This document shows positions 1-64,000 of a stretch of DNA of 64,000 nucleotides, in pieces. Within the stretch, counting starts at the first letter, position 1; each line of letters begins with the position of its first letter. Source of the stretch: an uncultured Acidobacteriota bacterium (GTDB taxonomy: Bacteria; Acidobacteriota; Vicinamibacteria; Vicinamibacterales; CAVVIG01); contig CADEDC010000003.1 in the NCBI GenBank assembly GCA_902825985.1, forward strand, positions 74,926-138,925, read 5' to 3'. The notes below the pieces were generated by a model. The model saw nothing but the letters and a program-made list of their open reading frames with translations. It ran no database searches and was not told where the DNA came from. A program made the translations under genes and the position numbers.

Positions 1-1
1 C

Positions 2-784
2 CTGCCGTACGCCATCGACGTCGACGGCCAGACGGTGACGATGTACGACCCGGTCACCCACGTGTCGCTCGAAACCGAGGAGGCGTTCTCAATCGTCAAG
101 TCGGCGCCGCGCGATCGCCGGTGGATCCGGATCAAGCGTCCGGTCGTCACGGTCGGCGGCGAGTTGACGCTGGAGATGCTCGATCTGCAGTTCAACCCGA
201 TCGCGAAGTACCACGAGGCGCCGATCCAGCTGAAGGCGAACGGCGGCGTGTTTCTCGTCGACGACTTCGGCCGGCAGCGGATGCGGCCGGAGGATCTGCT
301 GAACCGCTGGATCGTGCCGCTGGAGAGCCGCGTCGACTACCTGACGCTGCACACCGGCAAGAAGTTCCAGGTGCCGTTCGACGTCCTCATCGTGTTCGCC
401 ACCAACCTCGATCCGGCGTCGCTCGCCGACGAGGCGTTCCTACGCCGCATCCCCTACAAGATCCCGGTCGAGGATCCGAGCATGGACCAGTTCGTCCGCA
501 TCTTCGAGATGAACTGCCGGAAGCGCGGACTGCGCTTCCACCAGGTCATGATCGCGTATCTCCAGCGCCGCCACTACGTCCCGAACCAGCGGCCGCTGCG
601 CGCCTGTCATCCGCGCGACCTCCTCGATCAGGTGACGGCCCTGTGCCGCTATCGCGGACAGGAACCGGCCATCACCCGCGAGCTGCTCGATGCCGCGTGC
701 CGGGCCTACTTCGTCGACACCGACGAGTCGCATGCCACCCGGCGGGGCGGCCGGCTGCGCCGCCGCCAGGTCGAGGAGTCCTGA
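2..784 (+). CDS. AAA+ ATPase, 5'-truncated by window edge
   Basis: The frame is open from base 2, so the N-terminus and Walker A lie outside the window. What remains has a Walker B-like stretch (GGVFLVDDFGRQ), a sensor-1-like segment (VLIVFATNLDP) and an arginine-finger-like RRIPYKIP region. This is the order expected in an AAA+ ATPase core followed by a C-terminal helical lid. The next gene begins at the base after its stop, so the two are probably co-transcribed. The substrate is unknown and I do not recognise a named subfamily. Confidence 0.75.
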   Translation: MPYAIDVDGQTVTMYDPVTHVSLETEEAFSIVKSAPRDRRWIRIKRPVVTVGGELTLEMLDLQFNPIAKYHEAPIQLKANGGVFLVDDFGRQRMRPEDLLNRWIVPLESRVDYLTLHTGKKFQVPFDVLIVFATNLDPASLADEAFLRRIPYKIPVEDPSMDQFVRIFEMNCRKRGLRFHQVMIAYLQRRHYVPNQRPLRACHPRDLLDQVTALCRYRGQEPAITRELLDAACRAYFVDTDESHATRRGGRLRRRQVEES

Positions 785-1405
785 GTGGCGCCGGGCTCGC
801 GCGAGCGTCTCTCGGATCTGGCGGCGCGGCTGGTCGTCGCGACGCTGTTCGTGCTGCTGTCGATCAATCTGCTGGGCGACTTCCAGCGCACCCAGCACCT
901 CACGGGTCTGTTGCTGCTGGTCAGCGAGGCGCTGGTCGTCGTACTGACCATCTTCAGGCGCCGCGCCCAGGTCGTCGATCGCACGCTGGCGGCCGCCGCC
1001 GTCACGGCCGTGTCGCTCGTCGGCCCGCCGCTGTTGCGTGCCGGCGGCGCCGAGCCGCTGCTGCCCGACATGGTGACCGCCAGCCTGTCGTCGTTCGGTC
1101 TCTGTTTCGTCATCGCCGGCAAGGTCGTGCTCGGTCGCAGCTTCGGCCTCATCCCGGCCAACCGCGGCATCGTCGCCCGCGGGCCCTATGGCTGGATGCG
1201 GCATCCCATCTACACGGGCTACCTGCTGACGCACGTCGGCTTCATCGCTGCGCACCCGACGATGTGGAACGTCACCGTGATCCTGGTGTCGGATACCGTG
1301 CTGATCGTGCGGGCGCTGATGGAGGAGCGTGTGCTCAACCAGGACGAGCAGTATCGGGCGTATTGTGCGAAGGTCGGATGGCATCTGGTGCCGGGGGTGT
1401 TCTGA
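785..1405 (+). CDS. Isoprenylcysteine carboxyl methyltransferase-like membrane protein
   Basis: A 206-residue integral membrane protein with several hydrophobic segments and the ICMT/PEMT-family signature near the C-terminus: GPYGWMRHPIYTGYLL, followed about 45 residues later by EERVL and YRAY. Those residues bind S-adenosylmethionine in the family, so a SAM-dependent methyltransferase is likely. Bacterial members rarely have a known substrate. It starts with GTG directly after the ATPase stop, and its own stop shares a base with the next ATG. Confidence 0.8.
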   Translation: MAPGSRERLSDLAARLVVATLFVLLSINLLGDFQRTQHLTGLLLLVSEALVVVLTIFRRRAQVVDRTLAAAAVTAVSLVGPPLLRAGGAEPLLPDMVTASLSSFGLCFVIAGKVVLGRSFGLIPANRGIVARGPYGWMRHPIYTGYLLTHVGFIAAHPTMWNVTVILVSDTVLIVRALMEERVLNQDEQYRAYCAKVGWHLVPGVF

Positions 1406-1962
1406 TGGGCCTGTTTCTTCAGCCGTTGCCGTCGATCGGCGTGCCGATGATCATCAACGCGCGCAGCGGCCAGTCGATCGCGTCGTCGGTCGAGGTGGCG
1501 ACGACCCGGACGGCGCGTCGTCGCGGGCTGCTCGGCCGCGCATCGCTGCCGGCCGGCTGCGCCTTCGTCCTCGCGCCCTGCCGGGCGGTGCACACCATCG
1601 GCATGCGGTTCGCCATCGACGTGCTCTTCGTCGACGGGGACGGCCGGGTGTTGAAGATCGTGGAGCAGATGTCCGGCTGGCGCATCGCGATCGCGCCGGC
1701 GGCGGCGGTCACCATCGAGCTGTGGAGCGGCGCCGTGCGGGCGATGGACGTCCACGTCGGCGATCGTCTGGCGCTGGCGCCGGCGTTCGTCGAGCGCGTC
1801 GGCCGCTACGCGCCGTCGGCCATCACGCCGGACAACACCCGGCCGGCGTCGCTGGGCGTTCGGCCCGAGGTGAAGCGGACGCCCGCTCCGGCGCCGGCCA
1901 CCGCGCTGCCGGCCGACTCCCGCGACCGCGAGGACGAGCAGGCCGGCAGTCTCGTCGCCTGA
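1405..1962 (+). CDS. DUF192 domain protein
   Basis: A 185-residue protein whose residues 20-125 match the DUF192 fold: RRRGLLGRASLP near the start, then CRAVHTIGMRFAIDVLFVD with the typical HTxGMRF core. Family members are small, often exported proteins of unknown function. The start overlaps the preceding stop (TGATG). An in-frame ATG at 1447 is an alternative start that would remove 14 residues. The last 55 residues are Pro/Ala-rich and probably unstructured. It ends 3 bp from the convergent Smr gene. Confidence 0.75.
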   Translation: MGLFLQPLPSIGVPMIINARSGQSIASSVEVATTRTARRRGLLGRASLPAGCAFVLAPCRAVHTIGMRFAIDVLFVDGDGRVLKIVEQMSGWRIAIAPAAAVTIELWSGAVRAMDVHVGDRLALAPAFVERVGRYAPSAITPDNTRPASLGVRPEVKRTPAPAPATALPADSRDREDEQAGSLVA

Positions 1963-1965
1963 CCT

Positions 1966-2241
1966 TCACGGCGCCGACCGCAGCCGCGCCAGCGTCGCGC
2001 CGAGGTGGGCATCGGTGTCGTCCCAGAACGCCTCGACGAGCGGATGTCGCTCGAGAGCCGCCTGCACGAGGCCGCGCTGCACCCCGCGCCCGCGGCCGTG
2101 CACGATCCGGACGTCGGTCAGTCCGGCCGCGACTGCCGCCCGCACGTACTCCTCCACCACCGACACGACATCACGCGCCGCGAACGCATGCAGGTCGATC
2201 GCCGCCTCGATTGGGACCCGGTGGATGTCGTCATCAGGCAT
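1966..2241 (-). CDS. Smr domain protein
   Basis: A stand-alone 91-residue Smr domain, as found at the C-terminus of MutS2. It has the DLHAF motif near residue 17, VRIVHGRGRGV in the middle and a conserved C-terminal helix. Smr domains are nucleic-acid-binding or nicking modules. The HGRGxG loop is the conserved catalytic or binding loop. It is short but complete. It lies 32 nt downstream of queF on the same strand and may be co-transcribed with it. Confidence 0.8.
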   Translation of the reverse strand: MPDDDIHRVPIEAAIDLHAFAARDVVSVVEEYVRAAVAAGLTDVRIVHGRGRGVQRGLVQAALERHPLVEAFWDDTDAHLGATLARLRSAP

Positions 2242-2273
2242 GCGGCAGCGGCTCCGGCTGCGAATGGCGGGTA

Positions 2274-2624
2274 TCAGTGTGGCTTGCGATGGGTCGCGGT
2301 GACCGAGGTCGTGATGCCGCCGCGGGCCGAGAAGTCACCGACGACGGTGATCTCATGCGGGTCGAGCAGCGCGACCAGGTCGTCGAGAATCTGGTTCGTG
2401 ACCGTCTCGTAGAAGATGCCGCGGTTGCGGAACTCGACCATGTAGTACTTGAGCGACTTGAGTTCGACGCAGCGCTGGTCGGGGACGTAAGTAATCCGTA
2501 TCTCGCCGAAATCAGGCAGTCCGGTCTTCGGGCAGACGGAGGTGAACTCGGGGCAGCGGATCAGGATTTCGAAGCGCCGTTCGGGCCGCGGATTCGGAAA
2601 GGTTTCGAGCGTCGAGCTGGACAT
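2274..2624 (-). CDS. queF: NADPH-dependent preQ0 reductase (QueF)
   Basis: This enzyme reduces 7-cyano-7-deazaguanine to preQ1 in queuosine biosynthesis. The 116-residue length fits the single-domain (YkvM-type) class. It has the active-site Cys in TSVCPKTGLPDFGEI and the QueF signature ELKSLKYYM. The open frame continues upstream, but the ATG at 2624 is chosen because family similarity begins there and an extended -10 element lies 8 nt upstream. No preQ1 riboswitch fits in so short a leader. It is divergent from the HU gene. Confidence 0.92.
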   Translation of the reverse strand: MSSSTLETFPNPRPERRFEILIRCPEFTSVCPKTGLPDFGEIRITYVPDQRCVELKSLKYYMVEFRNRGIFYETVTNQILDDLVALLDPHEITVVGDFSARGGITTSVTATHRKPH

Positions 2625-2632
2625 CACGTAAA

Positions 2633-2638
2633 ATTCTA
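2633..2638 (-). promoter_or_regulatory. Extended -10 element for queF
   Basis: On the minus strand the sequence TGCTAGAAT ends 8 nt before the queF ATG. It is a good -10 hexamer (TAGAAT) with a TGn extension. The implied transcription start is within a couple of bases of the start codon, so the mRNA would be nearly leaderless. Confidence 0.5.
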
Positions 2639-2641
2639 GCA

Positions 2642-2667
2642 TTCTGGCCAGAAAACCGCGTTTTCTG
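2642..2667. promoter_or_regulatory. Two overlapping palindromes between queF and HU
   Basis: A 12-bp perfect palindrome TTCTGGCCAGAA (2642-2653) overlaps a second inverted repeat, CAGAAAAC-CGC-GTTTTCTG (2649-2667, 8-bp arms). They lie upstream of the queF -10 and 12 bp before the HU -35. A repressor or activator bound here could affect both genes. No regulator is identified. Confidence 0.45.
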
Positions 2668-2678
2668 CGCAATCCGGT

Positions 2679-2708
2679 TTGACACCTGCGAGAGGCGCGC
2701 GTTACGAT
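2679..2708 (+). promoter_or_regulatory. Sigma-70 type promoter of the HU gene
   Basis: TTGACA (2679-2684), an 18-bp spacer, then TACGAT (2703-2708). This is one of the best sigma-70 matches in the window. The start site would fall near 2715, giving a leader of about 85 nt before the HU start. Confidence 0.7.
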
Positions 2709-2798
2709 TAGCCCGATTTCAGAGGCAAACCAGCGATCTTCGCAGCGCGCATGCGATCGCCGGTGAACATCACGCGCGACACAGCAAGGGGAACGACG

Positions 2799-3098
2799 AT
2801 GGCAGACGCCCGCAGGATGGGCAAATCCGAGCTCTTCTCGCACTTCGCGGAACGGTTCGAGGTGAAGCGGACGCAGGCCCGCGACTTCTTCGACGCGCTC
2901 GCGGAGCTGGCGGAAAAAGAGCTCAAACGCTCGGGCGAATTCGTGCTGCCCGGCATGGTCAAACTCGTAGTCCAGAAGCGCAAGGCGCGGATGGGTCGCA
3001 ACCCGGCGACGGGCGAGGCGATCAAGATCCCCGCAAAGACGGTTGTGAAGGCCCGCATCACCAAGCAGTTGAAAGACGCCGTCCTGCCGCGCAAGTAG
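2799..3098 (+). CDS. HU/IHF-family DNA-binding protein
   Basis: A 99-residue nucleoid-associated protein. The helical N-terminus (MGKSELFSHFAERF) is followed by the beta-arm region with GRNPATGEAIKIPAKTVVKAR, the hallmark of HU/IHF. The start at 2799 is preferred over 2751 because family similarity begins there and AAGGGGA lies about 7 nt upstream. It is slightly longer than classical HU (about 90 residues), with a Lys/Arg-rich C-terminus. It has its own strong promoter and is probably monocistronic. Confidence 0.9.
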   Translation: MADARRMGKSELFSHFAERFEVKRTQARDFFDALAELAEKELKRSGEFVLPGMVKLVVQKRKARMGRNPATGEAIKIPAKTVVKARITKQLKDAVLPRK

Positions 3099-3158
3099 GC
3101 GGCGACCCCGGCAAGCTCTGCCAGCCCCCCTTGTCGTAGTCTTCCGGTTCGTTCACAG

Positions 3159-3193
3159 AGGGCAGCGCGGCGGCCGCCGGGCCGCTGCGCCCT
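3159..3193 (+). terminator. GC-rich hairpin downstream of HU
   Basis: An imperfect inverted repeat beginning AGGGCAGCG and ending CGCTGCGCCCT can form a strong GC stem about 60 nt after the HU stop. There is no T-run, so it may be a rho-dependent or processing hairpin. The rest of 3099-3294 shows no gene. Confidence 0.3.
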
Positions 3194-3294
3194 CCCGACA
3201 GCGTCAGCTCAGCACTTGATCGACAGTCGTCGGGTTCGCTCTGCGGGTCCGCAGACGCAGACGCAGCGCGGCCGGTCGCGCGGGTGCGCAGCCG

Positions 3295-3534
3295 TCAGGC
3301 GGCGGTGGTCTTGGCGAGCCGCCGCGACGCCAGCGTCGCCGGCACCAGTCGGGCGACGCGCGCCTCGAGGTTGCCCACCGAGTCATCGTCGAGAATGATC
3401 CGGTCGTCGGCGCCGAGCAGGATCTCGGCGCTGTAGCGCTTCAGGCCGCGCAACGTGCGCACTTCGAAGTAGCGGACGTCGAAGACCTGGTTCTGGACGG
3501 CGAGGGATTCCGTCTTCACCAACGTACGAAGCAT
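3295..3534 (-). CDS. Small conserved-looking hypothetical protein
   Basis: A 79-residue protein of unknown function. Its centre (FDVRYFEVRTLRGLKRYSA, then EILLGADDRIILDDDS) looks like a small beta-rich domain. It has no signal peptide or membrane segment. GGAG lies 7 nt before the ATG. It is the last gene after the histidine kinase on the same strand (gap 90 nt). A 16-codon reading frame (3586-3536) ends 1 nt before its start and could couple translation. Its position suggests a link to the peptide/two-component locus, but no function can be assigned. Confidence 0.55.
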   Translation of the reverse strand: MLRTLVKTESLAVQNQVFDVRYFEVRTLRGLKRYSAEILLGADDRIILDDDSVGNLEARVARLVPATLASRRLAKTTAA

Positions 3535-3624
3535 CTCAATTCTCCAAGGCTGTCGCTGTGTGCGGTGCCGTCGTCGCCATGATCATCAGATCGGCGCCCG
3601 TCGATGGTCGATGCGTGCCAGCCG

Positions 3625-5367
3625 TCAGCTGGCCGCCTGCGCCGGCAGCGTTTCCCGGGCCGGGAAGCGCATGGTGAACTTCGTCCCGATGCCGACCTCG
3701 CTCTCGACGGCGATGCTGCCGTCGAGCTGTTCGACGATCCGCTTGCAGATCGCCAGGCCGAGGCCGAGGCCGCGTCGCTTGGTCGTCACGAACTCTTCGA
3801 AGATCGTCGCGAGCCGATCGGCGGGGATGCCGGAACCGGTGTCGGCGACCGTCACCTGCACGAAGCCGTCCTGCCGTCCGGTGGTGATGGTCACCGAGCC
3901 GCCGGCGGCTGTCGCCTGTATGCCGTTGGTGATCAGGTTGCGGTAGACGCGCCCGAGCGCGAAGCGGTCGCCGACGACCATCAGCGGACCGTCGCCGTAC
4001 TGTGCGTGCACGGCCACGCCCTGGCGCTCGCCCTCCGCCTTCATCGAGTCGACGATCTCCGACACCGACGTGTTCATGTCGAGGGCGAACCGCTCGATCG
4101 GTTTCGGTTTGACGATATTGCGGAGATCGTCCATGAAGCGCTTCAGGGTGGACAGTTCCCGGTCGATCGTCTTGCGGAACATGTCGCGCGACTCGGCGTC
4201 GAGATCGTCGCGCAGCAGCAGGCGCGTGCTGTTGCCGATGTTCTGGATCGGATGCGACAGGTCGTGGACGAGGCCGGCCGCAATCCGGCCGAACATCGCC
4301 TGGCGCTCCTGCTTCTTCACTTCCTCCTGCAGCTCGACGAGCCGGTCGGCCATCGTGTTGAACGACGCGCCGAGCTCCTGGAACTCGTCGTTGGTCGCGA
4401 TGTCGACCCGGGTCTCCAGATGACCGGCCGCCACCTGCTGGGTCGCCGCCTTGAGCGTCCAGATCGGCGCGATGAACCGGCGACCGAAGGTCAGTCCGAC
4501 GGCCATCATGATGAGCAGGGCGAGGGCGATGGCGATCGTCAGCTGCCGTCTCAGCGCCAGCGACGTGGCGAAGGCTTCGCTCGTCGGCTGTTCGACCATC
4601 ACGGTCCAGCCGAGCGTCGGGATCGCGGCGGCGACGGAGAGGACCGGCTCGCCGCCCTCGGGTGCGTACTCCACCCACGGCGGCGCCCCCGGCTGCAGCA
4701 GCGGGTGGCCGGATTCGCGCTGCGCCTGTGCGACGAGCGGCTTGCGATCGGGGTCGCCGTGCGCCATCAAGGTGCCATCGGCCGAGATCACCATGGCGTG
4801 GCCGCGGTTGCCGATGCGGATGCGATCGACCATGCGCCACATCTCTTCGAGGCTGATCTGGCCGATCAGCCAGCCGGCCGGCTGATTGAGCCGGCGCAGC
4901 TGGATGGCGAACTCGGTCGTTGGCAGTTGGTCCTCGTCGAACCGCACCGCCGTCATGCTGGCGCCGCCGACCCTGATCGTGGCGCCGGCCGGGATCGCCA
5001 GGCGCGTCGGGCCGACCCGGCTCGTCGCGACGGTGCCGCCGGCGGCATCGAACAGCGTGATCTCACGGAACTCGCGGAACTGCAGGATGTAGTTCTTGAC
5101 GATGCGGTCCTGCTGCCAGACCTCGAGTTCGGTGTCCTGCAGGTCGGCACCGAGGGCCTTCAGGATCTCGGCGTGGCCGGAAACGTAGCGGGTGATTTCC
5201 TCGGCGGCCCGTGCCGCGACGTTCTGGTTGCCGACGATGACGGTGTCGCGGGTGCCGGACTGGAGGGAGAACAGCGACACGAAGCCGTACAGGAGCAGCG
5301 GCACGACCGCGGCACCGGCCAGGATCAGCGCGAAGCGTACGGCGATGCGTCGGACCGCGAATCCCAT
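3625..5367 (-). CDS. Membrane sensor histidine kinase with Cache-type domain
   Basis: A 580-residue kinase. Transmembrane helix 1 is at about 8-36, followed by an extracytoplasmic Cache-like domain (about 37-285), helix 2 (286-304) and HAMP (306-355). A HisKA-type segment carries the likely phospho-acceptor His368 in GLVHDLSHPIQNIG. The C-terminal HATPase has an N box (NLITNGIQATA), a G1 box (DTGSGIPADR) and a G2 box (GLGLGLAICKRI). It starts 6 nt after the substrate-binding lipoprotein gene. The NtrC-type regulator two genes beyond that is its most likely partner. The ligand is unknown; the adjacent lipoprotein or the small peptide are candidates. Confidence 0.88.
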   Translation of the reverse strand: MGFAVRRIAVRFALILAGAAVVPLLLYGFVSLFSLQSGTRDTVIVGNQNVAARAAEEITRYVSGHAEILKALGADLQDTELEVWQQDRIVKNYILQFREFREITLFDAAGGTVATSRVGPTRLAIPAGATIRVGGASMTAVRFDEDQLPTTEFAIQLRRLNQPAGWLIGQISLEEMWRMVDRIRIGNRGHAMVISADGTLMAHGDPDRKPLVAQAQRESGHPLLQPGAPPWVEYAPEGGEPVLSVAAAIPTLGWTVMVEQPTSEAFATSLALRRQLTIAIALALLIMMAVGLTFGRRFIAPIWTLKAATQQVAAGHLETRVDIATNDEFQELGASFNTMADRLVELQEEVKKQERQAMFGRIAAGLVHDLSHPIQNIGNSTRLLLRDDLDAESRDMFRKTIDRELSTLKRFMDDLRNIVKPKPIERFALDMNTSVSEIVDSMKAEGERQGVAVHAQYGDGPLMVVGDRFALGRVYRNLITNGIQATAAGGSVTITTGRQDGFVQVTVADTGSGIPADRLATIFEEFVTTKRRGLGLGLAICKRIVEQLDGSIAVESEVGIGTKFTMRFPARETLPAQAAS

Positions 5368-5373
5368 CGGGCC

Positions 5374-6831
5374 TCAGTGAGTGGTCGCGACGGCAGGGGG
5401 CGGCGCCGGACGCCACAAGCGCAGCGTCGCCAGCGGATCCCGTCCCGGCTCCGCCGGCACGTCGAACGCCGTGCTGATCGCGCGCGCCCGTTCGCTCCAC
5501 GCCAGGAAGATCGCCGGCGGGTCGTCCAGAATCGCGCGCTGAAAGGCCGCCACGCCGGTCCTGTAAGCCTCGTCGTCCACGGCGTGCCGGATCGAGTCGA
5601 GGGCTGCGTCAACCGCCGGGCTGTCGTAGCCGCCGTAATTATACGGGCCTTTCGAGTGCCAGAATAAATAAGGGCGCAAGAGGGTTGGCGCGCTGGCGAG
5701 GTCGGTCAGCACCAGGTCGAAGTCGCTGTCCGCAATCCGCTTCAAGCTCGCTTCTGGCCCCGGCATCTCCAGCACGGCGGCAATCCCGACCGAGCGCAAC
5801 TGACGCTGCAGCGCGATGCCGATCCGTTCGTGCGTCGGATCGGCGATCAGCAGGCTGATCGTCAATGGCGCGTCGGCGGGGGCCAGCTGCCGTGGCTCGT
5901 AGGCGAGCGGCGGCAGTTCCTCCGGTGCCGCCCAATGATCCGGCCAGACGGGTCCGGCCGACGGCGTTCCGCGATTGCCGAGCACGTCGGCAATCAGGAG
6001 CGGTCGGTCGACCGCAGCGCTCATCCCCCGCCGGAGGCCCGGGTCGCGAAGCGCCGGCTTCTTGACGTTGAACAGCACGACATACTGGTAGTGACGTCGG
6101 TACGAGAACACCCGGACCTGAGAGGAGGGCTGCAACGAGTCCAACGCCTCGACACCAACCTCGAACAGCATGTCGACGTTGCCGCGGAGCAGGTCGGCCC
6201 AGGCGGCGCGCACCGACTCGTAGGGTTTCAGCTCGATGCGGCTGAGCGCCGGTGCGCCCTCCGTGTAGGCCTCGTTGGCGAGCAGGCGGGCGCCGTCATC
6301 CGGCGAACGCCGGAAGGCGCCAGAGCCGACACCGGGGGCGCCGGGCTTGGCAATCAATCCGTCGAGCGCCTCGAGCAGGAATGTCGAGGGGCGATGCAGG
6401 TGGAAGACCAGTTCGCGTTCGGACGCGACCTCCACCTGCTTCAGGTCGTCGAAGGCGGGTCCGAGCTGGCGCGGCAGCCGTTGCTCGATGACCTCGCGGA
6501 CGAGCGTGGCCGTGACGGGAGCGCCGTCGTGGAAGACGGCGTCACGGAGCGTCAGACGCAGCGCCCGTCGATCTGGCGAGTACGACCAACGTGCTGCGAG
6601 CTGCGGCGCCGGCCGGCCATCCCGCGCGAACAGCACGAGTGGCTCGGACGTCAGATTGGCGACCAGCTGGGCGATGCCGGCATCGGCGACCGCCCCGGTT
6701 GCGGCGCCGGCACCGAGGCCGATGTGGAGCGTCGTCGATGAACGAGGGTTGCTGGCCGGGCCGTCACCGCACCCGGCCGTCATCAGGAGAGCCGCAGCGA
6801 CAAAGAAACGCACGATGGCAGTTTTCCTCAC
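5374..6831 (-). CDS. Oligopeptide-type substrate-binding lipoprotein (SBP_bac_5), orphan
   Basis: A 485-residue protein with a lipoprotein signal ending in LLMTAGC (Cys21), so it is membrane-anchored on the outer face. The body matches family-5 solute-binding proteins: a domain containing SEPLVLFARDGRPAPQLAARW and LTLRDAVFHDGAPVTA, and the C-terminal PYNYGGYDSPAVDAALD. Such proteins normally deliver peptides to ABC permeases, but no permease or ATPase is adjacent. It is followed 6 nt later by the histidine kinase, which suggests it presents a ligand to that sensor. The start is GTG with a GGGGGAG sequence just upstream. Confidence 0.85.
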   Translation of the reverse strand: MRKTAIVRFFVAAALLMTAGCGDGPASNPRSSTTLHIGLGAGAATGAVADAGIAQLVANLTSEPLVLFARDGRPAPQLAARWSYSPDRRALRLTLRDAVFHDGAPVTATLVREVIEQRLPRQLGPAFDDLKQVEVASERELVFHLHRPSTFLLEALDGLIAKPGAPGVGSGAFRRSPDDGARLLANEAYTEGAPALSRIELKPYESVRAAWADLLRGNVDMLFEVGVEALDSLQPSSQVRVFSYRRHYQYVVLFNVKKPALRDPGLRRGMSAAVDRPLLIADVLGNRGTPSAGPVWPDHWAAPEELPPLAYEPRQLAPADAPLTISLLIADPTHERIGIALQRQLRSVGIAAVLEMPGPEASLKRIADSDFDLVLTDLASAPTLLRPYLFWHSKGPYNYGGYDSPAVDAALDSIRHAVDDEAYRTGVAAFQRAILDDPPAIFLAWSERARAISTAFDVPAEPGRDPLATLRLWRPAPPPAVATTH

Positions 6832-6851
6832 GCGACTCCCCCGACACGCAA

Positions 6852-6865
6852 CTACCGAGCGGTAG
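6852..6865. other. Small hairpin between peptide gene and lipoprotein gene
   Basis: CTACC-GAGC-GGTAG forms a 5-bp perfect stem with a tetraloop, 3 nt after the stop of the 33-codon peptide gene. It could act as an mRNA-processing or weak attenuation element, allowing more peptide than lipoprotein to be made. Confidence 0.3.
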
Positions 6866-6868
6866 CAG

Positions 6869-6970
6869 CTACTTGGCCGGCATGCCGCCGTCGATGTCGT
6901 CGATCATCAGCGGGCACCAGCCGGATGGCTTTGCGTTCTTCGTCGCCTTCTTCACAACCTTGATCTTCAT
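6869..6970 (-). CDS. Putative RiPP precursor peptide, 33 residues
   Basis: A 33-codon gene beginning 10 nt after the radical SAM maturase gene on the same strand. The N-terminal half is Lys-rich and lacks acidic residues. The C-terminal half is the probable core, SGWCPLMIDDIDGGMPAK, with one Trp, one Cys, two Pro and an acidic IDDID patch. A clear ribosome site (GAGGG, 7-nt spacer) overlaps the maturase stop, indicating translational coupling. I do not recognise the family. Trp and Cys next to Pro are plausible sites for radical SAM chemistry such as cyclophane or thioether formation. No dedicated protease or exporter is visible nearby. Gene order (maturase before precursor) is unusual. Confidence 0.7.
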   Translation of the reverse strand: MKIKVVKKATKNAKPSGWCPLMIDDIDGGMPAK

Positions 6971-6977
6971 ATTTATA

Positions 6978-6982
6978 CCCTC
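6978..6982 (-). promoter_or_regulatory. Ribosome-binding site of the peptide gene
   Basis: GAGGG, 7 nt before the peptide ATG, shares bases with the TGA stop of the maturase gene. It is the main sequence evidence that the 33-codon frame is translated. Confidence 0.65.
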
Positions 6983-8468
6983 AGTTGGCGCTGGCCACGT
7001 CATGGGCCAGTGCGATGGCAGCCGATTCAAACGATCGCTTGTGACATGTCGGCCGGTTCATGTCGCCAAGCTCGGACTGTGACGCAACCAGGCATCCGCC
7101 GGCACACACCGGGATGAACGCACAGTCGCCACACTCACTCCACGGATTCAGCGCGTCGAACTGCTCGCGATTCTCGACGCGCCACGACTCGCGACGGTCG
7201 TCGATGTGACCGACCGACTTCGACTTCTCGCCGGTGAAGCCGGCGCACGCGTACAGCGACCCATCACAGCCGATGGTGTGCGCGTGCTTCATGTGGACAT
7301 GACAGGGACCGCCATGGACACCGTCTGGGGTTGGGAAGCCGTGCTTCTTCGTCTCGCTGCGCAGGAACGACATGCTGTCTTCCGCGAAGCCGCACGAATC
7401 GCACGCCGTGCCGGTCGACCCGTGCCCGGATCCGGCCGACGTCATGCAGGTGCCGCCGAGCGGCTTGCCGTGGCCGTCCACCGGGGTCAACGTCAACCGC
7501 CCCTTCACCGGCTGCACCTGATCGCGGATCACCGGCTTGAAGTTGACCTTCACCAGCTGGTCGGCGAACTCCTGCTCGCGCAGGAACGCGAGCAGCGCCG
7601 GGTAGCTCTCGACCGACGTCTCGTCGTAGTTGCCACCGATGCCGATACGGGTCTTGCCGGCCACCTTCCGGATGTTCTCGATGATGCGATCGAACGTCCC
7701 CTGGCCGCCGCGCAGCGGACGCATCCGGTTGTGCGTGTCACGGTCGCCGTCGAGCGTGATCTTCACGCCGCTCAAGCCGTAGCGATTCATCCGGTCGACG
7801 ATCTCTTCACTGAGCAGCAGCCCGTTGGTGACGATGCTGATCGTCTGCCTGACGCCGCGGGCCCGCGTCACGTTCGCCATCCGCTCGGCGATGAGATACA
7901 TCACCGGCAGGTTCAGCAGCGGCTCGCCGCCGAAGAACATGATGTGCAGCTTGGCCGGATTCACGCGCTGCAGCTCGCGCTCGATCCAGTCGGCGGTCTT
8001 GTGGGCGGTGTCGAGGGTCATCTTCTCGGCGAACTTGCTGTAGTCGCCCCGATCGCCTTGATAGCAGTAGTCGCAGGCGAAGTTGCACTGCAGCGTCGTC
8101 AGCACCGTGATGTGCAACTCCTCGGTGCTCTCCTTCGTCCGGACGAAGAAGCCGTCGATCGCTGCCCGCTCGTCCTGGCGGTTCGGGACGAGAAAGCCGT
8201 TCTCCTCGAGCAGTCCGATCGCCTCACGCTCGTCGGCCGGCAGGTGGTCGAGGACGACGTCACTCACCGGTTGCTCGAAGCGTTCGAGCAGCGCCGCGAC
8301 GTCGTCCGACACGATCATCTGCGCGTCGGTCATGGTGTTCATCAGGAACACCTCGCGACCCGAATCGATCGGCACACGGAGATTGAAGATCGACGCTTGC
8401 ATTGCCCGGTCATTGAGCAACTGGCGTTCCAGCTTCGCGCGCCATCGCATGAGCAGCGATTCGATCAA
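6981..8468 (-). CDS. Radical SAM/SPASM peptide maturase
   Basis: A protein of up to 495 residues. Residues about 30-115 form an N-terminal segment typical of SPASM peptide maturases, possibly binding the leader. The radical SAM core carries CNFACDYC (Cys128, 132, 135), which holds the [4Fe-4S] cluster and SAM, and FFGGEP near 178-183. The C-terminal SPASM region has Cys389, 401, 408, 446, 449, 455, 459 and 475 for auxiliary clusters. A Gly-rich insertion at about 330-385 carries Cys341, 356 and 359 (including CDSC) and is unusual. The start is uncertain: TTG at 8468, ATG at 8450 or ATG at 8402. It probably modifies the 33-residue peptide encoded immediately downstream. Confidence 0.88.
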   Translation of the reverse strand: MIESLLMRWRAKLERQLLNDRAMQASIFNLRVPIDSGREVFLMNTMTDAQMIVSDDVAALLERFEQPVSDVVLDHLPADEREAIGLLEENGFLVPNRQDERAAIDGFFVRTKESTEELHITVLTTLQCNFACDYCYQGDRGDYSKFAEKMTLDTAHKTADWIERELQRVNPAKLHIMFFGGEPLLNLPVMYLIAERMANVTRARGVRQTISIVTNGLLLSEEIVDRMNRYGLSGVKITLDGDRDTHNRMRPLRGGQGTFDRIIENIRKVAGKTRIGIGGNYDETSVESYPALLAFLREQEFADQLVKVNFKPVIRDQVQPVKGRLTLTPVDGHGKPLGGTCMTSAGSGHGSTGTACDSCGFAEDSMSFLRSETKKHGFPTPDGVHGGPCHVHMKHAHTIGCDGSLYACAGFTGEKSKSVGHIDDRRESWRVENREQFDALNPWSECGDCAFIPVCAGGCLVASQSELGDMNRPTCHKRSFESAAIALAHDVASAN

Positions 8469-8839
8469 TGAACATGCGGTGTTTCCGCTGATCGCGACGC
8501 GGGCGCAGCGGCCGACGATCGGTCAATGGATTGGCCGCTCGGTGCGCGCCGCCGCCGTGGATGGCTGTTACTTGCGGCAGCAGCACGGATTGACCCGACG
8601 GTCAGTCGGTTGGCTACAGTGGCTAGTTTTCTACCGGGTGATCGGCGATCCGGGGCGGGGCGGTCCGTCACATCCGCGTGACGACCGTCACGAGAGGAAT
8701 CGGAACGATCGTCATGCGGCTTTAGTCCGAGGACCGAGGCGCCCGGCGGGTGATTGGCCCGAACCGGACCAGTGGCGGCCGGCGGCTGGCGGCGGGGCTG
8801 CGAGGGAGGAGGTGCGAGACGCGCGGACGATCGAGAGGA
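8469..8839. other. 371-bp non-coding regulatory gap
   Basis: This lies between the response regulator stop and the maturase start, both on the minus strand. It has no credible gene; the only frame (8671-8465) is Arg/Ser-rich and low-complexity. It contains the GTGAC dyad array at 8667-8692. Several GG-N10-GC pairs (for example around 8634-8621) resemble sigma-54 spacing but lack the rest of the consensus, so no promoter is called. Confidence 0.6.
8667..8692. promoter_or_regulatory. GTGAC dyad array, candidate regulator binding site
   Basis: Three half-sites alternate in orientation: GTCAC (8667), GTGAC (8678), GTCAC (8687). They form CGTGAC-GACC-GTCACG, a perfect 6-bp-arm dyad at 8677-8692, and an overlapping GTCAC-N6-GTGAC. 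They sit about 200 bp upstream of the maturase start, a distance typical of upstream activator sites for NtrC-type regulators. The regulator encoded next door is the obvious candidate. Confidence 0.5.
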
Positions 8840-10231
8840 CTACGACGCGCCGCGGAGCTTACGGGCCAGCTGACGGACCTCGAGCTTGTCCATCTTGTAC
8901 TTCAGCGTGCTCAGCGGAACCCCGAGGTACTCGGCCGTGCCGGTGACGTTGCCGCCGCACCTTTCGAGGGCCCGCAGGATGAAGTTCCGCTCGAAGGTGT
9001 TGGTGGCATCCTCGAACAGACTGTCGGTCCGCCGCCCCTGCGGTTCGAGCTGAGCGAAGTGAAACTCGAGCGGCAGGTCTTCCTCCGAGATGAAATCCTT
9101 GTCGCTGACCGCCACCAGGCGCTCGATCAGGTTCTCCAGCTCGCGGATGTTGCCCGGCCACCAGTATTTCCGCAGCAGCGTCATCGTCGGTTCGGTGATG
9201 CCCTGGATCTGCTTCCGGAACCGCGCATTGTAGCGGCGGAGGAAGAACTCTGCGAGCTGCGGGATATCGTCCGCCCGCTCGCGCAGCGGCGGCAGCTTGA
9301 TGGGGATGACGTTGATCCGATAGAAGAGGTCCTCACGGAAGCGCCCCTCCTTCACCGCCTTCTCGAGGTCGACGTTGGTGGCCGCAATCAGCCGGAACTC
9401 CGTCTTGATCGGCTTGGTGCCGCCCACCCGTTCGATCTCGCCCTCCTGAATCGCCCGCAACAGCTTGGCCTGCAGATCCATCCGCAGGTCGCCGATCTCG
9501 TCCAGGAACAGCGTGCCGCCCGATGCGAGCTCGAACTTGCCCAGCTGTTGCCGATGAGCGCCGGTGAACGATCCGCGCTCGTGCCCGAACAGCGTGCTCT
9601 CGGCCAGATCGCGCGGGATGGCGGCCAGGTTGACGGCAATGAACGGCGACTCGGCGTCTCCCGCCTCGCGGTGAATCAGCCGGGCAAGCAGTTCCTTGCC
9701 GGTGCCGCTCTCGCCCAGAATCAGGACGGTTGCCGAGAGCTTGGCAATCTTCGCCACCAGGTCGACAATCTCCCGGCCGACGCGGCTGGGTCCGACGATG
9801 AACTCACGTTCCGTCTGATCGGCGACCTGGGCTGACAAAGTCAGCACCTGTCGGTTCAGGTCCTGTCGTTCGCTCGCGTTGCGCACGAGGGCGCGCAACT
9901 GGTCGTAATCGAAGTCCTTCGTGACGTAGTGATACGCACCGTGCTTCATCGCCTGCACGGCGGTCTCGATCTCGTTGATGGCCGAGATCATGATGACCTC
10001 GACCAGGCTGTAGTTCTCCTTGATGATGCGAAGGACTTCGAAGCCGGAGATGCCAGGCAGGCGTACATCCAGAAGCACGAGATCCACGTCCTCCCGGTTC
10101 AGCACCGGAAGCGCAGCCTCGCCACTGGCGACGCGGAGGACACGGTATTCACGCTTCAGAATGGCCGTCAGCGTGTCGCGCATGCCCTCGTCGTCATCGA
10201 CGACGAGAACAGTCTTGGCCTTTTGGCTCAT
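8840..10231 (-). CDS. NtrC-family sigma-54-dependent response regulator
   Basis: A 463-residue protein. The receiver domain (1-120) has Asp55 as phosphorylation site in LVLLDVRLPG. The AAA+ domain has Walker A GESGTGKE (173-180), a sigma-54 contact loop GSFTGA (220-225, with Ser where Ala is usual) and Walker B GGTLFLDEIG. The C-terminal Fis-type helix-turn-helix includes GGNVTGTAEYLGVPLSTLKYKM written here only as its start and end residues G-G-N-V to K-Y-K-M. It lies upstream of the maturase/peptide/lipoprotein/kinase set on the same strand and probably activates it through sigma-54 RNA polymerase. Confidence 0.92.
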   Translation of the reverse strand: MSQKAKTVLVVDDDEGMRDTLTAILKREYRVLRVASGEAALPVLNREDVDLVLLDVRLPGISGFEVLRIIKENYSLVEVIMISAINEIETAVQAMKHGAYHYVTKDFDYDQLRALVRNASERQDLNRQVLTLSAQVADQTEREFIVGPSRVGREIVDLVAKIAKLSATVLILGESGTGKELLARLIHREAGDAESPFIAVNLAAIPRDLAESTLFGHERGSFTGAHRQQLGKFELASGGTLFLDEIGDLRMDLQAKLLRAIQEGEIERVGGTKPIKTEFRLIAATNVDLEKAVKEGRFREDLFYRINVIPIKLPPLRERADDIPQLAEFFLRRYNARFRKQIQGITEPTMTLLRKYWWPGNIRELENLIERLVAVSDKDFISEEDLPLEFHFAQLEPQGRRTDSLFEDATNTFERNFILRALERCGGNVTGTAEYLGVPLSTLKYKMDKLEVRQLARKLRGAS

Positions 10232-10262
10232 CGTTGGGGGGCCAGGGTATTCTGTCAGGCGG

Positions 10263-10290
10263 TTGACACTGTTGCAAGCCGTTCGATAAG
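10263..10290 (+). promoter_or_regulatory. Promoter for the small membrane protein/lpdA unit
   Basis: TTGACA (10263-10268), a 16-bp spacer and GATAAG (10285-10290). The ATG at 10297 is 6 nt after the -10, so the transcript is predicted to be leaderless. Confidence 0.55.
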
Positions 10291-10296
10291 GTGCCG

Positions 10297-10560
10297 ATGG
10301 TGACCTTCCTCTGGTGCGTCGTCGCCCTCACCCTGGTCCTCGCCGGGGCCGCATGGATGAAGGCGCGTCAGCTGTCCCGGCTGTGCGCCGACCTCTCCAC
10401 GTCCTACTGGCAGTTGCGCTACGAGCATGGGCAGCTGGCTTCGCGTCTGCATCGGATTGAACTTCAGACCGGCATGGCGTCACTGCCGGACGAGCCGGCG
10501 GCGCCTGAGCCGGGGCGGACCTCGTTCGTGCCGCTCTCTTCGCTCAAGAAGACGAGCTAA
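10297..10560 (+). CDS. Small single-pass membrane protein with coiled coil
   Basis: An 87-residue protein with one N-terminal membrane helix (about residues 2-20, FLWCVVALTLVLAGAAW). A charged helical segment (SRLCADLSTSYWQLRYEHGQLASR region, about 28-55) probably forms a coiled coil, followed by a Pro-rich tail. The function is unknown. The ATG at 10297 is favoured over GTG 10291 because a -10 element places the transcription start at that ATG. It precedes lpdA by 15 nt and is probably co-transcribed. Confidence 0.6.
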   Translation: MVTFLWCVVALTLVLAGAAWMKARQLSRLCADLSTSYWQLRYEHGQLASRLHRIELQTGMASLPDEPAAPEPGRTSFVPLSSLKKTS

Positions 10561-10575
10561 CCCGGGACCAGCATC

Positions 10576-11994
10576 GTGCCCCACGAATACGACGTCATCG
10601 TCATCGGCGCCGGCACCGGCGGCTACGTCGCCGCGATCCGCGCCGCCCAACTCGGCCTCAAGGTCGCGGTGGTGGAGAAGCAGAAGTCACTCGGCGGCAC
10701 CTGCCTGCTGTGGGGGTGCATTCCGACCAAGGCCCTTCTCGAGCATGCGCACGCCCTGAAGGTCGTCCAGCACGCCAGGGAGTGGGGGGTGACCATCGGA
10801 GAGGCGGCGGTCGGCATCGACATGAACCAGGTGCAAGCCCGTAAGGACAAGGTAGTTACCGGTCTCACGAAGGGCATCGAGTATCTCTTCAAGAAGAACG
10901 GCGTCGCCTGGATCAGGGGCAGCGGCCGACTCCTCGGCGGCGGTGCGGTCGAGGTCGTCGACGGTGAGACGCAGGCCCTGAAGGCCACCCGCGAGATCGT
11001 GGTAGCGACCGGCTCCACCCCGAAGAGCGTTCCGGGCATCGAGATCGACCGTCGACGCATCATCACCAGCGACGAGGCCATCGGGCTTCGGGACGTCCCC
11101 AGGTCGCTGGCCGTCATGGGGTCGGGGGCGGTCGGAGTCGAGTTCGCCTCCATTTTCCGGCGCTTCGGCAGCGACGTCGCCCTGTTCGAGCTGTTGCCGC
11201 GGATTGTCCCGGCGGAGGACGAACAGGTATCGGCTGAGTTGGAGAAGGCATTTCGCAGGCAAGGCATCACCTGCCACACCGGCGCGCGGGTCACGAGCGC
11301 CCGAGCCCGGCAGGACGGTGTCGACATCCAGGCGCAGCTGGCCGATGGCCGCGGCGTCTCTATGACGGTGGACTACCTGCTCGTCGCCACCGGGCGCGGG
11401 CCGGTCACCGCCGGTCTCGGCGCCGAAGAGGTGGGCATCGACCTCGACCGTGGCTATATCAAGGTGGACGCGTCATACCGGACCAGCGTGCCTGGCATCT
11501 CGGCCATTGGCGACGTGATCACCCTCGGCACCGGGACCCACCCGCAGCTCGCCCACGTGTCGTCGGCCGAGGGGGTGATGGTTGCCGAGCGGATCGCCGG
11601 CCAGCAGCCGCCGCCGATCAACTACGATCAAGTGCCCGGATGCACCTACTGCGACCCGGAAATCGGCAGCGTCGGCCTCAACGAGCGCCAGGCGCAGGAG
11701 CGCGGCTACGACGTCAGGGTCGGCACGTTCCCGTTCGGCGTGCTCGGCCGTGCCAAGATCGCCGGCGAGACCGACGGCTTCGTGAAGATCGTCGCCGATC
11801 GGAAATACGACGAAGTGCTCGGCGTGCACATGATCGGAGCGCGCGCCACCGAACTGGTCGCCGAGGCCACCTTGATGCTGCGCCTCGAGTCCACGGTCGA
11901 AGAGGTCATCCGGACCATCCATGCGCACCCGACCATGTCCGAAGCGATCGCCGAAGCGGCGCACGCGGTGCATGGCGGCGCGATTCATTCCTGA
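10576..11994 (+). CDS. lpdA: Dihydrolipoyl dehydrogenase (E3)
   Basis: A 472-residue flavoprotein that reoxidises the lipoyl arm of 2-oxoacid dehydrogenase complexes with NAD+. It has FAD-binding GAGTGG (11-16), the redox-active disulphide GGTCLLWGCIPTK (Cys43/Cys48), an NAD-binding MGSGAVGVEF segment, and the C-terminal HAHPTMSEA His-Glu pair that completes the partner subunit's active site. The length is normal for E3. It starts with GTG. The E2 gene follows after 65 nt and lipB after that, so this is a lipoate-dependent dehydrogenase cluster. Confidence 0.95.
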   Translation: MPHEYDVIVIGAGTGGYVAAIRAAQLGLKVAVVEKQKSLGGTCLLWGCIPTKALLEHAHALKVVQHAREWGVTIGEAAVGIDMNQVQARKDKVVTGLTKGIEYLFKKNGVAWIRGSGRLLGGGAVEVVDGETQALKATREIVVATGSTPKSVPGIEIDRRRIITSDEAIGLRDVPRSLAVMGSGAVGVEFASIFRRFGSDVALFELLPRIVPAEDEQVSAELEKAFRRQGITCHTGARVTSARARQDGVDIQAQLADGRGVSMTVDYLLVATGRGPVTAGLGAEEVGIDLDRGYIKVDASYRTSVPGISAIGDVITLGTGTHPQLAHVSSAEGVMVAERIAGQQPPPINYDQVPGCTYCDPEIGSVGLNERQAQERGYDVRVGTFPFGVLGRAKIAGETDGFVKIVADRKYDEVLGVHMIGARATELVAEATLMLRLESTVEEVIRTIHAHPTMSEAIAEAAHAVHGGAIHS

Positions 11995-12059
11995 CCCCGG
12001 CCCGAGACGGGCATGCCCGCGGGGAGCGGTTCCCCGACTGACGGAGCGAGAGAACGTCG

Positions 12060-13427
12060 ATGGCAACCAACGTGGTCATGCCCCAGATGGGCGAATCGGT
12101 CGCGGAAGGGACGATCGTCCGCTGGCTGAAGAAGGTGGGAGATCCGATCGAGCGCGACGAACCGCTGTTCGAGATCTCCACGGACAAGGTCGACGCCGAG
12201 ATCCCGTCGCCAGTGGCCGGCGTCGTCGCCGAGATTCGCCATCTCGAGGGTGAGACGGTCCCGATCAACACGGTGGTGGCGGTTATTGGCGCGGCCGGTG
12301 CTGCCGTCGCATCGCCGGCCGCCGCACCGAAGCCGGCGCCGCCGGCCGGGGCCGCTCCCGCAGCAGCGCCCGCCGCCCCGAAGCCGGCACCCGCATCCGC
12401 TGCCCCGCCCGCCCCGCCGCCGCCCCAACAACAGCCGCCGGCGCCGGCCCAGCCGGCACCCGTGCCAGCTGGCGCCGCGGGCGCCGCGGCGTCGGGCGAT
12501 GGACAGCGTCTGTCGCCAGTCGTACGGAAGATCGCGCTCGAGCACAACGTCGACGTGTCGCAGATCACGGGCACCGGCATTGGCGGTCGGGTGACCAAGC
12601 AGGACATCCTCGCGCACATGAGCCAGATCGAGGCGCGTCCGGCGGCCGGCGAGACGACACCGCCCGCCTCGGCCCCGGTCACGCCGCCATCGTCAGCCGG
12701 CTCGAGCGCGCCGGCCGCCGCGGCGAAGGCGCCGGCGGTGGCCGGCACCACCGTCCCGATGTCGGTGATGCGCAAGAGGATCGCCGAGCACATGGTCTTC
12801 AGCAAGAAGACGTCGGCGCACGTCCACAGCGTCTTCGAAATCAATTGCAGCCGAATCGATCAGATCCGGCGGGCGCGCAAGGACGAGTTCGAACGGGCGG
12901 GTGCGAAGCTCACCTACATGTCGTTCATCATCAAGGCGGCAGTCGACGCCCTGCGCGCCGTGCCGATCGTCAACTCGTCGATCGACGGCGACAACGTCAT
13001 CTACCACAAGGACGTCAACATCGGCGTCGCGGTGGCCCTGGACTGGGGTCTGATCGTACCGGTCATCAAGAAGGCCGACGAGAAGAACCTGCTCGGCCTG
13101 AGCCGGGCGGTGATCGATCTGGCGACCCGGGCGCGTGCCAAAAAGCTGTCGCCCGACGACGTGCAGGGCGGTACCTTCACAATCACCAACCCCGGGGTGT
13201 TCGGCGCGCAGTTCGGCATGCCGATCATCAGTCAGCCGCAGGTCGCCATCATGGGCATCGGCGTCGTCGAGAAGCGCGCGGTGGTCGTCGATGACGCTAT
13301 CGCGATACGCCCGATGGCATACTTCTCGATCGGCTACGACCACCGCATCATCGATGGCGCGGTCGCCGACGAGTTCATGTCGCACGTCAAGCAGACGCTC
13401 GAGCACTGGGATCCGAACACGGTGTAG
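12060..13427 (+). CDS. 2-oxoacid dehydrogenase E2 acyltransferase
   Basis: A 455-residue dihydrolipoamide acyltransferase. The N-terminal lipoyl domain has its lipoyl Lys43 in ISTDKVDAEIPSP. An Ala/Pro-rich linker (about 80-150) follows, then a peripheral subunit-binding domain (LSPVVRKIALEHNVD to GRVTKQDIL), a second linker, and the catalytic domain with YDHRIIDGA (His428, Asp432). The substrate (pyruvate, 2-oxoglutarate or branched-chain) cannot be fixed from sequence alone. E1 is not adjacent; an E1 beta gene lies at the far end of the window. Confidence 0.93.
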   Translation: MATNVVMPQMGESVAEGTIVRWLKKVGDPIERDEPLFEISTDKVDAEIPSPVAGVVAEIRHLEGETVPINTVVAVIGAAGAAVASPAAAPKPAPPAGAAPAAAPAAPKPAPASAAPPAPPPPQQQPPAPAQPAPVPAGAAGAAASGDGQRLSPVVRKIALEHNVDVSQITGTGIGGRVTKQDILAHMSQIEARPAAGETTPPASAPVTPPSSAGSSAPAAAAKAPAVAGTTVPMSVMRKRIAEHMVFSKKTSAHVHSVFEINCSRIDQIRRARKDEFERAGAKLTYMSFIIKAAVDALRAVPIVNSSIDGDNVIYHKDVNIGVAVALDWGLIVPVIKKADEKNLLGLSRAVIDLATRARAKKLSPDDVQGGTFTITNPGVFGAQFGMPIISQPQVAIMGIGVVEKRAVVVDDAIAIRPMAYFSIGYDHRIIDGAVADEFMSHVKQTLEHWDPNTV

Positions 13428-13431
13428 GCCG

Positions 13432-13463
13432 CGTCGCCCGTTTGGTGGACGAACCGGGCGACG
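13432..13463 (+). other. Stem-loop between E2 and lipB
   Basis: CGTCGCCCG and CGGGCGACG form a 9-bp perfect stem with a 14-nt loop starting 5 nt after the E2 stop. There is no T-run. It may protect the 3' end of the upstream mRNA or act as a weak terminator before lipB. Confidence 0.35.
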
Positions 13464-13539
13464 GCGTGCAGTCGCGGATCGCCACTGCTGCCGATACACT
13501 CACAGATGCGACCGGCCAGATGCCGGTCCCGTCCCGGTG

Positions 13540-14229
13540 ATGCGTTCCATCGAAATCCGTCGGCTCGGTCGAATCGCGTACGCTGACGCGCTGGCGGTCC
13601 AGCGCGCGCTGGTCGTCGAGCGCCAGGCCGGGCGGGTCGACGACCTGCTGCTGCTCGTCGAACATCCGCCGGTCCTGACCCTCGGTGTCCGCGGCGACGG
13701 CGGTCGGGGCCACATCCTCGCGACCGATGAACAGCTCGCAGCCCGCGGCATCGACGTCTTCGAAGCCGGCCGCGGCGGTGATGTCACCTATCACGGTCCC
13801 GGCCAGGTGGTCGGTTATCCGATCATCGACCTCAATCCCGACCGTCGCGACGTCCATCGCTATGTCCGCGACCTCGAAGAGGTGCTGATCCAGGTTGCCG
13901 CCGATTTCGGCGTCGCGGCGGCGCGGGTCAGCGGTTTGACCGGCGTCTGGGTCGGCGCCGAGAAGCTCGCCGCCATCGGCGTCCGCATCTCGCGCTGGGT
14001 CACGAGCCACGGCTTCGCGCTGAACGTCTCGACCGACCTGGACGATTTCGGCCTCATCGTGCCGTGCGGCATTTCGGATCGCGGCGTCACCTCGTTTGCG
14101 AAGCTCGGGTTGGTGCTGGACCGGCGGGACGTCGAGGCACGAATCGTCGCCCGCTTCGCCGACGTTTTCGAACGGACACCCGTGACACGGGCCGCAGATC
14201 CATCAACCGGTGAAGAGGTGCGGTCGTGA
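13540..14229 (+). CDS. lipB: Lipoyl(octanoyl) transferase
   Basis: This enzyme transfers octanoate from acyl carrier protein to lipoyl domains, the first step of lipoate attachment. It is 229 residues. It has the substrate-binding RGGDVTYHGPGQVVGYPI motif, the conserved Lys in VGAEKLAAIGV, SHGFALNV, and the active-site Cys in VPCGISDRGVTS. The start at 13540 is chosen because the family begins with this MRSIEIRRLG stretch; the open frame runs further upstream into E2. It shares its stop with the next gene's GTG (overlap 4 bp). Confidence 0.94.
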   Translation: MRSIEIRRLGRIAYADALAVQRALVVERQAGRVDDLLLLVEHPPVLTLGVRGDGGRGHILATDEQLAARGIDVFEAGRGGDVTYHGPGQVVGYPIIDLNPDRRDVHRYVRDLEEVLIQVAADFGVAAARVSGLTGVWVGAEKLAAIGVRISRWVTSHGFALNVSTDLDDFGLIVPCGISDRGVTSFAKLGLVLDRRDVEARIVARFADVFERTPVTRAADPSTGEEVRS

Positions 14230-14987
14230 CCGGACGTGGTTCGATGATTCCGCCGACGCCGCTGGCCCGCAACGCCGTACGTGGGACGGTGCTCGTCCTG
14301 CTCGCAACCGCCGTGTACCTGGTCATCTGGTATCCATCGTTGCCCTGGCTCCTGCCGGTCCACTTCAAGCGTGGCGGCGTTGCCAATGGCTGGCAGTACA
14401 AAACGATGGGGCGGGTGCTGCTGCCGGTGTTCATCCAGCTGTCGTTGACGTTGACGTTCGGGGCGATTGCCGCCCTCCTGCTGTCCCGGACGTCGGGCGA
14501 TGACGAAGCGACGCCGCGAGAAACCAGCAGCGACCGGCCGTTGCCGGACCGCCCGCTGACGCCCGATGTCCGGGCCGCCCTCGCGGCGGCTGAGACGGTG
14601 TTGCTGATGGCCCTCATCTGGGTGGGGTTCCAGGCCTATGCCGCGTATGCCCTCGTCCAGATGTGGACCACCGAGATCGGTCACCTGGGTTGGCTCTACA
14701 CCGCGCTCGAGTGGACCGGTCTCGTCCTGACCGGGATCGTCGCGGTCCGCGGGCACGCGCGCGTCGGCCGTCCATCGCCGCGGCCGTACGTGGCCGAGCA
14801 TTGGAGGCTGGGTCAGCTCTACAAGAATCCGGACGATCCAGCGCTCTTCGTACCGACACGGGACGGCAACAAGTGGACCCTCAACTTCGGCCGACCGGTG
14901 GCGGCAGCTCTGCTGGGCGTGGTCCTCACGGCCGGCGTGATCGGACCCACCGCCATCCTGATTCTCGCGCTCCGGTACAACTTCTAG
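14226..14987 (+). CDS. Multi-pass membrane protein, DUF1648/DUF5808-like
   Basis: A 253-residue protein with about five membrane helices. Near the N-terminus is the DUF1648-type VHFKRGGVANGW stretch (external loop with the typical P-x-H-F). Near the C-terminus is YKNPDDPALFVP followed by WTLNFGRP, the DUF5808 signature. Function is unknown. It starts at GTG 14226, overlapping the lipB stop by 4 bp, so it is translationally coupled; an ATG at 14244 is an alternative start. Confidence 0.72.
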   Translation: MTGRGSMIPPTPLARNAVRGTVLVLLATAVYLVIWYPSLPWLLPVHFKRGGVANGWQYKTMGRVLLPVFIQLSLTLTFGAIAALLLSRTSGDDEATPRETSSDRPLPDRPLTPDVRAALAAAETVLLMALIWVGFQAYAAYALVQMWTTEIGHLGWLYTALEWTGLVLTGIVAVRGHARVGRPSPRPYVAEHWRLGQLYKNPDDPALFVPTRDGNKWTLNFGRPVAAALLGVVLTAGVIGPTAILILALRYNF

Positions 14988-15038
14988 CGAGATCTGCGTT
15001 TAGGTCGCGCATCGACTGGTGGGGCGGGTCGTCGTCGG

Positions 15039-15066
15039 TTGTCCAGTCTGTGTCTAGGAATAATCT
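15039..15066 (+). promoter_or_regulatory. Candidate promoter of the ECF sigma gene
   Basis: TTGTCC (15039-15044), a 16-bp spacer and TAATCT (15061-15066). This gives a leader of about 35 nt with an AGGGAG ribosome site before the ATG at 15109. Confidence 0.4.
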
Positions 15067-15108
15067 TGGGCGTCGCGGTGTTTTCATCCCCAGCGAGAGG
15101 GAGAAACG

Positions 15109-15747
15109 ATGCGGCAACCGACCAAAGAACAGATCCGAGACGAGCAGTTGCTGAGCCGACTTCAGGCCGGGCACGATGGTGCCCTGGCGGATGTGGCCGA
15201 CGCCTATGGCGGGAAGATCTACCAGCTGGCGTTTCGCTACCTGCGGAACAAGGAAGATGCCGAAGAGGTGGTGCAGGACGTCCTGTACAAGGTGTACCGC
15301 AACGTCGCGGCCTTCCGAGGTGATGCGGCGCTCTCTTCCTGGATCTACCGGATCACCTTCAATACGGCGATGTCGCGACTGCGCACGGCCCGCTACCAGC
15401 GCGCCCAACAGGAAGATTCGAGCCTGCTGAACGGCTCGCCCGACGAGAACGGCAACACGCCGCGCTTCGAGATTGCCGATTGGTCGGACATGGCGGACGA
15501 ACGGGTGCTCCGGTCGCAGCTCCGCAAGCGGGTGATGCGGGCGATTCTGGCGCTGCCAGCCATCTACCGGGCGCCGGTGGTGCTGCGTGACCTGCAGGGC
15601 ATGTCGACGGAGGAGGCGAGCGCCCGGCTGCGCGTCAAGGACCAAACACTGAAGTCGCGGCTGCACCGTGGCCGCGTCATTCTGAGGAAGCAGCTGGCCG
15701 ACTTCGCTGGCGGCCTCAGCCTGCACCACGCCTTCGGCACGTCCTGA
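15109..15747 (+). CDS. ECF-type RNA polymerase sigma factor
   Basis: A 212-residue sigma-70 family factor of the extracytoplasmic type. Region 2 spans about 35-100 (AFRYLRNKEDAEEVVQDVLYK shortened here to RNKEDAEEVVQDV, then SSWIYRITFNTA). Region 4 spans about 145-200, with ALPAIYRAPVVLRDLQGMS and LRVKDQTLKSRLHRGR. It lacks an adjacent anti-sigma gene: the next gene is convergent and encodes a dehydrogenase-like protein. The C-terminal tail has a His-His pair but is not a zinc-finger domain. The target promoters are unknown. Confidence 0.88.
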   Translation: MRQPTKEQIRDEQLLSRLQAGHDGALADVADAYGGKIYQLAFRYLRNKEDAEEVVQDVLYKVYRNVAAFRGDAALSSWIYRITFNTAMSRLRTARYQRAQQEDSSLLNGSPDENGNTPRFEIADWSDMADERVLRSQLRKRVMRAILALPAIYRAPVVLRDLQGMSTEEASARLRVKDQTLKSRLHRGRVILRKQLADFAGGLSLHHAFGTS

Positions 15748-15763
15748 CCTGCGAGCCGCCGTC

Positions 15764-16606
15764 TCACAGCATCGTCGCGTTGTCGAGCGCCACCCGATCG
15801 AGTCCCGAGAGTGGTGGCAGCTCGACCCGCTCGATGCCGGCCGATCCGAGTACCACCGGAACGGCGCCGGTCCTCGCCTTCACACCCACCGAGTCGTCCG
15901 GCGCCATGAACACGCAGAGCCCCCGTCGCGAACGCCCGAGCACGCCCATCACCGCCAGGGCCGCAGCACTGGCGAGCGACAGCGGTCCCGGCGGCCACAT
16001 GGGCGCCACGCGGGCGGCCAGCCGCCGCCGGGCCGGACCGTCCAGCAACCGGTCGGCCGCGTACCCTCCGATCGTCATGTCGGACCAGGGGATGACGACG
16101 TGGTGGGGCGGGACGCCGAGAAGCGCCAGGGCGACCTCGGATCCGGACCGGTCGGCTTCGAGCGCCGCGATCGCCCGGACGGCCGAAGCCAGGGCCTCCG
16201 GGGCGGTGCCGAAGACCTGCTGCCGAGGCATCTTCAGCTCACGCACGGCTCGCTCGACGAGCGGCGCATGACCGGCACCGGCGCAAATCACCAGCCGTGG
16301 CCCGCCGCCGTGCGACAGGCGCCGCAACAGCGGCACCGCGTTCTCCACCGACCATTCGCCGCCCTTCGCCGTGTCGGCCAGCACGACGATCGGGGCGCCG
16401 ACGGCCAGGAACAGGTCGGTGCCGCCGGTGACCTGTGTCGCGAACCCTGCCGCCGGGGCCGACTGCATGATGTCGAGGGCCTTGCCGGCGGCGATTTGCC
16501 CAGCCTCGTCGACCAGGGCGACCGATGCGGCTGCGTCGCGGCGGGCGAGCAGGAACGCCAGCTCTCCACCCAGCGGACCGGCTCCAACGATGACGACCTG
16601 AGGCAT
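15764..16606 (-). CDS. Malate/lactate dehydrogenase-like protein lacking catalytic residues
   Basis: A 280-residue Rossmann protein. The nucleotide-binding VVIVGAGPLGGELAF, the GKALDIMQSAP segment and the C-terminal VPVVLGSAGIERVELPPL clearly belong to the MDH/LDH family. The substrate-loop arginines (normally in a PRKPGMSR-like loop) are replaced by LADTAKGGEWS. The catalytic Asp/Arg (LDxxR) segment reads GTAPEALASAVR, and the GGHGDxMVP His motif reads GVPPHHVVIP. It is also shorter than the usual 310 residues. It probably binds NAD(P) but is not an active malate dehydrogenase. Confidence 0.75.
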   Translation of the reverse strand: MPQVVIVGAGPLGGELAFLLARRDAAASVALVDEAGQIAAGKALDIMQSAPAAGFATQVTGGTDLFLAVGAPIVVLADTAKGGEWSVENAVPLLRRLSHGGGPRLVICAGAGHAPLVERAVRELKMPRQQVFGTAPEALASAVRAIAALEADRSGSEVALALLGVPPHHVVIPWSDMTIGGYAADRLLDGPARRRLAARVAPMWPPGPLSLASAAALAVMGVLGRSRRGLCVFMAPDDSVGVKARTGAVPVVLGSAGIERVELPPLSGLDRVALDNATML

Positions 16607-16616
16607 GCGCGGGAAC

Positions 16617-16624
16617 TATTATGA
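16617..16624. promoter_or_regulatory. Overlapping back-to-back -10 elements
   Basis: TATTAT on the plus strand (16617-16622) ends 6 nt before the SDR ATG. The same bases read CATAAT on the minus strand (16624-16619), 12 nt before the MDH-like ATG. One symmetric AT-rich box can therefore drive both genes, and the SDR mRNA would be leaderless. Confidence 0.5.
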
Positions 16625-16628
16625 GGGG

Positions 16629-17357
16629 ATGACTCCACAGAACCTGACGGGAAAAGTCGCTCTCGTGACCGGAGGGTCGCGCGGTATCGGAATGGCGATT
16701 GCGGCCGGCATGGTGGCGGAGGGGATGCACGTCGCGATTACCGGACGGAACGACGCCCATCTGCTCGCCGCGAAGCACAAGATCGGCGACTCCGGTCCCG
16801 GCCGGCTCGAGACGATCGAGGCCGACGTCCGGCGCCACGAGGACGTCGAGCGAACGATCGACACCGTGGTGCTCGCCTACGGCGGACTGGACGTCCTGGT
16901 GAACAACGCCGGCATCGGCATCTTCACGCACGTCGCCGACATGACGCCCGAGCAGTGGGCGTCGACGATCGACACCAACCTCACCGGCGTTTACAACTGC
17001 TGTCACCTCGCGATTCCGCAGCTCCGCAAGCGCGGCGGCGGCTACATCATCAACGTCAGCAGCCTGGCCGGCAAGAACGCCTTCGTCGGGGCCGCCGCCT
17101 ACTGCGCGTCGAAAGCCGGCCTGAACGCGTTCAGCGAGGCGCTGATGCTCGAGGTCCGGCAGGAGAACATTCGCGTCACCTACGTCATGCCGGGCTCGGT
17201 CGCGACCGGGTTCAGCGGCGGCGACGAGCAGAAGGGGGCCGACTGGAAGATTGGCGCGGCCGACATCGGCCAGATCGTCCTCGACCTGCTGCACATGGAT
17301 CCTCGGACACTGCCCAGCCGCATCGAAGTCCGCCCGTCGCGTCCGCCGGCGAAGTAA
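16629..17357 (+). CDS. Short-chain dehydrogenase/reductase
   Basis: A 242-residue classical SDR, probably an NAD(P)H-dependent 3-oxoacyl-ACP reductase-like enzyme. It has the cofactor motif TGGSRGIG, NNAG, the catalytic Ser in INVSSLAGK, and YCASK with the catalytic Tyr and Lys. The region after PGSVATGF is slightly short. The ATG at 16629 is chosen over 16605 because the -10 box is 6 nt upstream and family similarity starts there. The substrate cannot be inferred. Confidence 0.88.
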   Translation: MTPQNLTGKVALVTGGSRGIGMAIAAGMVAEGMHVAITGRNDAHLLAAKHKIGDSGPGRLETIEADVRRHEDVERTIDTVVLAYGGLDVLVNNAGIGIFTHVADMTPEQWASTIDTNLTGVYNCCHLAIPQLRKRGGGYIINVSSLAGKNAFVGAAAYCASKAGLNAFSEALMLEVRQENIRVTYVMPGSVATGFSGGDEQKGADWKIGAADIGQIVLDLLHMDPRTLPSRIEVRPSRPPAK

Positions 17358-17428
17358 CAGCTGACCTGCCGGGCCTCCGTGATGGTCTGACCCGGAACCT
17401 TGAAACCGCAAAGAAGTCAGGGCCCACC

Positions 17429-17689
17429 ATGTCCGTACTCGACAAACACCGCGATGCGCTCGACGTGCATGAAACGATGATGGGTCAGGCGAGAGGACGT
17501 TTGGCGGTGGCGCTGGACCTGCTCACCGACTCGCTCGCACTGGTCGGGCAACACGGGGTCTACTGCCGGAGCGAGCGGCTGCCCGGACAGCCGAAGATGG
17601 ACATAGCCCTCGTCCTCGAACGGCTGGAGGATGCCAAGCAGCTCGTGCAGAGCGCCATGGCTGAGATCAGACAGCCATCGGCTGGGTAG
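17429..17689 (+). CDS. Small hypothetical helical protein
   Basis: An 86-residue frame of mixed helical character (RGRLAVALDLLTDSLALVG, then IALVLERLEDAKQLVQSAM) without signal peptide or known motif. Codon choice resembles neighbouring genes and it fills the space between the SDR and the kinase-like gene. No convincing ribosome site is seen, so translation is uncertain. Confidence 0.4.
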   Translation: MSVLDKHRDALDVHETMMGQARGRLAVALDLLTDSLALVGQHGVYCRSERLPGQPKMDIALVLERLEDAKQLVQSAMAEIRQPSAG

Positions 17690-17775
17690 CCGCGCAGTCG
17701 CCGGGCTGGGGGGCTTGGAGGGCGCAATCGCGGTGCGCGCATCTTCTGCGCCTCTCGAACACGGGCGGCGATCGG

Positions 17776-17781
17776 TATAAT
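17776..17781 (+). promoter_or_regulatory. Consensus -10 (TATAAT) of the kinase-like gene
   Basis: A perfect TATAAT 10 nt before the ATG, giving an expected leader of only 3-5 nt. The -35 region is not recognisable. Confidence 0.5.
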
Positions 17782-17791
17782 CGACGCCTCG

Positions 17792-18952
17792 ATGCAGGAA
17801 TCGTTCGGCGAGTACAAAGTCCTGGAGCGGGTCGGTGCCGGCTCGACGGCAGAAGTCTTCCGCGCTCGTGACACACGAGCCGGTCGCACGGCCGCCATCA
17901 AGGTCCTCACGTCGGACGTGGCGATCGACCCGGTCCGCGGTCAACCGATAGCCGACGAGGCATTTCTCGCCATCTCACTCGGGCATCCCAACGCCGCGGC
18001 GCTGTACGAGGTCGGGGAGCAGGACGGTCGTCCGTACCTCGTGTACGAATTCATCCAGGGCCAGACGCTCAGGGCGTTGGTCGGCGGCCACCCCATCAAT
18101 CCCCGTCATGCCCTCGAGTTCGCCGCGCAGATCGCGGACACCCTCGCTGACGCCCACGCGATCGGGCTCGTGCACCGCAGCCTGCGGCCGGAGAACATCG
18201 TCGTGTCCCAGAAGGGGACCGCGAAGACCACCGACTTCGGACTCGGGCGCTACGCGACTGCCGTCGCGCAGGACATGGCCGCCCGCGGCGCCACGGTGCC
18301 GGCGATGGCCTACTGGGCGCCTGAACAGCGAACCGGGGAGGCCGATCAGCGGTCGGACATCTACACCCTCGGCTTGATCCTGGTCGAGATGCTCACCGGC
18401 CGGTTGCCGGGTGGCTCCCCATCGGATGCGCCGGTCGCGCCGCTCATCGCACCGCTCGTCGGACGCATGCTCGAGCCCAGCCCGGAACGGCGCATCGACG
18501 CGGCGGCCACTGTTGCCGCGCAGCTGCGCGAACTGGCGGCGACGCTCGAGGCGCAGCGGAACGCACCCGCAGCGCCAGCCGCGCCCCCGCCGGAGGCTGC
18601 CTCGCCGACGCGCCGGCCACCGGCACCAGCCGCCGTACCGGCGACGCCGGCGCCCGCGCCAGCACCACGATCCGGCAAGCGGGCTTCGAAAGGCGTCGTC
18701 GTCTCGAAGCCGGCGCCACCGACCGCGCCAGGCGACACGCCGGCCGTCACGGCCGGGCCGAGCGGTAGAGCCGCGGACCCCGCTCGCAAGGGTGGACAAC
18801 CGCCACGGTCCCAGCCACAGCGGCCTGCCGAACGGCCCCGACCGGGAGCGCCCGCCGCCCCGAAGGCGTCGGCGCCGTCGGCGACCGTCTGGCTCATCAC
18901 CGCGGCCGTCGCCGGCGTCGCCGCCGTACTGTGGTTCCTGCTCGCTCGCTAA
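17792..18952 (+). CDS. Serine/threonine kinase-like protein, probable pseudokinase
   Basis: A 386-residue protein with a kinase fold (about 8-260), a Pro/Ala-rich linker and one C-terminal membrane helix (WLITAAVAGVAAVLWFLL), like PknB-type kinases turned tail-in. The Gly loop VGAGSTAEVF, the ATP Lys37 (AAIKVL), Asn135 and DFG (148-150) are present. The catalytic loop reads VHRSLRPEN, so the catalytic Asp of HRD is Ser130 and the usual Lys is Arg132. It probably binds ATP but transfers phosphate poorly or not at all. An FHA protein and a receiver-like protein are encoded nearby. Confidence 0.82.
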   Translation: MQESFGEYKVLERVGAGSTAEVFRARDTRAGRTAAIKVLTSDVAIDPVRGQPIADEAFLAISLGHPNAAALYEVGEQDGRPYLVYEFIQGQTLRALVGGHPINPRHALEFAAQIADTLADAHAIGLVHRSLRPENIVVSQKGTAKTTDFGLGRYATAVAQDMAARGATVPAMAYWAPEQRTGEADQRSDIYTLGLILVEMLTGRLPGGSPSDAPVAPLIAPLVGRMLEPSPERRIDAAATVAAQLRELAATLEAQRNAPAAPAAPPPEAASPTRRPPAPAAVPATPAPAPAPRSGKRASKGVVVSKPAPPTAPGDTPAVTAGPSGRAADPARKGGQPPRSQPQRPAERPRPGAPAAPKASAPSATVWLITAAVAGVAAVLWFLLAR

Positions 18953-19311
18953 CGACCGCGCGTCAGGAGGTCCGGCAGCCGCTGCGTGAATGCCGAACGG
19001 GCCAGCACCTCGTCGGCGCCGGCCGCGCGAGCCTCCTCGATGCGCGCCGCCTGCACGTGTGACACGTAGCAGAGCGTCGGGATGTCGCGGGTCGCCGGCT
19101 CCGCCTTCAGCGCCGTGACGATGCCCACCGGATCGGTGCGCGGGTTGTCCAGGTCCAGAATCACCAGCGCCGGCGGCCGATCGCGCACCGCCGCCAGCGC
19201 CGCCTCGCGGGATCGTGCGAAACTGACCGCGACGCCCAGGCCGGTCGCAGCAGACCGGATCTTCGACGTGAACAGGAGATCGTCGAGTACGGCAAGAATC
19301 ATCGGCAGCAC
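18949..19311 (-). CDS. Stand-alone receiver-like domain, degenerate
   Basis: A 120-residue CheY-like protein. It keeps the acidic pair (LAVLDD) and a possible phospho-acceptor in LVILDLDNPRTDP. The conserved Thr/Ser site is shifted (YVSHV) and the essential Lys near the end is Arg (VLARSAF). It may be a pseudo-receiver. The start is GTG 19311 or ATG 19302. Its stop overlaps that of the convergent pseudokinase gene by 4 bp. Confidence 0.68.
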   Translation of the reverse strand: MLPMILAVLDDLLFTSKIRSAATGLGVAVSFARSREAALAAVRDRPPALVILDLDNPRTDPVGIVTALKAEPATRDIPTLCYVSHVQAARIEEARAAGADEVLARSAFTQRLPDLLTRGR

Positions 19312-19314
19312 ACC

Positions 19315-19962
19315 ATGTTACAGATAGAAACCCAGGCCGTCGGCCCGTTCATGAAAAACGGATTCATCGTCGCCTGCGAGCGGACGCGGCAGGCGGTCTA
19401 TATCGATCCGGGCGACGAGGTGAGCGGGCTGCTGGCGTACGCGAAGCGGCACGATCTCGCGATTCAGCACATTCTGCTGACTCACGCGCACGTCGACCAC
19501 GTGTCCGGTGTGGCTGCCGCCCGGCGCGCCCTCGGGGTGCGCATCTACCTGCATCGCGACGATGAGTTCCTGTACGAGGATGCGGTGCAGCACGGCCTGC
19601 TCTTCGGCCTGCAGGTCGAGCCGCCGCCGCCAGTGGACGAGTATTACTCCCCGGGCCAGGTCATCGCATTCGGCGACTATGAAGTCCGGCCGCACCACAC
19701 GCCCGGCCACTGTCCGGGCGGGGTCTGCCTGCAGGTCGGCAAAATCGGCGAGGCGGGTCAGGATCTCTTCGTCGGCGACACGCTGTTCGCAGGCTCGATC
19801 GGTCGTACGGACCTTCCGGGCGGAGACTATCAGACGCTCATCGCCTCCATCCGCGACGTGCTCTTCCGGTTCGGCGACGGGGCGCGGGTATATCCCGGGC
19901 ACGGCCCGGCCACGACCATCGGTCAGGAGCGGCGGACCAACCCGTTTCTGCAGGCGGAGTAG
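19315..19962 (+). CDS. MBL-fold hydrolase, glyoxalase II-like
   Basis: A 215-residue metallo-beta-lactamase-fold protein. The metal-binding motif is THAHVDH, with later ligands in HTPGHCPGG, the Asp in FVGDTLF and the His in YPGHGPATT. This pattern is that of GloB-like thioester hydrolases. The substrate is uncertain. The start lies 4 nt from the divergent receiver gene's start, so the two must share regulatory DNA. Confidence 0.85.
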   Translation: MLQIETQAVGPFMKNGFIVACERTRQAVYIDPGDEVSGLLAYAKRHDLAIQHILLTHAHVDHVSGVAAARRALGVRIYLHRDDEFLYEDAVQHGLLFGLQVEPPPPVDEYYSPGQVIAFGDYEVRPHHTPGHCPGGVCLQVGKIGEAGQDLFVGDTLFAGSIGRTDLPGGDYQTLIASIRDVLFRFGDGARVYPGHGPATTIGQERRTNPFLQAE

Positions 19963-19973
19963 GGCAGCCCGGC

Positions 19974-20273
19974 TCAGCTCTCGGCGACCCGTTCGACCTT
20001 GAGGGCGACCCGGCCGATCTGAAGCATGTCGCCGCTGCGCACCCGTGCCCGGTCGACCCGCTTGCCGTTCACGTAGGTGCCGTTCGTGCTCTCGAGGTCG
20101 ATGACGTCGATCCGGTCGTCGGCGACTTCGAGCCGGCAGTGCAGCCGCGACACGAGGGCGGCTTCGACGATGAAATCGGCCCGCGGCGCCCGTCCCAGGG
20201 TCTTGATGGTGCCTGGCGCGATCCGGAACACCACCGGGTCGGCGTCCGTCTCTGCACTGTGCAGGATCCACAT
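19974..20273 (-). CDS. FHA domain protein
   Basis: A 99-residue protein that is essentially one forkhead-associated domain. It shows the phosphothreonine-binding pattern GRAPRADF, SRLHCRL and STNGTYVNG. Such domains bind Thr-phosphorylated partners. GACAAT, a possible -10, lies 6 nt before the ATG. Its closeness to the kinase-like gene suggests a shared signalling role, although that kinase looks inactive. Confidence 0.85.
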   Translation of the reverse strand: MWILHSAETDADPVVFRIAPGTIKTLGRAPRADFIVEAALVSRLHCRLEVADDRIDVIDLESTNGTYVNGKRVDRARVRSGDMLQIGRVALKVERVAES

Positions 20274-20356
20274 GCAGGCATTGTCTCACGGCGGACCCGC
20301 ATCCGCCGGGCTGGCCGGCGACGAACTTCGGCCGCCGCAACTTCGTAAGGTGGATC

Positions 20357-21565
20357 ATGAGCCAGGCAACTCGTCGGAGCCGGAAAGCTCTCCTCTACGC
20401 GCTGGTGGCGCTGGCTGCCGTCGGCGTCGGCGTCGCCGGATACGGCAGCTTGAAAGGCGCCTCGGCGGACGTCGACCCGTCGCAACTGGCCACCGTCGAA
20501 CTCGGCACCATGGTGCAGTCGGTGGTGGCGACCGGCAAGGTCGAGCCGATCACGAAGGTCGAGATCAAGTCGAAGGCGAACGGCATCATCAAGGCGCTGC
20601 CGCTCGACATCGATGACGCGGTCGACGAAGGCGACATCCTGGCTGAACTCGACAAGGATCAGCTGCAGGCGGCACAGCGCGGCGCCGAGGCGAACCTGCT
20701 GGCGGCGCGGGCGGCTCTCGAGGCCGCTGCCGCCCAGCTCCAGAAGAACATCGTCGAAGCCGAAGGGCCCGACGTGGCGTTCGCCCGCCGCGCCCTCGAG
20801 CGGGCGCAGTCGCTGTTCGCGCAGCGGCTGGTGGCGCAGTCCGGGTTGGACGACGCGCAGAGCGCGCTCGACGTCGCCGAGAATCGCCGGCGGGCCGCCG
20901 AGTCGCAGCTGGCGGTGAGCCGCGCCCGGGTCGCCGAGGCGCGCGCGCAAGTGGCTCAAGCACAGGCGGCGGCCGATCGCGCCGCCGAGGATCTCGCAAA
21001 CGCGACGCTGCGCGCACCGATTCGCGGCACGATCCTGAGCCGGGACGTCGAGATCGGCAGTCCCGTGTCGTCCATCCTGAATCTCGGCGCCAACGGCTCG
21101 CTCATCATGACGCTCGGCGACATCGATCAGGTGTTCGTCCGCGGCAAGGTGGACGAGGCCGACATCGGTCGCGTGCAGTTCAATCAGCTGGCCCGCATCC
21201 GGGTCGAGACGTTCAAGGACAAGGTGTTCACCGGCCGTGTCACCAAGATCTCGCCGATGGGGACCGAGAAGGACAACGTCACGAGTTTCGAGGTCCGGGT
21301 CTCCATCGACAACCCGGGCAAGGAGCTCAAGGCCAACATGACGGCGAACGCCGAGATCGTCCTGCAGGAGTTCCCCGGCTCGCTGCTGCTCCCGGAGGCC
21401 GCGATCAGCTACGACGCGCAGCGACAGGCGTCGGTCGACGTCATCGATCCGGTGGCGAAGGGCGGCCGTCGCTCGGTGCCGGTGCGAGTCGGGGTCGGCA
21501 ACGGCACCAGAATCCAGGTGCTCGAGGGGTTGAAGGTCGGCGACCGGGTCATTCTGCCGTCCTAG
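20357..21565 (+). CDS. Periplasmic adaptor (membrane fusion protein), MacA-like
   Basis: A 402-residue HlyD/MacA-type adaptor. An N-terminal membrane anchor (LLYALVALAAVGVGVAGY) is followed by a biotinyl-lipoyl-like half motif (VEIKSKANGIIKALP), a long Ala/Gln/Arg-rich coiled coil (about 100-215), the second lipoyl half (TLRAPIRGTILSRDVEIGSPV) and a beta-barrel. It works with an inner-membrane exporter. Two MacB-like permeases follow immediately (10 and 17 nt gaps), forming a tripartite efflux operon without a visible ATPase or outer-membrane channel. Confidence 0.9.
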   Translation: MSQATRRSRKALLYALVALAAVGVGVAGYGSLKGASADVDPSQLATVELGTMVQSVVATGKVEPITKVEIKSKANGIIKALPLDIDDAVDEGDILAELDKDQLQAAQRGAEANLLAARAALEAAAAQLQKNIVEAEGPDVAFARRALERAQSLFAQRLVAQSGLDDAQSALDVAENRRRAAESQLAVSRARVAEARAQVAQAQAAADRAAEDLANATLRAPIRGTILSRDVEIGSPVSSILNLGANGSLIMTLGDIDQVFVRGKVDEADIGRVQFNQLARIRVETFKDKVFTGRVTKISPMGTEKDNVTSFEVRVSIDNPGKELKANMTANAEIVLQEFPGSLLLPEAAISYDAQRQASVDVIDPVAKGGRRSVPVRVGVGNGTRIQVLEGLKVGDRVILPS

Positions 21566-21575
21566 GACGTCCGCG

Positions 21576-22871
21576 ATGCGCGAGGCCCTCGTCCAGTCGC
21601 TCGACAATCTCCGCGCCAACCGGCTGCGCAGCTTGCTCACGATGTTCGGGATCATGTGGGGCATGGTCTCCATCGTCATCCTCTCGGCGACCGGCGAGGG
21701 TTTCCGGCTCGGCAACGAACACGTGCTGCAAGAACTCGGTCGCAACGTCGGCATCATCTGGGGCAACCGCACCACGCTGCAGGCCGGCGGCGAGCGCGCC
21801 GGGCGGCGGATCTTCCTCAGCGTCGACGACGCGCGGGCGGTGGCGGCGGAATCGTCGATGGTCGCGGTCGTCAGTCCGGAGCTGGAGCGCGGCGGTGTCA
21901 GCGTCAAGAGCCCGTACAACGCCGCGAACGCCCGCATCACCGGCGTCGAGCCGCAGTACCAGGGCATCCGCACCATCGAGGTGGCCAGCGGCCGGAATCT
22001 CTCCGTCACCGACGAGCAGCAGCGGGCCCGGGTGGCCATCCTCGGCCACGACGTCGCCAGGCAGCTGTTCGGCACGCGTCCGGTCGTCGACGAGACGGTC
22101 GCCATCAACGGCCTGCCGTACACCGTCGTCGGACGCATCCGTCTCAAGGAACAGGACAGCAACTACAACGGTCCCGACAACAACAAGGTCTTCATCCCGT
22201 TCTCGACGATGATGCAGGACCTGCCGCGCACCGACGCGCCGGTCGGCTCGGTCTCGAACATCGTCGTCGCGCCGCGGCCGGAGGTCATCGCGCAGCTGCC
22301 GACCGTGCTCGAGCGGCGGCGCGGGCGCATCGACGACATCGACTGGCCGCTCGAGAAGAACATCCGCGGCATCCTGGCGCGCCGCCACGGCTTCGACCCG
22401 GACGACCGCGAGGCGCTGAGCATGTGGGACACCTCGCTCGAGACCCTGATGTTCAGCCGCATGGTCGACCGGATGCGCGACTTCTTCGTCCTCGTCGGAC
22501 TGGTGACGTTGACGCTCGGGGGCATCGGCGTGATGAACATCATGCTGGTCGCGGTCAAGGAGCGGACCCGCGAGATCGGCGTGCGCAAGGCGCTCGGCGC
22601 GACGACGAACGCCATCCAGCGGCAGTTCTTCCTCGAAGGCCTGTTCCTCGCCCTGGTCAGCGGCGCCATCGGCATGGGGCTCGCCCTCGGCCTCTGCGCG
22701 CTGGTCAACCTCGCGCCGATGCCGCCGCGGTTCTCCGGCATGATCGTCTCGCCGCAGAGCGGTCTGATGGCGCTCGGCGTGCTCATCGCGATCGGCGTCG
22801 TCACCGCCACGTATCCGGCCCGCCGCGCCGCGGAGCTGCCACCGGTCGAAGCCCTGCGCTTCGAGCTCTAG
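21576..22871 (+). CDS. MacB/FtsX-type ABC permease
   Basis: A 431-residue permease. It has one N-terminal membrane helix, a MacB periplasmic core domain (about 45-270), then three helices with the FtsX signature GGIGVMNIMLVAVKERTREI and GVRKALGA. There is no nucleotide-binding domain; the ATPase must be encoded elsewhere. It partners the adaptor upstream and the second permease downstream, possibly as a heterodimer. Confidence 0.9.
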   Translation: MREALVQSLDNLRANRLRSLLTMFGIMWGMVSIVILSATGEGFRLGNEHVLQELGRNVGIIWGNRTTLQAGGERAGRRIFLSVDDARAVAAESSMVAVVSPELERGGVSVKSPYNAANARITGVEPQYQGIRTIEVASGRNLSVTDEQQRARVAILGHDVARQLFGTRPVVDETVAINGLPYTVVGRIRLKEQDSNYNGPDNNKVFIPFSTMMQDLPRTDAPVGSVSNIVVAPRPEVIAQLPTVLERRRGRIDDIDWPLEKNIRGILARRHGFDPDDREALSMWDTSLETLMFSRMVDRMRDFFVLVGLVTLTLGGIGVMNIMLVAVKERTREIGVRKALGATTNAIQRQFFLEGLFLALVSGAIGMGLALGLCALVNLAPMPPRFSGMIVSPQSGLMALGVLIAIGVVTATYPARRAAELPPVEALRFEL

Positions 22872-22888
22872 ACGGCCGAGGCCCTGCC

Positions 22889-24151
22889 ATGAACATGCTG
22901 CGCGAGGTGGTCCGCGAAGCGCTCTACAGCCTCTATCACCATCGCTTTCGTGTCGGCCTGTCGATGCTCGGCATCTCGTGGGGCATCATCTCGGTGGTCA
23001 CCCTGCTCGCCTACGGCAACGGCTTCGCGTCGGCGCTCGCCGCCGGCTTCCGCGGCGCGTTCTCGGACGGCGTCTCGGTGGCGTTCCCCGGCCAGACCAG
23101 CCTGCAGGCGGGCGGGGAACGGGCGGGGCGCCGCGTCCGCATGACGCCGGCCGACGTCGCCGACCTCGGTCAGCTGCCGTTCGTGAAGTCGGTCAGCCCC
23201 GAGTTCATGAGCGAGCACCCGGTCGTGCTCGGCAACAAGCAGGCCAGCCACATGGTACGCGCCGTCGCGGCCAGCTACGGTGCGATGCGGAGCGAGACGC
23301 CGATGCCCGGCGGACGCTTCATCGACGACGAAGACGTGCGGCTGCGCCGCCGCGTCGCGTTCATCGGCAGCGAGGTGCAGCGCAAGCTGTTCGGGGCCCT
23401 GCCGGCGGTCGGCCAGACGATCCGCGTCAAGGGGATTCCGTTCGAGGTGATCGGCGTCGGCGTCGAGAAGGTGCAGATGTCGAACTACAACCGGCCCGAC
23501 AAGTATTGCGTCTTCATCCCGTGGACGACGATGTCCTCGCTCGGCGACGCGCAGTACGTCTCCAATTTCGTCTTCCAGGCCGTGTCGCCGACGCAGGAGG
23601 CGAAGGCGATTCGTCAGGTCCGCGAGCTGCTGGCCGAACGCCATCGCTACAACCCGGACGACGAGCGGGCGCTCAACCTGTTCGGATCGGCCGACATGAA
23701 GAAGATCGTGGGTCCCATCGTCACCGGCCTGCAGCTCGTGCTGACATTCATCGGCATCGTGACGCTGGCGATCGGCGGCGTCGGCATCATGAACATCATG
23801 TTCGTGAACGTGCAGGAGCGGACGCGGGAGATCGGCGTCCGCAAGGCGCTCGGCGCACCACGGCGGCAGATTCTTGCGCAGTTCCTGCTCGAGGGCATCG
23901 TCACGACCGTGCTCGGCGGTTCGGTCGGGATCGCGGCAGCCTACGCGCTCGCCTGGCTGCTCAGCCCGCGGCCGTTCCTCGCCGAGCTGCTGGACGACTC
24001 GAGCGGCGTCACCGACATCCACCTGGTGCTGTCACCGGAGCTGGTGCTGCTGGCCGCGTCCATCTTGATGGGTGTCGGCTTCGTTGCCGGGCTGCTGCCG
24101 GCGATCAAGGCCTCGCGTCTGGATCCGATCGAGGCGCTGCGTTACGAGTAG
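22889..24151 (+). CDS. MacB/FtsX-type ABC permease
   Basis: A 420-residue paralogue of the preceding gene with the same order: N-terminal helix, MacB periplasmic domain, and three C-terminal helices around GGVGIMNIMFVNVQERTREI and GVRKALGAPRRQ. The two share the periplasmic segment SLQAGGERAGRR or close variants, showing tandem duplication. The ATG at 22889 follows the first permease's stop by 17 nt; the longer frame upstream is a shadow. Confidence 0.9.
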   Translation: MNMLREVVREALYSLYHHRFRVGLSMLGISWGIISVVTLLAYGNGFASALAAGFRGAFSDGVSVAFPGQTSLQAGGERAGRRVRMTPADVADLGQLPFVKSVSPEFMSEHPVVLGNKQASHMVRAVAASYGAMRSETPMPGGRFIDDEDVRLRRRVAFIGSEVQRKLFGALPAVGQTIRVKGIPFEVIGVGVEKVQMSNYNRPDKYCVFIPWTTMSSLGDAQYVSNFVFQAVSPTQEAKAIRQVRELLAERHRYNPDDERALNLFGSADMKKIVGPIVTGLQLVLTFIGIVTLAIGGVGIMNIMFVNVQERTREIGVRKALGAPRRQILAQFLLEGIVTTVLGGSVGIAAAYALAWLLSPRPFLAELLDDSSGVTDIHLVLSPELVLLAASILMGVGFVAGLLPAIKASRLDPIEALRYE

Positions 24152-24169
24152 ACGGTGGACGCGGCCCGG

Positions 24170-25840
24170 CTACTTCATCGCCTGGAACGTCTTCCTCAAC
24201 CACTCGACGACCGCTGACGACAGGACCGGACTGACCGTCCTGTCGGGCAGCGTGCCGTACTCGTCGACCTCGCCGGTGGTCGCCGGCACGAGCAGGTGAT
24301 TGACACCAGGCACCTTGATGACTTCGACCACCGACTGTCGCGTCCGCGCCTTTGCGAGGGCGCCGAGCCGGTCGGCGTTGATCGGAGCCACCTGCCGGTC
24401 GAGTTCACCCTGGATAATGAGCAGCGGCTGGCGGATGTCGTTCATCGGCCGCGCCGGGTCGAAGGCCAGGAAGCTGTTGAACCACGGCACGTCGGCCTGG
24501 CGGCGCAGACCGGGAGGGATGGTGTCCCATCCCTGGCCGCTGACGACCGCCGCCTGAATCCTCTTCTGCAGGTCGAGCGTGGCCTGCTTCTCCTCGTCGG
24601 TGCGGTTCGAGCGCGACAGCGCGTGCGACACCTGCGCCATGTTGAGCTCGGCGCCGGTGGTGCCCATCGCGGCGACGAGCACGAGCGCCCTGATCCGCTT
24701 GTCCCGCGCCGCGGACATCATGGCGACGGCGCCGCCTTCGCTGTGACCGAGCACCGCCACCCGCTTCCGATCGACGTCCTTGCGATCGGTCATGAACTTG
24801 ACGGCGGCGCGCAGATCGTCGGCGTAGTCGGCGAGCGTCGCCGACTCCGGCCGGCCGCCGCTCTGGCCGACGCCGCGTTTGTCGTAGCGCAGCACCAGGA
24901 ACCCGCCATCGGCGAGCGTGTTCGCGAGCTGACCGAAGATTGGAATGCCGAAGGCGTTCTCGTCGCGGTCGGTCGGACCTGAGCCGCCGACCAGGATGAC
25001 GGCCGGCATCTTCGGCGTCGTGCCGGTCGGCTTCGACAGCGTCCCGGCGAGCGAGAAGCCGTTCGCCGGCACCCGGACCGCCTCGTCGCCGGCGCGCGTG
25101 ATCGTCACGCGGCGGGCCGACACCGCCGCGATGTCTTCGCGGACGACGTCGAGTGTCTGCGCCGGCACGCTGACGCGGAGCAGCCGGCCGGCTTCGTCGC
25201 CCCAGATCTCGACGTCCAGCGCCGGACCCACCGGCGGCTGCAGGCGGACCTTCGTCCGTCTCACCTCGATGAGCCGCGACGTGGTCTGGATGCGTTCAGG
25301 TGTCGACTCGCCGACCGTCGCCGTGACGGTGCCCTGCGGGACGGTGTACAGCTGCAGCGTGGTGCCGGCGGCGGCGGTCCTCAGCCGGGCGGAGAACGCT
25401 TCGTACGGCGCGAAGAACGGGTTCGGCAGCAGCAGGGCGTCCGCGGCGATCGCATCGGTCTTCTCGCCGGGCGTGCCGTTCGTCGTGAACTCGCTGCGCG
25501 CCGCGCCGTCGGTGACGGTCGTACGCAGCGTTGTCGTCTGGTCGCGCGCCGTCGCCTCGAGCACCAGCGACCGCGGCTTCCAGGCCGCGTCGTACTTCAC
25601 TTCCAGCCGCCGCGCCGCGATGTCCAGCGGCGGGCCGATGCGGCCGCTGCCGCTGATCGTCCAGCCGTCGGCGTCCTGCACGACCGTCGCCTCCTCCGTG
25701 CCGACCTGGGCGGCGCGCAGGAAGATGACGAAGCGCGATGCCGCCGGCGCCGCAGCCGCCGGTTGAGCCAGGGCGGCCGCCGGCAGCAGGGCGGCGATGA
25801 TGCACGCGGCCGCCCGGATAGAATGAAGCCAGCAGGGCAT
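24170..25840 (-). CDS. Secreted alpha/beta hydrolase (serine peptidase/esterase-like)
   Basis: A 556-residue protein with a cleavable signal peptide (AACIIAALLPAAALAQ). A beta-rich N-terminal domain (about 30-250) precedes an alpha/beta hydrolase domain. The nucleophile elbow is GHSEGG, the oxyanion region is VGGSGPTDRDEN, and the late acid and His lie in GELDRQVAP and GVNHLL. The layout resembles the YqiA/S9-like esterases of COG1073. The substrate is unknown. The start at 25840 shares two bases with the divergent ygfZ start. Confidence 0.85.
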   Translation of the reverse strand: MPCWLHSIRAAACIIAALLPAAALAQPAAAAPAASRFVIFLRAAQVGTEEATVVQDADGWTISGSGRIGPPLDIAARRLEVKYDAAWKPRSLVLEATARDQTTTLRTTVTDGAARSEFTTNGTPGEKTDAIAADALLLPNPFFAPYEAFSARLRTAAAGTTLQLYTVPQGTVTATVGESTPERIQTTSRLIEVRRTKVRLQPPVGPALDVEIWGDEAGRLLRVSVPAQTLDVVREDIAAVSARRVTITRAGDEAVRVPANGFSLAGTLSKPTGTTPKMPAVILVGGSGPTDRDENAFGIPIFGQLANTLADGGFLVLRYDKRGVGQSGGRPESATLADYADDLRAAVKFMTDRKDVDRKRVAVLGHSEGGAVAMMSAARDKRIRALVLVAAMGTTGAELNMAQVSHALSRSNRTDEEKQATLDLQKRIQAAVVSGQGWDTIPPGLRRQADVPWFNSFLAFDPARPMNDIRQPLLIIQGELDRQVAPINADRLGALAKARTRQSVVEVIKVPGVNHLLVPATTGEVDEYGTLPDRTVSPVLSSAVVEWLRKTFQAMK

Positions 25841-25851
25841 GTCACAGCATA
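25819..25851. promoter_or_regulatory. Face-to-face promoters over overlapping start codons
   Basis: The plus-strand gene starts at ATG 25839 and the minus-strand gene at ATG 25840; both lie in the tetramer CATG. TAGAAT (25819-25824) precedes the plus start by 14 nt. On the minus strand TATGCT (25851-25846) precedes the other start by 5 nt. Each promoter therefore lies inside the other gene's coding sequence. Confidence 0.45.
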
Positions 25852-26894
25852 ACACCCCGGAAATCACGACACTGTCGAGCGAACCCGGCTATGTGGCGGC
25901 ACGCCGCGCCGCCGCGCTCCTCGATCGCCGGACGCGCGGCCGCATCGTCCTGTCCGGGGCCGAGCGGGCCTCCTACCTCCAGGGGATGCTGACCAACGAC
26001 ATCGTCGCCCTGCACGCCGGTCAGGGGTGCTACGCCTGCTATCTGACGGCGCAGGGCCGCATGATCTCGGACATGTGGCTGTTCGAGCTCGGCGACGTGA
26101 TGCTGATGACGTTGCCCGGCACGACCCGTGAGACGGTGCTCGGCAAGCTGGACCAGTTCATCTTCAGTGAGGACGTGCAGCTCGGCGACGTGACCGACAG
26201 CTTCTCCAGCCTGGCGGTCCTTGGGCCCGACGCGCCGCGGATCATTGCCGGCGTCGTGCCGGACGTGACGGCCGAACAGCTGTCCCGGCTGGACGAGGGT
26301 GGCAACCTGCGGACGACCATCGGCGGTGAACCGGCCGTCGTGCTGCGGGTCGGCGACGCCGGCGTCGCCGCCTACGAGCTGCTGGTTGGTCCGGCGCAGT
26401 ACGACGCCTGCTGGCAGGCGATGCGTGGCGCCGGCGCCGAGCCGCTGTCGGACGCCGCGGCCGAGACGCTGCGGGTCGAGGGCGGCGTGCCGCGGTTCCA
26501 CCGCGACATGGACGAGGAGACGATTCCGCTCGAAGCGAATCTCGAAGGCCGGGCAATCAGTCAGTCCAAGGGGTGCTACGTCGGACAGGAAGTCATCATC
26601 CGCGTGCTGCACCGCGGCCACGGGCGCGTCGCGAAACGGCTGGTCGGCCTGCGGGTGGTGGGTGACGTCATCCCGGCGGTGGCAGCCGCGGGAGCGCCTG
26701 GCGGACTCATCCGCAGCAGCGAGCGTGACATCGGCCGCGTGACCAGTGCGGTCTACTCGCCAGCCTGCGGCGGGCCGATCGCGCTCGGCTACGTGCACCG
26801 TGACTTCGTGGCGCCCGGCACGACGGTCACCATCGACGGGGTCACCGCGACGGTCACGGCGCTGCCCTTCGTGCCGGCCTCAGCGGCCGCCTGA
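25839..26894 (+). CDS. ygfZ: YgfZ/GcvT-like folate-binding Fe-S assembly protein
   Basis: A 351-residue protein of the YgfZ/CAF17 family, which helps maintain certain [4Fe-4S] enzymes using folate. The signature KGCYVGQEVIIR is intact, including the functional Cys. The N-terminal SYLQGMLTNDI and LTAQGRMISDMW motifs are also typical. The length is normal. It overlaps the convergent mutT-like gene by 15 bp at its 3' end. Radical SAM and MutY-type Fe-S enzymes encoded nearby are possible clients. Confidence 0.92.
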   Translation: MSQHNTPEITTLSSEPGYVAARRAAALLDRRTRGRIVLSGAERASYLQGMLTNDIVALHAGQGCYACYLTAQGRMISDMWLFELGDVMLMTLPGTTRETVLGKLDQFIFSEDVQLGDVTDSFSSLAVLGPDAPRIIAGVVPDVTAEQLSRLDEGGNLRTTIGGEPAVVLRVGDAGVAAYELLVGPAQYDACWQAMRGAGAEPLSDAAAETLRVEGGVPRFHRDMDEETIPLEANLEGRAISQSKGCYVGQEVIIRVLHRGHGRVAKRLVGLRVVGDVIPAVAAAGAPGGLIRSSERDIGRVTSAVYSPACGGPIALGYVHRDFVAPGTTVTIDGVTATVTALPFVPASAAA

Positions 26895-27266
26895 CAGCAG
26901 CTCGATCACCTCCTGATCGGCCGGCGGAAACGACAGGCCGCGGAGCGCACCACGCGACACCCAGCGCACCTCCTGACCCTGCTGCGGTCGCGGTTGTCCG
27001 GTGATCCGGCAGCGCAGGAAGTGGAGTTCGACGCGCCGGTCGTCGTAGTCGTGTGCGGTGGCCAGCACCTCCGCTCCGACGTCGGCGACGACGGCCAGCT
27101 CCTCCAGCATCTCGCGGGCGAGACACTCCGCGAGCGATTCGCCGGCCTCGCATTTGCCGCCGGGAAACTCCCAGTAGCCTGCGAGGTGCACGCCCTCCTG
27201 CCGTCGGGTCACCAGGAAGTGCCCGTCCTGCATGACGATGGCGGCGGTGACGACGATGGTGCGCAT
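26880..27266 (-). CDS. MutT-like Nudix hydrolase (probable 8-oxo-dGTP diphosphatase)
   Basis: A 128-residue protein with an intact Nudix box: GGKCEAGESLAECLAREMLEEL trimmed to its key residues G, E, RE and EE at the family spacing (G-x5-E-x7-RE-x2-EE). The preceding GYWEFPGGK stretch is typical of MutT/CTP-family members that remove oxidised nucleotides. Its ATG overlaps the mutY stop (ATGA), so it is translationally coupled to mutY. This supports a role in 8-oxoguanine defence. Confidence 0.88.
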   Translation of the reverse strand: MRTIVVTAAIVMQDGHFLVTRRQEGVHLAGYWEFPGGKCEAGESLAECLAREMLEELAVVADVGAEVLATAHDYDDRRVELHFLRCRITGQPRPQQGQEVRWVSRGALRGLSFPPADQEVIELLSGGR

Positions 27267-28114
27267 CACGCCTTCGGCGCCCGGCGGGTGCCGGCGCCAG
27301 CCGACCCGGCCCGCCGCGGTGCCGCCGCGCCGCTGCCCGGCGTGAACGGATACGTCACGCAGCCCCTGGCCATCGGACAGGCGGGGCATTTCGGCTGCCG
27401 CGCCGTGCACAGCGTGGCGCCGAAGTCCATCAGCGCCTGGTTGAAGTCGAAGACGTCCTTGCGAGGCACCAGCGCTTCGGACAGGGCCCACAGGTGACGC
27501 TTCATCGCATGGGCCTTCGGGTCGCCGGCGCCCACGAAGACACGGAACAAGACCCGCGCGACGTTGGTGTCGAGGATGGCCGCGCGCTGCCGGAAGGCAA
27601 AGCTGCGGATGGCACCGGCGGTGTACGCGCCGATTCCCTTGAACGACAACAGCGTCGCCTCGTCGTCCGGCAGCTGTCCGCCGAAGCGGGCCACCGCTTC
27701 GCGGGCGATGGTCTGCAGCCGTCGTGGCCGGATGTTGTATCCGAGCGGCCGCCAGGTGGCCGTGACTTCGTCTTCCGGGGCGCCGGCGAGCACGTGCATG
27801 GACGGGTATTTGGCCAGCCATTCCTCGTACTTCGGCAGCACGCGATCGACTTGCGTCTGCTGCAACATGATCTCCGAGACGAGGATGTGATACGGGTCGG
27901 CGGTGCGCCGCCACGGCAGATCACGACCGTGCCGGCGGTACCACGTCAGGAGGCGGGTCCGGAACGCCCGGCGCGCGGCGGTGCCGGGCGCCGCGACGGC
28001 GTCGGCCATTGGCGGATGGCGGCGCCTGCTGCCTGTCGTCCGCCCGGTCGGACGAGGTTCGGCGGCGGTGGCGCGGCGACGGCCGGTCGGGCGCGCGGGC
28101 GGTTTGGCAGGCAT
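27266..28114 (-). CDS. mutY: A/G-specific adenine glycosylase, short form
   Basis: This enzyme removes adenine mispaired with 8-oxoguanine. It has the catalytic Glu region SEIMLQQTQV, the helix-hairpin-helix FKGIGAYTAGAI, the catalytic Asp in ILDTNVARVL, and the Fe-S ligands in Cys-x6-Cys-x2-Cys-x5-Cys spacing (LCTARQPKCPACPMARGC). It is 282 residues; the usual C-terminal MutT-like domain of about 100 residues, which reads 8-oxoG, is absent, replaced by a short Ala/Arg tail. A MutT-like gene overlaps its stop. The start at 28114 lies just after an AT-rich box; ATG at residue 36 is an alternative. Confidence 0.9.
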   Translation of the reverse strand: MPAKPPARPTGRRRATAAEPRPTGRTTGSRRRHPPMADAVAAPGTAARRAFRTRLLTWYRRHGRDLPWRRTADPYHILVSEIMLQQTQVDRVLPKYEEWLAKYPSMHVLAGAPEDEVTATWRPLGYNIRPRRLQTIAREAVARFGGQLPDDEATLLSFKGIGAYTAGAIRSFAFRQRAAILDTNVARVLFRVFVGAGDPKAHAMKRHLWALSEALVPRKDVFDFNQALMDFGATLCTARQPKCPACPMARGCVTYPFTPGSGAAAPRRAGSAGAGTRRAPKA

Positions 28115-28116
28115 CT

Positions 28117-28124
28117 CGTATAAT
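28117..28124. promoter_or_regulatory. Shared AT box between mutY and adenosyltransferase genes
   Basis: A perfect TATAAT on the plus strand (28119-28124) precedes the adenosyltransferase GTG by 16 nt. Read on the minus strand, the overlapping bases give AATTAT/TATACG only 2-5 nt before the mutY ATG. This is a probable bidirectional promoter. Confidence 0.45.
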
Positions 28125-28140
28125 TCGCCAGGACTCAACG

Positions 28141-28677
28141 GTGAAGATCTATACACGGACCGGCGACGCCGGCGAAACCGCGCTCTTCGATGGTACTCGC
28201 GTCAGCAAGGCCGATCCGCGCGTCGATGCGTATGGCGACGTCGACGAACTCAATGCCTGGCTCGGTCTCGTCCGGGCCAACGGCCTGCCTCCCGACCTCG
28301 ACGGCGACCTCGTCTACATCCAGCGCGATCTGTTCGCCATGGGGGCGATGCTGGCCGATCCGCGCCATCGCATCGCCGATCGCGTCGAGAAGGCCGCGCT
28401 GGGCGACGTCGACGTGGCGCGGCTCGAAGCGCTCATCGATCGCGTCGAAGACTCGCTGCCGCCGCTCCGCCATTTCATCCTGCCGGGTGGCTCCGCCACC
28501 GGTGCGACGCTGCACGTCGCACGCACGGTCTGTCGCCGCGCCGAGCGCCGCATCGTCTCGCTGACACCGCCGCCCGACCCGCTGGTGGTGCGCTACGTGA
28601 ACCGCCTGTCGGATCTCCTGTTCGTCCTGGCGCGGGCGGTGAATCATCGCGCCGGCCAGCCTGAAACGCAGTGGTAG
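28141..28677 (+). CDS. Cob(I)alamin adenosyltransferase, PduO type
   Basis: A 178-residue protein that makes adenosylcobalamin from cob(I)alamin and ATP. The N-terminal ATP loop YTRTGDAGETALFDG is characteristic, as are RVDAYGDVDELNAWLG and, near the end, RTVCRRAERR and NRLSDLLFVLAR. The GTG at 28141 is chosen because family similarity starts there; the frame is open upstream. It overlaps hpnC by 7 bp, making it the first gene of the hpn run, although the pathways are unrelated. Confidence 0.92.
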   Translation: MKIYTRTGDAGETALFDGTRVSKADPRVDAYGDVDELNAWLGLVRANGLPPDLDGDLVYIQRDLFAMGAMLADPRHRIADRVEKAALGDVDVARLEALIDRVEDSLPPLRHFILPGGSATGATLHVARTVCRRAERRIVSLTPPPDPLVVRYVNRLSDLLFVLARAVNHRAGQPETQW

Positions 28678-29591
28678 CGGCCGCCGATTCGCATTCGCCG
28701 CGGGCGTCGTGGCCCGAGACCCTGGCCGGCGCCTACGCCGCGTGTGAGAGTCTCGCGCACGCGCACTACGAGAACTTTCCGGTGGCCTCCCGGCTGTTGC
28801 CGGCCGCGATGCGGCCGCATATCGCCGCCGTGTACGCGTTCGCCCGCATCGCCGACGATTTCGCCGACGAAGGAACCGCCCCGGCGAGCGAGCGCCTGGC
28901 TCGACTGCGCGACTGGCAGATGCGCCTGCACCGTGCCGTCGCGACGCCGGTCGACACGCCGGGCGACGACTACGACCGGCTGTTTCTCGCCATCGGACAC
29001 ACCATCCGCTCACGCGACCTGCCGGTCGCGCTGTTCGACGATCTGCTGAGTGCGTTCGCGCAGGATACCACGACGACCCGCTACGCCTCGTGGGACGATC
29101 TGCTCGACTATTGCCGTCGCTCGGCCAACCCGGTGGGCCGGCTGGTCCTGCGCATTGGCGGCTACGTCGATGCGGAGCTCGACCGCTCGTCCGACGCGCT
29201 GTGCACGGCCCTGCAGCTGACCAACTTCTGGCAGGACTTCGGCCGTGACTGGCGGGCCGGCCGCCTCTATGTCCCGCAGGACGTCAGCCGCGGCCGCGAC
29301 GCTCGCGAACAGGATCTCGAGTGCGGACGGCTGAGCGATGCGTGGGTCGCGTCGATCGCCGGCTGCGTCGAGGCGACACGCCGTTTCTTCGCGGACGGGC
29401 GCGCGGTGTGCGACGGCGTCCACGGCCGCCTGCGCTACGAACTGCGATTCACCTGGCTGGGTGGTCGCCGCATGCTGGATCGGGTGGACGCCGGGCGTCG
29501 CGATTTGCTGCAGACCCGGCCGACGCTGCGCCGCGGCGATCTGCCGGCGCTGGTGTGGCAGGCGGTGCGCTGGCCGGGACGGGCGGCCTGA
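28671..29591 (+). CDS. hpnC: Squalene synthase component HpnC
   Basis: A 306-residue trans-prenyltransferase-like protein. The first Asp-rich motif is ARIADDFADE and the second is NFWQDFGRDW. HpnC converts hydroxysqualene diphosphate to hydroxysqualene (a water addition with loss of diphosphate) in the HpnCDE route. It starts at GTG 28671 inside the adenosyltransferase gene and its stop overlaps the hpnD ATG (TGATG). It leads to squalene for hopanoid synthesis, though no squalene-hopene cyclase is in the window. Confidence 0.92.
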   Translation: MVAAADSHSPRASWPETLAGAYAACESLAHAHYENFPVASRLLPAAMRPHIAAVYAFARIADDFADEGTAPASERLARLRDWQMRLHRAVATPVDTPGDDYDRLFLAIGHTIRSRDLPVALFDDLLSAFAQDTTTTRYASWDDLLDYCRRSANPVGRLVLRIGGYVDAELDRSSDALCTALQLTNFWQDFGRDWRAGRLYVPQDVSRGRDAREQDLECGRLSDAWVASIAGCVEATRRFFADGRAVCDGVHGRLRYELRFTWLGGRRMLDRVDAGRRDLLQTRPTLRRGDLPALVWQAVRWPGRAA

Positions 29592-30397
29592 TGGCCAGGA
29601 ACACGAGCTTCTACTACGCCTTCCTGGTGCTGCCACCCGATCAGCGGCGCGCGATCATCGCCGTGTGGGACTTCTGCCGCGTCGTCGACGATGCGGTCGA
29701 CGAGGCGGCGAGTCGCGAGTCCGCGGCCCGGTCCATCGATTTCTGGCGGGCCGAACTGGCGCGCTGCTACGAGCGCGGCACGCCGCAGACGCCGCAGGGA
29801 ATGCAGCTGCAGCCGTTGATCGAGCCGTTTCGCCTGCCCCGCCAGGCCTTCGACGACGTCATCGACGGCGTCGCGATGGACCTCGACACGGTGCGATACG
29901 AGACGTTCGACGACCTGCTCGTGTACTGTCACCGCGTCGCCTCGGCGGTCGGACTCATCTGCATCAGCATCTTCGGCTGCACGCATCCGGCGGCGCGCCA
30001 GTACGCGCTCGACCTCGGCGTGGCGCTGCAGTTGACCAACATCCTGCGCGACATCAAGGACGACCTTGCGCACGGCCGTGTCTACCTGCCGCAGGAGGAT
30101 CTGCGCGCCACCGGCTGCCGCATCGAGGATCTCGCCGCCGGCGTCGTCACCGAACCGGTGCGCCGCCTCATGATGCTCGAATGCCGGCGCGCCCATGCGT
30201 TCTACGATCGCGCGGTGCAGTCGCGCCCGGCCGCCGACCGCCGCCGTCTCGTCGCCGCCGAGATCATGCGGGCGGTCTATTACGAGACGCTGCGGCGCAT
30301 CGAGAAGCGCCAGTACGACGTCTTCACGACGCGCACCCGCGTGCCGAAGCCGTGGCAGGCGGCCATCGCACTGAGACAGTGGATGTGGCCGCGTTGA
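29591..30397 (+). CDS. hpnD: Presqualene diphosphate synthase HpnD
   Basis: A 268-residue enzyme. It joins two farnesyl diphosphates to presqualene diphosphate and converts it to hydroxysqualene-type intermediates. It has CRVVDDAVDE and NILRDIKDDL as the two metal-binding Asp-rich motifs, plus VYLPQEDL. It is slightly shorter than typical (about 280). Translation is coupled at both ends: TGATG with hpnC and an overlap of its 3' end with the hpnE start. Confidence 0.92.
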   Translation: MARNTSFYYAFLVLPPDQRRAIIAVWDFCRVVDDAVDEAASRESAARSIDFWRAELARCYERGTPQTPQGMQLQPLIEPFRLPRQAFDDVIDGVAMDLDTVRYETFDDLLVYCHRVASAVGLICISIFGCTHPAARQYALDLGVALQLTNILRDIKDDLAHGRVYLPQEDLRATGCRIEDLAAGVVTEPVRRLMMLECRRAHAFYDRAVQSRPAADRRRLVAAEIMRAVYYETLRRIEKRQYDVFTTRTRVPKPWQAAIALRQWMWPR

Positions 30398-31779
30398 GCG
30401 CGCCGGCGGCCGCGGACGTCCTCGTCGTCGGCGCCGGGTTCGCGGGGCTGAGCGCCGCGGTGCGGCTCGCCGGGCGCGGCCGGCGCGTCCTCGTGCTCGA
30501 GAAGCGCAGCCGCCTCGGCGGCCGCGCCACCGCCTTCCACGACCGCGAGACCGGCGAGCGGGTCGACAACGGCCAGCACGTCCTCGCCGGCTGCTATCGC
30601 GAGACGTTCGCCTTCCTGCGGACGATCGGTGCCGACCTGTACGTCGAACGGCAGCCGCAGCTGGCGGTCACCATGGTCGATCTGACGGGTCGGGTGAGCC
30701 GACTTGCCTGCGCGGCGCTGCCATCGCCCTGGCACCTGCTGGCTGGCGTGCTGAGATGGGACGCCTTGTCGTGGCGCGAGCGGCTGTCGGTGGTGCGGAT
30801 GGCCGCCCCGCTGCGCCGGGCGCGGCGGGCGCTGCGGCCGGATTCGACGGCCGCTCCTGCCGCCGACGCGGACGAGACGGTGGACGCCTGGCTCCGGCGA
30901 CACGGGCAGTCGGATCGCCTGCGCGAGATGTTGTGGGACCCGCTGGCGCTGGCGGCGCTGAACCAGCCGTCGGACGTCGCGTCGGCGTCGAGCTTCGCGC
31001 GCGTGCTCGCCGAGATGTTCGGTCCCGATCCCGCCGGCGCGTCGCTGGTGCTGCCGACCCGCCCGCTCGACGCGATGTACGCGGATCCGGCGCGGGCGTT
31101 CGTCGCGCGGCACGGCGGCGACGTCCGCCTCGGCGCCGCTGTCAGCGTCCATCTGCCGCCCGCCGGTTCGCCGACGGTACGCGCGGTGGCGGCCGGCGGC
31201 GGCGTCGACGAGTGGCACGCCCCGGCGGTGATCGTCGCGACGCCGTGGTTCACGTGGCCGACGGTCTTCACCGGCGAGACGACGCCGCTGGCGGCGACGC
31301 TGGCCGCGGCGCGCGACACGGCGCCGTCGCCGATTCTCACGGTGAATCTGTGGTTCGATCGGCCGATTCTCGGCGAGCCGTTCGTCGGACTGCCCGGCCG
31401 CCGGATGCAGTGGGTGTTCGAGAAACGGCTGGTGGTCGGTGAGTCGGCGTCACACCTGTCGCTGGTCTCCAGCGGGGCGGCCGACCTGATGGCGATGACG
31501 AACGCGGCGCTGATTGCCGCGGCGCACGAGGAGCTGCGGGCGGCGTTCGCCAGCTGCCGCGCTGCCACGCTGCTCCGCGGCACGGTGATCCGCGAGCCGC
31601 GCGCGACGTTCTCGCTGGCGCCCGGCCAGCCAGCCCGGCCGGCGACGCGGACGGCGGTGGCCGGCCTGTACCTGGCCGGCGACTGGATCGCCACCGGATT
31701 GCCCGCTACCATCGAGAGCGCGGTGCGCAGCGGCCACCGGGCCGCCGACCTGGTGCTGGCCGATCGCGTCGTCCCCTGA
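30385..31779 (+). CDS. hpnE: Hydroxysqualene dehydroxylase HpnE
   Basis: An FAD-dependent amine-oxidase-family protein of about 464 residues that reduces hydroxysqualene to squalene. The dinucleotide motif VVGAGFAGLSAAVRLA begins near residue 12, followed by EKRSRLGGRA; the C-terminal FAD motif is GLYLAGDWIATGLPATIESA, quoted here only to 20 residues. The start is uncertain: GTG 30385, GTG 30379 or TTG 30394, the last overlapping the hpnD stop. It completes hpnCDE. Confidence 0.9.
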   Translation: MAALSAPAAADVLVVGAGFAGLSAAVRLAGRGRRVLVLEKRSRLGGRATAFHDRETGERVDNGQHVLAGCYRETFAFLRTIGADLYVERQPQLAVTMVDLTGRVSRLACAALPSPWHLLAGVLRWDALSWRERLSVVRMAAPLRRARRALRPDSTAAPAADADETVDAWLRRHGQSDRLREMLWDPLALAALNQPSDVASASSFARVLAEMFGPDPAGASLVLPTRPLDAMYADPARAFVARHGGDVRLGAAVSVHLPPAGSPTVRAVAAGGGVDEWHAPAVIVATPWFTWPTVFTGETTPLAATLAAARDTAPSPILTVNLWFDRPILGEPFVGLPGRRMQWVFEKRLVVGESASHLSLVSSGAADLMAMTNAALIAAAHEELRAAFASCRAATLLRGTVIREPRATFSLAPGQPARPATRTAVAGLYLAGDWIATGLPATIESAVRSGHRAADLVLADRVVP

Positions 31780-31783
31780 CTCC

Positions 31784-32953
31784 ATGACATCCATCGTCGT
31801 TCATTACAAGGAACTCGCGCTCAAGGGCAAGAACCGCCCGTGGTTCGTGCAGGTGCTGATCGGCAACCTGCGCAGCGCCCTGACCGGTCTCGACGTCGTC
31901 ACGGTCACGTCGGTGATGGGGCGCATCGAGATCGAGCTCGGTCCTGACGCGGCCTGGACCGAGGTGCGCGACCGCCTGTCGCGGGTGTTCGGCGTGGCGA
32001 ACTTCTCGTACGCCGCGAAGGCACCGCTGGAGTTCGCACCGCTGGCGGCGACGATTCTCGAGGCGCTGGGCGACCGGCAGCCGGCGTCGTTCCGGGTGAG
32101 CGTCCGCCGCGCCGACAAGCGTTTTCCGTTCACGTCGCCGCAGATCGAACGCGAGGTCGGCGGCCTCATCAAGGAGGCGCGCGGCTGGCACGTGGACCTG
32201 TCGAATCCCGAGCTCACCATCCACGTCGAGATGCTGCCGGGCCAGGCGTTCTTCTTCTTCGGCAAGGAGCCGGGAGCGGGCGGTCTGCCGACCGGCACGA
32301 GCGGCCGCCTCGCCTGCCTGCTCTCAGGCGGCATCGACTCGCCGGTGGCGGCGTATCGGATGATGCGGCGCGGCTGTCCGGTGCTGCTCGTGCACTTCCA
32401 CAGCTATCCCATCCTGTCGCGCGCCTCGCAGGACAAGGTGCGTGAAATCGCCCGCCTGCTGACCCGCCACCAGTTGCGATCGCGCCTGCTGCTGGTGCCG
32501 TTCGGCGAACTGCAGCAGCAGGTGCTGCTCGCCTGTCCGGCGGAGCTGCGGGTCGTCATCTACCGTCGGCTGATGCTCCGGATCGCGGAGAAGCTGGCGC
32601 GCGCCTGGCGCGCCCGGGCGCTGGTCACCGGGGAGGTGGTCGGCCAGGTGGCGTCGCAGACCGTCGAGAACCTGACCGCGATTGCCGACGCATCCTCGCT
32701 GGAGATCCTGCGGCCGTTGATCGGGATGGACAAGGACGAGATCTCCGATCAAGCGGCCCGGATCGGGACGTTGCCGATCTCGAACATCCCGGACCAGGAC
32801 TGCTGCACGTTGTTCACGCCACGGCATCCGGCCACCCGCGCCCGCCTCGAGCAGGTGCTCGCGGCGGAGCGGGCGCTGCCGATCGACGCGCTGGTCGCGG
32901 CGGCGGTGGCCGGCGTGGTCGTCGAGGAGTTCCGCTACCCGGTGCTAACATAA
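31784..32953 (+). CDS. thiI: tRNA 4-thiouridine synthase ThiI
   Basis: A 389-residue protein. The N-terminal ferredoxin-like/THUMP region (about 1-165) binds tRNA. The adenylating PP-loop domain has LLSGGIDSPVAAYRM near residue 170-185. It makes 4-thiouridine at tRNA position 8 and may contribute to thiamine thiazole sulphur. The C-terminal rhodanese domain of the E. coli enzyme is missing, as in many short bacterial forms that use a separate sulphur donor. It follows hpnE by 4 nt and may be in the same transcript. Confidence 0.93.
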   Translation: MTSIVVHYKELALKGKNRPWFVQVLIGNLRSALTGLDVVTVTSVMGRIEIELGPDAAWTEVRDRLSRVFGVANFSYAAKAPLEFAPLAATILEALGDRQPASFRVSVRRADKRFPFTSPQIEREVGGLIKEARGWHVDLSNPELTIHVEMLPGQAFFFFGKEPGAGGLPTGTSGRLACLLSGGIDSPVAAYRMMRRGCPVLLVHFHSYPILSRASQDKVREIARLLTRHQLRSRLLLVPFGELQQQVLLACPAELRVVIYRRLMLRIAEKLARAWRARALVTGEVVGQVASQTVENLTAIADASSLEILRPLIGMDKDEISDQAARIGTLPISNIPDQDCCTLFTPRHPATRARLEQVLAAERALPIDALVAAAVAGVVVEEFRYPVLT

Positions 32954-32980
32954 CGGGCTGGCCGGAACGGAGGACTCAAC

Positions 32981-34429
32981 ATGTTTACGTCTATCAAGGA
33001 AATGACCGACGCCGTCGCCCCGGCGGCGACCGTCCTGAGCGACCGGGTCAGCGCGACCAGCGCCGCCGGATTGAGCGCGGAGCTCGTCGATCGGCTGGCC
33101 TGGACCGCGGCGTTCGGTGCCGACGCGGAGCTGAAGGGCACGGCGCGCTGGATCATCCGGTCGCTGGCGGCGGCGCGCGGCGTCCGGCCGGCCTCGATTC
33201 ACGATCTGTACATGGCGATGGGCCGCGGCGCGATCGGCGGGTTCACCGTGCCGGCCATCAACGTCCGTGCGATGTCGTACGACACGGCCCGCGCCGTGAT
33301 TCGCGCCGCCAGGAAGATCGATGCCGGCGCGTTCATCTTCGAAATCGCGCGGTCGGAGATCGGCTACACCGAGCAGCGGCCGCACGAGTACGCGGCCATC
33401 CTGTTCGCCGCGGCACTGCGCGAGGGCTTCAGCGGACCGCTGTTCATCCAGGGCGACCACGTCCAGACCAACGCGAAGAAGTACAACAGTCCCGAGCGTG
33501 ACAAGGAGCTCGACATCCTGCGCGCGCTCATCAAGGAGGAGATCGCCGCCGGCTTCTACAACATCGACATCGACACGTCGACGCTGGTCGATCTCGACAA
33601 GCCGACGCTCGACGAACAGCAGGAGGTCAACGTCACGCTGGCGGCCGACTTCGCGGCGTTCATCCGCGCGCACGAGCCCCAGGGCGTCACGGTGTCCGTG
33701 GGTGGCGAGATCGGCGAGGTCGGCGGCAAGAATTCCGACGTCCATGAACTGCACGCCTACATGACGGGCTTCAACCGCAAGCTGAAGGAGCGCGGCGCCG
33801 ATCTGATCGGTCTCAGCAAGATCAGCGTCCAGACCGGCACGGCGCACGGCGGCTTCATCAACGCCGACGGCACGGTGCGCACCGACGTCAAGATCGACCT
33901 CGTCACGCTCGAAGAACTGTCGCGCCTGGCACGTACGGAATATGGCCTCGGCGGCGCCGTGCAGCACGGCGCGTCGACGCTGCCGGCCGAAGCCTTCGAC
34001 AACTTCCCGCGCGTCGGCGCCTGCGAGATCCATCTCGCCACCGACTTCCAGAACATGGTGTACGACCATCCGGCCCTGCCGGCCGATCTCAAGGCCGAGA
34101 TGTACGCCTGGCTGCGGGAGAACGCGACGGAGGAGCGGAAGCCGAAGGACACCGAGGAGCAGTTCATCTACAAGGCGCGCAAGAAGGCGATCGGGCCGTT
34201 CAAGCGGCGGCTGTGGGGGATGAGCGAGGACGTCCGCACGGCGATCGGCCGCTCGCTCGAGGAGCGCTTCGCGTTCCTGATGAAGCAGCTGAATATCGGC
34301 GGCACCGCCGCCGCCGTCGGAACCCACGTGACGGTCACGCCGGTTCCGCTGAGTCGTGAGGCGGAGATTGTCGCCGCCGGCGGCACGATCACGGCGGCCG
34401 AACGCAAGGCCGAAGGGCTCGCCGACTGA
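32981..34429 (+). CDS. Class II fructose/tagatose-bisphosphate aldolase-like protein
   Basis: A 482-residue TIM-barrel protein. The central part shows GAIGGFTVPAINVR, FIQGDHVQTNAKKY, FYNIDIDTSTLVDL and SVGGEIGEVGGKN, which follow the class II aldolase pattern of metal-binding His/Asp/Glu residues. It is longer than common class II enzymes (about 300-430), with an extra N-terminal 60 and C-terminal 60 residues. It may serve glycolysis or gluconeogenesis. A strong GGAGGA ribosome site lies before ATG 32981. Confidence 0.78.
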   Translation: MFTSIKEMTDAVAPAATVLSDRVSATSAAGLSAELVDRLAWTAAFGADAELKGTARWIIRSLAAARGVRPASIHDLYMAMGRGAIGGFTVPAINVRAMSYDTARAVIRAARKIDAGAFIFEIARSEIGYTEQRPHEYAAILFAAALREGFSGPLFIQGDHVQTNAKKYNSPERDKELDILRALIKEEIAAGFYNIDIDTSTLVDLDKPTLDEQQEVNVTLAADFAAFIRAHEPQGVTVSVGGEIGEVGGKNSDVHELHAYMTGFNRKLKERGADLIGLSKISVQTGTAHGGFINADGTVRTDVKIDLVTLEELSRLARTEYGLGGAVQHGASTLPAEAFDNFPRVGACEIHLATDFQNMVYDHPALPADLKAEMYAWLRENATEERKPKDTEEQFIYKARKKAIGPFKRRLWGMSEDVRTAIGRSLEERFAFLMKQLNIGGTAAAVGTHVTVTPVPLSREAEIVAAGGTITAAERKAEGLAD

Positions 34430-34469
34430 GAGCGGAGAGCCGGCTCGCTCGCGCGATCCGGCCGCGGCG

Positions 34470-35429
34470 TCACCCGCCCCGAATCCCGGCGAGGCGGCGC
34501 AGCTTGTCCGGATTGCGCACGACGTAGAGCGCCAGCACCACGTCCCCGTCGATCTCGAACGCCGCCGTCTGTATTGGACCGTCACTGGCCTCGACGATGA
34601 CGCCAGGCAGGCCGTTGATCGTGGCGAAGCGCAGGGTGTAGTCGGCGCGCCACCCCTTCTGTGTGGTGCCGACGAGGAAGCGCGCCGCGCGATCGGCACC
34701 GTGGATCACGTTGAGTGCCGCGACCACCTTGCCGCCGCCGTCCGTGATGACGCGGACATCGCTGGCCAGCAACCGCATCAGCCCGCTCACGTCGCCGGAC
34801 TGTGTCGCCGCGACGAACGTCGTCAGCAGCTGGGCGTGCCGGGCGGTGACGCCGTGCGATCGCGCCGGCGTGCCGGCCGGCCGCGAGTCGGCCGGTTCCG
34901 TCGCTGCGTCCGCAGCCGACGGCGGCCCCGTCACGCCGCGTGGGCGGGTCGCGCGCACGTGCACGCGGGCGCGGCAGGCCAGCTGCCGACAGGCGGCTTC
35001 GCTGCGGTCCAGCGCGCCGGCAACCTCGGTGAACGAGAAGTCGAACACGTCGTGCAGCAGGAAGGCGGCGCGCTCCAGCGGCGACAGCCGTTCGAGCGTC
35101 AACAGCAGTGCAATCGACAGGTCCTCCGCCAGCTCGCTGCGGCTGTCGGGCGCCAGCGCCGCGGTGTCGACCACCGGCTCCGGCAGCCACGGACCGACGT
35201 ACTCCTCACGTCGCGCGCGTGCCGACGTCAGCAGGTCGAGACAGATCCGGGTCGTCGTGGTCATCAGGAACGCCTTCGCCTCCGACACCTGGCTGCGGTC
35301 CACGCGATGCCAGCGGAGGTACGCCTCCTGCACGGCGTCCTCCGCATCGGCGAGCGAGCCGAGCATCCGGTAGGCGAGCCCGAGCAGGCGCCGGCGATGC
35401 GGCTCGAAGCTGGCGGACGGATCCGGCAT
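34470..35429 (-). CDS. ECF41-type sigma factor with SnoaL-like C-terminal domain
   Basis: A 319-residue sigma factor. Sigma regions 2 and 4 (about 10-170) are joined to a SnoaL-like domain (about 195-315) that in the ECF41 group modulates activity in place of an anti-sigma. All three ECF41 hallmark motifs are present: WLPEP between regions 2 and 4, DGGGK in the extension and NPDKL near the end. The ATG at 35429 is chosen; GTG 35438 is possible. It is encoded just after the AhpD-like partner gene, the standard ECF41 arrangement, and is predicted to be autoregulated through the promoter upstream of that partner. Confidence 0.93.
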   Translation of the reverse strand: MPDPSASFEPHRRRLLGLAYRMLGSLADAEDAVQEAYLRWHRVDRSQVSEAKAFLMTTTTRICLDLLTSARARREEYVGPWLPEPVVDTAALAPDSRSELAEDLSIALLLTLERLSPLERAAFLLHDVFDFSFTEVAGALDRSEAACRQLACRARVHVRATRPRGVTGPPSAADAATEPADSRPAGTPARSHGVTARHAQLLTTFVAATQSGDVSGLMRLLASDVRVITDGGGKVVAALNVIHGADRAARFLVGTTQKGWRADYTLRFATINGLPGVIVEASDGPIQTAAFEIDGDVVLALYVVRNPDKLRRLAGIRGG

Positions 35430-35452
35430 GGCGTTCACGGCGCCGGTCGGGC

Positions 35453-36031
35453 TCACGCCGTGCGCACCACCGGCTTCGCCGGTGCCGCGGCGCGGCCGTG
35501 GTCCATCGCGACCGCCGTGCCCGCGACGACCACGCGCATGCAGGCCTGGCCGTGGCCGAGGGCATACTTGACCGTCGGGTAGATGCGCGCCGTGGTGATC
35601 GCCAGCGCGAGGCTCACGAGTGCGCGGCGCCCCCAGCGGTCCACGATCGCGTCGCGGTAGTGGTCGGCCGCCGCATCGTGGGCGAGCGTCGCGCCGGTGA
35701 AGCGCCAGACCAGCGCGACCTCCGGCGGCATGTCGTCGGGGCGATCGGCGAGGACGGCCCGCAGCACCGCCGGAGTGACGCCCGCCCGCTCGGCCATCGT
35801 GACGGCGATTTGCGTGCACGGCCCGCAGTCCTCGTGCCGCACGGCGGTGATCCCGGCCGCACACCAGGCGTCGAGCGGGATGTCGCGCCTGAACCTCCCC
35901 ATGGCGGTGGCGCGGGTGAACAGCCAGGCCGCCCGTGGGCTCGCGTCAATCAGGTCGCGCAGGTAGGTCGCGTCGTAGTTCCACTGCCGTTCGAAGCGGT
36001 CGATCCCCTTCCGCATGGCCCATCTGATCAT
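35453..36031 (-). CDS. Carboxymuconolactone decarboxylase/AhpD-like protein
   Basis: A 192-residue protein with the AhpD-type redox motif HEDCGPCTQ (Cys-x2-Cys with an upstream Glu and His). It is the typical COE partner of ECF41 sigma factors (carboxymuconolactone decarboxylase, oxidoreductase or epimerase). It likely acts in a peroxide- or thiol-related process, but the physiological substrate is unknown. It begins about 20 nt after a perfect ECF41 promoter and ends 23 nt before the sigma gene. Confidence 0.88.
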   Translation of the reverse strand: MIRWAMRKGIDRFERQWNYDATYLRDLIDASPRAAWLFTRATAMGRFRRDIPLDAWCAAGITAVRHEDCGPCTQIAVTMAERAGVTPAVLRAVLADRPDDMPPEVALVWRFTGATLAHDAAADHYRDAIVDRWGRRALVSLALAITTARIYPTVKYALGHGQACMRVVVAGTAVAMDHGRAAAPAKPVVRTA

Positions 36032-36056
36032 GTCACTTCATGGCCTCCGGATGTAA

Positions 36057-36083
36057 GACGGGACAGGCCGGCCGCTTGTGACA
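36057..36083 (-). promoter_or_regulatory. ECF41-dependent promoter
   Basis: On the minus strand TGTCACA (36083-36077), exactly 16 bp, then CGTC (36060-36057). This matches the published ECF41 promoter pattern (TGTCACA, 16-bp spacer, CGTC). It sits just upstream of the AhpD-like gene and so controls that gene and the sigma factor together. Confidence 0.82.
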
Positions 36084-36182
36084 TGACCGCGCAGAATCGG
36101 CCGAGCTGCCGGCCGCCGCAGCGCGTTGCCCGGGCAGCGGCGGTGGCCGGCGCAGAGCTCGGAGCGCTCGTCGTTCCCCGGC

Positions 36183-37274
36183 CTACTGTTCCTGCCACGC
36201 GAACGGCGGGAATGCCCCGCCGCTGTCTGCCGGGAACGGCACCAGGATGACCGGCGACCGCTCTGCCGTCGCGATGTTCGCATCGGATCGGGTCGATCCG
36301 GCGACGACCATGAAGCCGACCAGTTCACCCGGACGCGGCACGTAATTGGCCATCGGACCCCAACGGCTCGGGTCGTAGAGCCAGCCCGGGCCGATATCCG
36401 ACGGCTTGGTCAACGCCTTCGTCGTCTGACCCGGCCGCCAGCGCTCGGCTCCCGTTCCGTACCACCGCCCGTTGACGTTGAAGAACACCCACAGCGTGGC
36501 CTCCTGCGTCGTCCCGTCGTTGGCGATGACGACCGGTGGCCACGTTCCGCGGCGCGTGTGATCGAGGAAGATCTGTCCGCCGCCGAAGCGCAGCGCCGTG
36601 ATTCGTGACGTGATCGGCCAGCCGCGGACGTCCGGGCTGCCGACGATGGTGACACGGCCGAGGTCGAATCCGCCCGGCGCCGGATTGGCCGGCGCAGGGG
36701 GTGGGGGCGGCGGTGGCGGAGGTGGTGGCTCCACGGGCGGCGGCGGTGGTGTCGCCGACCGCCGGCGCAGGGTTTCCGTGCCGCGCACCGGACCCAGGCA
36801 TGTCGTGCCCGAGTACGGAATGGTCAGGGTGTTGCTGTCGACGATGACGCCGGTTCCCGACACCGAGAAGCTGCACGCCGCGAAGCCGCCGACGACGGCG
36901 GCCCCGTCCACCGAGACATGCAGCTGCTGCGGACCGGCCATCGTGCCATGAGCCGTGCCGCTGATTGTGAGATTGCCGCCGCACGTCGCCGAGAAACTGC
37001 CATTGAGGGCGCTGTCCGACTGGCTGGATACCTGCCACTGGAACTCACCGCACGTCGAGACATCCGGAATCGTGAAGCCGGCGTCGGAGGCCCAGACGCC
37101 GACCAGCGGGCCGTTCGGCGAGCCGCCCGCCACCGGCTCCGGCGTCGATGCGGGACCGGTGTTCGTCGGCACCAGCAGGGTCGTTTCCTGCTCGAATCCG
37201 GCACACGCCGCGAAGAGGGCGACGAGGATCGGCAGGGCCAGCCGCAGGCGCACGGGACCGGATCGCGAAGTCAT
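36183..37274 (-). CDS. Hypothetical lipoprotein with poly-proline linker
   Basis: A 363-residue protein. The signal peptide ends in a lipobox-like LFAAC (Cys24). A first beta-rich domain (about 45-170) has paired Cys (TCGEF, ATCGGN, ACSF, TTCLG). A run of Pro residues (about 175-205) separates it from a C-terminal domain (about 210-363) with GGQIFLDHTRRGTWPPVV and WVFFNVNGRWYGTGAERW. No known family is recognised. It is probably anchored outside the cytoplasm. It stands alone between the ECF41 pair and the Nudix gene. Confidence 0.65.
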   Translation of the reverse strand: MTSRSGPVRLRLALPILVALFAACAGFEQETTLLVPTNTGPASTPEPVAGGSPNGPLVGVWASDAGFTIPDVSTCGEFQWQVSSQSDSALNGSFSATCGGNLTISGTAHGTMAGPQQLHVSVDGAAVVGGFAACSFSVSGTGVIVDSNTLTIPYSGTTCLGPVRGTETLRRRSATPPPPPVEPPPPPPPPPPPAPANPAPGGFDLGRVTIVGSPDVRGWPITSRITALRFGGGQIFLDHTRRGTWPPVVIANDGTTQEATLWVFFNVNGRWYGTGAERWRPGQTTKALTKPSDIGPGWLYDPSRWGPMANYVPRPGELVGFMVVAGSTRSDANIATAERSPVILVPFPADSGGAFPPFAWQEQ

Positions 37275-37375
37275 CTCTGCATCCCCTCGGCGAACCGATT
37301 ACAGAATCGTGCGCCGAATCACGAACTTGCGCGTGACTCACGCGGAACTGGCCCGGTTTGGCCTGAGAAAGTCGG

Positions 37376-37951
37376 TTACGCCGACAGGGGATGCAGAAGC
37401 CCCGCCAGGTAGTCGCGTAGCCCTTCGTTGGTGCTGCGGAACGCGAGCTCGTCCCACGGGAGCGCCGCCGGCGTGAACTCGGCGATCTCGAGCCCTTCGT
37501 CGTCGCAGCACAGGCTGCCGCCCAGCGCCGACGCCGCGTAGACGACGATGACCGGCGCCCGGCCCGGATACGAGTAGATGTTGACGAGGCCGTCGAGGCG
37601 GACGTCGAGCCCGCATTCCTCGCGTGCCTCACGGACCGCCGCCACCGTCAGCGGCTCACCGCGATCGACGTAGCCGCCGGGGAACACCCACTTGCCGTAG
37701 CCCGGGTCGATCGCGCGGCGAACCATGACGATCCGATTCGTCGCCGTCCGGATGATCGTGCCGACGGCAATCTTGGGGTCGAGGTAGAAGACGAACTGGC
37801 ATCCCGTACAGACCAGCCGCTCCGGCTCGAGCGGCTTGAGCAGACGTCGCTCGAGCCCGCTGCCGCACCGCGGACAGAACCGGAAAGCGTGCGACTCGTC
37901 GTGGGGGTGCAGGTGGAACTCCGGCACGACCCAGTATAATTCCGGGAACAT
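37376..37951 (-). CDS. Nudix hydrolase with N-terminal zinc ribbon
   Basis: A 191-residue protein. Paired cysteines (FCPRCGSG, then VCTGCQF) form an NUDIX_4/NudC-type zinc ribbon at about 28-55. The Nudix box region GGYVDRGEPLTVAAVREARE has its conserved G, E, RE and EE residues. It resembles ADP-ribose/NADH pyrophosphatase-like members. The start is uncertain: ATG 37951 overlaps the divergent def ATG, while GTG 37927 would be leaderless behind TATACT. Confidence 0.85.
   Translation of the reverse strand: MFPELYWVVPEFHLHPHDESHAFRFCPRCGSGLERRLLKPLEPERLVCTGCQFVFYLDPKIAVGTIIRTATNRIVMVRRAIDPGYGKWVFPGGYVDRGEPLTVAAVREAREECGLDVRLDGLVNIYSYPGRAPVIVVYAASALGGSLCCDDEGLEIAEFTPAALPWDELAFRSTNEGLRDYLAGLLHPLSA
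37933..37940. promoter_or_regulatory. Symmetric bidirectional -10 element
   Basis: The eight bases AGTATAAT read TATAAT on the plus strand (37935-37940; 9 nt before the def ATG) and TATACT on the minus strand (37938-37933; 5 nt before an in-frame Nudix GTG). Both mRNAs would be nearly leaderless. Confidence 0.55.
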
Positions 37952-38495
37952 GGCCATTCTGAAAGTGGCGCACATGGGCCACCCCGTGCTGCGGACGAAA
38001 GCCCGCGCCTTGTCGCCGGCGGACGTCCGGACGGCCGAACTCCAGACGCTGATCGACGACATGATCGACACCATGGTCGAGTACCGCGGCGTCGGTCTCG
38101 CGGCGCCGCAAGTGCACGAAGGCATTCGACTCTTCGTCGGCGATCTCGGGGCGCGCGACGAGGAGGACGCCGACGCCGAGCCGATGGTCCTCATCAATCC
38201 CGAGATCAGCCCGGTCGGGCCGGAGATGGTCGAAGACTGGGAGGGGTGCCTGAGCATTCCGGACATCCGCGGCAAGGTGCCGCGCTACCGCGACATCAGG
38301 CTGAGGGCGCTCAACCGCAAGGGCGAACGGATTGAGATGCGCGCCAAGAATTTCTCGGCGCGCATCATCCAGCACGAAACCGATCACCTGGACGGCGTCC
38401 TCTTCTTCGACCGGATGAACGGCTTCGAGTCGCTGACCTTCCTCGAGGAGTACAGTCGCTACTGGGCGAAGCGCGAGGACGACGAAGAGGCGTGA
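37950..38495 (+). CDS. def: Peptide deformylase
   Basis: A 181-residue metalloenzyme that removes the formyl group from nascent proteins. All three motifs are present: GVGLAAPQ, EGCLSIP (Cys metal ligand) and QHETDHLDG (two His ligands and catalytic Glu). The ATG at 37950 is chosen by family start and by the -10 box 9 nt upstream; the open frame upstream is not used. The C-terminus is rich in Asp/Glu. Confidence 0.95.
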   Translation: MAILKVAHMGHPVLRTKARALSPADVRTAELQTLIDDMIDTMVEYRGVGLAAPQVHEGIRLFVGDLGARDEEDADAEPMVLINPEISPVGPEMVEDWEGCLSIPDIRGKVPRYRDIRLRALNRKGERIEMRAKNFSARIIQHETDHLDGVLFFDRMNGFESLTFLEEYSRYWAKREDDEEA

Positions 38496-38614
38496 GCCGG
38501 CCGCCCGGTGCGGCGCCGGCGTCCGTCCAGGCGAGCGTCGCCCGCAGGTCGTCGATCAGCCGGCCACCGATCCTGCGCAGCATAGCCTCGGACCGCCGCC
38601 GTGCGACCTGGACA

Positions 38615-39133
38615 TCAACCGTTCTGCAGGACAGGCCAGACCGCCGCGCGCCAGGCGGCGACCTTGCGCGCGACGGGCAGGGCGGCATGCGCCGGGCTCG
38701 TCGAGGGCAGTCGGACGCGAGCGATGGCGACCGATTCGGGTTCGAGCGCCGGCAGCACCAGCCGCTGGAACAGCGCCGCCGCGGTCGCCCCGTTGAACGC
38801 GATCAGCCGGATGTCGGGATGCGCGTGCAGGAAAGGCTCGAGGTCGTTCGCCACGACCGATCGGCGCCGAATCGCCGCGTCACGACTCCCGCCGCGGGCG
38901 GCCGCCGCGCAGACGTCCCAGAGCGCCAGACGCGCCGCCACGAGCCGGCCGAGTCGCTCGCGATAGGGCAGCGCCACCGGAATGCCGGTGAGCTCGGCGA
39001 TGATCGCCCAGAAACCGTTGCGCGGGTGCGCGTAGTACTCACCGGCGGCAATCGACGCGTCTCCCGGAAGGCTGCCGAGAATCAGCACCCGCGCATCATC
39101 ACCCGCGACCGGTCCGAGGTTCGAGGCGGTCAG
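38615..39133 (-). CDS. Uracil/hypoxanthine-DNA glycosylase family protein, uncertain start
   Basis: About 172 residues. It has VLILGSLPGDASIAAGEYYA and HPRNGFW, the pattern of the single-domain uracil-DNA-glycosylase superfamily that includes hypoxanthine-DNA glycosylases, and a late LPSTSPAHA motif. It repairs deaminated bases. No ATG, GTG or TTG exists at the expected N-terminus. The frame contains CTG at 39133, which overlaps the ThyX stop as CTGA and fits the family start; GTG 39088 would delete part of the fold. Confidence 0.8.
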   Translation of the reverse strand: MTASNLGPVAGDDARVLILGSLPGDASIAAGEYYAHPRNGFWAIIAELTGIPVALPYRERLGRLVAARLALWDVCAAAARGGSRDAAIRRRSVVANDLEPFLHAHPDIRLIAFNGATAAALFQRLVLPALEPESVAIARVRLPSTSPAHAALPVARKVAAWRAAVWPVLQNG

Positions 39134-40779
39134 CGCGGCGGTTCCGTGATCGCGCGCTGCTGGCGCTTGGATTCCAGCGCCCGCTCGGCGTCCAGCCGTT
39201 CGAGTTCCACCTCGCTGTGATCGGCGAACTGCATGGCCCCGGCGATCGCGTGATGACCGGCGACGTCGGCGATGCGTCGGTGCATGTGTTGGCATACCCG
39301 CCGATACGAGGGATGGCCCTGAGGCGCCGTGCGCAGCTCGATCACGTGCATCGCCTCGCGTGCGTTCATGTCCATGTAGAAGCGGACACGGTAGGCCATG
39401 ACCACCGCATAGGGCGCGACGTCGACGCGACCGCGCGCGACGAGGGCATCGTGCAGCGTCGCCGAGGCGTCCATCACCGTCTGCCAGTCGTGAAGTGCGC
39501 CGAACTCCTCGATGGCGGCCGGCCGCACGTGACCGTGACCGGGGTGGAGCGGCTGCCACTCGATCGTCAACATGCGGTGACGCTGCAGGTCGCGAAACGC
39601 GCCGTAGTCGGTGAGCACATCGAAGCGATAGCGGGTGCGCTCGAAGGCCCGGCCGGGCCGGTGCCGGCGATTGGTGCGGTCACCGAGGTAGGCGCGCAGC
39701 AGCGCGGTCCGCGCGTCGGAGTCGAGCCGACGAGCCAGCGCCATCAGCTCGTCGTCGGAGCGCTGTGCCACCGAGTACAGCGCCGAGGCGACCACCTTCA
39801 CCTCGCCGTCGGGGTCGAACTCCGTGAGCCGGACTTCGTCGGCCGCATCGACGTCGACCGCCGGGCCCGCGAACTCGCGCGCGAGGACCGGCAGCGCCGC
39901 CGCCAGGAAGCCGGCGCGGGTCATCGCGAGATACTCGATCGAGCGGACGCCGCGGCCGGGTTGGTCGACGCGGGCGAGAAACGCCGGAATCACCTGTCGC
40001 AGCTCCACCAGCATGGCCGCCGCGCAGTCGCGCACTTCGTCGAGCGGATGCGCGAACATCCGCAGCAGCAGCGCCTCGTACGCCTGACCGGAACCGAACA
40101 GGCCGACGTTGGACGTGGTCGACGCCGGCAGCAGACCGCGCAGCGTGTCGAGCGCCTTGGCGCGAATCACGGACCGGTAGACGCCGTCGGCATCGCCCGC
40201 TGCCTTCGGATGCTTGCGGCGGAAGTGTTCCTCGGCCACCGGAATCCACTTCGCATAGGTCGCGAATGCCAGGTCCATCGTCTGGACGTAGCGCTCGCGC
40301 AGGCGGGCGTCCGTCAACTCGGCCGGCACGTGGTACTTCCAGCGCCCGTGCGGCCGATCCGTGTACGGCACGTAGCGGGTGGACTGTTCGAGGTACGCCA
40401 TCAGGCGCCCCCACTCGAGCACCTTCGTCAACACGTTCGACACGCCTTCGCAGGCGAGGTGGGCGCCGCCGAGCTGGGCGACGGAGTCGTCGCCGTATTC
40501 GCTGAGCACGCGCGCGAACAACCGGTCGGCCCGTTCGACGCCGACGGCGGAGGTGTCGAAGGCGGCACCCGTGACGCCGGCCTGGCCGAGGAATTCGTCG
40601 AGGAAGAGGCGGCGCAGCGATTTCGCCGAGCGGGAGTAGCGCGCGAACAGCGCGCCCTTGACCGTCTCTGGCAGGTTGGTCAGCGCAAAGATCGGCCGGT
40701 CGCTGTTGGTGAAGTACGGCGCGAGGAGACGCGCTTCGTCCGCGGTGAAGGTGTCCTGGGTGACGGGAGATGTCGGCAC
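39130..40779 (-). CDS. thyX: Double ThyX-like (FAD-dependent thymidylate synthase) protein
   Basis: A 549-residue protein with two ThyX-like halves. The N-terminal half (about 1-290) has EYGDDSVAQLGGAH and YLEQSTRYVPYTD, keeping the final S-x-RY of the ThyX motif but not its RHR. The C-terminal half (about 300-540) has LQRHRMLTIEWQPLHPG, keeping RHR but not the canonical Ser/Asn-Glu-x-Ser-x-Arg-Tyr. Single ThyX proteins are about 220-250 residues. It likely makes dTMP from dUMP using methylene-tetrahydrofolate and FAD. The GTG at 40779 lies 10 nt after TACAAT. Confidence 0.8.
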   Translation of the reverse strand: MPTSPVTQDTFTADEARLLAPYFTNSDRPIFALTNLPETVKGALFARYSRSAKSLRRLFLDEFLGQAGVTGAAFDTSAVGVERADRLFARVLSEYGDDSVAQLGGAHLACEGVSNVLTKVLEWGRLMAYLEQSTRYVPYTDRPHGRWKYHVPAELTDARLRERYVQTMDLAFATYAKWIPVAEEHFRRKHPKAAGDADGVYRSVIRAKALDTLRGLLPASTTSNVGLFGSGQAYEALLLRMFAHPLDEVRDCAAAMLVELRQVIPAFLARVDQPGRGVRSIEYLAMTRAGFLAAALPVLAREFAGPAVDVDAADEVRLTEFDPDGEVKVVASALYSVAQRSDDELMALARRLDSDARTALLRAYLGDRTNRRHRPGRAFERTRYRFDVLTDYGAFRDLQRHRMLTIEWQPLHPGHGHVRPAAIEEFGALHDWQTVMDASATLHDALVARGRVDVAPYAVVMAYRVRFYMDMNAREAMHVIELRTAPQGHPSYRRVCQHMHRRIADVAGHHAIAGAMQFADHSEVELERLDAERALESKRQQRAITEPPR

Positions 40780-40789
40780 GATGGGCGAG

Positions 40790-40795
40790 ATTGTA
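40790..40795 (-). promoter_or_regulatory. -10 element of the thyX gene
   Basis: TACAAT on the minus strand, 10 nt before the GTG start of the double ThyX gene. It implies a leader of about 3 nt. Confidence 0.45.
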
Positions 40796-40952
40796 CCAAC
40801 GACCGGCCGCCGCGCCAGCGGCGGCGCCGGGACGGCCGGCGACGCGCCTTGCGGCGGCCGGCGCCCCGGCAACGGGGCCCCGGCCCGGTACGCCTGCCGG
40901 CGACGTGATGGGCCGGGCAGATCGCGGGACAATACTAGAAATCAGGCCGTAT

Positions 40953-40982
40953 TTGACTTATTTGTGAAACGATTCACATAAT
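40953..40982 (+). promoter_or_regulatory. Promoter of the ABC/LolA-like operon
   Basis: TTGACT (40953-40958), an 18-bp spacer and CATAAT (40977-40982), about 40 nt before the ATPase ATG. It carries a palindrome between -35 and -10. Confidence 0.65.
40963..40978. promoter_or_regulatory. CRP/FNR-type palindrome within the promoter
   Basis: TGTGA-N6-TCACA, actually TGTGAA-ACGA-TTCACA with 6-bp perfect arms. It equals the CRP half-site consensus. Lying between the -35 and -10, it should repress when bound. No CRP/FNR-family gene is in the window. Confidence 0.6.
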
Positions 40983-41022
40983 TGCCGGACGCGCCTCTGC
41001 GTCCGACGCCAGCGGGAACACG

Positions 41023-41697
41023 ATGATCGACCTCGACCGCGTCACCAGGCAGTTCGAAGGGAAGCGGAACGTCACCGCGCTGCGCGAGGTCAGCCTGACC
41101 ATCGCGAAGGGCGACCTGGTGTCGATCGTCGGGCCGTCGGGATCCGGCAAGTCGACTCTGCTGAACCTGATGGGCGGCCTCGACCGGCCGACGACCGGTT
41201 CGGTCGCCATCGACGGTGAATCGCTCGCCAACCTGGGCGACGACGGCCTGACCCGAGTGCGGCGCGACAAGATCGGTTTCATCTTCCAGTTCTTCAACCT
41301 GCTGCCGACCCTGTCGTGCCTCGAGAACGTCGGGCTCCCGTTGCATCTGCGCGGCTGGGCCCGCAGGAAGGTGCACGAGCGGGCGATCGAACTGCTGCAG
41401 CTCGTCCAGCTCGGCCACCGGGTGCACCATCTTCCCGAAGAGCTCTCGGGCGGCGAGCGCCAGCGCGTCGCCATCGCTCGCGCCCTGTCGATCTATCCGC
41501 CCATCCTGCTCGCCGATGAACCGACCGGCAATCTCGACACGCGCACCGGCGGCGACATTCTGGCGCTGATCGACGACCTGCACCGGCGGCTCGGCGCGAC
41601 CGTCGTCATCGTCACGCACGATCTCCAGGTGGCGGAACGCTGCCAGCGGACCATCACGCTGCGCGACGGTGGCATCGAACAGGACGTCCGGCGATGA
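41023..41697 (+). CDS. LolD/MacB-type ABC ATPase
   Basis: A 224-residue ATPase. It has Walker A GPSGSGKST, the signature LSGGERQRVAIARAL, Walker B ILLADEPTGNLD and a D-loop/switch His in VIVTHD. It is of the MacB/LolD subfamily (FQFFNLLPTLS). It overlaps the permease gene start by 4 bp. The pair forms a type VII ABC (mechanotransmission or lipoprotein release) system. It could also supply the ATPase for the MacB-like permeases at 21.6-24.2 kb, but that is a guess. Confidence 0.93.
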   Translation: MIDLDRVTRQFEGKRNVTALREVSLTIAKGDLVSIVGPSGSGKSTLLNLMGGLDRPTTGSVAIDGESLANLGDDGLTRVRRDKIGFIFQFFNLLPTLSCLENVGLPLHLRGWARRKVHERAIELLQLVQLGHRVHHLPEELSGGERQRVAIARALSIYPPILLADEPTGNLDTRTGGDILALIDDLHRRLGATVVIVTHDLQVAERCQRTITLRDGGIEQDVRR

Positions 41698-44246
41698 ACC
41701 TGCTCCGTCTCATCAGCTGGCCGTACGTCCGCAAGCACGTGCTGCGGACGGTCCTGACCACCGCCGGCATCGTCCTCGGTGTCGCCGTGTTCGTCGGCAT
41801 GCACACCGCCAACCAGAGCGTCCTGTTCGCCTTCAACAGCACGGTCGATCGCATTGCCGGCAAGACCGAGCTCCAGGTGTCCGCCGGCGAAACCGGCTTC
41901 GACGAAGCGGTGCTCGAGACGGTGCAGGGTGCCGCGACGGTCCGGGTTGCCGTCCCGGTCATCGAAGCGGTCGTCGACAGCCAGCGGGAAGGCCAGGGCA
42001 ACCTGCTCGTCCTCGGCACGGACATGACCGGCGATCGCAGCCTGCGCGACTACGACCTCGAGGACGCCGACGAGGCGATCATCGACGATCCGCTGGTGTT
42101 CCTGGCGCAGGCCGACTCGATCATGCTGACGAAGGCGTTCGCCGATCGAAACGGCCTCTCGGTCAACAGCGTGATGACGCTCGGCACGGCACTCGGGCCG
42201 CGGGCGTTCACCGTCCGCGGCATCATGAAGTCGAAGGGGCTGGCCAGTGCGTTCGGCGGCAATCTCGCCATCATGGACATCTACGCCGCGCAGCGGATGT
42301 TCGGCCGCGGCCGGACCTTCGATCGGATCGATCTGGCGACGCGCCCGGGCGTGACGATTGAAGAGGCGGGGGCCGAGTTGCGGACGCTGCTCGGCCCGGG
42401 GTTCCAGGTCGATGTGCCGGCCGGACGCGGGCAGCAGTTCCAGGCGATGACCGCCTCCTACGGCATCATGGTCAGCATCTCGAGCCTCTTCGCCCTGTTC
42501 ATCGGGATGTTCATCATCTACAACGCTTTTGCGATTGCCGTGACGCAGCGGCGATCGGAGATCGGCATCCTGCGGGCGCTCGGGGCAACCGGCAGCCAGG
42601 TTCGCCGGCTGTTCCTGCTCGAGAGCGCCGCGACCGGCCTGGTCGGGTCGCTCGGTGGCCTGGCGCTCGGGCTGCTCATGGCGCGCGGCATCGCCGCCTC
42701 CATCGGAACGATCATGCAGGACGTCTATGGCGTCGCCCAGCGTGCCGACGAGATCGCCACCAGTCCGGCGCTGCTCGGCCTCGCGCTGGCGGTCGGGGTG
42801 GGCACCAGCGTCGTGGCGGCGCTCATCCCGGCCGGCCAGGCGGCGCGGGTGGATCCGGTGCAGGCGCTCCAGAAGGGCAGGTACCAGGTGCTGTCGGCAG
42901 GCGAGAATCGCGCCCGCCTGATGGCCGCGGCGGCGCTCGGCATCGTCTCCGTCCTGTGCGTCGCCGTGCCGACGTCGCGTCCGGTCTTCTACGCCGGCTA
43001 TCTGCTGGCCATCGTCGTCGCGCTGCTGCTCGGGCCGATTCTCGCCCTCGTGCTCAGCCGGGCGATCCGGCCGTTGTTGAAGTGGCTGCGGCCCGTCGAA
43101 GGGGCGTTGGCGGCGGACAGTCTCATCCAGGCGCCGCGGCGGACGTCGGCCAGCGTCGCGGCGCTGATGCTGTCGCTCGCCCTGGTGACCGCATTCGCGG
43201 GCATGGCGCGCGCCAGCTACAACTCGATTCTCGACTGGGTGAACGGCACCCTGAACCCGGATCTGTTCGTCAGCCCGTCGCAGGACGTCGTGACCAGGAC
43301 CCTGCGTTTCCCGGCCGCGATGGGCGACGAGCTGGCGGCGCTGCCCGGCATCGAGCGTGTGCAGCGGGTGCGCAACGCCCGCATCCTGTTTCGCGGCACA
43401 CCGGTGATGATCGTCGCGACCGACATCGCCAGCCTGGCCGAGACCGCGCCGCGTGAACCTGTAGAGGGACATCCGACCGAGATGTACCGGCTGACCGCCG
43501 CGGGACAGGGGCTGATGATCTCGGACAACCTCGCCAGACTGGCCGGCCTGCACGCCGGCGACGCGATCGAGATTCCCGCGCCGGCCGGCATCATCTCCCT
43601 GCCGATTGCCGGCATCATCGTCGACTACTCGGATCAGCAAGGGTCGATCATCATGGACCAGGCGGTTTACCAGCGCTACTGGCGTGACGACACGGTGAAC
43701 GTCTTCCGCATCTATCTCCGGGACGACGCCACCGCCGACGCCGTGAGCCGGTCGATTCTGTCGACCTACGCCGGTGAACGGCAGGTGTTCGTGCTGACCA
43801 ACGGCGAGCTGCGGGACTACATCCTGCGCGTCACCGACCAGTGGTTCGGCCTGACCTCGATACAGATTGCCGTCGCGGTGTTCGTCGCCATCCTCGGTAT
43901 CGTCAATACTCTGACGGTATCGATCACGGACCGCCGGCGCGAGCTCGGCGTGCTCAAGGCCGTGGGTGGCCTGCGCGGCCAGATCCGCCGGACCATCTGG
44001 TTGGAAGCGATCAGCATCGGGACGCTCGGGTTGGTGCTCGGCTTCGCGCTCGGCGCGCTGAACCTGTACTACATCCTGCAGATCATCGAGCGCGACATTG
44101 CCGGCATGCGGCTGGACTACGTCTTCCCGTTCGGCACGGCCCTCGCGCTCGTCCCGGTGATTCTGATCGCGGCGTTCGTGGCGGCGCTGTGGCCGGCCGA
44201 GTCGGCGGTGCGTGGGTCGCTGGTGGAGGCGCTCGAGTATGAATGA
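41694..44246 (+). CDS. Large FtsX-type ABC permease
   Basis: An 850-residue permease with about ten membrane helices and two FtsX domains (around 265-385 and 730-845), separated by periplasmic domains. It has RRSEIGILRALGATGSQVR and RRRELGVLKAVGGLRGQIRR, the cytoplasmic coupling motifs of the two halves. This double-length form resembles exporters of the YbbP/DevC-like group. It is translationally coupled to the ATPase before and the LolA-like gene after. Confidence 0.92.
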   Translation: MNLLRLISWPYVRKHVLRTVLTTAGIVLGVAVFVGMHTANQSVLFAFNSTVDRIAGKTELQVSAGETGFDEAVLETVQGAATVRVAVPVIEAVVDSQREGQGNLLVLGTDMTGDRSLRDYDLEDADEAIIDDPLVFLAQADSIMLTKAFADRNGLSVNSVMTLGTALGPRAFTVRGIMKSKGLASAFGGNLAIMDIYAAQRMFGRGRTFDRIDLATRPGVTIEEAGAELRTLLGPGFQVDVPAGRGQQFQAMTASYGIMVSISSLFALFIGMFIIYNAFAIAVTQRRSEIGILRALGATGSQVRRLFLLESAATGLVGSLGGLALGLLMARGIAASIGTIMQDVYGVAQRADEIATSPALLGLALAVGVGTSVVAALIPAGQAARVDPVQALQKGRYQVLSAGENRARLMAAAALGIVSVLCVAVPTSRPVFYAGYLLAIVVALLLGPILALVLSRAIRPLLKWLRPVEGALAADSLIQAPRRTSASVAALMLSLALVTAFAGMARASYNSILDWVNGTLNPDLFVSPSQDVVTRTLRFPAAMGDELAALPGIERVQRVRNARILFRGTPVMIVATDIASLAETAPREPVEGHPTEMYRLTAAGQGLMISDNLARLAGLHAGDAIEIPAPAGIISLPIAGIIVDYSDQQGSIIMDQAVYQRYWRDDTVNVFRIYLRDDATADAVSRSILSTYAGERQVFVLTNGELRDYILRVTDQWFGLTSIQIAVAVFVAILGIVNTLTVSITDRRRELGVLKAVGGLRGQIRRTIWLEAISIGTLGLVLGFALGALNLYYILQIIERDIAGMRLDYVFPFGTALALVPVILIAAFVAALWPAESAVRGSLVEALEYE

Positions 44247-45099
44247 CGCAGTCGGATCGTCGCCGGTCGGCCCGGCCTGCCGCCGGGTGCCGATCGCCCT
44301 TGGCTCGTCGCCGGTCGGCGGCCGGACGGTTCGCCGGCCGCGCCTGCTGGCCGGCGCGCTGCTCGGGCTCACACTGGGGTCACCGGCGCTGGCCGCGGCG
44401 CAGGATGCACGGCAGATCGTCCAGGAGGTGCAGAAGCGCGGCGACGTGCGATCACAGCGCTATGAAGGGCTGTTGCAGGTGTTCAACGCGAGGGGCACGG
44501 TGTCCGACAAGCGCTGGATGCTCGAGCGCCTCGGCTCCTACGGCGCCAGCCGGGTGGTTCTCCGCTTCACGCAGCCGGCGGAAGTGAGGGGCGTCGCCCT
44601 GCTGGTCGTCAACCACCCGGACCGTGCGTCCGATCAATGGATGTGGACGCCCAGCATCGAGCGGGACCGTCGCATCGCGCTCCAGGATCGCTCGCAACGC
44701 TTCTTCGGCACCGACTTCAGCTTCGAGGATCTCGAGGAACGCGACGTGCAACAGTTCGACTACGTGCTGCAGGGCGAGGAGGCGGTCGATGGTGAGAGCT
44801 GTTGGCGCATCCAGTCGGTGCCGACGCGGACGAAGTCGTCGCAGTACACGCGGTCGATCGTCTGGGTCCGCAAGTCCACCTACACCTTCGCGCGGATCGA
44901 CAACTACATCGGCGACCAGGTGGTGCGTCGGCTCACCTACGGCGACATGGCCGACGTCCAGGGCATCTGGACGGCCCGGCGGCTGGAGATGACCGATCTG
45001 CGCAGCGGCAGCCGCACGCGCCTGACGCTCGATCGGCTGCAGTACAACGTGCCGATGACGGCGGACGACTTCACCCTGCAGGCGCTGCGGCGGCAGTAG
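44239..45099 (+). CDS. LolA-like outer-membrane lipoprotein-sorting protein
   Basis: A 286-residue secreted protein. The N-terminal region is long and Pro/Arg-rich before a signal-like hydrophobic segment (LLAGALLGLTLGSPALAAAQ). The mature part shows the LolA/LppX-like half-barrel family pattern: YEGLLQVFNARGTVSDKRWM, WMWTPSIERDRRIALQDRS and TYGDMADVQGIWTARRLEMT. It probably carries a lipid or lipoprotein across the periplasm. The ATG at 44239 overlaps the permease stop by 8 bp. It works with the upstream ABC and the barrel downstream. Confidence 0.85.
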   Translation: MNDAVGSSPVGPACRRVPIALGSSPVGGRTVRRPRLLAGALLGLTLGSPALAAAQDARQIVQEVQKRGDVRSQRYEGLLQVFNARGTVSDKRWMLERLGSYGASRVVLRFTQPAEVRGVALLVVNHPDRASDQWMWTPSIERDRRIALQDRSQRFFGTDFSFEDLEERDVQQFDYVLQGEEAVDGESCWRIQSVPTRTKSSQYTRSIVWVRKSTYTFARIDNYIGDQVVRRLTYGDMADVQGIWTARRLEMTDLRSGSRTRLTLDRLQYNVPMTADDFTLQALRRQ

Positions 45100-45100
45100 C

Positions 45101-46384
45101 GTGAGCGGACGCCTGCACGCCTCGGCGTTGGCTATGATCGGCGTCCGACCGCTGGCAGTCGCGTTCGCCAGCCTGGTGCTGCTGCGGGTGCTGGCGCCGG
45201 CCGCCGCCGATGCCCAGACGATCGCCCAGCGCGGCTTCGTCGAGGTGCGCGGCACGCTCTTTCCGCAGTCGGCGACCAACGATTCACGCCGCCTCGTCGG
45301 GGATCTGGCCGCCCGTGAGGAGATCTTCGTCCGCGCGACCGGCTGGCTGCGGCTGGCCGCCGGGCTCGAGGCCCGCGCCAACAGCTACGACCAGGTGGAC
45401 GTGTCGTGGCGCCTCCGCGTCGAGGACCGCACCCGGAAACGCCCGGCGCTGAACGTCCGCCGGCTGTCGGCCAGCGTGACCCGCGGCGGCTGGACCGTGG
45501 ATCTCGGGAAGCAGTTCATCCGCTGGGGCAAGGTCGACATCGTGACGCCCACCGATCGATTCGCGCCGCGCGACTATCTGACCGTCATCGACAACGACTT
45601 CCTGGCCGTGCGTGGCGGCCGCGTGACCTTCACGGCGGGCGACGACACCCTCGAAGCGGTCGTTGTACCGTGGTTCACGCCGAGCCGACTGCCGCTGCCG
45701 ACCCAGCGTTGGACGGTCGCGCCGGCCGGCGTGGCGATTGTCGACGTCCCGGGCGGGCCGCTGCCATCCCGGGTCCAGACCGGGGCCCGCTGGTCGCACC
45801 TGGGCGATGGCTACGAGTTCTCGGTGGCCGTCTTCGACGGCTTCAACCACCTGCCGAACGTGCAGGCCCTTCCGCTCGCCGGCCTGCCGCTCACGGTCGG
45901 CGTGACGCCGACCTACCCGCGGATGACGATGTATGGTGGCGACGTCGCCGTGCCGACGACGTGGCTGACGCTGAAAGGCGAGGCGGCGTACTACACGACG
46001 TCCACCCCGGGCACCGACGAGTTCGTGCTGTACGTGGCGCAGCTCGAACGCCAGACCGGCGAGTGGCTGCTCATCGGCGGCTACGCCGGATCGCTCGTGA
46101 CCCGGCCGGGCGGCGGCAACACGTTCGCGCCGGATCGCGGTACCACCCGCGCCTTCATCGGCCGCGCCTCGTACACGATCGATCCCAATCGTACGGTCGC
46201 CGTCGAGACGGCGCTTCGCCAGAACGGCGACGGCGTCTACGTCAAGGGCGAGTACTCGCGGGCCAGCGGGGCGCACTGGCGTACGACACTGGCTGGCGCG
46301 TGGATTGGCGGCGACCCGGCCGACTTCCTCGGGCAGTTCCGGCGGAACTCACACCTGACCCTGACCTTCCGCTACTCTTTCTGA
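45101..46384 (+). CDS. Outer-membrane beta-barrel protein
   Basis: A 427-residue protein. A signal peptide (AFASLVLLRVLAPAAADAQ) precedes alternating beta-strand sequence (for example GLEARANSYDQVDVSW, VTRGGWTVDLGKQF, AYYTTSTPGTDEFVLYVAQL). It ends in TLTFRYSF with a C-terminal Phe, the usual BAM signal. It resembles DUF1302-like porins. It starts at GTG one nt after the LolA-like stop and is the outer-membrane member of the envelope operon. Confidence 0.75.
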   Translation: MSGRLHASALAMIGVRPLAVAFASLVLLRVLAPAAADAQTIAQRGFVEVRGTLFPQSATNDSRRLVGDLAAREEIFVRATGWLRLAAGLEARANSYDQVDVSWRLRVEDRTRKRPALNVRRLSASVTRGGWTVDLGKQFIRWGKVDIVTPTDRFAPRDYLTVIDNDFLAVRGGRVTFTAGDDTLEAVVVPWFTPSRLPLPTQRWTVAPAGVAIVDVPGGPLPSRVQTGARWSHLGDGYEFSVAVFDGFNHLPNVQALPLAGLPLTVGVTPTYPRMTMYGGDVAVPTTWLTLKGEAAYYTTSTPGTDEFVLYVAQLERQTGEWLLIGGYAGSLVTRPGGGNTFAPDRGTTRAFIGRASYTIDPNRTVAVETALRQNGDGVYVKGEYSRASGAHWRTTLAGAWIGGDPADFLGQFRRNSHLTLTFRYSF

Positions 46385-46387
46385 GGC

Positions 46388-47209
46388 ATGCCGCCGCCAG
46401 CGTTCGAGCCGCTGCTCGTCGAAGTCGACAATGCCGGCCCGACCACCGGCACCGGCAACAACACCTACCTGCTGACGTCGGCAGACGCCCCGGCGTGTTT
46501 GATCGACGCCGGCGTCGGGACCGCGGTGCACCTCGACCGCCTGGCGCACCACCTCGCGGCCCGCCAGACATCCCTGGCGGACGTGCTCGTCACCCACGCG
46601 CATCCGGACCACAGTGCCGGCGCGCCGTCGCTCTCGCACCGGTTCGGCGTGTCGCGGTTCACGAAGTACCGCTGGCCGGCCGAAGACGATCGCCGTATCG
46701 CATGGGCGTACGTCGACGACGGCACCGCGCTCTGCGTGGCCGGCACGACGCTCGTCGCGCTGCACACGCCGGGGCATTCGCCGGATCATCTGGCGTTCTG
46801 GCACGAGCCGTCGGGCACGATCTTCACCGGCGATCTCGTCAACCGGCGCTCGAGCGTCGCGATCGTCTTCAGCCGCGGCGGCGACCTGACCAGCTATCTC
46901 GCCTCGCTCGAACGCCTGCTGGCGCTGAACCCGACCCGGCTGCTGCCCGGACACGGCCCCGCGATCGAGCACGCCGGCGAGGCGTTGCGGACGACCCTGG
47001 CCCACCGCCGCGCCCGCGAGGCGCAGGTGATGGCGGCGCTTGGCACCGGTCACGAGACCGTAGGGGCGATCGCGGATTCCATCTATGATGGTCTGCAGCC
47101 GGCCCTGATGCCGCTCGCCCGCGAGACCGTGCGGGCGCATCTGGAGAAGCTGAAGGCCGACGGCCGCGCGATCGACGAGCGCAGCCGCTGGCGGGCGTCG
47201 ACAAGGTGA
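46388..47209 (+). CDS. MBL-fold hydrolase, LACTB2-like
   Basis: A 273-residue protein with NTYLLTSADAPACLIDAG, the metal motif THAHPDHSAG, the later HTPGHSPDHLAF, GDLV and LPGHGP. The C-terminal 60 residues form a helical winged-helix-like extension typical of LACTB2 (human RNase-like MBL). The substrate may be RNA or a thioester. It follows the barrel gene after 3 nt. Confidence 0.85.
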   Translation: MPPPAFEPLLVEVDNAGPTTGTGNNTYLLTSADAPACLIDAGVGTAVHLDRLAHHLAARQTSLADVLVTHAHPDHSAGAPSLSHRFGVSRFTKYRWPAEDDRRIAWAYVDDGTALCVAGTTLVALHTPGHSPDHLAFWHEPSGTIFTGDLVNRRSSVAIVFSRGGDLTSYLASLERLLALNPTRLLPGHGPAIEHAGEALRTTLAHRRAREAQVMAALGTGHETVGAIADSIYDGLQPALMPLARETVRAHLEKLKADGRAIDERSRWRASTR

Positions 47210-47227
47210 GCGCGAGGAGCGCGCGAC

Positions 47228-48601
47228 ATGGAAAAGATCATCGACTTCATCAACGTCAACCGCGACCGCTACCTGAGCGAGCTGAAGGCGCTGCTGGCCA
47301 TCCCGTCGATCAGCGCCCTGCCGGCGCATCGTGACGACGTGGCACGGTGCGGCGAGTGGTGCGCCGACGAACTGCGACGCATCGGACTGCAGAATGTCGC
47401 GTTGAAGCCGACACCGGGCAATCCGGTGGTGTACGGCGACTGGCTCGGCGCGGACGGCGCGCCGACCATCCTGTTCTACGGCCACTACGACGTGCAGCCG
47501 GTGGATCCGCTCGGCCTCTGGGAGTCGCCGCCGTTCGAGGCGACCGTCCGTGACGGCGAGATCTACGCGCGCGGCGCCGCCGACGACAAGGGCCAGATCT
47601 TCATGCACATGAAGGCCATCGAGGCCCACATGAAGCAGAACGGCCGGCTGCCGGTGAACATCAAGGTCATCCTCGAAGGCGAGGAGGAGGTCGGCAGCAC
47701 CAACCTCGACACGTTCATCGGCGAGAACAAGGCCGCCCTGGCCGCCGACGTCGTCGTCATCTCCGATTCGACGATGTTCGCGCGCGGCGTGCCGTCGATC
47801 TGCTACGGGTTGCGCGGCCTCGTCTACTGCCAGATCGATCTGCGCGGCAGCGCCACCGACCTGCACTCCGGCTCGTTCGGCGGCGCCGTCGCGAATCCCG
47901 CGTTCGTGCTCGCCCAGATGATTGCCGGCATGAAGGACCGCGGCGGTCACATCAAGGTGCCGGGCTTCTACGACGAGGTGGTGCCGCTGACCGAGGCGGA
48001 GCGCCAGGCATGGGCGACGCTGCCGTTCAACGAGCGACAGTACAAGAAGGACTTCGGCATCCCCAAGCTCACCGGTGAAACCGACTACACGACGCTCGAG
48101 CGGACGTGGGCTCGCCCGACGCTCGAAGTGAACGGGCTGCTGTCCGGGTTCACCGGTGACGGGGCGAAGACCGTGCTGCCGGCCGTGGCGATGGCGAAGA
48201 TCAGCATGCGCCTGGTGCCGAACCAGGATCCGGACACGATCGCCCGCCGGTTCGAGGACTACGTGCGGAAGATCGCGCCGAAGACGGTGGAGTTGACGGT
48301 CACCCGCATGCACGGCGGCAAGCCGTGGATGACGGCCTACGACAACCCGTACGTCCAGGCCGCCGGCCGCGCCATCGAGCGGGGCTTCGGCAAGACGCCG
48401 GTGTTCACGCGCGAGGGCGGGTCGATTCCGGTGGTCTCGACCTTTCAGGAGGTGCTCGGCGTGCCGGCCGTGCTGTTCGGCGTCGCCCTGCCCGATGACA
48501 ACGCGCACGCGCCGAACGAGAAGCTGGACGTCGGCTACTTCCACTCCGGCATCATCGCGTCCGCCCTTCTCTACGACGAGATCTCACGGGTCGCGAAGTA
48601 G
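47228..48601 (+). CDS. M20 family dipeptidase
   Basis: A 457-residue zinc peptidase. The first metal motif is YGHYDVQPVDP, followed by GAADDKGQ with the bridging Asp, GEEEVGS with the catalytic Glu, and a late NAHAPNEKLDVGYF with the His ligand. This matches the ArgE/DapE/CNDP-type carnosinase-like M20 family. Cytoplasmic; it probably degrades dipeptides. It starts 18 nt after the MBL gene with a GAGCGCGCGAC spacer. Confidence 0.9.
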   Translation: MEKIIDFINVNRDRYLSELKALLAIPSISALPAHRDDVARCGEWCADELRRIGLQNVALKPTPGNPVVYGDWLGADGAPTILFYGHYDVQPVDPLGLWESPPFEATVRDGEIYARGAADDKGQIFMHMKAIEAHMKQNGRLPVNIKVILEGEEEVGSTNLDTFIGENKAALAADVVVISDSTMFARGVPSICYGLRGLVYCQIDLRGSATDLHSGSFGGAVANPAFVLAQMIAGMKDRGGHIKVPGFYDEVVPLTEAERQAWATLPFNERQYKKDFGIPKLTGETDYTTLERTWARPTLEVNGLLSGFTGDGAKTVLPAVAMAKISMRLVPNQDPDTIARRFEDYVRKIAPKTVELTVTRMHGGKPWMTAYDNPYVQAAGRAIERGFGKTPVFTREGGSIPVVSTFQEVLGVPAVLFGVALPDDNAHAPNEKLDVGYFHSGIIASALLYDEISRVAK

Positions 48602-48649
48602 CGCGGCCTGCATCCGGTCGGTCGCTGGGGTGTGGCCCCGGGCGGCAGT

Positions 48650-49546
48650 CTAGTTCAGGCTGGCGACACGACGCTTGAGCGTCTTCACGTGCTCCCAGAT
48701 CTGCGCCTGCTCGTCCTTGTCGCCGGCGCCCGACGGGGCGAGTTCGAGGTACGCCTGCAGGTCGCGCAGGGCACGATGGAAGTCGTTCATGTGATACGCG
48801 AGCAATCCGCGGTCACGCAACTCGCCAATCCCCGACGGATTGATGGCCAGCAGCAGCTCGGTCACGTCGCGCGCCTGCGGGAACGAGTACATCTTCACGT
48901 AGGTGCGCTTCAGGTTCAGCAGCATCCGCACGAGAATCTGCGGCTTCGTCGCATGCGCGAAGCGCCGGATGTCGTGGTCGCTGTCCTCACCGGCGTGCCG
49001 TTGCAGCAGCTCGCGGCAGGCATCCTCGGACAGCAGAGCGCCGCCGTGGAACGCGTCGATGATCAGGTCGCCGCCATCGTCGAGCGTGCGCCGTGGTGCC
49101 GGACAGCGGATGAGGAAGTGGCCGGGGAAGTTGATCCCTTCGACGCGCAGCCCGACCCGGCGCGCCACCTCCATGTAGACCAGTGCCAGCGAGATCGGAA
49201 TGCCGGTGCGGCGGTCGAGAACTTCGTTGAGGTAGCTGTTCCGCGGGTCTTCGTAGTGGCGTTGGTTTCCGGTGAAGCGCTCCTCGAGGAAGAGATAGTC
49301 GCTGAGGGCGGTGACCTGCGCCAGTGTCAGCGGATCCGCGAAGCGCGGCGCGTCCAGGGGCAGGCGTGATGCCGAGGCGACGCGGCGCCCCGCTTCGTCG
49401 CCAAGTTCGTCGAGCCGATCGAGGTAGCGCGACGCGTCGAGGTGCGGGTACTCAATCCGCGCGATCATCAGCGCGGCGACCGCCAGGTCGGGGTCGGGAC
49501 TCAACGCGAGGCTGGCGAAGCCACGGATGCACTGCTCGCCAAGCAT
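48650..49546 (-). CDS. SirB1-type transglutaminase-like/TPR protein
   Basis: A 298-residue protein of the SirB1 (transglutaminase_9-like) family. The N-terminal half has SYLNEVLDRRTGIPISLALVYMEV, quoted as its RRTGIPISLALVY core, and GINFPGHFLIR. The C-terminal half carries TPR-like helices (MLLNLKRTYVK, LAINPSGIGELRDRGLLAYH). Function is unknown. The ATG at 49546 is chosen because TATGCT lies 6 nt upstream; an upstream ATG at 49564 is possible. Confidence 0.8.
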   Translation of the reverse strand: MLGEQCIRGFASLALSPDPDLAVAALMIARIEYPHLDASRYLDRLDELGDEAGRRVASASRLPLDAPRFADPLTLAQVTALSDYLFLEERFTGNQRHYEDPRNSYLNEVLDRRTGIPISLALVYMEVARRVGLRVEGINFPGHFLIRCPAPRRTLDDGGDLIIDAFHGGALLSEDACRELLQRHAGEDSDHDIRRFAHATKPQILVRMLLNLKRTYVKMYSFPQARDVTELLLAINPSGIGELRDRGLLAYHMNDFHRALRDLQAYLELAPSGAGDKDEQAQIWEHVKTLKRRVASLN

Positions 49547-49552
49547 GGAGAC

Positions 49553-49558
49553 AGCATA
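49553..49558 (-). promoter_or_regulatory. -10 element of the SirB1-like gene
   Basis: TATGCT on the minus strand, 6 nt before the ATG. It implies a leaderless mRNA and lies right after the terminator of the TonB receptor gene. Confidence 0.45.
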
Positions 49559-49562
49559 GCCC

Positions 49563-49598
49563 AAAACGCGGAAGGCGGGGCCGCTGCCCCGCCTTCCG
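49563..49598 (-). terminator. Intrinsic terminator of the TonB receptor gene
   Basis: A 13-bp perfect stem (CGGAAGGCGGGGC with its complement), a 4-nt loop, then TTTT on the minus strand after 2 nt. It begins 27 nt after the receptor stop. It is the clearest rho-independent terminator in the window. Confidence 0.8.
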
Positions 49599-49625
49599 GT
49601 TGTCGCGATGCGCGGTCGCGTGAAA

Positions 49626-52600
49626 TCAGAAGCGGACGCCGAACGTGACGCGCAGCTGGCGCGGTGACGTGTAGGCCAGGCGGTTCAGCGCGTTGCCGAA
49701 GTTCGGCCCCTTGGCCCAGTTCGTGCCTTCGACCGCTGCCGTCGTGAACGGGTTGAAGGTCGCGAACGTGCCGCCGCCCGGCACCACCGCGGTGCGAACG
49801 CTCTGGTCGATGCTGAAGAGGTCGACGGCGCCGCCGTTCTGGAACACCGTGCCACCGCAGGCACACAGCTGGAAGCTGTCGAAGAGATTGATGACCTGCG
49901 CCTGGAAGAACAGGTCCAGCGCCTTCGCACCGGTCCTGACCCCGAACTTGTAGGTCGACGCGAAATCGAACCGCCTCTGACCCGCGGTCCGGAACGCATC
50001 GCGTGCCGTGTAGAAGTAGGTGGTCACCGTTCCCGGCGGCGGCGACACGTAGCCGGGGTTGGTCACGTACGGCCGCGGATCGACGCCGCCAACCGCCCCG
50101 TACGGCAGTCCGCTCTCGAGCAGCTGTATTCCGCTGAACGACAGCCCGGACACCCACGGCAACGTGTAGGTGGCCCACACCCGCGCCCGGTGCCGCTGGT
50201 CGGCCGACAGATCACCGGTCGGGTAGTTCCACGACGCCTGTGTGTACTCGGGATATCGCAGCGCCGTCGCGGCGGTCGGGCCGGCGTTGCGGCTCTCGCC
50301 GTCGTTGTTGCCCCACAGACGCGACAGCGTATACGTCGCACCGGCGTCGCCGCCCTTGAAGCGATAGGTGCCCTGGAACGTCGCGCCGGAGTAGTGACGC
50401 GTCAGCCCGTCGCTGTTCTCGATGAGCGTGACGTCGAATGCCTGACCGACCGCGTTGCTGACGCGCCCGGTGCTCATGTCGGTGCGCTGGACGTAGAAGC
50501 CGCTCCAGTCGCGATAGACGTAGTCGGCCCGGACCGAGGCACGGCTGAACTGGCGGCTGATCCCGGCCGAGTACTCCATGACCCGCGGCGACCGCAGGTC
50601 GGTGCCAATCCTGGTGTTCACCCCCGGCAGGTTGGGCGCCTGCGCCAGCGGCAGGTCCGCGCCGCCGTTCGCGTTGTACCAGGCGAACACCTGGGCGATC
50701 GCGGCGCGCGTGTCGACCAGCGTGCCGGCGGTCGCGTCGGCGTTGATGCTCGGTCCGCGATACGTGTAGACGAAGCCCTGCGAGTTGCCGGCGGTCGACG
50801 AAGCGTCCGCGATGCTGTTGGCAATCGCATCGACGAATTGCGCGACGTTCGCCGTCACCGACCACGTCTGGCTGCCCGTCGGATCGAAGACCACGCCGAG
50901 CCGCGGACTGAGCGCACCGGTCGTCGTCACCAGCTTGCCCTCCTGATCCCGTCCCTGGTTGCGGTCGAAGCGGACGCCGAGGTTGGCCGTCAGGCGGCCG
51001 TTCACGCGCCAGCTGTCGTTGTAGAAGGCGCCGTGCGTCCGGAAGCTCGAGCCGTTGCTCAGCACCGGAATCGGGTTCCACTGGATGAACGTCGTGCCGT
51101 CGCCGAGGAACTGCGGGTAGATGACCGTGGCGTCGCCCGAACCGCGCAGCACCGAGGTGGTGCCGAGGATGCGATAGTCGCTGCCCGACTGGTAGTTGTT
51201 GGCGCTCCGGATGTCGTTGAAGTTGTCGTAGCCGAACGTCATCGCATGCGTGCCGGCCGCCCGGCTCGACAGGAAGTACGAGCCCTTGATGTTGACGTTC
51301 TCGTTGTCACGACGCTCCGGCGAGCAGACGCCGCAGAACGTGTCCGACCAGTAGCGCGAGCTGCCGCGCGCGCGGTCGACGAGCAGCGTGCCGTCGATGA
51401 GGTCGCGGGTCTTGGCGCCGACCCCTTCCGCCGCCGAGTTGCGCCGCGACCACAGCACCTCCACGAACAGGTTCGACGACAGCACGCCGTTGTAGTTGAG
51501 CGAATAGAGCGACTGCGGCTGCTTGCGCGTGCCGAGGCTGTTCAGATCCATCGACAACGCCGCATTGAACGTCGAGTTCTCCTGATTGTCCACGACGGTG
51601 GTGTAGGTGCCCTGGAACCGGTGGTTCGACTCCGGCGAGTAGGTCAGCTTGCCCTCGTAGCGGCGCGTCGGCCGCTTGAAGTCGTACGGGATGTTGGTCA
51701 CCGCCAGCGTCCGGCGCTCCGCCTGCGTCTGGATGCGGCCGGCCGTGAAGAACCACAGCTTGTTCCTCAACGCCGGTCCGCCGAGGGTGTACTCGTGCTG
51801 CGGCACCAGATCGTCCAAGCGGGTGTCGCGTCCCGCCGGGTCGCGGGCGATCGTCGTCTGCTCGAACGGCGTGTGGGTTCGCCACTTGTCGTTGTTGAAC
51901 GACTCGCGGAACGACCCCGACAGCGTGTTGCCGCCCGATTTGGTGACGACGTTGACGACGCCGCCAGAGAAACGCCCGAACTCGGCCGAGATGCCGCCGG
52001 TGGCGATCGTGGTCTCCTGGATCGCGTCCTCGATGAACAAGGCGTTCGGTTGACCGCGAAGGTTCTCGTTGATCGTGACGCCGTTCATCAGGAACAGGTT
52101 CTGGAACGACGCCGAGCCCGAGATCGACACCCCGCCTGCCGCGCCGGTGGTGTGTACCGACGGCGCCAGCAGCAGGGCGGCGTTGATGTCACGGGTGTTG
52201 GGCAGCGCCGCGATCAGGTCCTGTTTCAGATTGAGAGCAACCTGGGCCGTTCGCACCAGCACTTCGGCCGGCTGCGCCGTGACGTCCACCGACTCGCGCA
52301 CTGTCGCAAGCCCGAGCGTGACGTCCAGCGGAACCTTGTTGGTCGCCGCCACCGACACCGTGCGGACGGTGCGTTCGAACCCTTGCAGTTCGAAGCTCAC
52401 CGCGTACGAACCCGACGGCAGCATGGGGAACATGTAGTCCCCGTTCTCTGTCGTGACGATCGTCCGCACCCCTTGCAGGTTTGGCGACTCGACCGAAACC
52501 GCAACTCCCGGCAGCGTGCCGCCCTGTGGATCGGACACGCGACCGGAAATCGTGCCGGTGGTGCTCTGGGCCCCCGCGACGCCAGGGGTCGCGACGATCG

Positions 52601-52637
52601 CGAGCAGCACAACCAGCCAGTACTTGGCAAAGCGCAT
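49626..52637 (-). CDS. Oar-like TonB-dependent receptor with carboxypeptidase-regulatory domain
   Basis: A 1003-residue outer-membrane protein. The signal peptide (about 1-24) precedes a CarboxypepD_reg-like domain (27-110; GTISGRVSDPQGGTLPGVAV). The plug domain (about 120-230) and a large beta-barrel follow, ending in RVTFGVRF. This domain order is expanded in Acidobacteriota. It probably binds or imports an external polymer, peptide or chelate. GGAGG lies 7 nt before the ATG. No TonB/ExbBD or SusD gene is adjacent. Confidence 0.92.
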   Translation of the reverse strand: MRFAKYWLVVLLAIVATPGVAGAQSTTGTISGRVSDPQGGTLPGVAVSVESPNLQGVRTIVTTENGDYMFPMLPSGSYAVSFELQGFERTVRTVSVAATNKVPLDVTLGLATVRESVDVTAQPAEVLVRTAQVALNLKQDLIAALPNTRDINAALLLAPSVHTTGAAGGVSISGSASFQNLFLMNGVTINENLRGQPNALFIEDAIQETTIATGGISAEFGRFSGGVVNVVTKSGGNTLSGSFRESFNNDKWRTHTPFEQTTIARDPAGRDTRLDDLVPQHEYTLGGPALRNKLWFFTAGRIQTQAERRTLAVTNIPYDFKRPTRRYEGKLTYSPESNHRFQGTYTTVVDNQENSTFNAALSMDLNSLGTRKQPQSLYSLNYNGVLSSNLFVEVLWSRRNSAAEGVGAKTRDLIDGTLLVDRARGSSRYWSDTFCGVCSPERRDNENVNIKGSYFLSSRAAGTHAMTFGYDNFNDIRSANNYQSGSDYRILGTTSVLRGSGDATVIYPQFLGDGTTFIQWNPIPVLSNGSSFRTHGAFYNDSWRVNGRLTANLGVRFDRNQGRDQEGKLVTTTGALSPRLGVVFDPTGSQTWSVTANVAQFVDAIANSIADASSTAGNSQGFVYTYRGPSINADATAGTLVDTRAAIAQVFAWYNANGGADLPLAQAPNLPGVNTRIGTDLRSPRVMEYSAGISRQFSRASVRADYVYRDWSGFYVQRTDMSTGRVSNAVGQAFDVTLIENSDGLTRHYSGATFQGTYRFKGGDAGATYTLSRLWGNNDGESRNAGPTAATALRYPEYTQASWNYPTGDLSADQRHRARVWATYTLPWVSGLSFSGIQLLESGLPYGAVGGVDPRPYVTNPGYVSPPPGTVTTYFYTARDAFRTAGQRRFDFASTYKFGVRTGAKALDLFFQAQVINLFDSFQLCACGGTVFQNGGAVDLFSIDQSVRTAVVPGGGTFATFNPFTTAAVEGTNWAKGPNFGNALNRLAYTSPRQLRVTFGVRF

Positions 52638-52724
52638 CGAGAATCCTCCGCGTACGTTATCGGCGGACGAGCAGCAAATTTCAGTACTGTGATGTGCAGA
52701 CCAGCGGATTTCGGCAGAAATCTG

Positions 52725-52755
52725 CGATACGCCTGAAAAGCGTATCGTTTTCAGG
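52725..52755. repeat. Interlocked inverted repeats between HAD and TonB receptor genes
   Basis: Two 8-bp inverted repeats alternate: CGATACGC (52725-52732) with GCGTATCG (52740-52747), and CCTGAAAA (52732-52739) with TTTTCAGG (52748-52755). Only one hairpin can form at a time unless they fold as a pseudoknot. The outer arm covers the HAD stop codon. It could be a terminator/antiterminator switch before the receptor gene. Confidence 0.6.
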
Positions 52756-53434
52756 CAGTCCGGATCAGCTCAGCCAGCCGCGACCAGGACAGATCGTCCA
52801 GATTCGATACAGTCAGGTCTGCGTCGAGCGTCTCTGCCGGATAGGTGTGCGCCACCGCGACCGTCCGCAGTCCGGCCGCACGGGCCGACTCCAGACCCCA
52901 GTGGGAGTCTTCGATGGCCACGTAGGCCGCCGGATCCGGCCACCCGGTCCGCACGGCCGCCAACCGCTCCACCGCCCGCAGGTAGGGCGCCGGCGACGGC
53001 TTGCTGGCCTCGGCATCTTCGGCCCCGACGATGAGGACGAAATAGCCGTCGAGCCGCTCCTTCTCGAGGACGCGCACGATTTCGGCCCGCAGCGCGCCGG
53101 AGGCGATGGCCAGCGGACCGTCGGCCGCCAGCCGTTTCACCAGGTCGGCGGCACCGGGAAACAGCACCGACTGCTCGGCTTCGAGCCGCTCGAGCCGCAC
53201 GGCCTTCCGGTCGATCAAGACGCCAATCTGCGCATCGGTCCACGCCAGGCTGCGGTCCGCGGCAATCGCCGCGAACGCCCCCGCATCGTCGTACCCGAGG
53301 TACTTCTCGTAGTACTCGGCCCGTGGCAGGTCGACGCCCACTTCCGCGAGCACTTCCCGAAAACCCTGGAAGTGCAGCGGTTCGCTGTTGGCAAGGACGC
53401 CGTCGAAGTCGAAGACGATGCCGCGCAGACTCAC
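52751..53434 (-). CDS. HAD-superfamily phosphatase, beta-phosphoglucomutase-like
   Basis: A 227-residue HAD hydrolase. It has the nucleophile motif I in VFDFDGVLANSE, motif II in IASGALRAE, motif III Lys in EASKPSPAPYL, and motif IV in AIEDSHWGL. The cap domain is of the alpha-helical beta-PGM type. It dephosphorylates or isomerises a small phosphosugar, not further definable. The GTG at 53434 overlaps the stop of the DUF1684 gene (GTGA). Confidence 0.88.
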   Translation of the reverse strand: MSLRGIVFDFDGVLANSEPLHFQGFREVLAEVGVDLPRAEYYEKYLGYDDAGAFAAIAADRSLAWTDAQIGVLIDRKAVRLERLEAEQSVLFPGAADLVKRLAADGPLAIASGALRAEIVRVLEKERLDGYFVLIVGAEDAEASKPSPAPYLRAVERLAAVRTGWPDPAAYVAIEDSHWGLESARAAGLRTVAVAHTYPAETLDADLTVSNLDDLSWSRLAELIRTA

Positions 53435-54051
53435 GACTTGAGCTTCTCGCCCGCGTGGATTGGCACCTTCAGGCGGTTCTCGGCCGGCGGAAAGGGGCAA
53501 TCGTAGGTGATGTTGAAGTAGCAGTATGGATGGTAGGCGTAGTTGAAATCGACTTCGTACACGCCGGTCGAGGTGCGATCGAGATCCATGTACCGACCGG
53601 CCGGATAGGTCTCGGTACCGCTGGTCATGTCGCTGAACGGCACGAAGAGCCGGTTGAGATCGGCGGCCCCCTCTTCGACGAACGCGGTCAACTTCATCGG
53701 CTGACCCTTCAGCGTGAACTCCAGGACGCCCACCCGGCGCATCTGGCGCTGCTGCCCGGTCGAGGTCGGCATCATCATGGTCGGGCTGTCCGTGGACGGG
53801 CGCAGCACACCAGGGACGTTGTAGTCCGGATCGACCGGAAAATAGGCGAGCGGCAGGAACTCTGCCTTCTTGTCTTCCGGGACCGGGTCGTTGGTCGCCC
53901 TGAAGTTCGCATCCTTGGCGGCGCGGGCCGCCTCGACCTTGCCGACGTAGTCCATCGCTCCGGGTGGGGCGTTCCGGCAGGCCACCCCGGTGATGGCCAT
54001 GACTCCGGCCACGACGACGAGACGGGTGAGGGCAACCAGGGTGCGTGACAC
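53431..54051 (-). CDS. DUF1684 lipoprotein
   Basis: A 206-residue protein. The signal ends in ITGVAC, a lipobox-like site. The body has GRYMDLDRTSTGVYEVDFN and AYHPYCYFNITYDCPFPPAEN, the DUF1684 signature. Function is unknown. The start is GTG 54051 with TAATAT 7 nt upstream (leaderless) and an overlapping AAGGA. It precedes the HAD gene with a 4-bp overlap. Confidence 0.85.
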   Translation of the reverse strand: MSRTLVALTRLVVVAGVMAITGVACRNAPPGAMDYVGKVEAARAAKDANFRATNDPVPEDKKAEFLPLAYFPVDPDYNVPGVLRPSTDSPTMMMPTSTGQQRQMRRVGVLEFTLKGQPMKLTAFVEEGAADLNRLFVPFSDMTSGTETYPAGRYMDLDRTSTGVYEVDFNYAYHPYCYFNITYDCPFPPAENRLKVPIHAGEKLKS

Positions 54052-54055
54052 GATC

Positions 54056-54064
54056 CTTATATTA
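54056..54064 (-). promoter_or_regulatory. -10 element of the DUF1684/HAD pair
   Basis: TAATATAAG on the minus strand offers TAATAT (7 nt before the GTG) and TATAAG (4 nt before). Either places the transcription start at or near the start codon. Confidence 0.45.
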
Positions 54065-54102
54065 CCCGCCTCCCAACCCCCTCGACAGCCCCGCCATGCG
54101 GT

Positions 54103-55902
<1,800 letters not shown>

Positions 55903-55940
55903 GGTGTGCGCTCCACCGGATCACTCCGGTTCTGCGTGGT

Positions 55941-57116
55941 TTACGCCCGTTCGACGATGCCGGCGGCGCCCATACCGCCGCCGACGCACATGGTGACGAG
56001 GCCGTAGCGGCCGTTCCGGCGCTGCAGTTCGTAGAGCAGCGTGGTGGTCAGCTTGGCGCCGGTACAGCCCAGCGGATGGCCGAGGGCGATGGCGCCGCCG
56101 TTGACGTTGAGCCGCGCCGGGTCGATCGGCAGCTCGCGGAGGCAGGCAATCACCTGTGCGGCGAAGGCTTCGTTCAACTCGATGAGGTCGATGTCTTCGA
56201 GCGTGAGTCCGGCCTGTTTCAGCACCTTCCGGATCGCCGGCACCGGTCCGATGCCGAAGCGCTCGGGCTCCACCCCCGCGGTGGCGTAGGCGACGAAGCG
56301 GCCGAGCGGCGTGAGATCGCGCTCCCTGGCGAAGGCCGCCGACGTCAGCACGAGCGAGGCGGCGCCGTCGCTCATCTGCGACGAGTTGCCGGCGGTGACC
56401 GTCCCCTTCACGTGAAACGCCGGACGCAACCCGCCGAGCGCCGCGAGCGACGTATCGCGCCGCGGTCCTTCGTCGACGGCGAACTGCCGCTCGGTGGTCG
56501 CCGGCCGGCCGTTCGCGCTGTCGACCGTCCGCGCCGTCACCGGCACGATCTCGTCGACGAAGCGGCCGGCCGCGATCGCGGCCAGCGCCTTTTCATGGCT
56601 GCGCAGCGCGAACGTATCCTGTTCGTCGCGCGAGATTCCGTGTTCGCGGGCGTGGTTCTCGGCGACGAGGCCGGTGCTGAGATAGACGTCCGGATACTGA
56701 TCGACGAGGGCGGGATTCGGGGCGACGGTGTGGCCCCCCATCGGCACCAGGCTCATCGATTCGGTGCCGCCGGCGACGATGGCCGAGGCGCCGCCGCACA
56801 TGATGCGCTCGGCGGCATAGGCGATCGCCTGCAGTCCCGACGAACAGAAGCGGTTGACGGTGACCGCCGACGCGGTGACCGGGATGCCGGCGCGCAACGC
56901 GGCGATCCGCGCCACGTTGAGCCCCTGTTCGGCTTCCGGCATCGCGCATCCGACGATCACATCGTCGATGTCGGACGGCTGCACGCCCGGCACCCGCCGC
57001 AGCGCTTCGGCCATGGTGGCCGCGGCGAGCTCGTCGGGCCGCGTGCCGCGGAGCGTGCCTTTCGGCGCCTTGCCGGTCGCGGTGCGAACGGCGGAAACGA
57101 TGACGGCGTCTTGCAT
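55941..57116 (-). CDS. Acetyl-CoA acyltransferase (thiolase)
   Basis: A 391-residue thiolase that cleaves 3-ketoacyl-CoA. It has the acyl-accepting Cys in [14 protein letters not shown], the catalytic His in [16 protein letters not shown] and the second Cys in [11 protein letters not shown]. The start at 57116 is chosen by family alignment. It lies 38 nt upstream of the acyl-CoA dehydrogenase and 5 nt downstream of a hydrolase gene. Confidence 0.94.
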
Positions 57117-57121
57117 GATGT

Positions 57122-57793
57122 TCAGTCCTCCGGCCAATCCGACAAGAGATCTTCGAGCGCGTCGCCCACCTGGCTGGCCTTGCCGTCGAACAGGTGGTTG
57201 GACGCCTCGATCACGACGAGCTCCTTCGGGTCCACGGCGCTGGCGTAGAACGCGCGGACGTCGTGAACCGAGCACAGCTCGTCGAACTCGCCGTGCACGA
57301 GAAATTTCGCCTTCGTGCTGTCGCGCACGCCGCCGAAGTCGTAGCGGTCGACCGGCAGGGCGACGCCGATCAGCGTCGACACGCGCGGATCCTCGGCACC
57401 GACGGTCATGCCAATCCATGCCCCGAACGACATGCCGCCGGCCCACAGCGGCACGCCGGGATGGCGCAGCGCCATGACGTCGAGCGCCGCCCTGAAATCG
57501 TCGCGCTCACCCACCCCCTCGTCCCACGTGCCCTCGCTGCGGCCGACGCCGCGGAAGTTGAAGCGGAGCACCGCGCAGCCGATGCGGGCCAGCGCTTTCG
57601 CCGACTGGTAGGCGCCCTTCGTGTGCATGGTGCCGCCGTGTTGCGGATGCGGATGGGCGAAGACGACCGCCGCCCGCGGCCCGTGCGGCGGCGCGGTCCG
57701 GAGCAGCCCCTGGTCGTCGACCTGCGGAACGGACACCGGTTCGTCGAGAAGCGCCTCGAGCCGGCCGGCCGGACCCTGTATCTCACGCAGCAT
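57122..57793 (-). CDS. Alpha/beta hydrolase (COG2945-like)
   Basis: A 223-residue hydrolase with [13 protein letters not shown] (oxyanion region), the nucleophile GMSFGAW, the acid in GEFDELC and the His in ASNHLFDGK. These dienelactone-hydrolase-like proteins have poorly known substrates. Its ATG at 57793 lies inside the end of the preceding hydrolase gene (11-bp overlap). Confidence 0.85.
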
Positions 57794-58616
57794 CGTGTGT
57801 CGTCCTGGTGGCTGGCGCAACGAGCGCCGTATCGGCGAAGGTCTTGATCGTCGAAGCGAAGGCGCCTGGTTTCGTCACGAGGCCGAGATGTCCGGTGCCG
57901 GCGAGGACCGCCGCGCGGGCGTTGCCGATGAGCCGGGCGTACGCCGAGCCGGCGTCGCTCGCGATGACATGGTCCAGCCCTGGTTCGCCGGTGACGACCA
58001 GCGTCGGACTGCTGACGCCCCGGCACTGCGCCGCGGCATCCAGCCGGGCGATGAGCCGGGCCCGTGCTGCCATCCGCGACGCGGAGAGCGGCGCTGCCAT
58101 GAACGTCCGGATCTGCTGGCGCGTGAAGCGTCGGCGGGCCGCCGGATCGGGAAAGGCGGCCCTGAGCTCGTCGCGCATCCGCCACGGCGATTCCGCGAGG
58201 AACGCCGGGCCGAACAGCCATGGGACCCGGGCGTAGAGATCGTGGCGCGGCCGCAGATGCCAGCCTGGCGCCGGCGTCGACACCAGCACGAGCGCCCGCG
58301 TCCGCGCCGGACGGGTCGCCGCGAACCGCAGCGCCACCAGGCCGCCGAACGACACGCCGCACACAATCGCGGACGTCACACCGCTCGCATCCATCACCGC
58401 CTCGACCTGATCGGCGAGCCCGTCGAAGCCGCGGCTGCCGTCGTACGGACGGCCGGAGGCCCGCTCGCCGGCGAGCGAGAAGGTGATGACCCGGAAGTAC
58501 TGGGCCAGGGCGTCGACGGCCGGCCGCATGTACTCCCATCGTCCCTGCACGCCAGGCACCAGCACCAGCGGCATTCCGGCGCCGCGTTCGATCACGTCCA
58601 TCGTCCCCACTGCCAT
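57783..58616 (-). CDS. Alpha/beta hydrolase
   Basis: A 277-residue esterase/lipase-like protein: PLVLVPGVQGRWEYMRP, nucleophile elbow GVSFGGLVALRFA, late Asp in TGEPGLDHV and His in GTGHLGLV. It may hydrolyse acyl esters or acyl-CoA. The start is ATG 58616; MDVIERG at 58601 is an alternative. It is downstream of fadN (26-nt gap). Confidence 0.83.
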   Translation of the reverse strand: MAVGTMDVIERGAGMPLVLVPGVQGRWEYMRPAVDALAQYFRVITFSLAGERASGRPYDGSRGFDGLADQVEAVMDASGVTSAIVCGVSFGGLVALRFAATRPARTRALVLVSTPAPGWHLRPRHDLYARVPWLFGPAFLAESPWRMRDELRAAFPDPAARRRFTRQQIRTFMAAPLSASRMAARARLIARLDAAAQCRGVSSPTLVVTGEPGLDHVIASDAGSAYARLIGNARAAVLAGTGHLGLVTKPGAFASTIKTFADTALVAPATRTTHDAA

Positions 58617-58642
58617 CCTGATAGATCCCGCCCGTGTCAGGC

Positions 58643-60937
58643 CTAGTTCCGCAGCGGCTTGCCGGTCTTCAGCGTGTGCTGGATCCGTTCGAGTGTCTTG
58701 CGTTCGCCGCACAGCGCGAGGAACGCCTCGCGCTCGAGATCCAGCAGGTAGTCCTCGGAGACCGTCGTGCGATGCGGCAGGTCACCGCCGGCGAGGATCT
58801 TGGCGAGTGCGCGCCCGATCACGGCGTCGTGGTCGCTGATGCGCCCGGCGCGCCACGCGAGGTGGACGCCGAGCTTCAAGGCCGCATACACCCCCTGGCC
58901 GCCGACCGGAATCGCGGTCCGCGGCACGGCCGGCCGGTAGCCGTCGGCGACCCGCGCCAGCGCCAGTTGCTTCGCGTCCCAGATCAGGCGGTCGCGGTTC
59001 ATCGTCTCGCCGTCGACGTCGCGCAGGTAGCCGAGTTCGCGGGCGTGGCGGGCGCTCGTGGAGACCTTGCCGAAGCCGAGCGTTTCGAACACCGGCTGGA
59101 CGAACGGCAGCAGGTCGTCGCTGACCGGCGCCGACTCCATGGCGCGGGCGAGCATTTCCTTGGTGCCGCCGCCCGCCGGAATGAGGCCGACGCCGACCTC
59201 GACCAGGCCGATGTAGCTCTCGGCCGCCGCCTGTACCCGGTCGCCATGCATCGCGATCTCGCACCCGCCGCCGAGCGCGAGGCCGGCGGGCGCAGTGACG
59301 ACCGGCACCGGACAACGGCGCAGCGCCTGCGTCGCGCCCTGGAACTGCCGGACCATCAGGTCGATCTCGTCCCAGTTCCCCTCCTGCGCCTCGAGCAGCA
59401 GCAGCATGAGGTTGGCCCCGGCCGAGAAATCCGGGGCGTCGGTGCCGACGACCAGGGCCGCGAAGTTGGCTGCGGCCTCCTTGACGCCGGCGTGCAGCAT
59501 GCTGATGGTGTCGGCGCCGATGGCGTTCATCTTCGAGTGGAACTCGACCGCGAGCACGCCGTCGCCCAGGTCCACGAGGCTGGCGCCGGCGTTGCGCTTC
59601 ACGACGCGCTGCCGATCGTGCGCACTCTTGAGGATCTGCAGGTCGGCCGCCGCCGGCGGCAGATCGCCGGCGCGGAATCGATCCTGCCCGGCGGCCAGCC
59701 GCTCGGCGACCAGCGCCGGCGGCACGACGCCGGGCAGCGACGCGAGGACGTTGGCGATCCCGATGGCATCCCACGTCTCGAATGGCCCGAGCTCCCAGCC
59801 GAAGCCCCAGCGCATCACCCGATCCACGTCGTCGATCGAGTGCGCGATGTGCGGTGCGACCTGTGCCGCATACAGCAGCGTCGGCCCGAGCGTCGCGCGC
59901 AGGAACGCGCCGACGCGATCGGCGCCCAGGTACAGCGTCCGGATCCGTTCCGGCAGGGTGTCGATCGATTTCGCCGCGTCGAGCGCGGCGAGCCGCGCCG
60001 ACTGCTTCGCCCGGTAGGTGAAGGTCGACGGGTCGAGCGTCAGGATCTCCGAGGCGCCGCCGGCGCCCTTGTGGCGCTTGTAGAAGCCCTGGCCGGCCTT
60101 CTCGCCCAGCAGCCCGCGCTCGATCATCTGTTCGATCAGCGCCGGCAGGGTGAAGGCGTCGCGGGCGGCCGGCTCGGTGAGCCGCTCGGTCATGTTCCGC
60201 GCGACATGGCCGAGGACGTCGACGCCGACGACGTCCATCGTCCGGAACGTCGCGCTCTTCGGCCGGCCGATTGCCGGGCCGGTCATCGCATCGATCTCTT
60301 CGATGGTGAAGGCGCCGGACGTCAGCGCCCGCAGCACCTGCATCATGCCGTAGACGCCGATGTGGTTGGCGATGAAGTTCGGCGTGTCGCGGGCGATGAC
60401 GACGCCCTTGCCGAGCCGGTGATCGGCGAACCACGCCACCCGCTCGAGCACCGCGCGGTCGGTGTCCGCCGTCGGGATCAGTTCGAGCAGCCGCAGATAG
60501 CGCGGCGGATTGAAGAAATGCGCGCCGAGCCAGTGCCGCCGCAGATCGTCGCTGCGGCCCTCGGCAATCGCCGCAATCGGAATGCCGGAGGTGTTCGACG
60601 TGACGATCGTTCCCGGCGCGCGCGCCGCATCGACGCGGGCCAGCAGGTCGCGTTTGACGTCGAGCCGCTCGACCACCGCCTCGACGATCCAGTCGACGGC
60701 GCCGAGCCGCGACAGGTCGTCGAAACCGCCGGTCGTGATCAGCGCCAGCCCCGCCTTCGTGAACAGCGGATCGGGCTTCAGGGCCACCGCTCGCTTCAGG
60801 CCGTCGCGCGCCGTCTGCTCGGTGAGATCGAGCAGCAGCGTCGGCACGCCGGCATTGGCCAGGTGGGCGGCAATCTGGGCGCCCATGGTGCCGGCGCCGA
60901 GGACGGCGGCAGATCGAATCGGTGCGCTGGCGGTCAT
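58643..60937 (-). CDS. 3-hydroxyacyl-CoA dehydrogenase/enoyl-CoA hydratase fusion (FadN-like)
   Basis: A 764-residue bifunctional enzyme. The N-terminal NAD-binding part starts VLGAGTMGAQIAAHLANAG, followed by two 3HCDH C-domains. The C-terminal half is an enoyl-CoA hydratase (GLALGGGCEIAMHGDRVQAA and GLIPAGGGTKEML). The order (dehydrogenase first) is that of FadN/FadJ-type proteins in Bacillus, opposite to FadB. It overlaps the TetR gene stop by 4 bp. Confidence 0.93.
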   Translation of the reverse strand: MTASAPIRSAAVLGAGTMGAQIAAHLANAGVPTLLLDLTEQTARDGLKRAVALKPDPLFTKAGLALITTGGFDDLSRLGAVDWIVEAVVERLDVKRDLLARVDAARAPGTIVTSNTSGIPIAAIAEGRSDDLRRHWLGAHFFNPPRYLRLLELIPTADTDRAVLERVAWFADHRLGKGVVIARDTPNFIANHIGVYGMMQVLRALTSGAFTIEEIDAMTGPAIGRPKSATFRTMDVVGVDVLGHVARNMTERLTEPAARDAFTLPALIEQMIERGLLGEKAGQGFYKRHKGAGGASEILTLDPSTFTYRAKQSARLAALDAAKSIDTLPERIRTLYLGADRVGAFLRATLGPTLLYAAQVAPHIAHSIDDVDRVMRWGFGWELGPFETWDAIGIANVLASLPGVVPPALVAERLAAGQDRFRAGDLPPAAADLQILKSAHDRQRVVKRNAGASLVDLGDGVLAVEFHSKMNAIGADTISMLHAGVKEAAANFAALVVGTDAPDFSAGANLMLLLLEAQEGNWDEIDLMVRQFQGATQALRRCPVPVVTAPAGLALGGGCEIAMHGDRVQAAAESYIGLVEVGVGLIPAGGGTKEMLARAMESAPVSDDLLPFVQPVFETLGFGKVSTSARHARELGYLRDVDGETMNRDRLIWDAKQLALARVADGYRPAVPRTAIPVGGQGVYAALKLGVHLAWRAGRISDHDAVIGRALAKILAGGDLPHRTTVSEDYLLDLEREAFLALCGERKTLERIQHTLKTGKPLRN

Positions 60938-61554
60938 CTCGTCACGGCTCCACGAAGAAAGAGATCGAGCACCGGCTCGGCGTCGCTGACGAGCGAGTAG
61001 CGGCGGCGGCTGAGCACCCAGTTCGTCGCCATCTCGTCGAGCGCACCGAAGAACACCTTGGCGGCGGTGGTCGGGTTCAGCTCGCGACGGAACAGGCCCG
61101 CCTCCTGCCCCTCGACGATCGCGGCGCGAATCTGATTCAGGTACTCGCGGAACAGCGACGAGGAAAACCGTTCCATGAACTTGACCGACTGGCGCAGTTC
61201 CACCTGGAAGACGATGGCCAGGTTGCGGTCGCGGCCGAGCCGGCCGAGGTGGACGCGTGCGAACCGCCGCAGCCGCTCTGCCGGATCGGCGACGCCGGCA
61301 ATCGCGTCGCGGCCCTCGTCCAGCGCCTCCTTCATCGTCCGCTCGAAGACCGACGTGAGGAGGTCATCCTTGCTGCGGAAGTAGAGGTACACCGTGCCGG
61401 CGGCGACGCCGGCGGCGCGTGCCACGTCGGCGACCTGCGAGTTGAAGAAGCCGCGGTCGGCGAACGTATCGATGGCGGCGCGCAGGAGGGCGTCGCGCTT
61501 CGGCAACGGCGGCGGCGGTGAGCTGCGGCGGCGCGCGGGGGCGGCTGAAGCCAT
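60934..61554 (-). CDS. TetR-family regulator, FadR-like
   Basis: A 206-residue repressor. The N-terminal helix-turn-helix (about 20-65) reads AAIDTFADRGFFNSQVADVA and AAGTVYLYFRSKDDLL. The C-terminal ligand domain resembles Bacillus/Thermus FadR. It is the first gene of the beta-oxidation operon, with a perfect FadR-type operator 2 bp upstream of its ATG. It is therefore predicted to repress the operon until long-chain acyl-CoA binds. Confidence 0.9.
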   Translation of the reverse strand: MASAAPARRRSSPPPPLPKRDALLRAAIDTFADRGFFNSQVADVARAAGVAAGTVYLYFRSKDDLLTSVFERTMKEALDEGRDAIAGVADPAERLRRFARVHLGRLGRDRNLAIVFQVELRQSVKFMERFSSSLFREYLNQIRAAIVEGQEAGLFRRELNPTTAAKVFFGALDEMATNWVLSRRRYSLVSDAEPVLDLFLRGAVTR

Positions 61555-61556
61555 TC

Positions 61557-61574
61557 TGAATGAATGTTCATTCA
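61557..61574. promoter_or_regulatory. FadR-type operator
   Basis: TGAATGAATGTTCATTCA, with 8-bp perfect arms and a 2-bp centre. It matches the FadR (TetR-type) consensus of Bacillus, TGAATGA-N4-TCATTCA. It lies directly before the TetR start and governs the whole fad operon. Confidence 0.82.
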
Positions 61575-61619
61575 GTCGTCGCGCCGACGTCAAGCGGAAC
61601 CGGAGGCGCCAGCCGCGGC

Positions 61620-62420
61620 TCACCGCCAGCGTGTCAGGATGGTCTCCCGCCTGAACAGCGCCACGCTCACCAGCACGAGCGCCAGCCAGACGACCAGCAG
61701 GCCGCCGCCGATGAGGAGGAGCAGACCGGCCGAGAGCCAGAAGGCGCCGATGAACTGCGCCACCAGCAACGCCGTAATCGGCACGATCAACAGGACCCCC
61801 ACCTGCTGCGCCGTGCGGGCATCGTTGACCCGCGACGACACGATCAGCGCCGCCTGCAGGCCGACCAGCGCCGCGGCCGGTGAGATGACGCCGATCAATA
61901 TCAGCGTCCGCAGGTTGAGCATCGCCGCGGCAACGCCTGGCAGCGCCAGCCAGATCATGCCGGTGAAGTAGCCGACGAGGCACACCAGCGCGACGCCGAG
62001 ACTCGGCCACAACGCCCCGAGCACCTTGGCGACGAGCAGCTCGGTCGTGGTCGTCGGCGTCGCCAGCAGCGGCTCCAACGTCCGCGCCTGCTTCTCGCCG
62101 ACGACGGAATGCGCCGCCAGTGCCATGGCGCCGGTGATCGGGGTCAACAAGAAGAGGAGCAGGAACTGCTGCAGCAGGAAGAACTGCACGCGTGCGTCGT
62201 CATTCAGGTGCGTCGGGGCGCCAATCACCTGGCTGACGCGCAGCAGGTCGGCGTCGTCGCCGAGCCGGCTGTCGGTCCACGCCGGGATGCCGACGGCGAT
62301 GACGAACGGCAGCACGAGCGAGATGGCGCCGACGACCAGCACGGGCATCAACGCGCCGGGATTGCGCCACAGATCCAGCCACTCCTTGCGCAACAGCGCG
62401 TCCAGGCGGCGGCGGTTCAT
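61620..62420 (-). CDS. ABC-2 type transporter permease
   Basis: A 266-residue membrane protein with about six helices. It begins with a cytoplasmic KEWLDLWRNPGALMPVL segment. A large loop follows the first helix and contains GAMALAAHSVVGEKQARTLEPLLATP, quoted here by its VVGEKQARTLEPLLATP core, the ABC-2 (NatB/CcmB-like) signature. It overlaps the ATPase gene by 4 bp. The substrate is unknown. Confidence 0.88.
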   Translation of the reverse strand: MNRRRLDALLRKEWLDLWRNPGALMPVLVVGAISLVLPFVIAVGIPAWTDSRLGDDADLLRVSQVIGAPTHLNDDARVQFFLLQQFLLLFLLTPITGAMALAAHSVVGEKQARTLEPLLATPTTTTELLVAKVLGALWPSLGVALVCLVGYFTGMIWLALPGVAAAMLNLRTLILIGVISPAAALVGLQAALIVSSRVNDARTAQQVGVLLIVPITALLVAQFIGAFWLSAGLLLLIGGGLLVVWLALVLVSVALFRRETILTRWR

Positions 62421-63331
62421 CGGCTGTCCTCGATCAGGCGGAGGTACACGTCTTCGAGCGCCGGCAGCTGCGGCCGCACTTCGAGAACCGGCGCACCCGC
62501 CGCGACCAGGGCGGCGACGAGCGGCGGCGTGTCCTGTTCGATGTCGCGCACGGCGAGCGTGATCGTCGGCCCGTCCGCACGGGCCAATGGGTCGACCGCC
62601 CGCGCCGCCGGCAGCCAGGTGGCGGCATCAGCGGCGACCCGAACGACCAGCCGTCCGGTCGCCAGCCGCCGGCGCAGCGCGGCGGGTGTGTCGACGGCGA
62701 CCAGCCGATGGTGCAGCACCGCGATGCGGTCGGCCTGCCGCTCGGCTTCGTCGAGGTTGTGTGTCGACAGCAGGATGGCGCACCCACGACCTCGCCGTGC
62801 GTCGAGCATGTCCCGCACCGTCCGCGACACCTCCGGGTCGAGGCCCGATGTCGGTTCGTCGAGCAGCAACGCCTCGGGGTCGTGCATCAGGGCGCGACAG
62901 ATGGCGACCTTCTGCCGCATCCCTTTCGACAGTTCGGCGGCTCGCGCCGCCTGGTGCGGCTGCAGGCCGAACGACTCGAGCAGCTCGTCCACCCGGGTGT
63001 CGACGGCCGGCAGATCGTAGATGCCGCCATAGACGGTGAGGTTCTCCCGGACGCTGAGGCGATCCCAGAGCCCAGGAGCCTCGGTCAGGAAGCCGATGCG
63101 ACGCCGCAGCCGGCTGCCGCTGTGCGCCGTCATCGCCACGCCGCCGATGGTGACCTCGCCGCTCGTCGGCGCAATCAGTCCCGCCAGCATCCGCAACGTC
63201 GTCGTCTTGCCGGCACCGTTGGGGCCGAGCAGCGCCACCACCTCGCCGGGCGCCACGGCGAGCGTGACGCCGTCGACGACCGTGCGGTTACCGAATCGAC
63301 GGGTGAGATCCCGCGCCGCGATCACGTCCAC
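62417..63331 (-). CDS. ABC transporter ATP-binding protein
   Basis: A 304-residue ATPase of the NatA/ABC-2 group: Walker A LGPNGAGKTTT, signature LSKGMRQKVAICRA, Walker B LLLDEPTSGLDPE and the switch His in LSTHNLDE. The C-terminal 90 residues form the extra domain usual in this group. It pairs with the permease downstream. Confidence 0.92.
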   Translation of the reverse strand: MDVIAARDLTRRFGNRTVVDGVTLAVAPGEVVALLGPNGAGKTTTLRMLAGLIAPTSGEVTIGGVAMTAHSGSRLRRRIGFLTEAPGLWDRLSVRENLTVYGGIYDLPAVDTRVDELLESFGLQPHQAARAAELSKGMRQKVAICRALMHDPEALLLDEPTSGLDPEVSRTVRDMLDARRGRGCAILLSTHNLDEAERQADRIAVLHHRLVAVDTPAALRRRLATGRLVVRVAADAATWLPAARAVDPLARADGPTITLAVRDIEQDTPPLVAALVAAGAPVLEVRPQLPALEDVYLRLIEDSR

Positions 63332-63432
63332 ATGTTAGCCCGGTCGCCCGCTCCGGCCGCCGCCGTGCCGGGCTGGTCCGCCGCCGGTGCATCGCGGTGA
63401 CGGGACGACAACCGCGTTCCCCGAAGCCGTCG

Positions 63433-63481
63433 GGAGCGAGTGCGGCGAGCGAGACCGACGTAGCGACGAGCGTGACGAGTG
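63433..63481 (+). repeat. Short GCGAG/GACGAG-rich degenerate repeat
   Basis: In the 168-bp gap between the ABC ATPase and the E1 beta gene, the motif GCGAG or GACGAG recurs about five times in 50 bp (GGAGCGAG, GGCGAGCGAG, GCGACGAG, GTGACGAG). It is too irregular for a true tandem repeat. The rest of 63332-63499 shows no gene. Confidence 0.3.
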
Positions 63482-63499
63482 TCGCGCGGGCCCGGCCGG

Positions 63500-64000
63500 T
63501 CAATAGGCCGCGGTCTCGCGGATGGCCTTCAGGATGTCGGACGACTGCGGCAGGATGACCTCTTCGAGATCCGGGCAGTAGGCGACCGGCGTATCGAGCG
63601 CCGCAACCCGGCGCACCGGCGCATCCAGATGCCAGAAATGATCCTGCGCGATGCGGGCGGCGATTTCGGCGCCGAATCCGGCGGTCAGCGAATCCTCGTG
63701 CGCGATGACGACGCGACCGGTCCGCGTCACCTGCTCGGCGATACCCTCCCAGTCGCACGGCGCGATGGACCGCAGGTCGACGACGGCGGCGCTGATGCCG
63801 TCCTTCTCGGCCTGCTGTGCCGCCAGCAGTGCCCGCTGCACCAGCGCGCCCCAGGTCAGCACGACCACGTCGTCGCCGGGGCGGACGACGCTGGCCCGGG
63901 CGAACGGGATGGTGAAGTCCTTCCCCGGATACTCACCCTTGTTGTAGGTCTGTCGATAGAGGTGCTTGTGCTCGAGGAACAGCACCGGATCGTCGCAGCG
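63500..64000 (-). CDS. 2-oxoacid dehydrogenase E1 beta subunit, 5'-truncated by window edge
   Basis: The C-terminal 166 residues of an E1 beta/transketolase-like subunit; the frame stays open through the window edge. It has [20 protein letters not shown] and, in the transketolase C-terminal domain, [30 protein letters not shown] and [17 protein letters not shown]. It would supply E1 for the lipoate-dependent E2/E3 at 10.6-13.4 kb, or for a separate complex. Confidence 0.9.

Follow-up and report, generated by a model that had tools for sequence, protein, structure and literature searches.

A radical SAM-associated peptide operon in Vicinamibacteria: a candidate self-sensed RiPP signal

Introduction

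Most radical SAM RiPPs are of unknown function. In PQQ- and mycofactocin-type systems, a short precursor is encoded with no linked exporter. The maturase PapB makes Cys-Asp/Glu thioethers and, in Cys-Xn-Asp, accepts spacers of n = 0 to 6 (PMC9413430). Peptide autoinducers of the Agr (AgrBDCA) type include ANST[CPWII] in C. difficile and [CLWFT] in C. perfringens (PMC12312760), and the C. difficile AgrD1 sequence has also been reported elsewhere (PMC8534292). A signalling molecule may also be held by a solute-binding protein (SBP), as in AapF of Pseudomonas PDC86, an SBP_bac_5-type protein bound to HEHEAA (7KZ9).

The locus described here lies in 64,000 nucleotides of DNA (the window) from an uncultured member of the Acidobacteriota, a soil phylum that is abundant and poorly understood. 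A sequence-only reading had pointed to a 33-residue ORF downstream of a maturase as an overlooked RiPP precursor. No description of such a system was found in open-licence papers. Table 1 summarizes the features of the locus.

Table 1. Features of the peptide locus in the window
Feature	Position	Strand	Basis or remark
dCache-HAMP histidine kinase, proposed signal transducer	3625..5367	minus	domains, co-occurrence
Orphan SBP_bac_5 lipoprotein, proposed peptide receptor	5374..6831	minus	invariant Cys21
Precursor peptide gene, 33 aa	6869..6970	minus	ATG at 6970, stop at 6869; family HMM, pN/pS, genome-wide search
Precursor layout: leader MKIKVVKK..., core KPSGWCPLMIDDIDGGMPAK		minus
Shine-Dalgarno-like GAGGG of the precursor	6978..6982	minus	overlaps maturase stop (6981-6983)
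Radical SAM/SPASM maturase, 473 aa, with putative RRE-like domain at the N-terminus	6981..8402	minus	family search, alignment, AlphaFold model
Putative -24/-12 sigma-54 promoter TGGAACGCCAGTTGC	8417..8431	minus	upstream of maturase; family DNA alignment
Putative palindromic operator GGCCAATCCATTGACC	8521..8536	minus	1 mismatch to GGCCAA-N4-TTGGCC
Putative palindromic operator AGCCAACCGACTGACC	8600..8615	minus	3 mismatches to GGCCAA-N4-TTGGCC
NtrC-type sigma-54 activating response regulator, proposed operon activator	8840..10231	minus	domains, neighbourhood

The Precursor Peptide and Its Family

The ORF, which translates to MKIKVVKKATKNAKPSGWCPLMIDDIDGGMPAK, is present exactly as the sequence-only reading had claimed, running from ATG to stop on the minus strand 10 bp after the maturase stop. 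Maturase homologues were gathered from 193 genomes of the class and from a set of 84,980 genomes, the latter in a scan whose patterns came from one sequence and which reaches close relatives only; this yielded 68 non-redundant loci. A single HMM, trained on the first small ORFs, matched 72 peptides, and nine Cys-less relatives were added by motif search, giving 81 precursors in 58 loci. In 58/68 loci, therefore, a precursor lies just downstream of the radical SAM/SPASM maturase. The other ten are seven contig ends and the loci L107, with a longer 56-aa form, L022, with a truncation, and L012. In L012 two in-frame stops interrupt the precursor (MKI*VVRRASN*KPAGYCDLWVDGPAMNKK, asterisks marking stops) though the maturase ORF is open, and this copy is either a recent pseudogene or a sequencing error. 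At the contig end of L010 the cut runs through a peptide.

The first precursor follows the maturase stop at a distance of -4 to 138 bp (median 19.5), and a Shine-Dalgarno-like sequence precedes all 81 precursors. The peptides have a median length of 31 aa; those of the Cys-type span 25-38 aa and carry one Cys each. The predicted leader and core are both borne out by homologues conserved downstream of maturases, as is the suggestion that gene callers had missed the peptide. The first half is indeed Lys-rich, the conserved leader being MKI(T/K)VIKK. The order of maturase before precursor, real as it is, had been called unusual, whereas it is the rule within this family.

A lone short ORF below the usual gene-calling length in a GC-rich genome could be the product of chance, or of conservation in non-coding DNA. 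Yet the best HMM matches reach 5e-18 among 5,361 small ORFs searched, and pN is below pS in all 262 between-locus pairs above 55% identity, with a median pN/pS of 0.44. A genome-wide search with the peptide alignment found the precursor in 62/192 Vicinamibacteria genomes, all of them maturase-bearing, and every match adjoins the maturase or, where a contig breaks off, the operon's SBP. The family is under purifying selection, and the small frames downstream of maturases do not vary at random, as they would if the reading were wrong. In-frame conservation thus already refutes chance, an explanation to which we give practically no weight, and it is virtually certain that precursor and maturase form a real pair.

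Eleven loci carry more than one precursor, the Cys-less one often standing first. L026 holds six, at +12, +143, +305, +467, +629 and +788 from the maturase; four are near-identical Cys-type copies 162 bp apart, with a Cys-less one on either side. Genome G142 has two separate maturase loci, L016 and L041/L095. Across 396 genomes sampled evenly from the phylum, the maturase gave 19 matches at E <= 1e-50, all within the order of the window. The peptide family reached no NCBIfam precursor model above its cut-off, and Pfam likewise lacks the family; single members gave weak, isolated Pfam matches to benzylsuccinate synthase beta, Methanobactin and AgrD, which were set aside.

The Maturase and the Predicted Crosslink

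The maturase start is probably the ATG at 8402 rather than the TTG of a longer ORF that runs to 8468, because homologues begin M-x-x-S-x-F-N and the DNA upstream consists of promoter elements instead of conserved coding sequence. The radical SAM and SPASM cysteines are conserved across 55 maturase sequences. The enzyme falls below every NCBIfam cut-off listed, the best models being geopeptide maturase, CefB, TIGR04463, Clo7bot and PapB. The geopeptide model TIGR04280 scored highest, at 238.8 bits against a curated cut-off of 400, and membership of that system was rejected. Membership of the PapB family (NF047865, 141.7 of 340 bits) was rejected as well, as was that of SCIFF/CteB (TIGR03974, 108.1 of 425 bits), whose precursor has six Cys, as against the single Cys here.

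An AlphaFold model of the maturase (mean pLDDT 84.5) resembles the SCIFF thioether synthase CteB over the whole chain (Z 25.9, rmsd 4.4, 391 residues) and, almost as closely, TigE (Z 25.0). Residues 1-90 of the model form three strands followed by helices, and the CteB fit starts at model residue 4; judged within this whole-chain comparison, the N-terminus appears RRE-like.

Core statistics were taken over 66 distinct Cys-type sequences. Cys is invariant (66/66) and is followed by Asp or Glu at +5 in 61/66. Other positions are looser: Pro stands at +1 in 51/66, Trp or Phe at +2 in 53/66, Val or Ile at +4 in 53/66, and Phe or Tyr at -1 in 38/66. In the clade of the window, +1 and +2 are variable, with Pro often replaced; Trp at +2 is absent, the aromatic residue lies mostly at -1, and no Trp or other aromatic position is conserved. 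The WCP motif, to which the sequence-only reading had given the central place, is therefore one local spelling in which W and P vary and Cys alone is constant. Its acidic IDDID patch survives as a single kept acid, the Asp/Glu at Cys+5, the remainder of the patch not being retained.

Since the conserved features are a single Cys and Asp/Glu at +5, a Cys-X4-Asp/Glu thioether is favoured over a Trp cyclophane, and a cyclophane on W18, one of the chemistries that the sequence-only reading had listed, becomes unlikely. The spacing lies within the range that PapB accepts and is thus chemically reasonable. The invariant Cys and the acid at +5 are compatible with a ranthipeptide thioether, and such a bond, Cys19-Asp24 in the window, is the modification that we would name, at slightly less than even odds.

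Whatever the function of the peptide, the enzyme could instead form a C-C crosslink, as a cyclophane at Trp or another aromatic residue, or make some other change on P-W-L-V-D, with Cys acting otherwise. The Cys-less relatives point in this direction: they read [RSTH]PWLVD[VM] and keep P-W/F-L-V-D in 13/13. These peptides occur at L089 (= L028), L029, L034, L092, L093, L094, L098, L112, L115, L118 and L026, always co-encoded with a Cys-type precursor. They are unable to form a Cys thioether, and the thioether reading leaves them unexplained. TigE, a radical SAM peptide maturase, is also structurally as close as CteB. Nevertheless, the lack of Trp at +2 and of any conserved aromatic position in the window's clade speaks against such chemistry, as does the Cys itself, which is invariant and is lost in a relic without maturase (see below). 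We regard this chemistry as unlikely, if the strongest competitor of the thioether. Five Cys-type peptides of one family (L099, L102, L108, L109 and L113) have cores reading CPWMI[CSTA]V, with Cys, Ser, Thr or Ala where the others have the +5 acid, and the thioether reading leaves these unexplained as well; this subfamily may use a different crosslink partner.

The Sensing Genes

An all-against-all comparison of flanking ORFs gave a fixed gene order: NtrC-type response regulator, maturase, precursor or precursors, SBP_bac_5 protein and histidine kinase. A QueF-like protein (window 2274-2843, minus) and a histone-like DNA-binding protein (window 2751-3098, plus) lie near the operon and outside it. 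Close to the N-terminus of the SBP stands an invariant Cys, consistent with a lipoprotein signal, and among the flanking ORFs of the loci no ABC permease or other transporter is a recurrent neighbour of the SBP.

In the 193 class genomes, maturase (66), SBP (64) and kinase (72) occupy nearly the same set, the co-occurrence of maturase and SBP having a Fisher p of about 5e-43 with phylogeny uncorrected. SBP genes outside the peptide operon are confined to contig edges and one decayed locus. Of seven inspected kinase loci in which no maturase was recognised, five end at a contig edge and two (L120 and L122) are decayed. In L123 the contig cut leaves the precursor tail visible, and in L122 the kinase is truncated. 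L120 (genome G051, about 3900-6079) is a decaying operon with an intact regulator, no maturase, a scrap of the SBP and a frameshifted kinase; its peptide relic has Ser in place of Cys, and one perfect GGCCAACGGGTTGGCC operator remains. Judging from the decayed and contig-edge loci, therefore, SBP, kinase and Cys are kept only where the maturase is.

In favour of the peptide as ligand, SBP_bac_5 is a fold that binds peptides, and among the nearest solved relatives of the SBP are AppA, bound to a nonapeptide, and AapF, bound to a signalling molecule. NikZ, NikA and AgaA, whose ligands are nickel chelates and opines, are also among its SBP_bac_5 relatives, and since the fold is just as close to metal-chelate binders of the NikZ/NikA type, a chelate is a live alternative for the ligand. 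No other protein of the operon is as poorly conserved as the SBP, whose median identity is 34%, against 59% for the maturase. Distance between peptide cores tracks SBP distance best (r 0.59), and a partial Mantel r of 0.34 remains given the regulator, kinase-domain and maturase distances, a value that phylogenetic signal may inflate. This correlation is only suggestive, since shared ancestry is imperfectly removed.

Control of the Operon

When the DNA preceding the maturase was aligned within the window's family, a -24/-12 element and palindromes emerged. TGG-N8-TTGC occurs within 160 bp of the start in 26/52 loci (dinucleotide shuffles: mean 0.43, maximum 3); at least two GGCCAA-N4-TTGGCC sites with no more than three mismatches occur in 40/52 loci (shuffles: mean 1.4, maximum 4). 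The palindromes are most commonly spaced 20-21 bp apart, the next most common spacing being about 80 bp. A -24/-12 promoter with palindromes upstream is the layout of sigma-54/NtrC-type control, which the locus thus shares, and the adjacent sigma-54 activator is the obvious, if putative, binder of the palindromes. The promoter predicted in the window leaves almost no 5' leader before the maturase ATG, and one of its two operators is weak.

The regulator occurs in 96/192 genomes, many of them without the operon, and must therefore have other roles; six operon-less regulator sites that were inspected carry none of the four other genes. The strict form of two operators in tandem at a spacing of 21 bp is rare genome-wide: it was matched in 21/192 genomes, 13 of the 22 matches lying just past the regulator stop, while a reversed control pattern was matched in three genomes. 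Five off-locus tandem matches were inspected, and no convincing sigma-54 promoter was found beside them. The regulon of the window genome was searched with the strict tandem pattern only, to which the degenerate sites of the window itself do not conform.

A Proposed Signalling Loop and Its Alternatives

The precursor always stands beside its own radical enzyme, and the SBP and kinase occur only with it; the peptide is therefore probably a chemical signal sensed by its producers. Starting from the precursor family, its co-occurrence with the sensing genes and the operon with its predicted operators and promoter, all read from DNA, the following loop is proposed. Through its RRE-like domain the maturase would bind the MKI(T/K)VIKK leader, and it would crosslink the core, most likely between the invariant Cys and the Asp/Glu at +5. 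We infer that the product is trimmed and exported by unlinked proteins. The lipoprotein SBP would then capture the exported peptide and signal through the dCache kinase, which would phosphorylate the adjacent NtrC-type regulator. The latter would bind the GGCCAA-N4-TTGGCC palindromes and drive the operon's sigma-54 promoter, resulting in positive feedback.

A self-sensed RiPP signal with a positive-feedback operon is the best explanation of these data, with a probability of roughly 0.5. The further step to quorum logic, that is, peptide quorum sensing in diderms by a radical SAM-crosslinked RiPP autoinducer, an orphan SBP, a dCache kinase and sigma-54 feedback, is somewhat less probable and is put forward tentatively. 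Several observations count against the loop: no exporter or leader peptidase is linked to the operon, the joint loss of SBP and kinase with the maturase would also fit control of production only, and the regulator is present in many genomes without the operon. The Cys-less relatives and the five Cys-type peptides without an acid at +5 also weigh against it, as do the nearly leaderless promoter and weak operator of the window.

The peptide could instead be an effector, antimicrobial or metal-binding, with SBP, kinase and regulator serving only to detect something external, for instance a metal, damage to the envelope or the peptide of a competitor, and to switch production on. The chelate- and opine-binding relatives of the SBP would suit such a cue, and the four near-identical precursor copies in L026 would suit bulk production; a single sigma-54 operon for production and sensing agrees with either reading. 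Nevertheless, the operon has no recurrent immunity gene, exporter or permease as a neighbour, the covariation of core and SBP sequences exceeds what the phylogeny proxies account for, and the SBP is absent without the peptide operon apart from the contig edges and the decayed locus, which makes an effector rather unlikely. A private intracellular or periplasmic role, as a peptide-derived cofactor or a ligand held permanently by the SBP with no intercellular signalling, would account for the short precursor without linked exporter and for the one-to-one tie between sensing genes and peptide. The operon has no recurrent oxidoreductase or other client enzyme, however, and its core, which in peptide-derived cofactors would be fixed, is variable at several positions; we consider such a role improbable.

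If the preferred reading of a self-sensed signal is true, Acidobacteriota would have a peptide autoinducer system convergent with Agr. The genome offers candidates for receptor, kinase, regulator, operator and promoter, so that the biological role of this RiPP is directly testable.

Comparison With Known Systems

With ranthipeptide maturases, PapB and CteB, the enzyme shares radical SAM and SPASM domains, preceded by a putative RRE-like domain at the N-terminus, CteB being the best structural match, and the Cys-Xn-Asp/Glu core of the precursor falls inside the spacing accepted by PapB (PMC9413430). It differs from the ranthipeptide, PapB and SCIFF systems in its 25-38 aa precursor with one Cys and its dedicated sensing operon. 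AapF offers a precedent for an SBP_bac_5-type protein bound to a signalling molecule; here, no ABC transporter stands alongside, and the partner gene of the SBP encodes a membrane kinase.

Homology to AgrD was considered because of CPWII and was rejected: AgrB (PF04647) is absent from all 192 genomes, and one of 44 precursor members matches the AgrD model TIGR04223 at all, with 18.7 bits against a cut-off of 19. The precursor core does resemble the C. difficile and C. perfringens autoinducers, and, as in Agr, a peptide gene, a kinase and a regulator share one locus, which here, to judge by its genes, operators and promoter, may be self-activating. Unlike Agr, it employs a radical SAM enzyme, an SBP intermediary, a dCache kinase and a sigma-54 NtrC-type regulator in diderm hosts, and its leader is unlike the amphipathic helix of AgrD. 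If the model is right, the operon works like Agr in design without being a member. A short conserved precursor is co-encoded with its maturase, as defines a RiPP, and the system is best filed as a new radical SAM RiPP family with a dedicated two-component sensing module.
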